Origin: Tachypleus tridentatus
Taxonomy: Eukaryota > Arthropoda > Merostomata > Xiphosura > Limulidae
Reading direction: 5' to 3'
Assembly (NCBI RefSeq): GCF_004210375.1
Contig: NC_134825.1
Location: forward strand, 65,959,558 to 66,023,557
DNA length: 64,000 nucleotides
Shown here: one piece after another, positions 1 through 64,000 of the stretch
Layout of the letters: each line of letters starts with the position of its first letter
Position numbering within the stretch: the stretch's first letter is position 1
Made by a program: the position numbers and the translations under genes
Notes under the pieces: model-generated
What the model saw: only the letters and a program-made list of their open reading frames with translations
Told to the model about the DNA's origin: nothing
Database searches by the model: none

Positions 1-262
1 AAGCAAGCCATGGATGTAATATGTGAAACCTGGATGATAAAAACATCGCTATTACACTTTTAGTGTGCAATTCCGGGAGAAGAATTTCCGGATACAATCG
101 GTTGTCATGTGATAAATTCAGATAGCTGCTTCTAGCCCTTGGCCCCTAGAGGGTGGTTAACTTAAGCTTCGTGTTAGTCTAATTTACTTTTATGTGCAAA
201 AAGTGCTTTGAATGTCTTTAATTGCTGCTATTTTCAAAATAATTCTACCTCAAAACATAATT

Positions 263-382
263 GTCCCCCACTGGTACAGCGGTAAATCTTCGGATTTACA
301 GCGCTAAAACCAGGGATTCGATTCCCCTCGATGGACTCAGCAGATAGCCCAATGTGGCTTTGCTATGAGAAAACACACACAA
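263..382 (+). repeat. SINE family B copy (short tRNA-headed)
   Basis: A-box-like TGGTACAGCGGTAAA and B-box-like GGATTCGATTCC, then GATAGCCCAATGTGGCTTTG and a CA-rich end. About 115 bp; near full length. Confidence 0.8.
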
Positions 383-2309
383 AAAACATAATTAAGCGAA
401 AAGCTAGCAATCTGACTCTAGATGGATTATAACGTCGAGGTTTACCATAACAATCGTGATTATGTCATGAAATACTTGTATCATTTTGTTCTGATGAACG
501 ATAATACATCATGATCGGACATAGCTACGTACCAGTGTGTTTATTCATTTTGAGGATAAAATCTGTAGTCAGTTACATAAGTTTATCTTGATGTATACTT
601 TAGAAAATATATTTATATACATATTAACAACTAAATAATGAGCTGTTTTGCCAGAAGGTTGCAAAGATTTGCCAGAACATTATGTTCCAACAATGGTTCT
701 AATGTCATGTCGAGTACTAATAAAAATATAATCTAATATTGTTATTAGTCTATGTATTGAAAGTATAAAATGGCGTGTACAAAGAACAGAACTGGAAAAA
801 TATTTGTTGATTTTTTAATTTATGACCACTTGACCAAACAGATTTTTTTCATTAAAAACGTTGATGATGCAATAGAAAATATCTTAATTCAGAAACGACT
901 TAAGTTGTTTTTACTTTCATGATAAATTGTACAAACTTGGCTATAGGCTAGGTTATCCTACACTGCATCTTTATTTTAGGCTTATTGTACAATCACTTAC
1001 TATACTTATAATGTTTAACAGCTCCATTTTACACCTGTCACTTAAATCATAATAAACAGACAGTAATTGAACTATTCTATCTGGATAAACGCATTTTTTA
1101 TCTTGTGACTCTTCCTATTTTGAGAAAACAAAGACAAATAAAGCGTTACATAACACCTTGGTTTTATATAGGTTAGAATATTTAAACAGACAAAATTTAT
1201 TATCAGTGTTATGACATCAAATGTAAATGATTGGTCATTCAGTCTACGGTATTAAATGAGGGTTGAGTAGATGTGGTTTTAAATATACAGTATTTGATAA
1301 AAATCAGTGTTATCATCAATTATAAAAAGTATATTTTCGGAGCATCTTTATGGTGTTTGGAGTATTGTCTCCAAACATGCTCGGTGAGATAAAAGTTCAG
1401 TAAGTGTGATAGCTTCTCCATTATATCAATCTTCACGAAACTTGTGGACCAAATTGTCACAGAAGGGGTAGATGTTACAATCCATTATGCTGAACTTTCG
1501 ATCAATTGCATGTTTCAGCTTATGGTAGCACGAACAGTTGTAGGATGTGTTCTTTTTACATATGTATTGTTAATGACATTATTTTTCTAAATTTTGAGGT
1601 GCGTGCGTTCACCAATACTTATACCTGCTTATAACAAACTTCCATCATCGCCAGTATGCCACTTTTCTGTGTGAAATGGAGTGACGCTGGTTTTAGATTC
1701 TTTCAAATGTTATCCTTTTGTTATCTAACTGTAAAAGGAATATTGATCTACATGTTGTTGGTTCACTGGATTGTTCTCGACGCCATTGCAGACGATACGT
1801 TTCGTGCCTTGTTACAAGCGAAATACATTTCACTGGGTGTCTGGTATACAGGAGCACCTTGTGAAAAAAAGTTTAACAAGGCACAGCGTTAAATTACAAC
1901 TTAAAACATGTTATTAGATCTTGAAACCTGTACCCTACGACTCCGATGAGCCAAAATCGCTAAATAGCAGTTGTATGCTTGTGTCAAAAATAATAGGCTA
2001 TCTTGTTCAGGTATCTGAATAAACATAGATGTAGTTCCACATTTCGTTAAAGACGCATGTAGATATCAGAACCATTTGAGAACGAACTGCTAAGATATAC
2101 AATGTCTCTTCACATGAAGTTTAACCATGATTCTTAAACGATTAAAAACACTTTGAACGCTGTGATTCACTTTAAAATATTGAAAATGCGCTGTTATATC
2201 AGATTACTGGTCACTGGTTACAGAAAGAGCAGCGATATTATATGCTTCAAATCAGTGTTATTTTTTTATCATTTCTATAAAAAATGCATTTTCAATGTCG
2301 CGTCAAACG
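383..2309. other. No gene recognised
   Basis: AT-rich sequence with short chance reading frames (including 1656-1892, 78 codons) that show no domain, no splice-supported extension and no repeat family I know. Confidence 0.6.
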
Positions 2310-2418
2310 AGTTTACACTAAACGTTGAAATGTCTGCCAAAGTTGAACTGATCATCCAATTACTTATCTATTTATATTCGATCATTTGTGAGTCTACATA
2401 AGTTATTTGACCAAATTT
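2310..2418 (+). repeat. Diverged direct repeat, copy 1
   Basis: GTTTACACTAAACGTTGAAA and about 100 following bases resemble 2668-2780. No coding capacity or known family recognised. Confidence 0.5.
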
Positions 2419-2432
2419 CATAGAAATTCAGA

Positions 2433-2516
2433 CTTATGCCGCTAGAAACCGCTATATGGGCAGAGCACATATAGCCCTTTGTGTAACTTTGTGTTTAAAT
2501 ACAAAACAAACAAACG
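2433..2516 (+). repeat. SINE family C fragment
   Basis: Tail half only: GGGCAGAGCACATATAGCCC, then GTGTAACTTTGTG and an ACAAAC repeat. The tRNA head is mostly lost. Confidence 0.65.
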
Positions 2517-2667
2517 ATCATAGGCATTAGTTTTGCAAGCCACTCTACTCATTAAATGATAATCATAATAGCATATTTAATCATTATTCGCCATATGGAT
2601 CTACTGAATATAGTAAATATGCCCGTTCTACGCAAAGCATTAAACGTCACTTTCATTTGATCAACTT

Positions 2668-2780
2668 CACGTTTACACTAAAAGTTGAAATTGATACCAA
2701 ATTCGAACTATTCCTGACATTGTTTCTTCATTTAAGATCGAGTTTTATTGGGTATTTATGAGCTATTTTACCCAATTGAA
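2668..2780 (+). repeat. Diverged direct repeat, copy 2
   Basis: Partner of 2310-2418, offset about 358 bp. It begins GTTTACACTAAAAGTTGAAA and stays alignable to the TTTGACCAAAT / TTTACCCAATT end. Confidence 0.5.
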
Positions 2781-3728
2781 ACTGCTCTAGTTAGCTCCTC
2801 TCAACAATTTCTGACGTCGAGACACCAAACAAGTGAAGGACGACTCTATTTCGTAAGTCTGTGTGCATTTTTCATCTGTAATTGGTTTAACAGCACTTTA
2901 CCAAATCTTTGTCGTAGAATATCAAACTAATAAATCACACTCATTAATTAACTACAATTCACTATTTTATCTATATCCCAATATAAATATTTTAGTAAGA
3001 TATTGAAATAAGCATTTAAGTGGTATATTTTAAAACGAACATTGTGTACGTTTATATAAATTGTCTAAATCATTATACAAAAATGCTCATAAGAAACGTA
3101 AATGCAGTTTTGTTGGTTGTTACAGATTTCATGCTTATAAAGCTAAGAAAAATATTTAAATGAAAAGTGCAAGTAATATGTATACAAAACTAATAATACC
3201 AGTTTGAATCGATTAAGCTGAAATGTTATTACGGTGGACAACACATTCACTTAAATATCAGAAAGTCTAACTTGCAGCAGATTCTTATAACACTGGTAAA
3301 TTATAGTCATAATTTTGCTATTGTTTATAATACTCCTTGACAAATAAACTCTAATTTTGCCATCTAACGGTGAATATCTTAACTAGTTATTGATTTGCTT
3401 TTAACGAAACTTTTTAAAAAATATATATATATTTAGGGATATTAAATGGGAGGATGACAACTCTTGCACTATATTTATTACCAACGACAAAATTAGTTAT
3501 TTATTGTTTGATAGTTGCATTTAATTACCCAAGCTTTAGCGTATTTGTAAATGATTTTTAAGCTAATGTTTTACTAACGAGAAAACACATCTTATCGAAA
3601 TTTTTATTTTACGGATAAAGTTCATCACATTTTAAATTTACATTTGATGTGATATAAATTGTTTAACTAACTTTTTTGTTTTTCAGTGACTAAACCAAAA
3701 ACTTAAATTATATATTGTTATTTTGCTT

Positions 3729-3842
3729 TATTCTTGCAAAGCTACACAAGGGGCAACCTGCGATCTAGTCATCGTGGGGAATCAAACTCTTAATTTCAAC
3801 GATTTAAGTCAGGAAACTTACCACTGATCTACCAGAGGCCAG
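3729..3842 (-). repeat. Old family B/C-like SINE
   Basis: Minus-oriented and strongly diverged: GCAAAGCTACACAAGGGGCA at the tail side, TACCACTGATCTACCAG at the head side. Confidence 0.45.
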
Positions 3843-4196
3843 TAACTTCTTATTTAAAAATATATATTTATTCCTTATAAAAAAATTATATTATCATATA
3901 TGTAATTTATTGCACTACTTCTTCTGAATTCCGTTTTACTATTTATGGCAGTATAAACACTACTTTAGTGTCTGTACCTTGTGGTAAGCGGAATGGAGCA
4001 TGGATCCGAAAGTCCATGGTACAAACTATGCAACCCAACTGTTTCAGAGATATGAAGTTCAAAATTCGGCGACCTCATCAGAATACGCCAGTAAAAATAT
4101 GCTGAAGTATATGTATTTATGCATTTTACCTAAATATTTGTTCCTTTCCAAATATACATATTTATAAAGTTAATAGAGTAAATGTTATCCAAAATA

Positions 4197-4312
4197 TTCC
4201 AGTGGCATAGCGCTATGTCTGCAGACTTACGCCGCTAGCAAACCGGGTTTCGATACCAATGATGGGCAGAGCACAAATAGTTCATTGTGTAGTTTTGGAC
4301 TTAACTCCAGCC
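4197..4312 (+). repeat. SINE family C copy
   Basis: CCAGTGGCATAGCGCTATG head, B-box-like GGGTTTCGATACC, GGGCAGAGCACAAATAG and TGTGTAGTTTTGGACTTAA tail. Confidence 0.75.
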
Positions 4313-4603
4313 AACCAGCTGCTTAGAAATGAAATCCAACTTCATTCAAATCGATGTAGCATGATACGAATTGTCCTTTATAAATGAGTTTTTCTGGTCT
4401 ATTTTACTGAACATATAACGCAAAATGAACAAATGTTGTAGTCAGACAGATTCTATTCAGCGCGTATTTTACGTATTAATTTGGTGGTATTTTATGGCAA
4501 TACTTTTTTCTCGATTTTAACTGAACATTTCTTCTAGAAACAATATTTTTTCACAGTTTAAATACTCGAACGTTTTATTTTGTGCCTCTATTAATGTGAT
4601 GAT

Positions 4604-4670
4604 ATCAGTAATATTTTGTGACTATTCAGACTTATTTATCAGTAATATTTTGTGACTATTCGACTTATTT
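4604..4670 (+). repeat. 33-34-bp tandem duplication
   Basis: Two adjacent copies of a unit beginning ATCAGTAATATTTTGTGACT (4604-4637 and 4638-4670) differing by one deleted base. A recent local slip. Confidence 0.8.
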
Positions 4671-5188
4671 ATTCAACTTGTAAAACTAGTTTATCGTCAA
4701 CGCTGTCTTGAAACATTTTGTTTGTCACTGTGAAGTAATTTCTTATATTTTTCTTCTACTTTTCTGACTCGGTGTTCAAAACATTGCTTTTTTTTTATAA
4801 ATACCTGATAAACTGAATATCGTTGCGATATCATTATACTTTAGTTACAAAGATTCTTACTAGATGGCGCAAAAATGATCTAAGCCAACTGATTCCATGT
4901 GAATTTTATTTATATTACACTTTGCAGTACTAGAATAATGTGATAAATTAATGAACACTTGAATATGTTTTTAACGATACTATTTTAAAGAGTTTCAAAT
5001 ATCAATGTCAAATACTGTATTAAGTAAAATTACTTACTTTGGTAAATAGAATTGTTGAAATCAGTTTATTTACTTATATGCTTTTGTTATTGAGCAAGCA
5101 TGTTAAACCTTAGAAATTCAGAAATGAAAAAAAAAAAGTTTTCTCGTATTATAAAACAGCAACTTTTATATTGTTTCCTGATAATTTT

Positions 5189-5307
5189 GTCCCGCGCTGG
5201 TACAGCGGTAAGTCTACGGTTTTACAACGATAAAATCAGGGTTTCGATTCCTCTCGGTGGACTCAGCAGATAGCCCGATCTGGCTTTGCTACAAGAAAAC
5301 ACACACC
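5189..5307 (+). repeat. SINE family B copy
   Basis: TGGTACAGCGGTAAGTCTAC head, GGACTCAGCAGATAGCCCG and GGCTTTGCTACAAGAAAACA tail. Near full length. Confidence 0.8.
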
Positions 5308-5868
5308 TTGTAATTTTTAACTATATATTAAATATAAAACACTTTGAAATATTTCACATTAAAATGAATAGCTTGGTTTAATCATTATGCTAATGTTATA
5401 TTTTCTGAATTTACATCACAAGGTTTCTGTTCTTGGCATAAAGAACTATTATTAATAAGAATGTTTCATTTAACGCTTCACTGAATTGCATCTACAACGC
5501 TAAATAGTTCCATACGTAACAAAAAATTGTGTATGATGTGTGCACTTTTTAAAATAACGTTTATAAATATTAGTTTTGTGTTTTGGAAAACCAAAATTGC
5601 CGCAACAGTTGAAGTTACAAAAATTAACAGTTATTTAGAGTTGTACAAAATCATTTGATGGAGAGAACACGTATGACATCAAAGGAATTTTCAGATAATT
5701 GTTCTTGCCTGTTTGATTTGTATTTTCCTAGCAGACTTCTTGTCTATTAAGCTTAATCTTCCATTTGACATTCCTGAAGTATTTGTTTGTTCGTTGTTGT
5801 GTTCGACTTGCTCGCAGTCTACCTGTTATTGTCAGTGCCTTTCCACATTCGATTATTTGGTTTATTCT

Positions 5869-6045
5869 GAATTTCGCGCAAAGCCACACGAAGGCAATCT
5901 GTGCTAAGCGTCCCTAATTTAGTAGTATAAGACTAGAGGGAAGGCGTCTAGTCATCACCACCCATCGCCAACTCTTGAGCTACTCTTTTACCAACGAATA
6001 GTGGGAATGACCGTCACATTACCACGGCTGGAAGGGCGAGCATTG
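5869..6045 (-). repeat. SINE family A, head truncated
   Basis: Minus orientation: tail GAATTTCGCGCAAAGC first, central region to GGAAGGGCGAGCATTGGTG; the tRNA-like head is missing. Confidence 0.8.
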
Positions 6046-7785
6046 GTGTGGTTTTCTGCTGTGCGAAAATGAACACTTTGATTTTAATTATTATAGCGGA
6101 AATTCCAGTTTCTATTAAAAAGTTACCAACTCATATCACGTTAATTCATGATGAACAGTAATTTCTACTTTATTTCGTCAACATTTATCTGTAATTTATA
6201 AACTAGTTTCTGATTTGTTTTAAGATCTGGTAATCATCTAATTCCCACCTTAACGGCTGGTGTACATTAAAACTGACAATATTTATACAACGTTTGAATT
6301 GCCTTTATGTTTTTCATGTCCCAGCCGGTCTGATAAATACGTTATTGGACAAAAAGCCTCGTCTACACTGAATATAACAGATGTAATATGTATATCATAT
6401 TCCTTCCTCCATTGCTCTAATTTATGGGATCTTAGAATTAAAAATATGTATAAGAAAAACACATATTCTCGCTCTTATTCATAAGCAGTTCTTTTTTCAT
6501 TCCGTAACCAATTATGATTTCTATTTCATCAGGTTTTTATCAGACCAGTATTCGCTATAATTTCCTGATCTGTCGTTTACCCTAAATCTTTATCTTTGTT
6601 TTTATTATATTACCTTCATCGTACGTGGAGTTCGGCGTGTGTATGTTCATATGTATTATTAAAATATCTTAAAAGAATTTTACTAACATACGTGGCAGTA
6701 TATATAGCATATTGTTTTCTTTGTATTACCCTTTACATAATTATATTTTTATTGCCATTCAAGTTTTTTACTATTTTCTTATCTATTATTTTGTTTATTC
6801 ATAAATGCAAGTTTCCGTTCATTATGTAACTTTTGTAGTGCTTATTGGAGTATAAAATATGTTACTGCTAGTTACATGCTTCAGTCGAATGCTCTTAAAG
6901 ACGTTTTAGGTCAAAACGATAAAAGTCTAATTAAAGAAGACAAAATAACAAATTTAGTGTTATAAGATTGTTTATAACAAGAATCTGTTTCGGTTGGTAA
7001 ATCACTGCTACTAACACGACAATTTAAATATTAATGGGTTGTCACTGTCGATTGGCTTAATGAGATTTTATTGGTCAAAAAGATATCTAAAGGAGAATGG
7101 AAAAAAAATCATTCATTCAAATTGTATATAAAATAAGGTTATTGTTTTCGAAGGAAAATAATTGTAGTGCAGTACCTCCATCCAACAATACGTTTGTGTT
7201 CCCCAAGTAAAAAGTATCCTGTCATTTATTTATTTATTTCCGTTATTTTCTTTTATACTTTAGGCTTTTTGCCTTTTTCAGCTTAATATATGTATTTCGG
7301 ACTAACCTAAATCTCCCAAGATGGCTGAACTTTGTAAAATACTGTTGAGATTACGGGCGAAGATACCGTTATCAGCAAGAATATCAAACTCATTAAGCTA
7401 TATATATTCTAATCTTAATAACCAAGGACGTTAAGAAAAGTATATCTGATCATTTATACTTATAGCCAGGCCGTTGGTTTTAGTTTCGTCTTACGTACAT
7501 AGCTTGTTTTGATCGATTAATATTAATTTTCAAAGTAATTATTTATCTTTAATAATGTTTAAAATAGTCACCACTTATTTATGCAAAAACTAAAGTACAG
7601 CTTGAATCACGGTTATAGAGTTATGAAATATTTTTACGTCACCATCCCATGTAAGACACACACCATGCTCACTTGTTTTACTAGTGTCATACACTGTCAG
7701 TCCCAAAATAACCGGAAACGTACATTAGTTAACGTCTTGAAAATTCAAATATTGCTATACAACACAGCACTTTTACAGGTGGAAG
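6046..7785. other. No gene recognised
   Basis: AT-rich. The hydrophobic frame at 6596-6829 is composed of A/T-rich codons and looks like chance. Confidence 0.6.
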
Positions 7786-8060
7786 TTTGTTTGTTTGTTT
7801 TGAATTTCGTACAAAGCTAAATGAGGGCTATCTGCGCTAGCCGTCCCTAATTTAGCAGTGTAAAACTAGAAGGAAGGTAGCTAGTCACCACCACCTATCG
7901 CCAACTGTTGGGCTGTTCTTTTTCCAACTAATAATGGGATTGACCGTCACATTATACCGCTCCCACAGATGAAAAGGAGAGCATGTTTGGTGTGACAGGA
8001 ATTCAAACGCGCGATCCTTAGATTACGAGTCGAGTGTCTTAACCACCAGGCCAGGCCGGG
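7786..8060 (-). repeat. SINE family A copy downstream of HES-A
   Basis: Full length, minus orientation: GTTTGTTTGTTT tail at 7786, head ending CCAGGCCAGGCCGGG at 8060. It lies just beyond the HES-A 3' end. Confidence 0.88.
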
Positions 8061-8252
8061 TCGTTTTTATGCGACTTATGTTATTAAATATATTATAACC
8101 AACAAAGCCGTAGGCCCTCAAACACTTCTTGCATAAAACGTTTAGAATAAAATAGTTTATAAAGGCCAACAGAGAGCAATTTATAATTTTATGGTTAAGT
8201 AATATAACTACGACGAACACACAACACAATACTGAACTTTAGATGTGCGACT

Positions 8253-8258
8253 TTTATT
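8253..8258 (-). terminator. Candidate poly(A) signal of HES-A
   Basis: AATAAA on the minus strand about 250 nt beyond the HES-A stop codon. It is the first canonical hexamer I see there and would give a short 3' UTR. Inferred from motif and position only. Confidence 0.5.
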
Positions 8259-8382
8259 TTCAGGTACTAATCGTTCCACATTTAAGAGAAATAATTGATC
8301 CTGTACAAAATATATAAACTTAATGGAAAAATAAATAACGTGGCACCGGGTATTCGATGTACAGTTCTTGGCAAAAAGATTT

Positions 8383-8388
8383 ATCACA
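8383..8388 (-). promoter_or_regulatory. K-box motif in HES-A 3' UTR (proximal to signal)
   Basis: TGTGAT on the minus strand, context CTGTGATAAA. K-boxes are known post-transcriptional repression sites in Drosophila E(spl) 3' UTRs, complementary to the miR-2 family seed. Here seen as a motif only. Confidence 0.5.
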
Positions 8389-8433
8389 GTCATTTACCGC
8401 ACTTGAAGAAAACGTTGAGAATTTAACCTAAAT

Positions 8434-8439
8434 ATCACA
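8434..8439 (-). promoter_or_regulatory. K-box motif in HES-A 3' UTR (near stop)
   Basis: Second minus-strand TGTGAT (context TATGTGATATTT), about 70 nt after the stop codon and 50 nt from the other K-box. Two copies in roughly 250 nt of 3' UTR is more than expected by chance for a hexamer. Confidence 0.5.
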
Positions 8440-8508
8440 TAATTAACATTTACATAGCACTGACTGATATTGTTAAGACTTATATTAATTCCTTGACGGA
8501 AATCAATA

Positions 8509-10303
8509 TTACCAAGGCCTCCACACACACTCAGACTTCGATTTATCTAAGTGGCAGGAAGGAACAGGAGAAATGGGTTCAAAGACTGGCACTATTTTGG
8601 TCTTGTTGGAAGAGTAGGCTACTGGACTAGGACTGGACTCTGATCGATCACTTGCAGCAGGGCTTAAAATACCTGATGAACCCAAAACACTAACTGGATC
8701 GGACATGACAGAGAAATCGGTTGAAGAGTATTTAGGCAGTAAGTTCTGGTGTAACCGATTGTTCAAGTTGTCGCCCGGGAGAAGGAATGCAATTTCTCTC
8801 GCAGGAAGAAAAGTTGGGACTAGGCGTATGTCACTCACGAAGTCGTTGTTGCTCACAGTAGCAGAAGGGTTGGAGACTGTGGGAACATGCACGTGGACAG
8901 GACTCGTAGATGATACTTTGTTAGTCCTACTAGACGAGCAAGTCTCATTCAAGCCAGACAAACAATCAGTTAAGTGGTTTAAGACATGATGGCGCAAAGA
9001 AGAGTCAACTCCGTCCACTGTGCCCAGGAAACGACTGACCTCATGTGCACACTCGTTAAAGCCAGATCGGAAGGTTGCCAAGGATGAAGCAGCTCGTCTT
9101 TCCCGTTGTTTCAGTTGCATGTTTTGTAGATGTCTAACAGTCATCTCCAAAATATCTGCCTTTTCTAACTTCGAGTGACGAGCGTTCTATAAATTAAGTG
9201 AATGATGAGTAACTCAATTCTAGATCAAACATTTGACTTTAAAAAAAAATAACACAGACACACATTATATATATGGAGTTAAACACCACAGTTGTGAAAT
9301 TAATTAAATAAACAATTATACTAATGCAAATTGTACAAATATCACTCCTGATTTTTTTTTTTTTTTAATAGTACGATGTTTGTCTAGTAGCAATAACGTC
9401 ACCAGTGTCTCGTAACGGGTGACAAGAAATTTCTATACCAAGCATTCTTACACCCCACCTACACATGATGCATTATACACGACACACATATCTGGCTATA
9501 CCAGTTACGTGACACCACGTGCGCGAGGTTTCTCGCACGACCTACGTACGACCTTAGTTACAGCACGTACAAGTTAAAGCTAGGAAATAAATGTCAATGA
9601 CTCGTATTAACGCAATTACTGAGGTATTAATGAAAATTACAATAACAACACGCATGTTTGGAATCTTTATATTATAAATTTAGCTATAATGTTAGGGGTA
9701 AATGTCAAGTTTAAACACAAGCTATATATTTATTAGGATTAAAATAAAAAAAAGGCTAAGAAATAGATAAACAATTTTTTACAAATATAAATTTAACAAT
9801 CCTTACATCTTTTTTCAGAGAATCTAGAATTAAGTTTTTCAGTTCCCCAAGGCTGTTATTGATACGTTCACGTCGCTTCCTTTCCATAATTGGTTTAGTG
9901 CTCTGTAAAAACGATAATATAAAACTTCTGTAAGAACTATACCAACAGAACATACTTTAACAGATAAAGACAGAATCTATAGAACAGATCAACAGTTAAT
10001 ATTAAGAGTTATGTGGTGTCTTCCACAGAAAGTTGCTACAAATCTACAAGAACATTAATTATGAGTAACAGGTAAAATTACACACTCTTAAAAAGAATGT
10101 AACCATCTATAATAAAACGTCTACCCTCCTAACAATGAAGTAATATTGTATGTTTTGGAGGATATTAAAATATAACTTTTCGATAGTAAATAATATTTCA
10201 AAAAATAAATTAATTACGTACATAAAATTCAAATCATGTTGTTACTTACTCTACGGTTACTGATGGTTTTCATTGGCGATTGTTCTGAAGGCATCGTCTT
10301 CAT
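8509..10303 (-). CDS. HES1-like: HES-A: Hairy/E(spl)-family bHLH-Orange-WRPW repressor
   Basis: DNA-binding transcriptional repressor of the Hairy/E(spl) class, normally a Notch effector that recruits Groucho. Three coding exons on the minus strand: 10303-10250, 9902-9807 and 9186-8509, all phase 0, with GT-AG introns (donors GTAAGT and GTAAGG). The joined product is 275 aa. bHLH is about residues 21-78, including [13 protein letters not shown] with the family's proline in the basic region; Orange domain about 88-128 ([16 protein letters not shown]); an IAFLLP motif near 172-187; Ser/Pro-rich linker; C-terminal VWRPW then TAA. A second ATG at 10294 has the better context (A at -3) and gives MPSEQSP, matching MPAEKSP of HES-B, so translation may start there (272 aa). 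It lacks the pre-Orange intron present in HES-B. HES rather than Hey, because of the proline and WRPW rather than YRPW. Orthology within the HES family is not resolved. Confidence 0.95.
9187..9806 (-). other. HES-A intron 2
   Basis: 620 bp, GTAAGG...TATAG. Contains a CpG-rich patch near 9505-9560 with CACGTGCGCGAG and an imperfect GTGCG/CGCAC palindrome, possibly regulatory. Confidence 0.8.
9903..10249 (-). other. HES-A intron 1
   Basis: 347 bp, GTAAGT...ACAG, interrupting just upstream of the bHLH basic region. No internal feature seen. Confidence 0.85.
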
Positions 10304-10491
10304 GGAAATTCTAAATAGAGTTAAGACTTGTTGAATATATATATGTTTACCAAAGTAGCTCACAGTAGCTAGTTAGCTCACAACCCAAGAAAAACAGACG
10401 ATATCTAGCAATTGAGTACAAGAACGTGCTTAACCAGACCTGTACACACGCACGTGGCAAAAGAAACTGTACGACAGTACCCTGGAATTTA

Positions 10492-10525
10492 GGTTTTATT
10501 ACTTGTAGGGGTCAATGGAGCATGC
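10492..10525 (-). promoter_or_regulatory. Shared core-promoter block of HES-A
   Basis: On the minus strand GCATGCTCCATTGACC (10525-10510) is the counterpart of the HES-B block, followed by an AT-rich TAATAAAACC (10501-10492) where a TATA element could sit. About 200-230 bp upstream of the ATG. Confidence 0.5.
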
Positions 10526-10537
10526 AGTAGCGAAAAG

Positions 10538-10569
10538 CATGAGATACGAAGGGGCGACACTTTCCCACG
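10538..10569 (-). promoter_or_regulatory. Degenerate Su(H)/CSL paired site in HES-A promoter
   Basis: Read on the minus strand, CGTGGGAA (10569-10562) is a perfect CSL site. Exactly 16 bp on, where HES-B has its partner site, the sequence is ATCTCATG (10545-10538), two mismatches from TTCYCACR. The position, spacing and a GGGAAAG context match HES-B, so this looks like a paired site that lost one half. Confidence 0.65.
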
Positions 10570-10735
10570 CTGCTCTGGACCAATCCGGAGCGCAAACACG
10601 CTTATTTGCAGATAGGTGTTATTGTAACAACTCGTGGCACGTGATTGCTGACTCGTCGTGGAACATTCCGGTGCACGTTTTAACCCCCCTCCTTTTTTTC
10701 CTTCCATCTTAACGATAAGGTAGCATTACCCCTCA

Positions 10736-10848
10736 ACTTGTAAATCAAAGCGCCCAGCTAGACATCTGCCGCGGCTGCTGCAGTGCACGTGCCATACTTT
10801 TTTATCAGCAAGCGGTGGAACGCGCCAGAGTGTGGGAAAACTCCGCCT
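10736..10848 (-). promoter_or_regulatory. Distal conserved module upstream of HES-A
   Basis: Read on the minus strand: AGGCGGAGTTTTCCCACACT (10848-10829), then about 34 bp, then TGGCACGTGCA (10794-10784), then TTGATTTACAAGT (10748-10736). The 20-mer contains a perfect CSL site (TGTGGGAA, 10831-10838) overlapping GGGAAAACTCC, which resembles a Rel/Dorsal site; CACGTG is a HES or Myc-type E-box. The same blocks recur in the same order upstream of HES-B. Confidence 0.7.
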
Positions 10849-10972
10849 TACTCAAGAAGAAACCCTAAACACAAGCTTGCCAAACAGCCGTTCCTAGCGT
10901 AAACATCTTATCGCTTAGTAAGAACAACCGGTTCCAACGTATTTCAGCACGCATGCCACGCACGTGGGTTTG

Positions 10973-12321
10973 TGCTCTTGCGGCATATCCACACTGTACC
11001 CATGGGTTTCGTAACAGCGGTTACGTAACTCACATCTTCTAATCAGGTAGACCTATCCTGACCCAAAGATGTTTGTACATAAATATATTAAATAAAATGT
11101 GTATAACAGATTTGAAAATATATATGAGTTTCTCATCCTTTTATTTCGTAAAATGGTGAAACAAAGCCACCTGTTACTAAACATGGTTTTATTACGTTTT
11201 ATCTTTAAATCAACAGGTTACAAACAATAAGTTATTTGTGTACAACAAACAGACAAATCACTAGCATTGTTTCAAATTCAATATTTGGCATTTTGTTGAG
11301 TTGAATCATCGATCTCATCTGATTAAAAAATCCTAGCTTCTGATCAAAGTTGTTTATATTTAAAGACTTGAAACATTTCAATTATTTATTATTCTATTTA
11401 TTTATTTGAACGCTAAACAGTATAACAGTGTCTCTGCTTCCCCCGGCTGTGGAGTCCCGTTGTTGTGTACGTTAACACTGTGTATACAGGTAGCGTTTCG
11501 TCGTCCGTGATTACGAACTACCGACCACTTTTCATTTTATACCTTATTATTATGAATATTTGCGTGTGACCTTTTCAGTTATTTTTAGTTTAAACTTTAG
11601 GTACGTAATTAATTCAAGAAAAATAAACTAGATGTACTTCCTCAGAGTCCCCGAACGTGTTCTTATTCAAGAATAAATAAAACCAAAATGAAAATTAAAT
11701 ATTTTCAATTTTCGCTTTTGAAGTTCATATGCCATGCTATGTTGTAGCCTGCATAGTGCCGAATGTTTCTCATGATTCGTGTCATGCGCACGTTTTACTA
11801 ACGTCATGGAAGTACACACTGCAACGTTAAATGTTCCTTATGTGATGTCATTTCAGAATCAACTGACTGACTGAAAGACTATTGTGCGAATGGTGTAAAC
11901 AGGTGACCATCCAGGCGACCTCCAGCGCCGTTTCAGGTAAATAAATAAATAATGATTATAAACTATTTGTTTTTAAAGAAATAAATAATTTGATATTAAT
12001 AAATCATAAAACCTTATTGTGATGTATAAAATTAATAAAAGTTATAGTTTCCCATTTTGAACTGTATTAGGCGAAAGGTCTGTTCAGCATTTAATAAAGC
12101 AGATATATTGTGGTTGACATATTATTACATTCTTTACTCTAACTCGTAAGTTCTTAAATTGATTCACTTCGCTGTCCTTTGTGAGAAAATTAAACTTTAC
12201 TACTTAATTTCTAAAGGACATAATCAGTCCGTAAATTATTAGATAAAGGATTGTTTTAAGTACTGACGGTAACGTTTACCGTAACTTTTTGGAGTCTTAA
12301 ACTCCGAAAAACATTTTTTTT
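10973..12321. other. No gene recognised; upstream of HES-A
   Basis: G+C falls off beyond about 11060. A CAG|GTAAAT donor-like site at 11936 has no supporting exon. Confidence 0.55.
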
Positions 12322-12580
12322 TAATTTCGCGCAAAGCTACTCGAGGTCTATCTGCGCTAGCCATTCCTAATTTTCTAGTGTAAGACTAGAGAGAAGGCAG
12401 CTAGTCATCACCACCCACCGCCAACTCTTGGGCTGCTCTTTTACCAACGAATAGTGGGATTGACCGTCACATTATAACGCCCCCACGGCTGAAAGGGCAA
12501 GCATGTTTGGTGTGACGGGGATTCGAACCCGAAACCCTCGGATTACGAGTCGAGTGACTTAAGCACCTGGCCATGCCGGC
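12322..12580 (-). repeat. SINE family A copy
   Basis: Minus orientation, nearly full length; head reads GATTACGAGTCGAGTGACTT to CCATGCCGGC. Confidence 0.88.
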
Positions 12581-15500
12581 TGTACATTTACAGTTACGTT
12601 CAACATATATTTGACTAATTATTATGATGTCTAGTTTGTACCACATTTTACAAGTGAAACACTTGCAATATAATATAGTTGAGTAAATTATTAAGTTAAA
12701 TACCAAGCTATAATACTTAATTTCATAAATAATTTACTGTTTGTAGTTCGTGGGTGAAAAATTACTTTTCTAAATCGCTTTTTATCCATAAATCAGATAT
12801 ATTAACATTCAAATTAGTTTAACGTCGATCGACTTTGGGCTGGCTAATCAATACGAAATTACGTGTTTAAAACTTGTTCGTAATGTTAATAACACAGAGA
12901 GATATAACACATTTAAAATCAGTTTATAACTCAACCAGATTTATTGAGCTCATCTTCCCACCCTCGCGGTGAGCAGCACTTTAATTGTTGGAAATTAATT
13001 AGTGCTCACAACAAGTTTTTTTTTTATAATTTTCACTTATAAAATAAACTAATCAGAAGGTAAGAAGTGAAACTCGAGCAGCAGTGAGACCATTATTATA
13101 AACAACACTATTACCGCTGTTGAAAGGGGCTTTAACTTTAAGACTGATTTGATGCTCGTAATGCCTTAAGAGCGAATGAAGATGATTCGGCTTTACTCTC
13201 TCTACTCTTTACTTGTGCTATATTTCTTGTTCTTTTCATTTTTACACGAGGCTCTTAGCAAGATGTTTCTTTTTTCTTTAAAGAGCTTTGCACTTACACA
13301 TGTTAAACAGAAATACAAAGACTAATTTATAATACTTAAATATTATTCTTTGTGATGACATTAAAACCCTATAATGAATTTTAATTCTAAGATTTATAAG
13401 TCAACGATCACAAGTAAAATTTTTATAACTTTTTATAACCGCCAGATGTCTTTCTACAAATCTCACCTGGTAGTAGCCTGGAAATTTAAAATATTTCAAG
13501 GATGATAATACCTGAAGGACGCGGTCTTTTCCGGTTTCAATCGCTTGTGGGAAACACCCAGGTTAGCTTTGATCAACATAATACTTTTTATTTTACTTAT
13601 GTTTCCAGTATATCAATAGAGCATAAAGGTTTTACTGAACGACAGCTGATGAACTTATTTATCAAAAAAACCAACAACAAATAAACACGCAAACTTGATG
13701 GTTTCTTTTTTCCTTTTTTCAAGCATACTATGTTGTGCTACCGGATTTGAAAACTAAACTAATTTTATACTGAGAATGATAAAACTAAGACCACTTTTTT
13801 TTTCAAATCTTGTTGTTAAATATTAATTATACACGATTATTTAAGTTGAATTTTCTTTCCTTTTTGTTGAAAATGTATTCGTTGTACTACTATTAGTTTT
13901 TGTCTTAGCTATAGTTATTAGTGATAGATTAATCCACACAGTAGATGTCAACGGGGCATAAATATTCAAAGAGTTAAACCAGTATATTGGTAAATCAAAA
14001 CCAAACAGCAGTTGTTGCCATAATAACTAGAATTCATGAAAAAAAAAGGAAATGCTGTTCATATTTCTTTCGGAAGTTTTTAATTTAGAAATAATATACA
14101 TCCATTTCCAACACTGATCGTATGTTCTACCAAACAAAATAAACCTAGACTTGAGTTTTATTGTCTACAAATTAGTCCAACAATGTAAAAGTAATGAGAG
14201 TCTGTACGTTTTTAAATAATATAATAATGTTAATATTTTTCTTGCCTTAATGGCTTTTGTTGCTCCTAAATTTTAAAGAAATGTTCTGTAATTTTTCACA
14301 GAGGTGTGTAGTGTCTTTACAAATGCACTGGCAATACTCTATATATTTGATTAAATACAAGTGACTAAAGCATTCTGACCCTTTTAATTTAATGAGAGTC
14401 ACCACTTCAAACAAGCAAGACCGGTTACTTTTAGGGTTAAAAGTTTATTTTTTTCACTTAGCAATAAATTTTTTGAACCTTTCTCCTCACTAAACTTTCT
14501 TGGTCAAAACTATTGTGTATATATACATAATTTCAATAAAATATGTTGAAATGTTTATTGATAAAATGAAAGAACAAATTGGCACACGCAATAAGAGGTA
14601 TAGTGGTAGAATTTATCATCTGTGAATAAAATTAAATAATGATATTTTAACGGCTGCTTTAAAAGTATGGTATGATAACAGTGGTATGTCCTCTTCACAG
14701 AACATGGTATTACTACATTTATTTTTTAAAAGTTTGTTTGTTTGAAATTAAGCACAGAGCTACACAATGGGACATCTGTGCTCTTTCCATCACAGGTATC
14801 ATTGTGACTCCGCAAATATCCCGCTGTACGCCTGGGGGACATTAAAAAAAAAGAATAATAAGAATTACTTCAGACATGCAATTGGTGTCTCATGATTCTT
14901 CTGTAAGGTAGCAATGTTTTTTACTGGAATTCTTCGAATTAAGATTAAATGAAAATATTTCAGCTTAATGAGATTAATAACTGTTTGTTTAAATCTTAAT
15001 AATGGATTTTTGTCTTCATTGCAATCATAACATTGGAATCATGCACGGACGTTTTTCAATGTTAATTACGACCTTTTGTTTCAAAATATTCTTATTAATA
15101 CTAAATATTTCAGTTAGTGACTTTAGTAATATATCGACTGCAATTACAATATTCTCTATTTGTATCGTTTGAGGAAGTATGAAATTTACTGAGTATTTAA
15201 TTTGAAATATACTAACAGTTTTCTATTGAATTAATTTCTTAACAGTATTATTATAAGCTATATATTTAACACCATCACTTGTTTATTTAATAGAGGAAGT
15301 TGTGAATCGTAATGACTTTACGATCGAAAGGTAATAGGATAGGCCTAGATCACCTAGAAGTTCTAAAATATTTATGTCAAGATTTTTAGTAATTTCGAGA
15401 GTAGATTATAAGTACGGTATAATTTTGGAGATTATTCTGTTGTTTCAAAATAATAAAGTTGTTTTTATTCGGTAGAACAATTTAGTCTTTTGTTGTTTTT

Positions 15501-16740
15501 TAGCCACGAAGTGGCACAAATAACCTTACTCTTTACGTTAGTGTAGAGTAGTTAGCGTTATTAGTGTGGTCTGCACCCATGTTAAGGCAGTTTGTGAAAC
15601 GTTAAGAAGAAATAAATTAATTTATCATTACGTGCAATGTATGTTGAATTATTTTTACTATATAACTTAAAATAATCCACCAGTAAAAGAACGATGTTGC
15701 AACATCGGTATCAGAATTTAGATTATTTTAATGGAAATAAAATAGTTTAAGTATTTTTGAAGTTGAACTTCACTGTTTAACTTTACAGAAAATTAAAGAT
15801 CAAGGCAATCGTTTCGTAGAAAAAGTGTTTAATGCTGGATAACTTTTAAATTGCCTCATTATAAAATAAAAACAGTATGGCATATTATTAAAATGCTATT
15901 TATCTTCGTAATTAAATCGAGCAACACTGAAATGTAAGTTAGAAACAAGCATTTCTTCAAAGGCTATACTTCAAATCAGAAATCTTTGAAGAACATTAAA
16001 TGGTTCATCTTATCACTAAAAACAGATTCCCAAGAATAAATTAAGCTGAAAGAATGTTGTTGTTTTTTAAAAAAAAAAAAGGAACATAAACATCAGGAAA
16101 TATGAGTGATTTCATCATACATCCAACAATGAGTTTATTAATAACGAAATAAGCAGAACAATAACAGAAAATCAGAGCTCTTGAGATTAAATGTCACACT
16201 ATAAAGCAAGTGTGAGGCTACAGATTAGCCAGGACTAAGTGAGTCTAAGAATTCCAGTAACTGTGCCCGAGAATTCACAGCAAATATTCAGTGGGAATAT
16301 ATCAGTGGATAGAAATAGTGACTACAGTTGATACTCCCACATTATCTAGGTTCTGAAGCATTTTGTTGTCATTACGGTCTTTCAAGAGGTGGACGTTTGG
16401 TGTTGAAAAAAAAAGATTGTAATAAATAAGAGAATACTTCTGGTAAGTTGGATACTAGGACTCCACGAGGAATTAGTTTGAAAAATATTAAGGTGAAGTC
16501 TGCTTCAAACATAAACGTCCATTAAAGAAACAACATGGGGAGATACAGTACTATTGTGTTGAATAACCACTAGAGAGAATTACTGTCAATGTGTTGGTTT
16601 ATCGTCACAGAGTAACAGTGGGAACAGGTACATCACGGTGTGGATTACCCCATCAAATGACCAGAAGTATGTTTAGCAAGGAAACATCAATAAATTTATA
16701 TCAATATTTGGTATTCTTGTGGAACTTCACTCACATTAGG
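12581..16740. other. Largely featureless AT-rich DNA
   Basis: Apart from the family C SINE near 14732, I see no gene, RNA or transposon. Confidence 0.55.
14732..14840 (-). repeat. SINE family C, diverged
   Basis: Minus orientation: GTTTGTTTGAAATTAAGCAC, AGCTACACAATGGGACATCT, then a decayed head. Confidence 0.55.
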
Positions 16741-16764
16741 GATGGAACTTTGGAGTTTTTGGTT

Positions 16765-17033
16765 TTTTGAATTTCGCACAAAGCTACTCGAGGGCTATCT
16801 GTGCTAGCCGTCCCTAATTGAATAGTGTAAGACCAGAGGGAAGGCAGCTAGTCATCATCACCCACCGCCAACTCATGGGCTACTCTTTTACCAACGAATA
16901 GTGGGATTGACCGTCACATTATAACGCCCACACAGCTGAAAGGGCAAGCATGTTTGGCGCGACGGGGATTCGAACCCGCGACCCTCGGATTCCGAGTCGA
17001 GTGCCTTAACACGCTTGGCCATACCAGGCCCGG
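16765..17033 (-). repeat. SINE family A copy with target-site duplication
   Basis: Full length, minus orientation. GGAACTTTG at 16744-16752 recurs at 17032-17040, consistent with a 9-bp target-site duplication with some extra tail sequence. Confidence 0.9.
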
Positions 17034-17179
17034 AACTTTGAATGAAACTCGTTGGCAGAAATATGCTAAATCCTTGATATTAAAAAACACGACAACAGCC
17101 CTTCATCCACCTCCTGTTGTCATTGTGGAGACTTAAATCAAGTAGCCAGTATCTGAATTAATATCAGAGAATGTGGAAA

Positions 17180-17660
17180 CAAGATTTTCTACTGTCATTG
17201 ATGAGCTATTATGCATCAATACATGAAGTCGCCAGCAATACACTTTCGTCATTAATATTTCATAGAGAACTTATGATAACATTTAATCCTCTGCACGCAC
17301 AATTAGAGCATAGTCGTTCAGCAAAGTTTTACACAGAATACAAATAGAGATTAAGGAACACTATGAATGCTATACGTGATTTTACCCGACGAAGACATAA
17401 ATCAGGTAGTGATGAAATGAAACGTCGCTATGACGTTAATGCTGAAAAGACTGGATTCCATTAAGGCGGTATGGTATAGCTGTACAATCCCCGCCATAAA
17501 AAAGACAAATTCCAAAGTTAAGCATGTGATGGAAATGATCATATGCTGTGCTGAAAATAATCAATGATATGGTTTGCAGAATTCAGAAGGACAAGAAATC
17601 CAAGTCAAAGGTCGTCATACAATTGTCATATTTGGAGCTACGTTGGTGAGATAATTGCCA
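17180..17660 (+). mobile_element. Degraded Ty3/gypsy-type LTR retrotransposon pol C-terminus
   Basis: Short degenerate matches to the end of Ty3/gypsy integrase: SDEMKRRYD (near 17415), LYNPRHKK (near 17485) and INDMVCRIQKDKKSKSKVV (17561-17617), in the usual order and spacing but in different frames with stops. No LTRs identified. It is too decayed to be active; the family call rests on these motifs alone. Confidence 0.55.
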
Positions 17661-18179
17661 AATGGGTAAACTTGGAGATGAATTTCACAGCATAAACTAA
17701 ATCTTCTGAGGAACCTAAAGGTCCTAATGAGACTACATCCAGAGGATCATCGAGGATGAAGCTGCCAGTGGATTCACCAGTGACGACAAGGAACATATGC
17801 CATTTTAGCTGTGTTGTATCCAGAAAATTCTTTGAAACATATATTCACAGGCATTACGTGATCACTACATAATTAGCACTATAAATGTTCACGTACCGTG
17901 CTGGTTGTATAATGTTAGTTTCATTTTAATTCCCGTAAAAGAAGAAAAATATAGCCAAGGTCACAATGCAGATCAAGTGATAACACCCCATAACGTCAAT
18001 GTCCTCGACCTCGTATGGCAACTGAGCAAGTAATTAAGTGTTGCGTTGGGGGTATTCTTTGATGTGCGATCATAGTATCACACTTGCAACCCCTTGATGC
18101 TCTGCTCAAATACCAAAAGAGATCAGATTCTTGATCAAAGTGCAGTCCTACTATAAATATAAATGAAAAATGTTTTGAT

Positions 18180-19440
18180 GTGTCTACCAGAGACTTACAA
18201 CCACGCTACCGAAGCCACGTTTTTTGGATGCCAGGAAAGCATTTAAAGCGTTTGCACAACGGACCACATTGTAAATAAACTTCATACAAAATTCCCAAAC
18301 ATCTAATATGTTGGATTTCCAGCTTTCTGACTCAAAGAATTTCCCAAAGAAAATGAACAACGACATATCCACGCCTTTCACACTACTAGCAGGAGTTCCA
18401 CAAGGTTCGGTTCTAAGCCCCCTGCTATACATAATATTCATAAATGCCATAAATTTTTCTTCTCCTACAAACACACACGCTTCCCGATATGCAAACATAA
18501 TCGCCCTGTGGAGCACGTCAAGCGGCCTCCACTTAGATGCACACAAAATACAACCTCTTCACAGGCACATGGTGCAACACCGGGCGTGTCTTTTAAAACC
18601 CTCTCAAAACACAAGCTATTATATCCAGGAAAATCGTCAAAAGAAACAACATCACGCTCAAGTGCTATACTTCTCAAATCAAGTTCACTAAGACCACCAC
18701 ATTCGTAGGTATAAAATTCAACAACAAATTAACGTGGAACATACACATGCAAAGCAGAAAATCCATACAAAGAATCAACCACCTCAAGAAAATAGGAGGA
18801 TATGCAAAAGGATAAGACACCCTGTCACTCATTTTAATTTATAAAATGTACATTACATCAGTCATTGAAAACGGTAATCCTATCACTTTTACCATGCCAC
18901 AACACTTATACACAAAATTATTGTCCATGCAATTTTAAGCAATGAAAATCATTTACCGCCTACCCATATACACCACTCCAGCTTACCTAAATAAAATCAG
19001 CAAGCTAAAAACAGTCAAACAAAGATTCACCGACTTTGCTACAGTATAATATAAAAAGAGAACAACGTAGTAACCTTTCCGCAGAATTTTCTAAACTGTC
19101 TGAAACTCCGGATTCCTGGCGTATATACACCTCCCCTTTTCACATTCACACACACGAACAAGCCACCTTGAAGTTATGCCACCCAGAGCCTACTTGATCA
19201 CCGTACCGACTCATCTGACTATCGATACATCTTTACCATATACAGTCGTTCTGTCTATTCTCAGCTATCAATTTTCCACCACATTCATTAGATTCCTATA
19301 TCATCTCCACACAGAGGAATTTTTCAACATTACACCACCACCTTCTCTTGTAACTATTTCCCTGAAATTCCTTACAACCCCAGGAGCATGCATACCTTTA
19401 ACCGTAACGTGTTAAAAACAAAATTCATTTTACTTTCAGT
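18180..19440 (+). mobile_element. Jockey-like LINE reverse-transcriptase fragment
   Basis: Plus-strand degenerate RT. FLDARKAFKAFAQ (near 18215) corresponds to palm motif A with the catalytic Asp, and LAGVPQGSVLSPLLYIIF (near 18385) to motif B. The motif C region is damaged (RYANIIALW in place of a YADD box, near 18485). The C-terminal portion continues through several frames to about 19440. It is 5'-truncated and inactive, and diverged from the two other Jockey-like fragments. Confidence 0.75.
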
Positions 19441-19550
19441 GTTAATGTCAGACTTTTATTTTAGTTTAGTTTTCATTTCTTTTGTTAGCAGATTTCATGA
19501 CTTTATTGTATGCATTTTTACTAAACAATTCACCATCATTCTATGTCTTG

Positions 19551-19672
19551 TAGTCCCCCGCTAGTACAGCGGTAAGTCTACGGATTTACAACGCTGCAAT
19601 CAGGGTTCGATTTCCGCGGTGGGCTCAGGAGATGGCCCGATGTGGCTTTGCTATAAGAAAAAACACAAACTA
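19551..19672 (+). repeat. SINE family B copy
   Basis: CGCTAGTACAGCGGTAAG head; tail GATGGCCCGATGTGGCTTTG then a CA-rich end. Confidence 0.78.
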
Positions 19673-20129
19673 TATCTTGCAAAATCTGTATATTGTACTA
19701 GGTATTATAGTACTCTGTAGAAGTTTATCAGTTATCTGTTTACCTGTTTTTAAAAATAAGATTCTTCCAGGCAAAACTCCAGGTTAATCAGTTCACAACA
19801 ATCTAGATTAAGGTTCATGTTACGCTAGTATGTTTAAGCCATTCGTGATTTTAATAAGCAAAAAGAAAGGTGAAAGACACTCATTAAACATGCCAAAGGA
19901 TCATTAAAATCAAATGGCTGGTAATTAATCAGTTTATATAAATTAACTTGGAATTATTCAAATACATACATAAAAAAAGCTCATTGAGTGAGACATGATA
20001 TATGTCATATATACAGTTATGTCTTTTATATATTGTTAGTATTCCTAACATTAAAATATTTGTCATACCACCATAATATATATGATTTATTTTGCCCTAT
20101 TAAAAGCCACTTTTCCTTCAACCAGTTTA

Positions 20130-20152
20130 CCAGTATATATATATATATATAT
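20130..20152 (+). repeat. (AT)n microsatellite
   Basis: Simple TA repeat of about 22 bp. Confidence 0.8.
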
Positions 20153-20986
20153 GTTAAACAGCTCATTAAAACACCTATTAAACCTTGTGTAAGTTGGCAT
20201 AAAATGTTAGTCAGCTAAATATTGTTAAATAACAAAGGTCCTACTTCAAACTTCATATAAATTCAAATTTTGTTAAGGTATCATGAGAACTGGTGACGTT
20301 ATTGCAGATTTAGTGGTTTAGAACACAGCTTTTGGGGTGGAATATTTAAAAAGGGTACCTGTAGATATCCATGTTTAATAATGAAAACAGTTTAATTATT
20401 TCACAACCGTTGTTTAGAATTTGGAGATACTACTATACTAAAAAATACACTTGTACCCTGGTCTACTAAAGAGAACCTCAAAGAATGAAATATTATAAAT
20501 AGTGTTGGGGTATAAATTAAAATAAACTTAATCGTTAATGCTTCTCCATTTTTGTTAGGGTATTTATCACAAAATTAGTGAAAATAGCCTCAAGTAAAGA
20601 TACGACACAGATGCAGATTTTGCTGTAAAGATTCGCATGCTCTCATTAGCATTTATTCCTATAGACCATGTTGCAGAGGTGTTGTAAGTTTTAATTAACG
20701 AATGCCACGTAAGCATATAGATTTTATATGAGTTACGACTAGTCTATGGAAACGACTACTTAAGCCTCGTTTTCGAAAAAGGCTGATAATTTTAAATAAT
20801 GGAATGACGTTGATGCTTGGAAATCTTAAATACACGTACTATTTAACTTTCTGCATATATTACGTATATACTCCTGTAATAGTCGACCAATGATTTTTTA
20901 CAAAACAAAATCACTGTTTGTTTTTTATATATCTCGTGGAATAGTCGACTTTCTTTTCCCGGTAATCTATGTTATACGTTTTGTTT

Positions 20987-21112
20987 TTCTTTTATAGCAA
21001 AGCCACATCGGGTTATCTACTTTGTCTAACGAGGAGAACTGAAACCTTGATTTTAGCGTTGTAAATCTCAAGACTTACTGCTGTCTCATCCTTCACCTCA
21101 GGCCAGGTTATA
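20987..21112 (-). repeat. Old SINE family B copy
   Basis: Minus orientation: TTTATAGCAAAGCCACATCG (tail) to a diverged head near CTTACTGCTGTCTCATCC. Confidence 0.6.
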
Positions 21113-22660
21113 CTTTACACTGAAAATCTTGTGAAAACAAACAAAAACACTTAACTCTACCAATACGGTAGTTGTACTTATAAAGTTTTAATACTATAAC
21201 TAGAATGACTTCAAACTGTAATACGAAACTACATTTGTTTACCCTAAATAGCTTTAAACTCGTTACAGTATACATCTATTTATACTTAAATGTTATTGTT
21301 TTATTGCGCTTTGAAACGTGTTCAAACGCTATTTACGACACCGGAAGACATAAATCATTGGCGAACGTATAGCTAACATTACACTCTCGAATCACACGAC
21401 TCACGAGCTCTTTGTGAGTGTATCTCGTGAACATTTTGAATTATATTATTGTTATTATTATTTTTTATCTAATCTAAACTTAAGTAACTTAAAAAGCTTC
21501 CCATTGTCTTTTACATCAGTTGGGGTTTTATTTCGTGTGTTATAGACGCTTATTGAGCATACCTTTGAACCTATCGACCTGGGTGTTGTTGACTAGCTTC
21601 TTTCCTTATAGTCGGTCTTACACTGCTAAATTATGGACGACTATCTCAGATAGTTCTCCTATAGCTTTGCGCGAAATTCAAAACCAAAAGAAACAAAGAG
21701 TTTCTCACAATAGTAAACACAGAGTGGGCTCACGACAAGCAACTCCTCCTGGACATTTTCTGTGGAGGAGAACGGACTTAACGGAAAGAAAATTATCAGT
21801 TTCGACTTTTACTTAAGGCGACCCCTAGTAGGTGTTGTTTACCGTGTTTTCTCATAATGGAAATAAAGGATATAGGGTAACTTATATACAGGACGACCTT
21901 CTAAACGATAAAAAAAATTGTTGTTTTTTTTCTTTAGAGTAAAATTCACGTCATCTCCTTGAATGTCTTATCGTTAGTACTTCGAAACGATAATAACACT
22001 AGCAGCAGGAAAAAGAACGGTGCTTTGACCTCGTAAGTCTAAAAAGAAAATCTAAACACAAACATGACAACTTGTCACTCTCTACACAATGGTTGCCTTT
22101 ATAACAAAGTTTTCATACCATCTGTTTTGAAGTGGTTGAAGCTACTTTCAGAAGTATTCATCTAATTTAACAAAGCCAGTTGTCCTGTTTGACTTCTGTA
22201 ACAGTTACTTCGATGGGTATTAACAGACGACATCGTTTGTAACGTTCATTCTGACATTAAAGTATAAAGGACCTAAAACTCCATAAACACTATAACAAAA
22301 TAATTATGTTCCATGTTAAATGACCCAAGTTATGTTTTAAATATTCTGTTGTTACTGTTTCTTTTTAATTTTGTGTTTATACAATTTGAATATGTTCGGA
22401 CTTTATTAAAAAAAAAAAAAAAACTTAATATGTAAATATTTTTGATTGTCGTTTTCACGACATTGCAGTGCTGTGATAAAACTCGTGAGTGAGGGAGAGT
22501 AGCGATTAACCCTGTTTAGTGGAAGTACGCATGTCGATAACACGTGGAAAAGGTTGAAATTTCAGAAAGTGCCCAAATATCACAAGCATCTTTTCGCGTG
22601 TTGATATTTGAACTAATAAAATTTTCCAAACACGTGCAGTGTAATACAGTAATTGTCTAT

Positions 22661-22790
22661 TTGTTTGTTTGTTTGTTTGAAGTTAAGCACAAAGCTACAT
22701 AAGGGATTATCTGTGTTCTGCACATCGCGGTTATCGAAGCCCGGTTTATAGCGTTGTAAGTCTGCAGATGTACCGTTTTGTCAATGGGGT
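22661..22790 (-). repeat. SINE family C copy
   Basis: Minus orientation with a (TTTG)n end, AGTTAAGCACAAAGCTACAT, CGAAGCCCGGTTTATAGCGT. Confidence 0.7.
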
Positions 22791-23328
22791 GAGGGTGCTC
22801 ATAAAACGACCTATTTAGCAGTTAGCTAAACTGAATGCCCCTCTCTCCCAGGGAAATTGTCTTTAGGTCCCCCCATTGAGTCGAGACATTTCAACAGTAT
22901 TTTGTGTTTTGGTATAAAGTCAATTCATTACGTATAAACATACAGTAATTTTTACATTAAGACTGGTATATTTTGCCCTTTTTTGTAATAAAAAAGATTC
23001 GAGTACATCTGAACAAAAATACAATGACATACGGAAGTTCGATGTACTCAAATCTTTGTCATTCAAAAAAAAAGAAGATATTTGTATATGTGTTTGCTTG
23101 TTTAACGATTCTCGTGAAAAGGTATACAAAGCGATATTTTCGCATATTTGTCCCTAATTTTGAACTGTCAGATCAGAAGAAGGACAGCTATTCAACACCG
23201 TTTTCTCGGCTTTTGTTATTTGACTCTAAAGTGGCACAGTTAGCCTAGTTGCTTTGCGCCATAAAACGCCAAACTAACCAAACAACTTGACCCTAAAGAA
23301 GAATTTGTCCATCACGTTAATCACCTAT

Positions 23329-23456
23329 GTCCCCCGCTGGTAGAGCGATAAGTCTACGGATTTACAGCGCTAAAACAGGGGTTTATTATTTCCTCACTCT
23401 GGATATAGCAGATAACCCATTGTCGCTTTTCAGTAAGAAAACATACACACACACCC
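23329..23456 (+). repeat. SINE family B copy, damaged B-box
   Basis: CGCTGGTAGAGCGATAAGTC head is good; the B-box region is scrambled (GGGGTTTATTATTTCC); tail GATAACCCATTGTCGC and a CA repeat. Confidence 0.7.
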
Positions 23457-23787
23457 GCTTATCGCCTATCCACATCCCGCGTTGTTGTGACAACAAACCG
23501 TAAACCATGAACCTTGAATTCACTGTCTGAGGACGATAACGAGTAGGCCACATCATGTTTAGTGGCTCAATTATGTAGGATTAACCTAGAAATCCACATA
23601 TTGAATATCTTTATTTGGTTGGTATTTCAGGCAGGATGAATGATCTGACTGAATATGAGGTAGTTCTTGCCTTAGTGGGATAACATTTCGATCTCTTTGC
23701 TGAGATCTCAAGACAGCACGAATTTATCACAAATTTTCATGTATATTTCTATCGTATATACAAACTACTCATACAACTGCTCTACCA

Positions 23788-23908
23788 ATTGTTTCCTACT
23801 GAGATAGTGATGAGTCTTCGGATTTACTATTTTAAAATCAGGAATTCGATTTCCCTCGTTGAACACGGCAGAAAGCCAGTTGTGGCTTTGCTATAAAAAA
23901 ATTCTACC
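23788..23908 (+). repeat. SINE family B copy, diverged
   Basis: Follows the previous copy by about 330 bp. TACTGAGATAGTGATGAGTC head, GGAATTCGATTTCCC B-box, TTGTGGCTTTGCTATAA tail. Confidence 0.65.
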
Positions 23909-24263
23909 AATTGAGCTAAAGACGCTAGCTTGTAAGGCATATTAATCTACTCGAATTACCATAGATTTTTACCTACTCATTTTTAAACGAAAAATCTCAA
24001 TTGATGAATCTGAACAGTATTTCAGCGAATGACGAAACTCTGGTAGCAGTCAGAATAATTTGAAATCTTACTCCTCGTGTAAAATAAATTGTCAATGATG
24101 ACCTGGTGCGTGTTTACCTTTTAATAATAATCATTCAGAAATGAAAGTTCCAATTGTTTATTTAAATTTATGAAATGTAACAAGTTCAGTTTACAAACTA
24201 AACAGAAACACGAAACTTTGTCTTCATTATCTTTAACTTGGAGGAAGTTTTAACAAACAGCTG

Positions 24264-24554
24264 CAAAAATAAAGGTTTGTTTGAATTTCGCACAAAGCTA
24301 CTCAAGGGCTATCTGCGCTAGCCGTCCCTAATTTAGCAGTGTAAGATTAGAGGGAAGGCAGCTAGTCATCACCACCCACCGCCAACTCTTGGGCTACTCT
24401 TTACCAACGAATAGTGGGATTGACTGTCACATTATAACGCCCCCACGGCTGAAAGGGCGAGCATGTTTGGCGCGATGGGGATACGAACCCGCAACCCTCA
24501 GGTCACGAGTCGCACGCCTTAACATGCTTGACCATGCCGGGCCAAAAATAAAGG
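24264..24554 (-). repeat. SINE family A with perfect 12-bp target-site duplication
   Basis: CAAAAATAAAGG occurs at 24264-24275 and 24543-24554, bracketing a full-length minus-oriented copy at 24276-24542. The perfect duplication suggests recent insertion. Confidence 0.93.
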
Positions 24555-25665
24555 AAATAAATTATTATAAATCGAAAGTTAGTGCATAAAAAATGTAACT
24601 TTGGAAGGAAGTTGAAAAAAATGGAATAGTTAATAGATATAAGTATTTGACTTACAAAATTAAAAATACCATCGAGAATATATCGAAAGACTGCCATAAT
24701 ATTTTATGTTTAGAAATGTAATTTTGGCAGATGATAGTTATATACTTTTTTAACGTTTAGTAAATAACTGAACGACACATTCTGTGATGAAACACAGAAA
24801 AATCATTCGTTTATTTCACGTTCATCTCGAATTTACTGATCAGGTAAATGGTTAATTTATTTATGTCAAAGCTACTAAGACTAAAATCTGGCGTCTTATC
24901 TAATTTTGAACAACTGCCGCCATGAAATGTCGACAAGCAACTAACCGTTCTTGGCCTGCACTTCACCGACGATCGACATTTAACTACGTCACGGAGTATG
25001 TTCGACGGCTAGATTGTATTCTAATCAGCAGTCCATGCAAGACTTTCAGGTAAGTGGTCCTATTCAGCTGTTTGTGTAGGTCTCAATGTAATGTTATAAT
25101 AACCCTAGATACCTCATATTGAAACCCAATATTACCTGTACGCACTTCAAAGAATGCGAGATTGCGATGAAGTGTTCAAAAATGACAAAATAAAAACCTG
25201 AAACACTTAAAGATCAGCACTTTGGCTTACTCTTTTATTTGATAAATAAATGTTGCTTATACAATTTGTACGTAACCCTCTTACGAATGTTCAGACTGTC
25301 CCAAAGAACCATCCAGAAAAAGAGAGAGATAGAAATTTTATATTTCGGTATCATTTGTTGAGGAATGTTATATACCATCAACTCACTGAATGTTTTTCGC
25401 GCATATCAATCTACACATTTTCTCCCTTAGAGATAAGGTGATCTCTTTTTAAATGTGATTTATTGTTTCTTTGTGAAATCTACTTACTTGAGGATAACTG
25501 TTTTCAAAGGTAATTTCTGCTTGTTAATAAAATGCATTTGCATTTCCAAATATATTTATAAAATAATAAAGAATGCAAATTTCATTTAGCTAGACTAAAA
25601 TATTTGTAAACATCTGTACCTGATTACCTTATGTTGTAATTAATCAAACATTGCATGTCAATAAA
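24555..25665. other. No gene recognised
   Basis: A slightly less AT-rich patch at 24890-25050 ends in CAG|GTAAGT; it could be a 5' UTR exon but has no coding frame or partner exon. Confidence 0.5.
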
Positions 25666-25938
25666 GGCCCGGTATGACCAGGTGATTGAGGCACTCGACT
25701 CGTAATCCGCGGGTCGTGAGTTCGATTCCCTGTTATACCAAAAATGCACACCCTTTCAGCCGTGGGGGCATTATAATGTGACGGTCAATCTCATTAATCG
25801 TTGATAAAAGAGTAGCCCAAGAGTTAGCGGCGGGTGGTGGTGACTAGCTGCCTTCCCTCTAGTCTTACACTGCTAAACTAGGGACGGCTCGCGCAGATAG
25901 CCCTCGTGTAGCTTTACATAAAACTCAAAACAAACCAA
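25666..25938 (+). repeat. SINE family A copy
   Basis: Full length, plus orientation; head GGCCCGGTATGACCAGGTGA, tail AAAACTCAAAACAAACC. Confidence 0.9.
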
Positions 25939-26979
25939 AGTACTGTCTGCGACGTGAGCATGCCATAGTGGTGGTGTCCGCGTAACTTTAGAAGATAACT
26001 TCTGATTAAAGATTGTCACTTATCTTAGAGATCTGTCCTTAACCGTTAATACAGTAGTAATATCGTTTCACGTATTTTGTTTTAAAATTTGCCTTAATTT
26101 GCGTAAAAAAGTCTATAGGGATAGTTTGATGACGTAATAATAGGTAAGAAAACTACAATTTATAATTATAAGGAATAATTTTATTGACGGTGGAACATAT
26201 TATATATTTTGACGGAACATCTGTCAGTCTTTCTTATGCTTATGAATCACAAAGAAACAAACAATCTCTAGGTTATTCTTCTATGTATAACTATAATTCT
26301 GGATACTTGGATTTTTTTTGTGACTACAATTTAATTTAAATCAGTTTTCTTGGAACGTGATATTGTAAATCATGTTATGCTGGTTATATTTTTTAATATA
26401 ATAATGTATTGTCGTAGGCTCTCTTTTTAATAGTTTAATTTACATGCTATCTGTTATCTGCTGGAGAGTTTTTATTGCGTGGTGTAGTGATTATGCGTGA
26501 CGCCGTGAAATTTCATTTCTAGATCTGGTTTGACGTCTCGTGAGAATTCTGGAAGAATATCATATTAGCACACAAGTTTACTTTAGCAAGTTTGTGAATC
26601 AGTTAACTAGACAGTGAGTTAGTCAATTAAAAGTCTCTAGGTAAACAGCCATTTTGGATTTGTGTTATAGGTACAAGAGGAAATTTTAAAAAGATTTTTA
26701 TTTGTGAGTTAGGTCTATCGCTTGGTTATCTTTAGTTCGTTAAACAGTAAAAGTTGTAAAAGTTTCTGTTGAAGTAATAAAATTGTATACTTTTTGTTAA
26801 ATGGACTGGACTTTGCATTATTTTTACCGGAAAATAAAAAATAATCCATTCAACGATAAAGAAGCCGTTACAACACAATTAATTATTTTTTAATTGATTT
26901 TCCTGACTAAAATGTTGATGTTGTTATTCATAAACTACGAGCTTAATGGAGAAAAGAGTGAAGACGATTCGACGCTGAC

Positions 26980-27215
26980 TGGGCCCGGCATGGCCAAGTG
27001 GGTTAAGGCGTTCGACTAGTAATCTGAGGATGTATGGTTTGAATCCCCTTCGCACCAAACATGCTCGCCCTTTCAACTGTGGGGGCATTATAATGTGACG
27101 GTCAATTTCCAATATTCGTTGGTAACAGAGTGGCCCAAGAGTTGGCGGTGGGTGTTGATGACTAGCTGTCTTCTCTCTAGTCTTCCACTGCGAAATTAGG
27201 AACGGCTAGCGCAAA
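26980..27215 (+). repeat. SINE family A, tail truncated
   Basis: Head is good (GGCCCGGCATGGCCAAGTGG); ends at GGCTAGCGCAAACATTATCT without the usual tail. Confidence 0.85.
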
Positions 27216-27361
27216 CATTATCTGTAGAACACTTAACCTTTCCCGAACTTCTTGTGAAACCTGTGAAGAACTGTTGAAATAACGAACCAGAATCTCTGAA
27301 TGTGTGCTCGTGTTGAGATGGAAACGAGGTGGAATTCAATGATAACCTACAAGTGTAAAGC

Positions 27362-27668
27362 AGTGGGTGATGCTTCGTCCTTTTAGTTTGGTTTGGTTTG
27401 TTTTGAATTTCGTACAGAGCTACACGAGGGCTATCTGCGCTAGCCGTCCCTAATCTAGCAGTGTAAGACTAGAGTGAAGGCAACTAGTCATCACCACTGA
27501 CCGCCAACTCTTGAGCTACTCTTTTACCAATGAATAGTGGGATTGACCGGAACATATATAACGCCCCCACGGCTGAAAGGGCGAGTATGTTTGGTGCTAC
27601 GGGGATTCGAACCCGCGACCCTCAGATTACGAATCCTACGTTTTAACTCACCTGGCCATGCCGGGCCC
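27362..27668 (-). repeat. SINE family A with extended tail flank
   Basis: Minus orientation, SINE proper about 27389-27668. The preceding GTGGGTGATGCTTCGTCCTT and TTAGTTTGGTTTGG run also precedes the SINE at 63608. Confidence 0.88.
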
Positions 27669-28370
27669 ATGTGTAACGTAGTTAAGTGTTTGAGGTATTA
27701 TAAGCGTAGCTGGTGTGAAATGGATCTCGATGGCACACCAGTTGCTCAATATACTTAAATACTCTGCCACTGAGTCAGAGATTACTTGGTAATTATTTGT
27801 GCTCGATCATATTGTATCAGTTTGTCTTTTACAAAAAACAAGTTTAATGCACAGACTTGTACGGTGAGCTTCTTATAGATCATGTATCTAAAAATGGGAA
27901 AATGTAACTAACTGTCAGTTACTCTACATTGATGAAGCAGGCATGATCTCTAGAGAAAAACAAATGAGCTAGAAATAATTCAGATTAACAGTTCGCTCTC
28001 TCTCTCTCTCATAGTTATTTGGGTATTTGTGTTTATATATCCGGGAGGGTCAGGTTTCGTTAACCTCTTCCTCCTTCCTTTGTATTTCTTTTTGCAACTG
28101 TCAAATGTATTTATATATTGCACACGGGGACCAGAGTAACAATCACTTACTCAGGCCCCTATCAGGGCAATGTCCATACACTATCTATACATACACTTGG
28201 TGCAAATAAATCATTTCTCTTTACAGTTCCATAATAATTTGCACTATCATTCGATATGTATTAACCATAAAGCATACATGTAAATCCCTTTCAATGTTTA
28301 TTAGCTAACCCCTAAACCAATGTGGATTCTAGTTTATAGGTGGCCTTTCTGTTTTACTTGGAAATATATA

Positions 28371-29725
28371 CAGGGTGAGCCAAAAGTAGGTGGACAGCAT
28401 TTGGAATAGGTTTATGTATCGGTTATATTAATGCAATTATATATTATAACTATGTTGCAACTATATTATTTGTGTTATATAATTACAATTTTATAATTAC
28501 ATTTGTTTTAATTTAATCTGTTTTCTTTTTTTTTAGATTGTTAATAGAACCCATAATGTCAAATACTTTAAATACAGATAAAAGAATATGGGTGTTAAAA
28601 GAGTATTGGAAATCTCAAAATACTGAAACCGTAAGGAGAAAGTGGGTTGAAACATTTGATACTCCAGCTCCAAAAAAGACAAACCATTTACCGTATCCGT
28701 GACAAATTCGACGCCACTGGCTCAATCCTTAATGCTGCTAAAACTGGTCGACCCAAAACAGTCTGTACAGAGAATAATAAGCAACGTGTTGCCGATGCAT
28801 TTGTTCAAAGTCCAAACAAATCCACCAGAAGAGCTTCTATGGAATTGAACATACCACAAACCTCTATTAGGCGAATTATAACGCAAATTGGGTTGAAACC
28901 CTATCGACCACAACTAATTCATGGCTTATTGGAGATGATCCAGACAGGCGACTGCAATTTAGTGAAATTATGCTGAACAAGATTGAAGAAAACCCAGGAA
29001 TGTTAGATAACATTGTGTGGAGTGATGAAGCTTCTTTTAAATTATCCGGTCGTGTCAATAGACATAATTATGTTTACTGGTATAGTGAGAACATGCATTT
29101 AACATTAGAACAACAGCTAAATCAGCCTGGTGTCAATGTTTGGGGTGGTATTTCAAGTTCTGGTGTTTATGGACCATTTTTTTTGGACGGAACAATTACA
29201 GGAGATAAGTATCTCGAAATTCTAAGGAATCAAGTTGTTCCCCAGTTACAGCAACAACCTAATTTACATGACTTTTATTTTCAACAAGATGGGGCCCTCC
29301 ACATTATTCAAAGGAGTTCGTGAGTATCTTGATGAAACATTTCCATTGAAATGGATTGGTCGAAGAGGTCCAATCGATTGGCCGGCACGTTCACTGGACT
29401 TGACCCTATGGATTTTTTTCTTTGGGGAGTACTCAAGGAAAAAGTTTATAGTCAAAACCAAGAAGTGTCGGTGATTTAAAAAATTACATAAGAGATGCAT
29501 TTCAAGAAATTAATGCCCAGAGTGACTTGTGCAAAAATGGTTGTCGAAGCGTAAGAGGTAGACTTCAAAGCTGTGTAAATCAAGAAGGAAAACAATTTGA
29601 GCATTTGCGTTAATAAATAACATTTTATTTTCATTAATATAATTGTCTTATTACATATAGTTGTACGTATACGTGATCTCTAAATAAATGTTTTTTTACT
29701 GTCTACCTACTTTTGGCTCACCCTG
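28371..29725 (+). mobile_element. Mariner/Tc1-type DNA transposon, frameshifted
   Basis: A complete-ended 1355-bp element. The 27-bp terminal inverted repeats (28371-28397 and 29699-29725, starting CAGGGTGAGCCAAAAGTAGG) differ at one position, and a TA duplication flanks both ends (28369-28370, 29726-29727). The transposase reading runs from ATG 28556 to about 29613 but shifts frame several times (near 28690, 28930-28970, 29310, 29410, 29470). Visible catalytic landmarks are WSDEASFKLSG (first Asp), FQQDGA (second) and WPARSLDLT (third). The N-terminal part (28556-28930) looks like paired helix-turn-helix DNA-binding domains. The mutations make it non-autonomous, but intact ends could still be moved by a related transposase. 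It sits inside a Jockey-like LINE. Confidence 0.93.
28556..29613 (+). pseudogene. Broken mariner-type transposase
   Basis: Coding remnant of the element at 28371-29725. The first frame opens at ATG 28556 and stops after 44 codons; later frames carry the helix-turn-helix segment (28647-28930), the first two catalytic aspartates (28970-29310), the third (about 29320-29470) and the C-terminal tail (to about 29613). At least four frameshifts separate them, so no functional enzyme is expected. Confidence 0.85.
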
Positions 29726-31380
29726 TATTTACTCGAGAAAGGTGTTTAGGACTATCCTCATTATATATGCAGTATCTGTCTAGTTCACTCACTAGTTCGT
29801 TTTTCCTCCAATTTTTGTCAAAATAATTTATTGTACTATGTATGAGTCTATCTGCTGTTGTTGCCATGTGTGCATATTTATGCACGAATTCTGATTATGT
29901 AGTTCTGGGTACATTATAAGCTGTTGTAAGTAGTGTATTTTGTATTGTTTGTAGTTCGGCTTGTACGAGTTTTTTACTTGCATTTATCCATGCAGGGACT
30001 GTATAGTCAATTACAGGTCTAATGTATGTTTTATAATATTATCTGCTGTTGCTCCACTATTTTTACCAGTTAGACTCTTAGCATAGTTTGTTCTTGGCCA
30101 AAGCTTTGTTTTAATATTATTTATGTGATTTATCCATGTTAATTTAGAGTCGAGTGTTAGTCCTAAAATTTTGTAGATGTAGCGGAGTGCTCCATTCATA
30201 TAGATTTCTGCTTGTGTTTTTTTACGTTTAGTTAACTTTGCGAATACCACTAGTTGTGTTTTATTTGTGTTTATTTTGATTCTATATTGTTGACAATATT
30301 CACTTGTTCTATTCAGTTTGGGTTGTATGTTCGTGGCTACTATTGTTGATGTTGGTGCACTTTTCCAGACTGCCATATCGTCAGCTAACTGTGAGGAGTA
30401 TTCATTATTTGAATCTTTTAGATGATGAATAGAATAGAGCTAACAACCCCTCCTTGAGGGACACCAGCTTCTGGAGTAAAACACTCTGAGAAGGTCCCTT
30501 CAACATTGACTCTACATATTTTGCTTTCCAGAAAGTCCAACAGCCAGCGAATAATTCCCCGCGATAGTCCCATTTCTTGCATTTGGAACCGGAGACCGTT
30601 ATGCCATAAAGTGTCGAAAACCTTCTCAACATCGAGAAAGCAAGCGACAGCGCATTCTCGTTTATTAAAACTATCAACAGTTGCATCTCTATGGTCTGTT
30701 CTAAATGGTCTGTAGTTTGTCTGAATTTTCTGAATCTGTTTTGTTCTTCTGGTAATTTTGATGTTATTTCCAGGTATGTGGAGAGTCTGTTACTGATTAT
30801 TCGCTCAAGAATTGTGTCTACACAGCTGGTCAGGCTGATTGGTCGGTAGCTGTTTGGGTTATATTTATTGGCTGGCTTTCCTTCTATATGGAACATTTGC
30901 ATGCTTCCAAGAAACTGGGATATAACCAGAGTATAATGATAGATTAAAACATTGCTGTGAGATTTTCAAATAATTTCGAAGTGTCCTTTTTTAAGGAGGA
31001 TGCCTTGTATGTCGTTTTCTCCTGGAGATTTGTTTTTGGTCTTTGTTATTGCTTCTATGAGTTCTTGTACGGGAGTTGTGTTTGTTAGCATTGTGTTTGT
31101 GTATTCGTTAGTGCTGTTGATTTGACAGTCATTTAAGTTGACTGGGAAGAGCGGTTCAAATAGTTCAATGTTATTCATTATAAAGTTGTTTACTTTGTTA
31201 TAAAAGTATGCGTTCATGTCTGGGTTGTTGTTTGTTTTAAGCGTGTTTTGATGTTGTTTGAATGCTTCTGCATTTTCTTTGTTTGTATGTGCTGTGGTAT
31301 TATTGTGTTCTCGTGGTAGGTATTTTCTTATTGCTGTGTTTCCATTTGTGAGTCTTTTTAAGTATGTCCAAAATTGTTGT

Positions 31381-31519
31381 GGATTTCGCGCAAAGCTACT
31401 GGAGGGCTATCTGTGCTAGCCGTCCCTAATTTAGCAGTGTAAGACTAGAGGGAAGGCAGCTAGTCATCACCACCCGCCGCCAACTCTTGGGCTACTCTTT
31501 TACCAACGAATAGTGGGAT
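31381..31519 (-). repeat. SINE family A tail fragment
   Basis: Only the 3' half (ATTTCGCGCAAAGC to GAATAGTGGGATT). It lies exactly between the truncated Jockey-like LINE and the Penelope-like fragment, marking a composite junction. Confidence 0.85.
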
Positions 31520-33000
31520 TAACATCGACAACCAACAACCTATCTTTCCAGATAGAACTGAAAACATTTATTTCCCCGAAACACCTCAAAACAGTATCTT
31601 AAACAACTTTTTCAAGGAATTTTCACGCAAAACTATCAACATAATTTCACAAGAAAGAAAACTAAAAAGCAACCTCACACGGAAAGATATTAATTCTATG
31701 AACAACCTAAAACAAGACAACAACATCAAAATTCTAAAAGTAGTTAAAGGCAATGCTATAGCCGTAATGAACACAAATGAGTAATCTAAAAAATGAATAA
31801 TATCTCATCACATACAAACAAATTTAAACCAATACTCACAAATCTAACAAAAACACATGAAAACGAATTAAACAAAATACTACTACAAATGAAAAAAAAA
31901 TCAGAAATCCTTTATTCTTACTACACAGGGCCGACTCACGCATACCACAATATGCATACTCACATATGGCACCCTCAAACCTCAAAAACTCGATTCTCCA
32001 CTACAACGTTGGTAAATATATAGCGGGGCATTTTCTAAATATGTGACATCGGCCGGCTACTTTTTCGAAGACTCTTTTAACTTTAAATCTATTCCTAATC
32101 AACTAAACAATAAAGCCTTAATGGCCAGTTTTGATATAATCTCTCTCTTCACAGAAGTACCAATGACTGAAGCCTGCAAGATAGCTTTAGAACATCATAT
32201 ACAAGACCCAAACCCATTGATATACACCCTCAGCAACCAATTAGCAACTCTTATAGAATTCACTACTACCAAAATTAACTTTATATTTAATGACCAAAAC
32301 TACCAAGCAATCAATTCAGCCTTACATTCACCACTAAACTGGTACAGGTATGTTGTCGACAGAATTGCTAGATTCACATCTACAGAACACACACTTAGTT
32401 TTTTCTAACTAAGTTAACTACGTTAACTCCATAAACTCCAACATTAAGTTCATCCGTGAACACGAAAGAACAAACCAAATAACATTTCTCAACCTCAAGA
32501 TCACAAGAACCGATACATAATTCAAAACAGAAATCAACAGAAAAATCACTCATACTGAACTGTATATTCCCTGGGACTCAGCACATGAAACAAAATAAAA
32601 ACTCAACATATTAAGAAACCAAATAAACACAGCCACAAAACTATGCTCACCTGATAAAATTAACGACGAAATCAACAAAATAAAACAACACTTCATTAAC
32701 ACCAACAAATTTTCTCCAAAAACCGTTAAAAAATTTATAAACACACACCTAGATCAACAACACGGTCACCGACAAACAAACAATAATAAATCCCACGAAA
32801 CAACTAACTACAAAACCTTATACTGATGCATACCATATATTCCCGATATCACAGAAAAAATAACCAGCATTTGGAAAAACTTGTAACAAAACACAACATT
32901 CTAATAAACACCAAATTTATTCAAAAACAAGGTACAAAACTGTAGTCCATACTATGTAAAAACTACACTGACAAACACAACACCAACGAGAACCCGAGTG
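31520..33000 (+). mobile_element. Penelope-like element RT fragment
   Basis: Plus-strand remnant with stops and frameshifts. Recognisable pieces: VVKGNAIAVMNT (near 31740), LMASFDIISLFTEVPMTEA (32120-32175, palm motif A, typical of Penelope-like RTs), then the downstream LYIPWDSAHETK block (near 32565) and the following thumb/linker region to about 33000. I see no GIY-YIG endonuclease, so the 3' end is missing. It abuts a truncated SINE at its left. Confidence 0.72.
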
Positions 33001-33002
33001 TC

Positions 33003-33050
33003 GATACCCGTAGTGGGCAGAACATTTTGTACTTAATTTCAAACAATCAA
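33003..33050 (+). repeat. SINE family C fragment
   Basis: CGATACCCGTAGTGGGCAGA then a short tail; abuts the Penelope-like fragment. Confidence 0.5.
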
Positions 33051-33335
33051 TCATAAATCGTTAATTCATGTTTACTTTTTTTTTGTAACCGGTCTTTCAC
33101 AAGTCCTGTAGAATGTGTTGGAGAACGGTTTTGTTCACACATTTTTGGCCCCATTACATTAGCTACAATCATTTCACATATAACGTGTTATAGATTCTAA
33201 CCCTCTAGAATACATATTGGTATTCAATTTTGGAGCATAGAAAAAAATTATGTTTCACTTATGATGCAAAGAGAAACCGGCTCTAGTTTGATCTTTGTGT
33301 GTGTGATACTGCAATTAATCACGAATGTCATAAAT

Positions 33336-33619
33336 AGACAAACATTGTTTGTTTGTTTTTAAATTTCGCGCAAAGCTACACGAGGACTATCTGCGCTAGC
33401 CGTTTCTAATTTAGCAATGTAAGACTAGATGAAAGGCAGCTAGTCATCACTCCCTACCGCCAACTCTTGGGCTACTCTTTTACCAACGAATAGTGGGATT
33501 GACCGTAACGTTATAATGTCTCCACAGCTGAAAGGGCGAGCATGTTTGATGTGACGAGGATTCGAACCCGCGACCCTCAGATTACGAGTCGAGTGCCTTG
33601 ACCACCTGGAGACAAGCAT
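33336..33619 (-). repeat. SINE family A with target-site duplication
   Basis: AGACAAACAT at 33336-33345 and AGACAAGCAT at 33610-33619 flank a minus-oriented copy (33346-33609). Confidence 0.88.
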
Positions 33620-35245
33620 ACAGCCATGAATAACGCAATCACTGTCAACAAATGACATATCCGAAATTAGGAAATCATTGCTCATCGATAATTGTCCAGA
33701 AATAGTAAATTTTGGCTGTGTGTGGTATTCTGATAAGCATTGATTTTCATTCAAGGTAATCAGGTAGATTCCACAGAATTACGAGATGTTCGGCAGAAGA
33801 TGTTTTGCACAATTAAAGTACCTTATTTTACAGTGAAAACAAGCTCTTCAAAATACCAAAATACAAAATTAAGTTGACAATTTAAGTGAACAAAGTACGG
33901 CACTTTTATTGCAGAAAGAGAGCTTTTTGAAATACCTATTAGATGTTGTTGAAATTATTTTGAAGACAGAGAAAACATAGCTTTATATACACAGAATAAT
34001 ATTTTTATTCTTTTCCAAGTAATGTGTGCTACCTCACGTCATTGTTCATCATTCCCATGGAAACATAGGGGATTGTATTAACTGACTTCGCAATAAAAAC
34101 GACTGCTGTCTATTTCCTCACAATATGTTTAACTATACAGAAAGGTTTATCACTAGAAGGTGCAGTGATATCCTAGGTGAATGGCTCAGTTCAGTATATA
34201 ACTAGAACGAAAGAAATTTAGTTATGACCCACCCAGTGGATCAGCGATAATTATAAGGACTTATAATGCTCAAAACCGGGTTTTGGTACCCGTGGTTGTC
34301 AAACACAGATAACCCATTGTGTAGTTTAGTGCTTAAGAACAAACACGCTTAGCTGCTTTCTTAACCAATGTTATACAATAAATTCAATACACTTATATGC
34401 ATAAAACATTTGAAATATATTAAGTAAGTTGTTAAAAACAACCCAGATTTATGAACCCCAATCTTAACTTTTTTCAACATTGGCAAACAATGCATGATAG
34501 GGGGCTCTAACTGTTAGCTGACAATAAAATGGCAAACAATAAATAAAAATAAATGGAAGGCACTGTACATTTATTTTGAATTATGGCAAGTAACCTTTTT
34601 CTCAGTTATATTATGCTGTCTATGAGGCTCTTTTTCAACTTCTTTAAATTCAACCCAAGTTGTTAACTCAGTCTCTGTTATATTATCTTTTTTGTATAAA
34701 GATATTTATTAATGCAATTTTAAAGAGCTTTTCGATAATCATTTTAAAATATTATCTAACCAACATCTTTCTTAAATGTAGATTTCTGATTTGCGAGGTC
34801 ACGAATTTGTGTATAAAAATACACATGACTGAATGAAAACAGCCCCAATGGACAGCATAAAACTTTATGATAAAAATGAAACCATATAAACCGGCATATA
34901 ATGATTTCTTTATAAATTAGTGGATTTTAGAATCATGTGTTATCATACAAAAATCATTTATATAGCACATATATTTATATATACAGATCATTTTTATTAA
35001 ATAATATTGAGTAGAGATTTTTCCACAATTTGTTAAAAATATTTGTTAAAAAAATTTACAAGATCGAATACTTTGGCCAACGAACTCAGGAGGCTCAGTT
35101 ACTTTAAATATCTTTCTTTTTTCTTTTCTTTTCTAGGATTATCATTAACTGGAAATTATAAACACTGGTTGCTTGTAGCAAAGGGCTCTTTGTAATAGAC
35201 CCATAAATATTTAAAAGTTTGAAATAAAGGCTGGTTCTCAATGGT
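33620..35245. other. No gene recognised
   Basis: AT-rich, interrupted only by one family C SINE. Confidence 0.55.
34228..34355 (+). repeat. SINE family C copy
   Basis: CCACCCAGTGGATCAGCGAT head, ACCGGGTTTTGGTACCCG, ATAACCCATTGTGTAGTTTA tail. Confidence 0.7.
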
Positions 35246-35480
35246 GTGGCCTGGCATGGCCAAGCGCGTTAAGGCGTACGACTCGTAATCTGAGGGTCGC
35301 GGGTTCGCATCCCCGTCGCGCCAAACATGCTCGCTCTTTCAGCCGTGGGGGCGTTATAGTGTGACGGTCAATCCCACTATTCGTTGGTAAAAGAGTAGCC
35401 CAAGAGTTGGCGGTGGGTGGTGATGACTAGCTGCCTTCCCTCTAGTCTTACACTGCTAAATTAGGGACAGGTAGCACAGG
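35246..35480 (+). repeat. SINE family A, tail truncated
   Basis: GCCTGGCATGGCCAAGCGCG head; ends at AGGGACAGGTAGCACAGGAC. Confidence 0.85.
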
Positions 35481-36027
35481 ACCTATAAAGCAAATATTTA
35501 TGTGCCTACCCTACCAGTCTTAATAATGTCCAAATGTTTCTTTCTGATCATCGTTACTTTGTGAGAATTGTTGATAAGTCTCTGAGAGATCTTGGCTTTC
35601 ATTACGCACACTGGGAAATCTGACTCCACTCCAAAGTGTGATACTTTACCAACTGTAAGATTACAAGGCCGCTTAAAAAATGATTGCAAGTGTCACGTGA
35701 TTTATATACTGATCACGAGTTTCAGGGCGAGGGATACGGGTCAAATAATTATGTATTTCCCCAAAGCTAGTATGTGGCCACTTTTGAGGATGATCGGTCC
35801 TGAATTCTGTAACAGCAAACAGATCAGAAACTGGAACCAAACCGTCTGAAATAGTTAAGATAATTTCGTTGGTTAACTGTCACGTAAACATTTCTGAATC
35901 TCTTGTAGTCAAGAATCCAGACCCCTGCAATAGTTAACTTAAAATCATATTGTTGTTAGTAAATGATTTGTGATCGAGAACTGAAACCTGGTTGTCTGTA
36001 ATTACTAAGTACGATCGTACTTAGAAT

Positions 36028-36180
36028 GTAGGGATGAGCCACAAGACAAATGTCTGCCGTATTCAACCCATTACTATATGATGCTTACAAATAACCATGT
36101 AAGATGAGTTATAGCCTTATTTGAGCACCTAATTGCCATTATCAAGTGTTTCACAACTTGTGCATTTTCAAGTATCAATG
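36028..36180 (+). repeat. Diverged tandem-type direct repeat, copy 1
   Basis: ATGATGCTTACAAATAAC, CTTATTTGAGCACCTAAT and GTGTTTCACAACTTG blocks recur at about +295 bp. Confidence 0.65.
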
Positions 36181-36324
36181 AAAAGTGTTGCTGAAGCAGA
36201 GAACCGAAGATTAACGAATCAGAGAATGTTCATCCTTTTTCTTTTATTCTTCTCCAACGCTGGCCGATCAATAAGCGTAGTTTTAGCATGACAGAAAAGC
36301 ATTTGAAAACATGCTGTCTTTAAG

Positions 36325-36462
36325 CATGACAGTATTTAGTATGTAAGGGTGGACCGAGAAGCCTGCTACTCTATGATGCTTACAAATAACTACTCAAGTT
36401 AAGTTATAGTCTTATTTGAGCACCTAATACCATTATCGAATGTTTCACGGCTTGTATACTAG
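36325..36462 (+). repeat. Diverged tandem-type direct repeat, copy 2
   Basis: Partner of 36028-36180, with the same blocks in the same order. No coding capacity recognised. Confidence 0.65.
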
Positions 36463-36528
36463 TAATATTATTCAGTTCTTCTTGCACACGTACTTTTGAG
36501 GGGAATTAATAAAAACAAAACAAAAAGT

Positions 36529-36826
36529 ACTATTTAGTAGTACTGGCCCGGCATGACCAGGTGGGTTAAGACGTTGACTCGTAATCTGAGGGTTGCGAGC
36601 TCCAATCCTCGTCGCACCAAACATGCTCACCCTTTCAGCTGTGGAGGCGTTATAATATTCGGTCAATCCCACTATTCGTTGGTAAAAGAGTAGCCCAAGA
36701 GTTGGCGGTGGGTGGTAATGACTAGCTGCCTTCCATCTAGTCTTACACTACTAAATTAGGGACGGCTAGCTCAGATAGCCCTCGTGTAGCTTTGCGCGAA
36801 ATTCAAAAAACAAACTATTTAGCAGT
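36529..36826 (+). repeat. SINE family A with 13-bp target-site duplication
   Basis: ACTATTTAGTAGT (36529-36541) and ACTATTTAGCAGT (36814-36826) bracket a full-length copy. Confidence 0.92.
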
Positions 36827-37993
36827 GAGTTTAGCTTATATTATTTCTATATTTCTGTTTGTGACTTTTCATTGCAGAAACATGATACCTACTAAAACAG
36901 TTTCAGTAAACGTAAATAAAGAACGAATAATCTAAATTAATATTTAAGATATCTAAGAGGTCAAGTATTTATGAAACTGACAGATCTGTATACATGTTAT
37001 TAACATAAAAGTTTAAAAACACTAGTTTCGTAATTATCTAAAATATACATTCATTACATAGTGGTCCAACTTTCTTCAAAATTTCAGCGGCGCTGAGCCT
37101 GGCAGCTGTGTGTGTGTGTGTATGCGTGGTGAGATACAGCCTCATTAAGTGACATCACTTTAGCATGTAATGGAGCAGATTGTATGCACACACAGTAATC
37201 TGGAGTGATGTTGGAGAAGCGATTCCAGCTTCACTGGCTCCCAATGTAATCCAAAAATTAGAGACACTGATATGATATTAGCAGTAGATATTACTATTGA
37301 ATTATAAAAATAAAACAAATGTTCAATTATTAACCAATTTCAATGAAATTGTAAAAAGAAATAAAGATTAGAAACAAGTAACAAAATTGAATTGCTATAA
37401 TTAAATATGATGTAGCAATGCAATTGCCAGAAAAAACAAAAGCCAGGTAGAAAGGAATACACAAAACGATACAAAAAGCCCTACATAAGTAACCAGTAAG
37501 TACTGAGTTCATCACACTAGCGTTATGACTAGATATCACTATTTACTTCAAATGCTTTTATTTAAACCTGAATTCATGAAACTGAAAGGAATTCAACGCT
37601 TTGTTATAGATAAAATGGAGATATTTGGCTACTTATACAGTGATTTTTAAACAGTTTAGTGTACTCATACCTAACTCATACTTAAATTCTACTTTATACT
37701 ACTTGTAGTAGAAGTTAAAATGATAGCATTGTTTAGATTCCTGTAGTCAGTAACTGGGATGCGCTTTAGTTAATATGGTATCATTATTTAACTGTCAGAT
37801 GTATGTTACTGTAGTAACTAGATTTCGGTGAATCTAAACTGAATACCTAAACATCAATTATAGCAATAATAATAAACGTGTTATGGAGTTAGTAAGGGAA
37901 AATATCGTCAGACGACGATACGAGGTGACGTCACGTTGCGTACCAATTTGAGTGATAGATCGGAATGGCCAGATGCACATATGATTGTTTATG
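36827..37993. other. No gene recognised
   Basis: AT-rich; a small CpG-bearing patch at about 37905-37975 (CGTCAGACGACGATACGAGG). Confidence 0.5.
37107..37122 (+). repeat. (GT)n microsatellite
   Basis: Short GT run in otherwise non-repetitive DNA. Confidence 0.75.
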
Positions 37994-38224
37994 ACATTCG
38001 CGCAAAGCTACTCGAGGGCTATCTGCGCTAGCCGTCCCTAATTTAGCAGTGTAAGACTAGATGGAAGGCAGCTAGTTATCACAACTCACCGCTAACTCTG
38101 GGGCTACTCTTTTATCAACGAATAGTAGGATTGAGTGTTACATTATAACTCTCCCACGGCTGAAAGAACGAGCAGGTTTGGTGCGACGAGGATTCGAACC
38201 CGCGTGCCTTAACCACCTGGCCCG
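37994..38224 (-). repeat. SINE family A lacking its anticodon arm
   Basis: Minus orientation. The head jumps from GGATTCGAACCCGCG straight to TGCCTTAACCACCTGG, deleting the anticodon-arm segment seen in the other copies. Confidence 0.88.
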
Positions 38225-38302
38225 CACATATGAACAATAATCGTTTGTATAGTTTCACATCAGTACTGTAATATTCTCCTGACTCCTAGCTCTTTGTTCC
38301 CC

Positions 38303-38410
38303 TATAGATGGCTTAATTGTATGTGTAAGGGCTTATCACGCTAAAAATTGGATTTTAATACTTGCGCTGGGCACAGTACAGATAGCCCAATATGGAGCTC
38401 AGTGGAAGTG
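38303..38410 (+). repeat. SINE family C, diverged
   Basis: ATGGCTTAATTGTATG head, TGGGCACAGTACAGATAGCC, CAATATGGAGCTCAG tail. Confidence 0.5.
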
Positions 38411-38808
38411 GTTTGTACGCTGAACCGAGAGACGACATGGTCTACATGTCACTTTGCCTTTGTTTCTATTGGTCTGATAAACGTCTTTTACATGTAATGG
38501 ATTAAATAAGCTTAAAATTCATAAACGATATAAATGAGTGTCGTAAGTGAAAATTTTGCTATTCAAATTTCATATTAAAAATAATATTTGTGAATGTCTG
38601 CATAAGTAATGTGATAGTGCATTGGACTGTACATAGTGCATGATCTACAACAATTACAAAAGGTTATAGTAATTATGATGATAAATAGTTACGCCACTGT
38701 GTAGTGCCATCACCAGTCCATCTGCTAACATCAGCTGCGTAAGTCTTACTTCCGTGCCTGAGGGCTTAGAACCAGTTTCTGTGATAGCAGCACACCACGC
38801 GCACTGAG

Positions 38809-38920
38809 AGGCGGAGTTTTCCCACACTACGCACGAGCCAGGGTTATGAGAAGAAAGTGGTGGCACGTGCAGTTCTACTAGCATCTTCTAGCTCAGATTA
38901 CCCCTGATTGATTTGTAAGT
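38809..38920 (+). promoter_or_regulatory. Distal conserved module upstream of HES-B
   Basis: AGGCGGAGTTTTCCCACACT (38809-38828, identical to the HES-A copy), 32 bp, TGGCACGTGCA (38861-38871, identical), then TTGATTTGTAAGT (38908-38920, two mismatches). It is about 1.4-1.5 kb upstream of the HES-B ATG, farther than in HES-A; a SINE (39459-39722) sits in the added DNA. Confidence 0.7.
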
Positions 38921-39445
38921 CACAGACATAACACACATACGCGGATGGCTAATCAGCTTTGTAGAGTTATGTTATCTATGCCTTTATGTAACTGTCGGAA
39001 TTTGTTCCACAGTATCAGTTAATACAGTCAAGTAGCAACGCATGTGATACATACAAACAAATTTTAAAAACACAAAGTTGTTTTCATACGTTTCAAAGGT
39101 ATACTGTAATAAAAATAACTAAACATTTTGTAGGCTTATACCAGCCCTATGTTAAACATATTATTATTTCTAATTAATGTTTACACTTATAAAAATTATT
39201 GTGCAATGTTAGCTTAATTTGTGAGTTGGATTTAGGAATAACATAAATCTCTTAAGATTTTCACGGACTACGGCCGGAAATGTTAACAGCTACGATACTT
39301 ATTCGATAATTCAAAGCATTTTAATCATTATGAATTTTACTATCCTTTGGAATTGATGAATAATATTAAACGCTTCTAACCACTTTGTTATACAAGATTA
39401 GCATTTTTAAAATATTTAAATATTTTTTATTTTGTTTACTTCTGA

Positions 39446-39738
39446 TGTCTTAATATCGGGGCCCAGCATGGTCAAGTGGGTTGAGGCGTTCGACTCGTAA
39501 TCTCAGGGTAGCTGGTTCGAATCACGGTCGCACTAAACATGCTCGCCCTTTCAGCCGTGGGGGCGTTATAATGTGACAGTCAATCACACCATTCGTTGGT
39601 AAAAGAGTAGCCCAAGAGTCGGCCGTGGGTCGTGATGACTAGCTGCCTTCCCTCTAGTCATACACTGCTAAATTAGAGACGGATAGCACAGATAGCCCTC
39701 GAGTAGCTTTGTGCGAAAAACACAAATGTATTAATATC
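39446..39738 (+). repeat. SINE family A between HES-B and its distal module
   Basis: TGTCTTAATATC (39446-39457) and TGTATTAATATC (39727-39738) flank a full-length copy. The insertion helps explain why the distal module lies farther from HES-B than from HES-A. Confidence 0.9.
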
Positions 39739-40028
39739 AACATAATATTGAAGTCATATTGCAAGATTTTTGTGGTAAATAGAATTATACTTAAGAAATT
39801 AGTTTTATTCCTTTAAAATTTACAATTGAAACTAACAAAATATGTGAAGAACGACGACGTGTATGATATGTATAAAACTTTGTAAATTTAAAATAAAATT
39901 TCGTATGGATAACATTCAATAATATTATCAGCAAAAATATGCAACCCTTTAAGGCCCATGTTTGTCGTCTCCAGGCGCTTCCTTACCTCATCTAAACAGC
40001 GGGTGCTGCGCCTGCCTCTGTGATCTAG

Positions 40029-40060
40029 TGTGGGAAAGAACTCGCTTCGCTGTTCTCACA
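40029..40060 (+). promoter_or_regulatory. Su(H)/CSL paired site (SPS) in HES-B promoter
   Basis: TGTGGGAA at 40029-40036 and its inverted partner TTCTCACA at 40053-40060 both fit YGTGRGAA. They lie head to head with exactly 16 bp between them. That is the SPS geometry known from Drosophila E(spl) genes and vertebrate Hes1, where two CSL-Notch-Mastermind complexes bind cooperatively. It lies about 260-290 bp upstream of the ATG. Confidence 0.85.
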
Positions 40061-40070
40061 CGCCCGACTC

Positions 40071-40095
40071 GCATGCTTCATTGACCTTTTAAATA
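40071..40095 (+). promoter_or_regulatory. Shared core-promoter block of HES-B with TATA-like tract
   Basis: GCATGCTTCATTGACC (40071-40086) matches HES-A at 15 of 16 bases, at nearly the same distance from the CSL site. It is followed by TTTTAAATAA, a possible TATA element. The transcription start is not placed. Confidence 0.5.
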
Positions 40096-40117
40096 ACAAT
40101 CAAGTCACGCGTTCACG

Positions 40118-40125
40118 TTCCCACA
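40118..40125 (-). promoter_or_regulatory. Additional CSL site in HES-B promoter
   Basis: TTCCCACA, the reverse complement of TGTGGGAA, is a third perfect CSL consensus site within 100 bp of the paired site. Confidence 0.6.
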
Positions 40126-40317
40126 CATGCACTTGTTGAGTGGTACTGAGGAGGCCACACATCAGGGGTTATGATTTAAACTGAGAAACTCAACTGTTAG
40201 AGTCGCATTCCGTTACGCGGTGTTTATAGAAGGAAGTCGGTGATAAACGTGAAATGTAAGTTTGAGCTGGAGTTTTGGACTTAAAAATACTTTTGTTAAC
40301 GTAACTTTTAAGGTAAA

Positions 40318-43300
40318 ATGCCTGCTGAAAAATCGCCATCAAAAACTAGTGACTACCGACGGGTGAGTATTTAATATTATTTTTAAGTACAGAGGTAATT
40401 CAATAAAAAATAAAGTTATACTTTCACTTCAGGTTTCTAATATTGTAGCAAGCTTTCAATTGCAAATCGTAAGTTCCAGCCTACGAGCCTAAAAACCTGT
40501 GGTGTTAAATATATAATTATTAATATAAAATTTAGAACGTTTCGGTTCAAGTACTAATTGTAGAGGCGTCGTTGGACATTGGCACATCTCACGGATGCAG
40601 TTCACAGTGCTTCGGAGGTTTCTTACGTGCGTTATAATTACAAAGTAATAGAGTGATATAAATATGTTATATTTACTCTAAATAATAACTGCTTCTGGGG
40701 GGACCAAGCCACTAATTTTTTGAGTAGCTAGTAAACACCCTTGGTTATTAGTAATTAATTAAATAGGTAAAATTCTTGAAAAATTTAGTTTTTTATAGTA
40801 ATTATTAAGTTAATCGTACCTTATTTAGTTGAACTTGTCTGAATAAATAATATTTTTGTAATGTATTAAAACTGTAACTTGAAGACATTTACATTTATTA
40901 ATTTTATGGATTAGTGTGAAGATACGTTACAACTGGAGTAATACCCTCGGTAGATATAAGGGTGATTGGTGTGATAAGTAGGTTTAATTTATCGCATTCA
41001 GATTAGAACCGTCAAGGCGTTGTGAAAACTCGTGGAATAGGCTTAACTATCACTTCGTTTGTAATGGTATAGGTGTATTATCTACTTAGTGCTTTAGCGT
41101 AACTTGTTGCATTTTTGAATCATATTGGTTATGCATTTACCTTTTTTGAATGTAGAATGTAAAATTCCCAACTCTGTAAGCTGTGCTTATGCTATTCTTA
41201 ACATATACAATGTACTTATATTTATCATTGTGTTATTATTATATTATCACCAGCTCGATTCCTTATTTGTGTTTTTGTCGTGGTTCGTATAGACTACAAA
41301 ACCCATTATGGAAAAACGAAGAAGAGCCAGAATCAACCAGTGTCTCACCGAACTGAAGACTCTGGTTCTAGATGCGTTACGCGAAGATGTAAGTAATATT
41401 TTGTACGAATCTAAACTAGATTAATAATGCTCTAGTAAAACTTAAAAGTTACGAATATTGAAATACAAAATCTAAACCTGTATTTTAATTGTTCCATGGT
41501 GGGTCTCTTGTCATTTTGTGTATTTAAAAAAAAAAAAAAAGGTTAAACAGTGTAAAGTCATAATTACAGACCTCGGTTAGATTGTTAATAACAACAATAT
41601 ATATTATTTTTTACCCATTAGCCATCCCGACATTCAAAGCTTGAAAAGGCAGATATCTTGGATATGACTGTCAAACATCTTCAAAATGTGCAGAGACAGC
41701 AAGTGGCAGGTAAGTCTCGTCTGATCAGTAGCAGTGTAATGTGTATGTTTTGTTAATGTCATATTTGTGATTCTGTAGTTCGGTCTTAATGAACCATTTA
41801 ATGTTATACCTGTGAGTGTCTTAACGCTGTTATAAGTGTATCTTATGTTTACAATAATGCAATATTAACGAGTTTCGGGAAAATTAAACTAAGCTTTACT
41901 ACCTTTACAATGTCTATGACATGTTTGCTACTTCCTTGTATGAATGCGTTTAAAGAGGTAATGGACCGAACATGTGGTAGCAGCCACGTCAAAATAACTC
42001 GTTTATTAAATCAAGTAATTGCTTTACATAGTTTTACATCTTATTTTATATTAAACATATTAAGTCCTCGAACTTTACTCAGTCCAGGAACCGTTTTCAA
42101 AAATATTGTCCTGCCCTTGAACAAACACCAAATTGTTCTTTTAACAGATATCTCGCTGACGTCACAGGAACTGGACTGTGGACACCTAGAGGCTTTATAC
42201 TTATGTGTGTCGAATCAAGAAGAATCACAATCTCGTCTATTTATTTGTTTTTGAATTTCGCGCAAAGCTACACGAAGACTATCTGAGCTACCCGTCCCTA
42301 ATTTAGTAGTGTAAGACTAGAAGGAAGACAGCTAGTCATCACCACCCACTTTTTGGCTACTCTTTCACCAACGAATAGTGGTAATAACCGTAACATTATA
42401 ACCCCCACGGCTGAAAGGGCGAGCCTGTTTTTTCGTAACGAGGATTCAAACCCGCGATTCTCGAATTGCGAGTCAAGTGCCCTGACCATGCCGAGCCTTC
42501 GTATATTTTTAAACAATTTTCTTTTTTACATTTATACACAAAGTTCATCTGTTCAGTACTTTTAAAACAAAACCTCAGCGGTATTAACAACTTCAGCTGT
42601 TGTTTTGCACTCTTTAGAAAACTAGTTTAAACTTATCTTGCAAAACAACACTGAAGCTATTGTCGTTTAACACAAGGGCCTGTCTGTGTTTTGCCCACCA
42701 TAAGTATCGAAACCTAGATTCTAACGTTGTAAGTTCGCAGACATTCCGCTTTGTCACTTGTAGTTATCTTCTTTGCTGTTGCTAATTGATGCTATACACC
42801 GTTATACCTTTGTAACTCCATACAATCGAAATCAAACTAACCAAAGCTAATATGTTGAAATAAAAATTTCATACTTTGTGGGTATTCATTACATAGATTT
42901 AAAACTTTGTACTTAACATTAGTATGAAAGAAAGTAACAGTGATTTTAATTTTATGTATATTATGACGAGGCTTACTTTTCATTTCAGCTACAGTAACAT
43001 ATATCTCTCCTATTTTTCTGGCCCTCTATGTAGTATTATTTACATGTTTCTTTATTGTTTCACTTTTTTTCTCTCTAGCTGCCATTGTAACGGATCCCAC
43101 CGTTCTTAGTAAGTTCAAAGCTGGGTTCAGTGAATGTGCCTCTGAGGTTACCCGCTATCTCAATAGAATAGGAATAGAAAAAAATCTTCGTCAACGTTTA
43201 CTGAACCATCTGGGGAACTGTATTTCAAGTCTCCAGACACCAACGTTGTTCAGTATAGCAGCCACCACAGGTACAGCTTCTACTGCCTTTCCAGGAATGA

Positions 43301-44238
43301 ATTCTTCCGTTCCAGATGCCGTTAGTCATTTTCAACCAATGAGAGTCCAGATACCCAGTAACATATTCACTACAAGCTCTGATAACATAGTGCCTCCCAG
43401 GACCTTGCAGAACGTTACAGTGGATATTAACAATAACGTTCTCATGGCTCCTAATTCAGCTACAAATCCATCAACAATTTCTGATAATTTTGAAACAATT
43501 CTGGGGAGTCTTTCTCTTATTCCAAGTCGCCTTCCGAACGGAGATATTGCGTTTTTGCTTCCAAGAAAAGCTTTTGCTTCTGTTTCTAATGATCTTCCTA
43601 ATAATATTATGATAGATTCCAGAACCACGGATCAAACAAATTATAGGGTTAGCACGAGTAACACCGCCACTCCCAGTTTCTCATTTTGGGACCATTCACT
43701 GTCACCCGAAAACCCGCGAAGACACAGTTCATTAAGTTGTGTTCCCAGTCCCTGTTCTAGTGATTCTAGTTCTGAAGTCTTCGCTGAATCTTTGATGGGA
43801 TCGCCAAAAGAATCTTCACCTTATGTAACAATTAGTAAAATTGACCATTCATCCCAAAACCTTTCATCCAAGAGTCCAAGCGTTGTTCAAGATATTTCAC
43901 TGTCGAGATTTAACACTTCCGTATCAACTCTGAGGAAAAAAGATGTCCAGTCTACCATCGCTAATAAACATCGACCAAGATTCTTAAGTGTAGAATGCGT
44001 TTCAAGTGGTTACTCAACCATTAATCACATGGAAAATCATTTGACTATTTCTCCACAGAGACTTCTAACAGATAAAAACCTAGTGACTAGGCAAGTTGGA
44101 ATTCACAGTGAACATAATAGTACGTTCAGTAGTTCATGTCTTGTCGAGAATATGTCAACACATAAGATTCCAAGTGTTCATCATCAGCCAGGTAGATCGT
44201 CCCAAGGATCGGACAATGCTGTTTGGCGCCCCTGGTGA
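40318..44238 (+). CDS. HES1-like: HES-B: Hairy/E(spl)-family bHLH-Orange-WRPW repressor
   Basis: Paralogue of HES-A with four coding exons: 40318-40362, 41293-41388, 41622-41709 and 43079-44238. Introns 1 and 2 are phase 0 and intron 3 is phase 1; donors are GTGAGT, GTAAGT and GTAAGT. The product is 462 aa, long for a HES protein. bHLH is about residues 17-75 ([16 protein letters not shown], then [20 protein letters not shown]); Orange domain about 88-128 ([17 protein letters not shown]); [16 protein letters not shown] at 223-238; a long Ser/Thr/Asn-rich linker; C-terminal VWRPW and TGA. The four-exon layout, with an intron between the helix-loop-helix and Orange domains, is the Hes1-type arrangement. 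The start codon sits in a good context (AAAATGC). Predicted nuclear repressor binding Groucho through WRPW. Intron 3 carries a SINE. Family assignment is secure; the closest named relative (hairy, deadpan or Hes1) is not decided. Confidence 0.96.
40363..41292 (+). other. HES-B intron 1
   Basis: 930 bp, GTGAGT...TATAG, at the same codon position as HES-A intron 1. No repeat seen. Confidence 0.85.
41389..41621 (+). other. HES-B intron 2
   Basis: 233 bp, GTAAGT...ATTAG, at the same position as HES-A intron 2. Confidence 0.85.
42246..42498 (-). repeat. SINE family A in HES-B intron 3
   Basis: Minus orientation relative to the window, so antisense to HES-B; tail TGAATTTCGCGCAAAGC, head ending ACCATGCCGAGCC. 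Internal short deletions. Confidence 0.88.
42661..42768 (-). repeat. SINE family C in HES-B intron 3
   Basis: Minus orientation, diverged: CACCATAAGTATCGAAACC, TTCTAACGTTGTAAGTTCGC. Confidence 0.6.
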
Positions 44239-44691
44239 TTAATCATAAAGTCTTGGTGGTTTATTTCCTTTATATAATGTTAAGGCAAAAGGCTAACTTC
44301 TGTTGTTTCAAAATTTGCGAGTAGTTGCTGATTTTAAAGTATTGTAGTCGTTTTAGCTTACCATATTTTCATTAATGTTACCTTTCAAATGAAGATCTTG
44401 GAGCAGTCTTTGTGAATTTGATGCAATTTCTGTTTACATGAAGACTGTTGTATTTCGATAAAATGGTACATGAGACCACAAGAACACGAATTATTGGTTC
44501 AATAACATCCTTAAAAAAATTAAAAAGGTTTTTGCTTTCACTCAGTCTGAAAAAAACATTTTTATCGTAAATATGAAAGAATTGCTCGTTAGATCTAACG
44601 AATGTAATAAGAATCAATTATTGACTGCAGGCGAAAAGAACATTGCATACTATTTGAGCAGTGTTTTAAATATTTAAAAGTATGAAGTCAG

Positions 44692-44697
44692 TGTGAT
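44692..44697 (+). promoter_or_regulatory. K-box motif in HES-B 3' UTR
   Basis: TGTGAT about 450 nt downstream of the HES-B stop, inside the predicted 3' UTR. A single hexamer in about 850 nt is weak on its own; it gains weight because the paralogue carries two. Confidence 0.35.
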
Positions 44698-45094
44698 TAA
44701 AGGTTGACAGATTTTTTTACGCTTGGTATGAACAGTGTCAAGTGGTGAGTTTGAAATATTCAACACAGTGTGTACAAGTGTAGATAATTAATAGGAATTA
44801 TACTAGTTTAGTTTTTGTAAGTAATATTAACCAGGGGATCTTCAAAACACAACCAGATTCTTATATTTTACAATGTATTTAATTTTCATAGTCTACTTAC
44901 AAATGTTTCTTTTTGTTGATTAAAATGTTAAAAACGCATTTTAAAAGTGATGATGAACGTGTTTTAACGTATTGATGTATGTATACAAATGTCGTACTTA
45001 CCTTACATAATTTTTAATTTTCGGTACATTTTAGTTATTTTACTAATCGTTTATACAATGAATCTTAGACTCATGAAAATAGAGATCAGGTATA

Positions 45095-45100
45095 AATAAA
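45095..45100 (+). terminator. Candidate poly(A) signal of HES-B
   Basis: AATAAA about 855 nt after the HES-B stop, in AT-rich DNA. The stretch 44239-45094 would be the 3' UTR. Motif and position only. Confidence 0.4.
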
Positions 45101-45702
45101 TATGTTATTACATTTTTTTTCTTAAAAGTGAAATTTTATTTATTTGGACCACTAATTAACTACATTTTATTTTGTAAGAGATTAAATTATACTAATGGTA
45201 AATATAAACAGATGGTTCTAGTGGGACCTTTTTTATTTTAATAATTATTACATTCGTTTTGTCCTAGTAAAATTTAACGCCTTCCCAACATAAAAACTGA
45301 AATTCTAAAGACATTTTGACATTTAGTGTTTTAAGGTTAAATATTTAAAAATTACTACTTACGAAAGTTTTATACGTGCACTGTTATCGAAGAAAGTGTC
45401 TTGCTACATGAACAGGGTAATTATTATTTGTAGGACGTAACCCTAATTTTTAAGTGTGTAATGTTTCTGATAAGGATTTTACGTATTTCATTTTAAAGGT
45501 AATTTTGTATTACGCAAACCTTCCGTTTGTTAGTACAGTTCGCCTTACACGAAAGCTATCGTGCTACTGTGATTCACCGATATCAAAAGCTGTTGTATAA
45601 ATTGTTGTATATAAATTTAGTAAAAAATAAAAGTATCTGTGGTGTAAAATATTTATTTGCTGCGAAATTTACGTTTTTTTTATTTACCCTTTTTAGAAAT
45701 AC

Positions 45703-45962
45703 AGGGCCCGGCATGGTCAGGTGGTTAAAGCATTCGACTCGTAATCTAAGGGTTGGGAGTTCGAATCCACGTTACATTAAACATGCTCGCCCTTTCAGCC
45801 TTGGAGGCGTTATAATGTAACGGTCAGTCCCACTATTCGTTGGTAAAAGAGTAGCCCAAGAGTTGGCGGTGGGTGGTGATGACCAGCTGCCTTTACTCCT
45901 AAATTAGGGACGTCTAGCGCAGATAGCCCGCGGGTAGCTTTGCGCAGACATTCAAACAAACC
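45703..45962 (+). repeat. SINE family A copy abutting LINE
   Basis: GGGCCCGGCATGGTCAGG head, short gap in the tail region; directly followed by the Jockey-like fragment. Confidence 0.88.
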
Positions 45963-46720
45963 GGTATGTTAACTATATGCCTGTGAAGGATCCAAATCGT
46001 GGATACTCGTCACAATTCGCTGATGATGTTGCTGTTTGGAAAAGTGCCCCCACAGCATCAATAGAAGCTACAAATGTAGAACCACAACTAAATAGAATAA
46101 GTGAATACTGTCAAAAATATAGAATTGAAGTTAACATAACAAAAACCCAAGTAGTGGTTTTCATAAAATTAACAAATTACAAAAAGAACTAAGTTATATA
46201 TGAACGGAACACTTCTTCAGACTGCTACATCCGCCAGATTTCTAAGATTACCATTTAACTCAAAATTAACATGGACAAACCAGTTAAATAACGTTAAAAC
46301 CACAATATAGTGAAGAACAAACTATGCTAGGAGTCTAACTGGTAGAAATAGTGGAGCAACAGCCGAGAACATATTAAAAATCTACAAAACATGCATCTGA
46401 TCTGTAATCGACTATGCAGCACCAGAATGGATAAACGTAACACCAAAACTAGTTCAAACTAAACTACAAACAATGCAAAACACATTACTCACAACAACAG
46501 ATAAAGCCCCTAAATGCACAAGTACTCAAACATAGAAACAGTAACAGATTGACTCTTTCATAGTACACTGAATTATTTCGATAAAAATTAAACAAAAATG
46601 ACTTATGCGAACTAGACAAATATTGCATACTTGATGAAGATAGCTCTAAACGCCTTTCCCCAGTGAATCTGAGAAATAAAAACAGGTCACCAAGTTACTA
46701 AACTTAGTTTCAGTCTTAAT
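45963..46720 (+). mobile_element. Jockey-like LINE fragment, second copy
   Basis: Begins directly after a SINE and starts mid-RT at GYSSQFADDVAVWK (catalytic DD), closely resembling LADDMAVWK of the minus-strand copy at 28.3-31.4 kb. The thumb and C-terminal region follow with frameshifts, ending near RLSPVNLRNKN at about 46680. It is the same subfamily as the minus-strand copy. Confidence 0.78.
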
Positions 46721-47303
46721 TAAGAAACATTGTAGGGTATTTATAATCATTGAAAGTACAAAAGATTATGGAATTTTGAGAAGCGGTATTTCTACCCAAA
46801 TGTTTATGTAGATGTACATTGCTCTGAGAGGTGCCGGGGTAAGTGTGTTTTACTCTAACCCTCGTGTAGTATTTATAAATACGTTTATCAGAAGCTGTAT
46901 ATGAACGTACACAGGTCAAAATGACCTGATCCTCCAGGGTCTTTATAACCAAATACCGACAAAGAAGCGAACCAAACGCGACAGTTTCAAGATGAAGGTT
47001 GTTTCACTTTGTCAAATCCTAATGTAAAAAGTCACTAATCTTACAAGTCGTAACAGTAAAATTCAGTACCTGTTTTCTTATAGAGCTTCAGTTGACGCAT
47101 ACTTACCTTCGTAACAATCGTTTAATATTTATATGGAAAATAGCTCGAACAGTTTTCCAGCTTCCGCGTATTCATTTCAGTACAAGTAATTGTGACTGAG
47201 AACGATCAGTCCAGTTTCGTAGTCATCCATATCTGTTAGAAGGTGAGCGGCTTCTTAACGTACTTTGTGACTTATAGCTTATTGTTTTTGTAAATTTGTT
47301 TCC

Positions 47304-47405
47304 ACTGGCAAAGTAGTAAGTATACGGATTTATAAAGCTAGAAATCAGGATTAGATACACGTTTCATGCACAGCACAAATAACACATTGTGGAGCTTTGC
47401 GTTTG
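47304..47405 (+). repeat. SINE family B/C-like copy
   Basis: CCACTGGCAAAGTAGTAAG head, ATGCACAGCACAAATAACAC, TTGTGGAGCTTTGCG tail. Confidence 0.6.
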
Positions 47406-47422
47406 GCTAGAAAATTTGTAAA

Positions 47423-47495
47423 GTCCCCCAGTGTTACAGTGATAAACCTGGGAGCTCATAAGGTTAAAAACTAGGTTTCGATACCCGTGGTGTGG
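47423..47495 (+). repeat. SINE family C head fragment
   Basis: TCCCCCAGTGTTACAGTGAT head and GGTTTCGATACCCGTGG B-box; the tail is missing. Confidence 0.6.
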
Positions 47496-47569
47496 CGTTA
47501 AGCTTAACTATAAACAAATTAATTTTTTTTGTAAAAAATAATTTACATTTATTTTATTATAATTTTAAG

Positions 47570-47715
47570 AAAGGGAAGGCAGCTAGCGAACACCAAGTCT
47601 TGGAATACTCTTTACCAACGAATAATGGGATTGACACTCATATAATAACGCCCCTCATGGTCGAAATAGTGAGTAGGTTCGTAGACGGGACTTAACCCCG
47701 TGACTCTCAGATTGT
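47570..47715 (-). repeat. Old SINE family A fragment
   Basis: GGGAAGGCAGCTAGCGA, TTACCAACGAATAATGGGAT and a decayed head region. Confidence 0.75.
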
Positions 47716-48445
47716 GAATTTGAAGAAAACTTTGCAACACAAACTAAATATTGCATTTTTTTCATTTTCTTTTCAAAGAAACTTAGAGTTCCATTACTAC
47801 ATCTGAAACAGCGTAAATAACACACTGTTTAACCTTGCGCTAAAAAAAAGTTAAAAAGATGAACCCCTGGTATTTTCTATTTCCTCTACACGACCGTTTT
47901 GGATGCAACCTCTTCAGCAATCACCTTAAAGTGCACGGCTGGGTAAACCAAATTTCTGAACACTGGCAAGCTAGCATTTTGTCCTAAATAATACAATGAA
48001 TAAAACTGAAGCTGTCTCAACTGGCCAAACAGATTTATCATTTCTCACTACTAGTGTTTTACCGGAAGTGTTATACATAAATCAGCCTTAGTATCAGTGC
48101 CTAGCACTGTTTGTCAGCTTTCTCTCACGCTTTAAGCTATAAGATTGTATTATTTTCTGAACACAGGGTTTAACTTGCTACATAAGAATCTACAAACTTC
48201 TATACTTATTTGTGTTGTATAGATGGCGTTTATCTGCCCTGTATTAAATCTTCTGACACATTTTTGAGAACTTTTGCTTTTTCTATAAAGGTGTATAATA
48301 TATAAAATTTGCCATCCAATTTCTGAAAAGGGCTACAATTAAACTCCATTTTATAATATAGTTCCCAAAAACACTTTTCTAGCGGGTAAAGTTTAATTAT
48401 TAAGCTGCGTGATGGTTCAATAATAGCGTCATGTTTGAGTTGTAC

Positions 48446-48730
48446 AACTGATTGGAGGTTAAGGAAAATATGCCATAAAGAAATAAATGCTTGAGACGTC
48501 TGACAAAATGGAGTTGAAGGAAAACAACCTAAAATGAAATGTTTGAGACATCTGACAAAATGGAGTTGAAAGAAAACAACCTAAAATGAAATGTTTGAAA
48601 CGTCTGACAAAATGGAGTTGAAGGAAAACAACCTAAAATGAAATGTTTGAGACGTCTGACAGAATGGAGGTTAAGGAAAATACATTAGAATGAAATGTTC
48701 GAACTGTCTCACTTAATTGTAATTGAAGGA
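48446..48730 (+). repeat. Minisatellite, 52-bp unit
   Basis: About five tandem units, each containing GACGTCTGACAAAATGGAGT and usually GAAAACAACCTAAAATGAAA. The inner three are near identical; the outer units are diverged. Confidence 0.9.
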
Positions 48731-49160
48731 CATATTGACTTCCGCTATCATCAAGACGAAACATGAAAGTAGAAATTACTTTAGGTTGATTCTCAAAAGT
48801 CTTATTTTAATTTCAAAAACATTTTACTAACGATGTCAGATGTCCATCCCCAGATGATAGACACATTGATATACACTCTTATGAACGTTTTGACGATCCA
48901 ACTCAAAATTAGTCACCCACGACATTCAATGGTATATCTGTTACTATCAAACATCTTGATAGAAGAGTTTCAAAGTAAGTTTCAGAGCTAATCAGGCCCA
49001 ACACCATCTCTCTCCTAGAATAATTATCTCTAGGTCTGTGTAGTGTGTCGAGACATTTTAAAGTAGTTATCTTTGTTTAGCTAAATTCTACTGATTGTAT
49101 AAAATGGTCATGCGTTGTTGTAATTACGATTACCAGTGTGTTTACTGTAAAGCAGCGTTT

Positions 49161-49448
49161 CCCAAAGTGTGGCATGGCCAGGTGGTTAAGGCGCTTGACT
49201 CGTAATTTGAGGGTCGCGGGTTCAAATCCTTGTCACACCAAACATGCTCACCCTGTTAGCCGTGGAGGCGTTATAACGTGACGGTCAATCGCACTATTTG
49301 TTGGTAAAAGAGTGGCCCAAGAGTTGGCGGTGGATGGTGATGACTAGCTACCTTCCATCTCATCTTACGCTACAAAATTAGGGACGGCTAGCGCGGACAG
49401 CCCTCGTGTAGCTTTGCGATAAATTCAAAACAAACCAAACCCAAAGTG
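49161..49448 (+). repeat. SINE family A nested in the hAT left end
   Basis: CCCAAAGTG at 49161-49169 and 49440-49448 is a perfect 9-bp target-site duplication. The SINE (49170-49439) splits the hAT terminus. Confidence 0.92.
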
Positions 49449-49704
49449 GGGTGCGCGACCCGGTACCTGTCCGTGAAAAAAAAAAAAAAAAGATGGACCA
49501 CATAAAACTAAAAAAAATTAAATTGAATTAATATTAACCCTTTCACTACCAACTGCCCTTTTTATACTTTCTCTAAGCCCTTGTTGTATATTAAAGAAAA
49601 ATATAATTAAACCAGCTAATATAAATATATTCTAATAAAATTAATTTTAATTTAAACTTTCATTTCATGTAACTTGAAATGTATTTCAGTATCTCAGTAT
49701 TTTG

Positions 49705-49832
49705 CCCCCAGTGACATAGTGGTATATCTGTGGACCCACATTGCTGAAAACCAGGTTTCGATATTCGTGGTGGGCAGAGCACAAATAGCCCATTGTGTAA
49801 GTTTGTGCTTAATTCTAAACAAACAAACAAAT
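49705..49832 (+). repeat. SINE family C, best-preserved copy
   Basis: CCAGTGACATAGTGGTATAT head, GGTTTCGATATTCGTGGTGG, GAGCACAAATAGCCCATTGT, then AAACAAACAAAC. Useful as the family reference. Confidence 0.82.
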
Positions 49833-50284
49833 TATCAGTATTTCTAGTAATCTAATACAACAGAAAGGAAAAGTGAATGTTTGTGCTTAAGGATATAAAA
49901 CTATAGAATTCACAACTTGATGGTTGTCTTCATACCTTCAATCCCTCAGAAATTAAAGTGTTCTCACTTAGTACAACTTAGAGAGCCTAAAATAAAGTTT
50001 TATGGTTTTGATAACCTTGAGATTTTTGTGAAATACCGTACATTTAAACCACATTTTAACTAGACATGTTTCCTTGCTGAATCAAAGCTGATCTTCCCCT
50101 GTCTGCAGGTAAGATCAAAGAAGGGATTTTGTCTCATACAAAAGAACCATTTGCTCATTCAAGTTAAGTGGTTCTTCGACACCAAAGTTTTAAGAATTTT
50201 GTTCCAAATGTGTTAAATTTGTTTACTCTGTTAATGGAAATTGACAGGCATGCAAGACCTGAGTCTTAGGTCTCGTATTACCAG

Positions 50285-51990
50285 ATGGCAGCAGACAAGT
50301 TGCTGATGGCCGATGCTAGAAAGAAACGTCAGTTTGTTTTGAGAAGAGAGATAATTATTTGTCTTAGTTTGTACGAACTAAATTTTTTTAAGTTGTTCAT
50401 TTTAGAAAAAATCCTCTCCAACATGGGTAGATGGCTGAAGAAACATGCCTCACACATGAAAACCTCAAGTGATTCGCAAATCCAGCCTAGTTCTAGTGAA
50501 ACTGAAGTTAGTGAAAGTAATATGATGAATTATAAACGTTTAAGTGATATGCAGCTTGGTAGCAAAGAAAAACCGATTGGACTAGACAGTATTGTGATGA
50601 ATATTTGAAGTATGGTTTTATAAGTGGTGGTAGCAATAATGACATGCAACTATGTACTCTTTGTAATTCAACATTATCAAATGAATGTATGAAAACATCG
50701 AAACTGAAACACCACTTGGATACCAGATATCCAGAATGCTCGAGTAAGCTAATAGATTTTTCATAAATACGCAAAATGAAACAGTTTTTTCCAAATAAAT
50801 AATTTCACATACTTTTTCCACGAGATCTTCCAATGAAGACTTGTTTATGGACTCATACAAAGTTTCAAAACTAATAGTCGAGACAAGTTATCCGAATAGT
50901 ATTCTTGAAACAGTAATAAGTAATTACGTCTCGTGTTTATAAAAAAAACAACAAGAAAAATCAGTTGAATTTACTGACCCTATCTAATAAAACAGTGAAG
51001 ACAGAATTGTGGATATGGTGAAAAATAATGAAGAAACTCTCATACGTCGAGTTCAATATAATCAGTTTTTTCATCACAAATGGATGAAAACACAAATAGA
51101 ACATAATGCCAATTTAATACTAATTATAAGGACACAATTCATTAATATTTATTGTTTTATAAACCACTTCCAACAAGAACAACGGCTGAAGAACTTTTTT
51201 AATTTAATCAATAATTTTATAATTCAGAGTGGTTTTACAGAGGATCCGAACAGTGGCACCAAACTGTGAATGCGTGTATTGTAGCATTCATAGAGGGACG
51301 TAAGGTATGAAGAAAATGCCCTTACGTTTGAATTCAACTATGCAATAATGTGTTAAATTCACAGACTATATAAAAACTTGATCGTTGAACTCCAGAATCT
51401 TTACTGCTTTGTGCAAACAATTAGGAAGTGAACACTGTCATCTCTTGTTATACTGTAAAATTTGGTTGTTATCAAAAGGAAATGTCTTTAAAAGGCTCAT
51501 CGAAATGAATAATGAAGTTATTTTGTTTTTGGAACAACATCCCCCATCAGTGAAGGATACATATTTAAATTTAGAGACAGGTTTCATAATTTGCAATGAT
51601 TAATTAAAATGCCCTACCTATCTGACATTTTCGGCTTCTTAAATACGTTAAATCTAAATTTTCCAGGTGCTAACATAAATATTTTTATAGCCCAGGACAG
51701 AGGCACCTATGAAAAAATTAACTTGTAAAAGAGAAATAACACGTCTTTCCCTACTTTAACAAAATTATAAAGTCAGGATGAAGAAGGTAATATTCCAGAC
51801 GAAATTTTCTCATCATTCAAAGAGCATCTTTTGAGGCTAAAATCATGCTTGAAGGAATATTTGCCTCCAATCGATAGCAGTAAAATGTGGATCAGGAACC
51901 CTTTTACTATTGACACGGAGAATAAGGAAGGATTACAACTCAGAATTTTCAAGTAAGTCTATAGAAAGGACTAAATTTCTCGTAGTTGTC
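50285..51990 (+). pseudogene. Broken hAT transposase with BED finger
   Basis: Coding remnant of the preceding element. The longest open piece is 50285-50608, an N-terminal segment with RWLKKHASHM and a Ser-rich linker. The BED finger is one frame over, and the catalytic-region pieces are scattered over three frames up to about 51990. Such genes are often domesticated, but the interruptions argue against that here. Confidence 0.72.
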
Positions 51991-52000
51991 TCTAAATTTG

Positions 52001-53099
52001 AACTAATAGACAGAATAATGGGACTTGACCGTTATCCTTATAACTAATCAAAGGCCCCAACGTGTAGTGCGTTTATGTGAGAATTGGCTTCAAACCGCAA
52101 AACATTTGATCCATACTTTGACCATGCTAACTATTAGACCAGTCAGCTCTTCATTTCGATGAGGCATAAGTTTGTCAGGTTATTTCAGGTTGCAGCTTTC
52201 TGAAGTGCTTTGATATATGAGTATTAAAAGTCAATTTTTGCTTTATGACATTTAATGTCTGACCAGTTTGTTATACAGGACTGCACTGCTTAATTTATAA
52301 GTTACTTTTTAAATTGTTTTAGTTTTTATCTACAAACTTAGTTTGTTTAATAACTATAATTAAATATATACATATATATATATAATTTAGTTAATGTTAA
52401 ATACATTAGTTTTAGGTCAAACTGTGACCGTATATATATATATGTATATATATATTAAGTTTTATTGTGTTTTTTCTATTATAACAACGAAAATAACCTA
52501 CTCTTCTTGAATTCTGTTGGGTTGATTGGAGTCATTAAAAAATGTGTGTGCTAACTAGACTCCAAGTGAAATGACTGGATTAAGACTTTTCAGTGTCGCA
52601 AGTATGCCCTCGTAATTTTAGGGGAAGGGGCGAATCAGCCAGAATCGTAACTACAGCTAAAATGGAAATAAATGTAGGATGCTCAATTACCTTTCATGTA
52701 GTTGCGCCACTAAGTCTTTTTACATATTACAGTTAAGTTCAAAAACAAAACAATATATATAACATTTGTTATACTTTTAGAAGTAGTTAAATTATGATTA
52801 CAGAAACAAGATGAGTGTTCAAATAAACACGAAGAACCCAATTTTATGATAAAAAGCAGAAACTTCAGGAAGTGTTTGATGTTGATTCGTATCACCCAAA
52901 AACACTCTAACTTTTTGTTTTCAAGGTTCAAAACAATAAATTTAACCGAAGAGTTTACTGTCAGTAAACACACATATATAGATCTTAAGGCTAAAAAAAG
53001 AATTTATTTCAAAAAATTTTGAACTCTGAAATTAGATATATATTGTAAATATTACACTACATCTTATAGTGTACGTCTTTCCTTAGAACTACTGTTGAT
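52001..53099. other. No gene recognised
   Basis: Presumably includes the lost right part of the hAT element; a terminus matching the left end was not found. Confidence 0.45.
52366..52456 (+). repeat. Interrupted (TA)n tracts
   Basis: Two TA-rich runs (about 52366-52385 and 52430-52456) separated by about 45 bp. Confidence 0.75.
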
Positions 53100-53345
53100 T
53101 TGTTACTTAGAAACAACAATATTACTTAAACAGACGCACATTAAGTAATATTGTTGATTTGTTACTTAAAAACAACAATATTACTCAAAGAGACGCACAT
53201 ATAAATAATATTGTTGATTTGTTACTTAAAAGCAACATTACTCAAACAGACGCACATATAAGTAACATTGTTGTTTTGTTACTTGAAAACAACATTACTC
53301 GAACAGACGCACATATAAATAACATTGTTGTTTTGATACTTACAA
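53100..53345 (+). repeat. Minisatellite, about 60-64-bp unit with internal inverted repeats
   Basis: Four units each containing TTGTTACTT, ACATTACTC-like and CAGACGCACAT blocks. In the first two units CAACAATATTA and TAATATTGTTG form hairpin-capable arms. An open frame (53159-53398) crosses three units, with DAHINNIV repeated; the first unit has stops. Confidence 0.85.
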
Positions 53346-53498
53346 AACTTAAATTTAAAAATTTCATACACAAAAAAACGAAATTATTGTCTTATTAATT
53401 ACGATCTAATGAATGATGTAGAAGATTCCGTTCGTACTGATTCCAGATGACTTGTTATTAGATTTGTAATTCCTTCTCTTTGTTCCTCTTTTTCAAAA

Positions 53499-53570
53499 TC
53501 AAGGGTTCGATTCTCTAAAGTGGGCAGTGCTGATATTCCATTGTGCAGCTTTACACTGAAACAAACAATA
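53499..53570 (+). repeat. SINE family C fragment
   Basis: GGGTTCGATTCTCTAAAGTG, GGGCAGTGCTGATATTCC, GTGCAGCTTTACACTGAAAC. Confidence 0.55.
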
Positions 53571-54542
53571 ATATATTTTTATGCAAATAACTAATATCTG
53601 TTTAGATATATATGAAACAAAACAACAACAGTAACTGAGTTTATTTTTCCTTCGATTCATAAGAAAACGTCAATATCTTGCAAAATTAATATAAGAAATA
53701 CAGTATATCAGTGAGTTCATATATGAATGTCAAATAAGCTCAGTGTGTATTTTTATGTTTAACTGGTGGTTGATACGGCTCCATTTGGACTATCGGTAAT
53801 TACATTATATTATAAGTTACATAAACAGAGGTTATAAACTACTAAAAATAATTTAACCTTATAATATCTTAAACAACGCATATGTTGAATAATCTCAAAA
53901 TGCTACAACTTCTCCAAAACCTATATGAACATAGGTTCCTTGTGGCGGTTTAAAAGATAGCTGAAATACCATGCAAATCAAATTTTAAAATGTTAGATGG
54001 TATTGTACAGTTATCATAAACATATTGATGTTGAGAAAATTATCCATCTTTGATTGCTTCCCGAGTAATAGTTTTATTTGAAGCTTATTAAATAATATAA
54101 ACATACAATATTATTTACTTACAATTATCAAAATATTTGGATCAGTGCTCATAGGATATTATAAATGTATCTGTAAACATCTTAAACAAGTTATGTTGTT
54201 GTGAATCCATTTAGTTCTACAAAAATACAATCGAATATCTATCTTATTCTTCAGTATTGTCAAACCTATTTTTACCCTCGAGGTACACTGATGTATGGTG
54301 AATAAGTGATACTATAAATTAGTACTCTGAATGTACGTCACATATGCATACGTGTAAAATGTATACTGTGTATGTTTGGGTAAACCTCTTTTTTCGGGTG
54401 CATTTTTTACCAAACTAATACCGCTCTATATCTCGCAATTACAACTTTAGTTGGTGGAAATTTCTTCCCTAACGTACATTGTTTTACGTTTAAGTATTAC
54501 ATACATGTCAACCTAGTTCAAACTGTCTTCGTGACATGATAC

Positions 54543-54745
54543 TTCCCACACGAGCTCACGTGAATAATCAACAAAATTTTACTATAGTAGAACCGTCTGC
54601 CGAATGCCAGTGGTGCTTCACGAGCAGCTGCACGAGCGACAAGCTGCTCCTCCGTGACTGACTGTGCATGTGTGTGAACGTTCCAAACTCAGCCTCGATA
54701 CTCGTGACAGGTGTGCGCAAATAGCGAAACTTCGAACCGTGGGAA
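54543..54745. promoter_or_regulatory. Orphan CSL/E-box cluster
   Basis: TTCCCACA at 54543-54550, CACGTG at 54557-54562 and CGTGGGAA at 54738-54745, in an unusually G+C- and CpG-rich patch (about 54540-54790) bounded by AT-rich DNA. It looks like the HES promoters, but I find no bHLH or WRPW exon on either side. It may be a remote enhancer or the promoter of an unseen gene. Confidence 0.4.
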
Positions 54746-55048
54746 CGTGTCTCCTGCCTGTCAACACATTCTTTCCAGCCGTGTAAAGAGAGACTTCATA
54801 ATCTTTTGCAGGGGCGGTTCAATTGAAAAGACAGTGTCTTGAAATTTTACTTTTCTATTTTAACTCTTCCCTCCCCCCACACTCCATTCTCCCATTTTTC
54901 CAGCCAGTGGTAACGGGTTTTTACCAAGTCCGATGGTCTTAATACGTTTTAAACTCTAAAGAAATGCCATTTTTATGCCATGTCATACAGAAATACGTGG
55001 CGGCATGAGTAATACAAGAATGCTCAACATCAACTAAGCATTTTCAGC

Positions 55049-55120
55049 TTTTTGTTTGTTTGTTTTTTAATTTTGCGCAAAGCTACATGAGGGGTATCTG
55101 CAGAGCTTTTCTCTCTCTAC
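55049..55120 (-). repeat. SINE family A tail fragment
   Basis: TTTGTTTGTTTGTTTTTTAA, then TTTTGCGCAAAGCTACATGA; only the tail is left. Confidence 0.7.
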
Positions 55121-57527
55121 GTTTATCGATTGTTCAAGTCTCTACACAATGTTGACCATATGTAATAAGAATGACATGCTAACATAAATAAACAATACAT
55201 AAACATGTGTAAATAAATTAGTATCAAAGCATAACTTATTAATGCTAGAAATTTAATATCAAATATTTAATGAATATAATTATCAAAACACTGTGCTTCT
55301 GCGTAATTGAGCTGGAAAGCATAAATACAAAACATAACAGTATATTGAAAAGTGGCGGAGTTACAATAACTGGGGGATGCATAATAATGTTCTGTCCTTG
55401 AACAAAAGTATGGGGACATGTTCCCCCGTTAAAAATTTGTTCTGTTGTGTGTGATAGCGTTGTTAACATAATACACTATCCTCATCTTCCAGACTAGAGT
55501 AATCTAACCGTATAAATAAAGCTGAACTTGCATTGCTTGTTTTCGTCTTGAAAGCCACAAATTCCTCCATGACAACTGTAGTGTTGTTGGGTGACGTAGT
55601 GTAAAACGACTCTGTCAATGTTTCTTCAACTATGCACGTATCTTTATAACATTTGAAATTCTGAGTTAGATAATTTCGTTTACTTTCACTAAAAATAACA
55701 AAAACATGTTACTATATTTAACTTCAAGCTAAGCTCTAATCGTGTTTAAAATAAAACGTTGATCCACTCAGTTTTGTTCAACCAATCATAACAATTTAAT
55801 AAAATATAACGTGTGAGCTGATAAAATTGGAAGTTTTCGAAGAAGTTAGAACTCTTCGGACTTATAACCGAATAATGATAAACTTTGAATAAATAATAAT
55901 AATAAAATACCTTATCTTAAGCTCAGTTGATGAATTTTCTAAAAACCTAAAAAAATGTCGACCTTTTTATTTAGAATGAAAATAATTAAGCTATAGTATA
56001 TTGCAACACCTAGTTTCTCTATCAGCAATAACTCGCAACGTATGATCTAACAAATATAGATTTTGATAGGCTAATAAAAATATACCAAGATTATTTAATC
56101 AATTTCTCGTAGCACTAACCTGGTAGCAGGATAAAGAACTTTATCGTGTTTGCTGTATTGATTTTCTAATACATTCTAGGAGATCTTGTTTAACCTGGTA
56201 CTTTACTGGATTCTGTGTATTACACCTAGCTGTCTTCATAATCAAATAATTGCGACTCCATAACACCGTTTTTATTAGATACATGAAGATGTTCATATTC
56301 GGTTTACTTTATGTTTCCAAATGAGCCTCAAGTTTCTCTTGTATATTTGCAGGAAATTACTAATACAGCTATATCTTACAGTTTGTGACACTTGTGTTCC
56401 TCCGTAGCTAGCACTTTAAATATTGACTCTATCATCTTGTGTTTTATATATATAAGTACAATACCGAATAAAAATAAACGGAAAATTCGTAAAACAAATC
56501 AAAATATATATTTTTGCATATTATGCAATGCAAAAATGAGCTACAAGTGATTTTAATGGGAACGTAATCAGAAACGTTTTAGACTAGACAGAAAACATTT
56601 ACATCAAATGGTTAAAAAATCCTTAATTTGTTGTTATAACAAGAAAAAAAATAAAGTAGAAATAAACTTATAATAAATTCATTTGTATTCTAACCAACCA
56701 AAAAAGGAAGTCAAACGAAAATAAGTTCTAAACATGCATCTTCAAAACCCACGAATAGAGAAGAAGCGAGTGAAGTCCATAAGAGTCAATGCCGTAATAT
56801 GAAATACACTGACTAAAATCCACTTTGAAATTACCACAAACACTGTGTTCGATGTCGTTCTTATCTTTTAATAAACCATAAAATACAACCATAATAATTT
56901 CTATTATGTCAAACATAAAACACCACCTGGTGCAGTAAACAATACAGTAATAATAACAATAAATGAGCAACAACAACAAAATATACTTTTGTATGGTGTG
57001 GTTACCGGACACGCTTCTATGACAACGTGACAAATATGAGGTAGCGTGCACGATCTAGCATCACGCCCGGCAGGCGATTCCCACGCTTTTAACTGGATAT
57101 AAATTCTTATCTCATGCGTACTTATGTCATCAGCAAACACGTGCCATTTGGCGTCGAAGCCAGGTCAATTTGAGCATGTGCTCATTGAATTTCAATGCTG
57201 TCTTGAACTCTTAGGAACAAAAGTAACACCACAGAAATCAATAAAAAAAAAAAAAGTCTCTACATGTGGCGCACGTTCCTTCAACTTTAACACTGGTGCA
57301 TTGAACCGCATTACCATAGAGACGAAAAACAAATCCTTTATAGCTGGCCAGTAAATCTCACGGTTGGTTCCTGTTAACGTATTAAACACTTGCACGGTGT
57401 ATATATTTATTCCTAACCATCACATTCCCCAACATCTTTAAATTTATAAACCTTAGGTATTTATAACATCAGCACATGGTAATTAAGCTATATAATTGAT
57501 ATTAGTACATTATTTTTTCACATTATT
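55121..57527. other. No gene recognised
   Basis: AT-rich. Short frames at 56728-57140 include FADDI, but nothing else around it resembles a reverse transcriptase. Confidence 0.5.
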
Positions 57528-57809
57528 AAAGTACATTTGGGCCCGGCATAGCTAGATGGTTAAGGCACTTTAGGGTCGTGAGTTCGAATCCTCGTCGCAC
57601 CAAACATACTCGCTCTTACAGCCGTGAGAGCGTTATAAAGTTATAGTCAATTCCACTATTAGTTGGTAAAAGAGTAGTCCAAGAGTTGGCGATTGATGGT
57701 GATGACTAACTGCCTTCCCTCTAGTCTTACACTGCTAAATTAAGGACGGCTAGCGCAAACAGCTCTCGTGTAGCTTTGCGCGAAATTCAAAACAAACAAA
57801 GTACATTTG
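57528..57809 (+). repeat. SINE family A with 12-bp target-site duplication (duplication copy 1)
   Basis: AAAGTACATTTG at 57528-57539 and 57798-57809. The anticodon region is deleted (GGCACTTTAGGGTCG). Its 3' half begins the duplicated segment. Confidence 0.92.
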
Positions 57810-58628
57810 ACCTTCAACACTCCCGAAAAACATCATTAAGAACATAAACTAGAACAAAGGATCCAGATCTGTTATTATGTCATTGTTTGTTCCCATGATA
57901 AATCTTGTTTATCTAAAACTATTTGGTAATTTTTCTTTCACTTGTGTTATAAAGAACAAATTAGGAGTTTAAAACACGGAAATTAAAAAGAAACCCCAGA
58001 CTGGGTGTCAGTTAAAGTAGAATTCAAATTTAAATCATGTTTAATCTGTAAAACAAAAATTACATTTAAAGAATAAATGACGATGGTGGGTTTTTAAAGT
58101 ACACTTATAGTTAAGAATATACTTGGAATGAAATAGATGTATTAGTTCCTTATATCTACAAGAACCACTTATGCCTTTTTTTGCACGACGAGTTATCATT
58201 GCTGTCAGTGCCCAATGCAAAAATTGTTTCGAATATTTGCGTAAAGCTACACAAAGCTATAATTTATCTGCGTTAACTATCCCTAATTTTATACTAATGA
58301 TATAGATAAGAGAGAAATGACTAAACGTAAATCAGCTAGTCAACAGTATCTACTGTCAAGTGTTGCGCTAATTTGACCGATAGTGTAATTTGGCAGACAC
58401 ACCTATAGCGAGCGCATCCATGACTCCAAAGAGTGAAGTATGATTTTGGAAAACCATGAACCTCGTACCTACAATTCGAAATATCAACAAAGAATCGAAC
58501 CTCGAATGTTATCATTATCAGCCAACAAAGTAATTAATTTTGAATTACTTTTATTGTGTTGTTTTAACTCACAACTGTGAGGCACTCTAAAACTTCTGAT
58601 TGCGATGCCTCAAGCAGTCGCTATTTCT
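57655..58628 (+). repeat. Segmental duplication, copy 1
   Basis: Near-identical to 61423-62433 from inside the SINE (shared variants ATTAGTTGG and GCAAACAGCTCTCG) through to GCAGTCGCTAT. It contains an older minus-oriented SINE A relic at about 58229-58350. No gene seen. Confidence 0.9.
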
Positions 58629-59642
58629 CTTGTGATAAAGCCGGCAGTGGCACTGAGCAGGAAAAACTATAATTCTAGGTAGTGAGATGCTTTGATGGAG
58701 TTTTCTCCCATTGGCGTTAAGTTCTAGACGACATATAATTATGACTTCAATATTGACTGTTAATGCTTCATTAAGCCTAATTCCCTGAAAAAAAAAGGAA
58801 CACTGTGGACGTATAAACAACACGGCTCTAGATTCGAATATAAAACAGAGTATAAAACTTTTAAACAGAGAGTCTCCTTAACAAAACACTATTAAAGGAA
58901 ACCTAGTGGACTAAGATGTAAGTAATCCAATAAATTGATCATACAGAAGAATGGGTATGTTTTATTATTATTATTGCAAAGTATGGAGAATATGATATTT
59001 AATTGTAGAGAGGATCATAGTAAAAAACATGAGGAAGATAACTGTATTTAACGTTCACCAAATATAAAACAGTTACATGTCAATACACAAAATATAATAG
59101 TTTAATATTTTTAACTGAACACAAGTGTTTTATTTTTATTTTTTTATCTGTAAGGATAGTTTACTTTTGATAAAAAATTCTACCTAACTAAAGGCTCCAA
59201 TCTTGCGCCATCTAGTGGTAATGTTTTGACTTGCGAAGTATGCATTTCTCAAACGTTTTTTGGTTTTAGCTTCGTATATAGATTTAGGAATAACCTAACT
59301 TTTCTACGGTGATAAACATATTATTTAGACTACGGCTCAAAATATCGATAACAGAATGGTGTACTAAAGTAATGACGCATCAATACAATTTTGTAATCAT
59401 TGCACGTTTTTACTGTATTGTAAATTGTTTTATGATATTACATATTCCTAGTTAATTTCATTACTTAAGTTTTTTAATCTATGTTATTAGTTTGCTTTGA
59501 TAAGAAGGTATAGGTAATTTATAATATAGTTAACTATAAATTGACAATTACCTTATCAACAGTTTCGTACAATTCGGCTGTGTGTAAAAGACTTCAAACA
59601 ATGTGATTCACAGATTATCTATTACCTATGTTTCTGCCTGTG
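58629..59642. other. No gene recognised
   Basis: AT-rich spacer between the two duplication copies. Confidence 0.5.
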
Positions 59643-59807
59643 GCAGATTATAATGTGGTAATCAATTCCACTATTCGATAAAAATAGCCAAGGAATTCAC
59701 AGTAGGTGGTATTGAATAGGTATCTTACCTCTAGTCTATCACTTCTAGATTAGAGACGGTTGACGCCTATAGCTCTCGAATAACTTTGCACGAAATTTAA
59801 CAAACAA
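59643..59807 (+). repeat. Old SINE family A, head missing
   Basis: TTATAATGTGGTAATCAATT, CTCTAGTCTATCACTTCTAG, AACTTTGCACGAAATTTAAC. Confidence 0.75.
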
Positions 59808-59892
59808 GTAGCACAACCATTTATTTATTTCCATCAATTATGGAAAACAGTAACAACTTGAAAATGCTACTTGCTAAATGTTTATTAGCTTT

Positions 59893-59963
59893 CTTTCCTT
59901 CTAAATTAGAGACAGCTAGTGCTGATGGTCTTCTTGTAGCCTTGTGCAAAATTAAAACAAACA
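59893..59963 (+). repeat. SINE family A tail fragment
   Basis: CCTTCTAAATTAGAGACAGC to CAAAATTAAAACAAACAG. Confidence 0.7.
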
Positions 59964-60068
59964 GACTTATGTTTCAGGAGAGCCTCATATCTACATGCCG
60001 AGACGCCTGAACCATGCGACGCAGTGAACTACATTGTTGTTTTATAGTAGGGGTCACTAAATGTAACG

Positions 60069-60352
60069 GCCCAGCATGGCGAGGTAGGTTAAGGCGTTCG
60101 ACTCGTAATCTGAGGGTCACGGGTTCGAATTCCCGTCACACCAAACACGCTCGCTCTTTCAGCTGTGGGGGCGTTATAATGTGACGGTCAATCTCACTAT
60201 TCGTTGGTAAAAGAGTAGCCTAAGAGTTGGCGATGGGTGGTGATGACTAGCTGTCTTACCTCTATTCTTACACTGATAAATTAGGGACGGCAAGCACAGG
60301 TAGTTCTTGTGTAGTTTTGCGCGAAATTCAAAAACAAGTAAAACAAACAAAC
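60069..60352 (+). repeat. SINE family A copy
   Basis: Full length. CTAAATGTAAC before it and CTAAAGGTAAC after it look like an 11-bp target-site duplication with one mismatch. Confidence 0.9.
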
Positions 60353-61293
60353 GCTAAAGGTAACAACATTAAAATGCAATATAATGTTGCCCGAATGAAT
60401 TAATAAAACACTAGAAAACCATCTTTATCGTTCGTCTTCTGTAAATATGTATAGATGCTATTCAGCGTATTATGATGAACGTTTTCAGCATGCAATTTAA
60501 AGTAATCATTAAACATTGAAAATGCAAAAAAAAAAAAGTTTTGCATACTAAGTGTGCACAGTGAATGCATCAATAGTTGTATCTTCTTTTGAAGCTGTCG
60601 ACCACATTCTTGACTCACTTCCTGACCGCCATGAGTTATTGTTTCTTTGAGGCCAGTACATGAAACATTGTTTGTTTCAGTGGTGCTTGATATGATCGCG
60701 AAATGCCGAATTTTCTCAGCTCATGCACCACTGATCATGAATAAGGAATGTGCTCTTTCTTTTTTTTTTTCTTTTTGAAGTTTCACACGACAAAGCAGAA
60801 TGGTTATTACATGTCAAAAAGTAAACATTAGGAGAATCATAAGGCATAAGATTGCTCTGTGACAGAACTCTAGAACTGAAAGCTGCCGAGCTGGTTTGGA
60901 GTAAGTGTAATTGCACAACCAATTTCCAGAACTTTCGGCTGTTAATACATTATAAGAGAGAAAGTCATTTCTTTAGCATGGAAAGTGGCCAATAGAGTGA
61001 TACTGAGTGGCTGCCTTATCTCTGGTCACAAGTTGAAAAATTCTGGAAGACTCAAGATGACCTTCGTACGTTTGTCGTGAATGTAAGATACATGAACTTA
61101 TCATAGTGTAGTACTTTGAATCACGATGAATGAATTTCTTTATGGAAAAGGGTGTACATATACACATTAATGGAAATATCTTGGGAAAAACGATATACAT
61201 ACAAACAAAGGGTAATGGTAACTACAAAGTTAATTTATCACGAGACAAAACATTATCACAAACAATACAAAAGAAAAGCATGTAAGTTGTACA
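60353..61293. other. No gene recognised
   Basis: Continuation of the spacer; short unsupported frames on the minus strand only. Confidence 0.5.
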
Positions 61294-61554
61294 AGCCCCG
61301 CATGGCCAGGTGGTAATATCACTCGACTCGTAATATGAGGGTCGCAGGTTCGAATTCCCGTTACACCAAACACGCTCGCCCTTTCAGCCGTGGAAGCGTT
61401 ATAATGTTACTATTAGTTGGTAAAAGAATAGCTAGTCCAAGAGTTGGCGGTTCATGGTGATGACTAACTGTCTTCCATTTAGTCCTACACTGCTAAATTA
61501 GGGACGGCTAGCGCAAACAGCTCTCGTGTAGCTTTGCGCGAAATTCAAAACAAA
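61294..61554 (+). repeat. SINE family A at duplication copy 2
   Basis: The head differs from copy 1 (anticodon region present), while the 3' half shares copy 1's private variants. The left flank lacks the AAAGTACATTTG duplication found on its right. Confidence 0.88.
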
Positions 61555-62433
61555 GTACATTTGACCTTCAACACTCCCGAAAAACATCATTAAGAACATA
61601 AACTACAACAAAGGATCCAGATCTGTTATTATGTTGTTGTTTTTTCCCATGATAAATCTTGTTTATCTAAAACTATTTGGTAATTTTTCTTTCACTTGTG
61701 TTATAAAGAACAAATTAGGAGTTTAAAACACAAAAATTAAAAAGAAACCCCTGGCTGTGTGTCAGTTAAAGTAGAATTCAAATTTAAATCATGTTTAATC
61801 TGTGAAACAAAAATTACATTTAAAGAATAAATGACGATGGTGGGTTTTTAAAGTACACTTATAGTTAAGAATATACTTGGAATGAAATAGATGTATTAGT
61901 TCCTTATATCTACAAGAACCACTTATGCCTTTTTTTGCACGACGAGTTATCATTGCTGTCAGTGCCCAATGCAAAAATTGTTTCGAATATTTGCGTAAAG
62001 CTACACAAAGCTATAATTTATCTGCGTTAACTATCCCTAATTTTATACTAATGATATAGATAAGAGAGAAATGACTAAACGTAAATCAGCTAGTCAACAG
62101 TATCTACTGTCAAGTGTTGCGCTAATTTGACCAATAGTGTAATTTGGCACCAACACATATAGTGCAGTTTGACTCTAACCTGATCAATAGTGTGATTTAG
62201 CAGGCACACCTATAGCGAGTGCATCCATGATTCCAAAGTGTGAAGTATGATTTTGTGAAAACCATGAACCTCGTATCAACAATCCGAAATATCAACAAAG
62301 AATCGAACCTCGAATGTTATCATTATCAGCCAAGAAAGTAATTAATTTTGAATTAATTTTATTGTGGTATTTTAACTCACAACCGTGAGGCACCCTAAAG
62401 CTTCTGATTGCGATGCTTCAAGCAGTCGCTATC
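61423..62433 (+). repeat. Segmental duplication, copy 2
   Basis: Partner of 57655-58628. It carries about 50 extra bases near 62140-62200, where AATAGTGTAATTTGGCA recurs as AATAGTGTGATTTAGCA. Confidence 0.9.
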
Positions 62434-62635
62434 TCCCTGCATCAAGCTTGTAATACTAATTATAAAAACAAGAAGAACGAGATAAAATGAGTCTATTATT
62501 TGAAGTTATGAATATTAATTCAGTGACTACTTTGGAACTAAAATGTAACTTGTTCATAACAGATCTGAGTTGTATAACTGTCCATTTCAAGATTAGGACA
62601 ATTTGAATTAAGTGAGATAACTTTCAATGTTTCTT

Positions 62636-62899
62636 TTTGGAATTTCGCACAAAGCTACTCGAGGGCTATCTGTGCTAGCCGTCCCTAATTTAGCAGTGTA
62701 AGACTAGAGGGAAGGCAGCTAGTCATCACCACCCACCGCCAACTCTTGGGCTACTCTTTTACCAACGAATAGTGGGATTGACCGTCACATTATACGCCTC
62801 CACGGTTGGGAGGGCGAGCATGTTTAGCGCGACGCTGGCGCGAACCCGCGACCCTCGGATTACGAGTCACACGCCTTACGCGCTTGGCCATGCCAGGCG
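62636..62899 (-). repeat. SINE family A copy
   Basis: Full length, minus orientation; the B-box region is altered (GACGCTGGCGCGAACCCG). Confidence 0.88.
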
Positions 62900-63586
62900 T
62901 TGATAACTTTTAAAAGACATCCTGTACAATAATGTTGAGACTAGCAAAAACATTCGTCCTCAACTACGGAAAGAGTTTAGGTCAATCTATCAAAAGTATC
63001 CGTCCTCAGTAATGGTAAAAGTTTAAGTTAACCTATCGATTTAAATGATTTCATTAACTTTAAAAAAGTTAATTATGTTGCACTCATGGTTTCACTTAGA
63101 ACTAAAGCTCTGAGATACTTATACCACCCACCAAAAAACGTAATGATGAACATTACAGGTATGTTAAGAGTCACTAAACAATAACGTATGGTAAATATTC
63201 ATTTTTATTATTTAAGTTACGTCACATCTTAAAATATGAATAATAGTTTGATTAATTCCTAACAATTTAGTGTGGAATATCCCATCTGGGAAACAACATA
63301 TGCCATTAGTATTATTTATAGCTGTTCTTCAGTCATTTTAAAACTGGGTCTTGAGCTGTGTCTGCATGTGCAGTTTTTTAAATGCAGCGCTGGAATCGGC
63401 CGCCGTAAATGAAAGACAGACACTACGGTTCGCAATACATGTACATACAGGGAGTCCGAAAATAAATGTTAATGACTTTACTGTCATTTGAGATAACAAC
63501 AAGCATTGAACATATAAGTCCTCCCCTACCAATCCAATTATCTGGAAACGTTTGGTTTAAAAACACTTTAACAATTCGAGCAAAGT
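62900..63586. other. No gene recognised
   Basis: Nothing identified. Confidence 0.5.
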
Positions 63587-63884
63587 GGGGTGATGCTTCG
63601 TCCTTTTAGTTTGGTTTGGTTTGAATTTCGCGCAAAGCTACGACATAGCTATCTGCGCTAGCTGTCCCTAATTTAGCAGTGTAAGACTAGAGGGAAGGCA
63701 GCTAGTCATCACCACCCACCGCCAACTTTTGGGCTACTATTTTACCAACGAATAGTGGGATTGACTGTCACTTTATAACGCCCCCACGGTTGAAAGGGCG
63801 AGTATGTTTAATGTGATGGGGATTCGAACCTGCGACCCTCGGATTACGGGTCGAATGCCTTAACCACGAGGCTATGCTGGGCCA
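63587..63884 (-). repeat. SINE family A with extended tail flank
   Basis: SINE about 63608-63884, preceded by the GTGATGCTTCGTCC and TTTTAGTTTGGTTTGGTTT run shared with 27362. Confidence 0.88.
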
Positions 63885-64000
63885 TGCGCCATTCTGACTG
63901 TAGGAACATGTAAATTACATATGAAAGTACACATTTAAAAATAGTTTAAAAACAACCCTACAAATATTACTGTTACTAAATAGTATAATAACAATAAGAA

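Follow-up and report, generated by a model that had tools for sequence, protein, structure and literature searches.

Our results suggested that the two HES-family genes of the window (the whole 64-kb stretch of DNA analysed here) carry copies of one non-coding module in their upstream regions. The module consists of an identical 20-mer with a CSL site (block 1) followed by an identical 11-mer with a CACGTG motif (block 2). Judging from the sequence, it probably represents the upstream portion of a HES promoter or enhancer of the ancestral gene, with a Notch input and HES autorepression, which was duplicated head to head and kept by selection in both copies.

The two genes stand back to back (head to head) and are transcribed divergently. 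Gene 1 occupies 8509-10303 on the minus strand, with predicted coding exons at 10303-10250, 9902-9807 and 9186-8509. Gene 2 occupies 40318-44238 on the plus strand, with predicted coding exons at 40318-40362, 41293-41388, 41622-41709 and 43079-44238. The splice sites of both genes were called by eye, so these structures, with three and four coding exons respectively, are predictions. Both products contain a bHLH basic region, an Orange domain (Pfam Hairy_orange, E 1.1e-16 for gene 1 and 2.6e-13 for gene 2) and a final WRPW, which is the type of protein encoded next to a Notch-responsive HES/E(spl) promoter. The start codon of gene 2 is at 40318 and that of gene 1 at 10303 or at the in-frame ATG 10294, the latter being the counterpart of the gene 2 start when the protein N-termini are compared. 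The two proteins share 114 of 256 aligned residues. At the fourfold coding sites 15 of 47 are identical, a figure that comes from few sites and from a protein alignment that is poor in its C-terminal part. An intron before the Orange domain is present in gene 2 (41622-44238) and absent from gene 1 (9186-8509), so it was lost or gained since the duplication.

Block 1 (AGGCGGAGTTTTCCCACACT) is identical at 20 of 20 positions between 10829-10848 (minus strand) and 38809-38828 (plus strand). In the gene 1 copy, a 20-mer with CSL site TGTGGGAA, the CSL consensus lies at 10831-10838 on the plus strand; in the gene 2 copy it lies at 38819-38826 on the minus strand. When upstream regions of 2.0 kb and 2.7 kb were compared with the SINE copy left out, the longest exact match was 20 bp, versus a maximum of 16 bp in 300 dinucleotide-shuffle pairs. 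No third copy of block 1 was detected in the 64 kb at up to three mismatches, and none in 100 shuffles.

Block 2 (TGGCACGTGCA), found by sequence match at 10784-10794 (minus strand) and 38861-38871 (plus strand), is identical at 11 of 11 positions and contains a HES/E(spl)-type CACGTG. Taken alone it is unremarkable (the window has 2 matches at up to one mismatch vs 0.53 expected, and 10 of 100 shuffles had at least as many). In contrast, only 4 of 20,000 shuffles gave an 11-bp identity at a similar distance after the 20-mer. Its TGGCACGTG part was found four times in the window versus 0.17 expected, three times in the two upstream regions and a fourth time at 57138. The optimal E(spl) site, or ESE box (consensus TGGCACGTGYYA), has no exact match in the window; its TGGCACGTG part is present. 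In a zebrafish Her binding series, the strongest site also carries TGGCACGTG (PMC3404119). The initial annotation had called the motif an E-box. CACGTG is indeed there, but within TGGCACGTG it appears to fit the repressor class (HES/E(spl) sites of class C) better.

The order and orientation of the two blocks relative to each gene are the same, and the gaps between them are 34 bp (gene 1) and 32 bp (gene 2). Both identical blocks, their positions and their arrangement had been annotated correctly. The term "distal" was wrong: the module lies 442-554 bp before the gene 1 ATG at 10294 and 1398-1509 bp (1.40-1.51 kb) before that of gene 2, upstream of the proximal promoters. Part of the difference in distance is due to a 262-bp SINE-like copy (39459-39720, plus strand, detected by blastn) that lies downstream of the module of gene 2 and ahead of the promoter.

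To compare the loci as a whole, the gene 1 locus (15302-8301) was aligned by blastn with the gene 2 locus (35318-44400), with SINE copies masked and E up to 1. The 15 matches comprised exon 3 (E 2.5e-11), exon 2 (3.6e-6), the module (9.8e-6), exon 1 (0.004) and 11 matches at E of at least 0.027. With SINEs masked, the module match (10848-10784 vs 38809-38871, 66 columns, 75.8%) was the only non-coding one that ranked with the coding exons. Short-match blastn gave 12 matches, namely exon 3 (2.2e-7), the 20-mer (5.2e-5), an A+T-rich 16-mer (15274/40500, 0.013) and nine at E of at least 0.20. The local alignment of the module scored 75.0, whereas 300 mononucleotide shuffles reached at most 34.5; without block 1 it still scored 42.5, and the shuffles at most 31.5. 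Since the fourfold sites have low identity and block 1 is fully identical, unconstrained DNA of such age should not match, and it is likely that selection has preserved the module at both genes. The blastn and 20-mer shuffle tests thus agree with the original proposal that conservation between paralogues, in DNA that is otherwise hardly alignable, implies a cis-regulatory function.

The resemblance could also have arisen by chance, or by a recent gene conversion, without any function. The blocks are short and the third block described below is near chance, as this explanation would predict, but the shuffle tests of the 20-mer, of the 11-mer spacing and of the module alignment all argue against chance. 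Because the adjoining DNA is unlike, a tract of recent conversion could not have extended past either edge of each block. We regard this explanation as very improbable. No more credit can be given to a dispersed repeat or transposon piece that came to lie near both genes by accident. The window is repeat-rich and has 25 matches of one SINE-like family of about 260 bp (the query copy at 39459-39720 and 24 further blastn matches, 75-92% alike, on both strands). Against a repeat origin, the 20-mer has only two copies in 64 kb, blastn-short of the window gave no further copy of the module, and both copies keep the same order and sense relative to their genes.

A CSL site would take up only part of block 1, and the AGGCGGAGT half of the block is therefore probably bound by a second factor. 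The CSL site had been annotated as fused to a Rel-like site; the CSL consensus was found inside both 20-mers, while the Rel part is doubtful, with no exact canonical match. According to the full form of this reading, a Rel protein (Dorsal/Relish class) would bind block 1 jointly with CSL, and the E-box would be the site of an activating bHLH protein. In each copy, GGGAAAACTCC and the CSL site overlap. The loose 11-mer GGGRANNYTCC, a pattern written to resemble this very site, occurs at only two places in the window, both at block 1, and Notch, Dorsal and Twist inputs are described as co-occurring in fly enhancers (PMC6706658). On the other hand, no exact match to a Dorsal or 10-bp kappaB consensus was detected at the module, and kappaB sites at up to one mismatch were not above chance in the window (29 found vs 40.6 expected). 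CACGTG is of the repressor class, and no CAYATG Twist-like site exists in the module regions. This composite is quite unlikely in our estimation; overlapping CSL/NF-kappaB sites of mammals were considered as a parallel and not retained. Alternatively, the CSL site of block 1 may be overlapped by a GC-box (Sp/KLF/Btd) site, with everything else as in the preferred explanation. The GC-box consensus KRGGCGKRRY matches exactly at 38808, its sole exact place in the window, but the gene 1 copy has one mismatch, at the base preceding the 20-mer. Moreover, 49 places at up to one mismatch versus 40 expected means that the motif is not enriched in the window, and we assign this possibility a low probability as well. 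As the second binder of the AGGCGGAGT half, an Sp/KLF-like zinc finger and Rel are equally good guesses, and the consensuses used decide neither. No E2F, Runx, Twist or Zelda sites (by consensus) were found in blocks 1 or 2.

A third block, a 13-mer with two mismatches, had also been annotated. The two sequences do match at 11 of 13 positions (10736-10748, minus strand; 38908-38920, plus strand), but the match is weak and near chance, as it was equalled in 110 of 2000 shuffles (a smaller earlier count was 2 of 60). Past block 2, the best alignment in the direct sense was also at chance level, with 454 of 1000 shuffles as good, and block 3 in the direct sense was rejected. In the inverted sense relative to the genes, ATTACCCCT is shared on the plus strand by 10725-10733 and 38897-38905, which are its only two copies in 64 kb. 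This run was equalled in 53 of 2000 shuffles and its alignment score in 16 of 1000, and two copies were present in 2 of 100 whole-window shuffles. Neither the direct block 3 nor the inverted ATTACCCCT pairing is firm; the inverted one is about as good and is suggestive only.

Between the module and the start codon, paired CSL sites occupy corresponding places in the two genes. A Su(H) paired site (SPS) is defined as two head-to-head CSL sites 15-17 bp apart (PMC8494340). The proximal promoter of gene 2 has an exact one with a 16-bp spacer (40029-40060, plus strand), and that of gene 1 has a degenerate one with two mismatches and a 16-bp spacer (10538-10569, minus strand). As three SPS-like sites were found in the window at up to three mismatches with spacer 16, versus 2.0 expected, the degenerate site of gene 1 is suggestive by its place only. 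Block 1 itself is no SPS, for its CSL site has no head-to-head partner at a 16-bp spacer with up to three mismatches in all. The window has 16 CSL consensus sites versus 6.5 expected, and 6 of the 16 are in the two upstream regions (10562 and 10831 for gene 1; 38819, 40029, 40053 and 40118 for gene 2), so that both genes have the upstream CSL sites expected of a Notch-responsive HES/E(spl) promoter. The single CSL site at 40118-40125 (minus strand), downstream of the gene 2 SPS, has no counterpart of the same consensus in the gene 1 promoter.

The proximal promoters also share a 16-bp word (GCATGCTYCATTGACC), which starts 12 bp (gene 1) and 10 bp (gene 2) after the paired CSL site and is perhaps part of the core promoter. 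Its two forms, GCATGCTCCATTGACC at 10510-10525 (minus strand) and GCATGCTTCATTGACC at 40071-40086 (plus strand), are identical at 15 of 16 positions, and no third match was detected in the window at up to three mismatches. The pattern was built from its two copies, so the shuffles, of which 14 in 100 had two matches, do not test it. Neither the SPS nor this 16-mer was among the matches in the blastn of the loci. The proximal-promoter alignment scored 91, versus a maximum of 67 in 300 shuffles, but it covers coding exon 1 and was therefore not counted as non-coding evidence.

CACGTG was found 12 times in the window versus 7.5 expected. Four of the 12 are within 516 bp before gene 1, a stretch that was chosen after the fact, and none is in the gene 2 proximal promoter. 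CACGCG, which we take to be the Hairy site, is present upstream of gene 2 at 38796 and 40106. Self-repression of gene 2 would thus depend on one CACGTG and two CACGCG.

The preferred explanation, an ancestral promoter or enhancer part retained at both genes, suggests the following mechanism. An ancestral HES gene would have been copied together with its upstream element by inverted duplication, and the element retained in both copies. CSL (Su(H)/RBPJ) on block 1, a single site, would repress by default and activate together with the Notch intracellular domain, and block 1 and the paired site nearer the promoter would together give the Notch response. Compared with single CSL sites, synthetic paired sites are reported to be more resistant to the Hairless co-repressor (PMC8494340), so the single site of block 1 could be the repressible part. 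Repressors of the HES/E(spl) type, probably the products of both genes, would then bind TGGCACGTGCA and shut the genes off again, giving self-repression or mutual repression. The autorepression of HES genes and the Notch input to their promoters have been reviewed (PMC5446262). Control DNA retained between paralogues that have drifted so far would point to the core of HES regulation, and its compact pair of sites, one for the Notch input and one for self-repression, can be tested by reporters. The finding would have the greatest weight if block 1 bound CSL and a fixed partner together. We think it rather unlikely that block 1 is such an undescribed composite, in which CSL and a second protein (Rel or Sp/KLF class) share a 20-bp footprint that is fixed and hardly varies, set at a constant distance from the HES self-repression site. 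It would then be an ancient cassette ("Notch on, HES off") of the HES genes of this animal group, and might couple the copies 28 kb apart.

The Drosophila E(spl)-C has SPS and SPS+A modules close to its promoters (PMC3261227), and the present locus resembles it in that the genes are of the HES family and that CSL sites near the promoter stand in head-to-head pairs at a fixed spacing, although the spacer is 16 bp here and 17 bp in most E(spl) cases covered by that source. It differs in its upstream block, a single CSL site within a 20-bp identity plus CACGTG, and in lacking a proneural A site close to the SPS: RCAGSTG (the consensus used) starts nowhere in 10303-11000 or 39721-40317, and one is at 38732 near the gene 2 module. 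Zebrafish her1/her7 are likewise head-to-head HES genes, repressed there by their own products (PMC10859470, PMC3404119), whereas here each gene has its own module copy, about 28 kb apart. The combination of Notch, Rel and E-box had been called undescribed, but the Drosophila E(spl) m5/m8 and sim mesectoderm enhancers are described as combining Notch/CSL, Rel (Dorsal) and bHLH (Twist) inputs (PMC6706658). Twist is an activator there, in contrast to the repressor-class CACGTG here, where the Rel site is a candidate. SPS modules, head-to-head HES pairs and Notch/Rel/bHLH enhancers have all been described, so the kind of element is known. Literature searches by topic (rather than by 20-mer) brought up, in the passages covered, no account of this sequence and none of a CSL composite of 20 bp within HES promoters. 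Judged by titles, which makes this a weak statement, no paper on HES cis-regulation in chelicerates was found.

Several minor features were also recorded. In the 1 kb after each gene there are two K boxes (gene 1) and one K box (gene 2) and no Brd or GY boxes, which is uninformative. ARAGORN found no tRNA in the window, and no papers containing 21 letters of the SINE were found. Overlapping frames at 28635-29474 (plus strand) look by eye like a Tc1/mariner-type transposase; their piece 28871-29323 gave no Pfam match. At 30405-30965 (minus strand) there is a reverse transcriptase fragment (RVT_1, E 1.6e-8), and its neighbouring frames in 30011-31406, which have no Pfam match, may belong to the same element.
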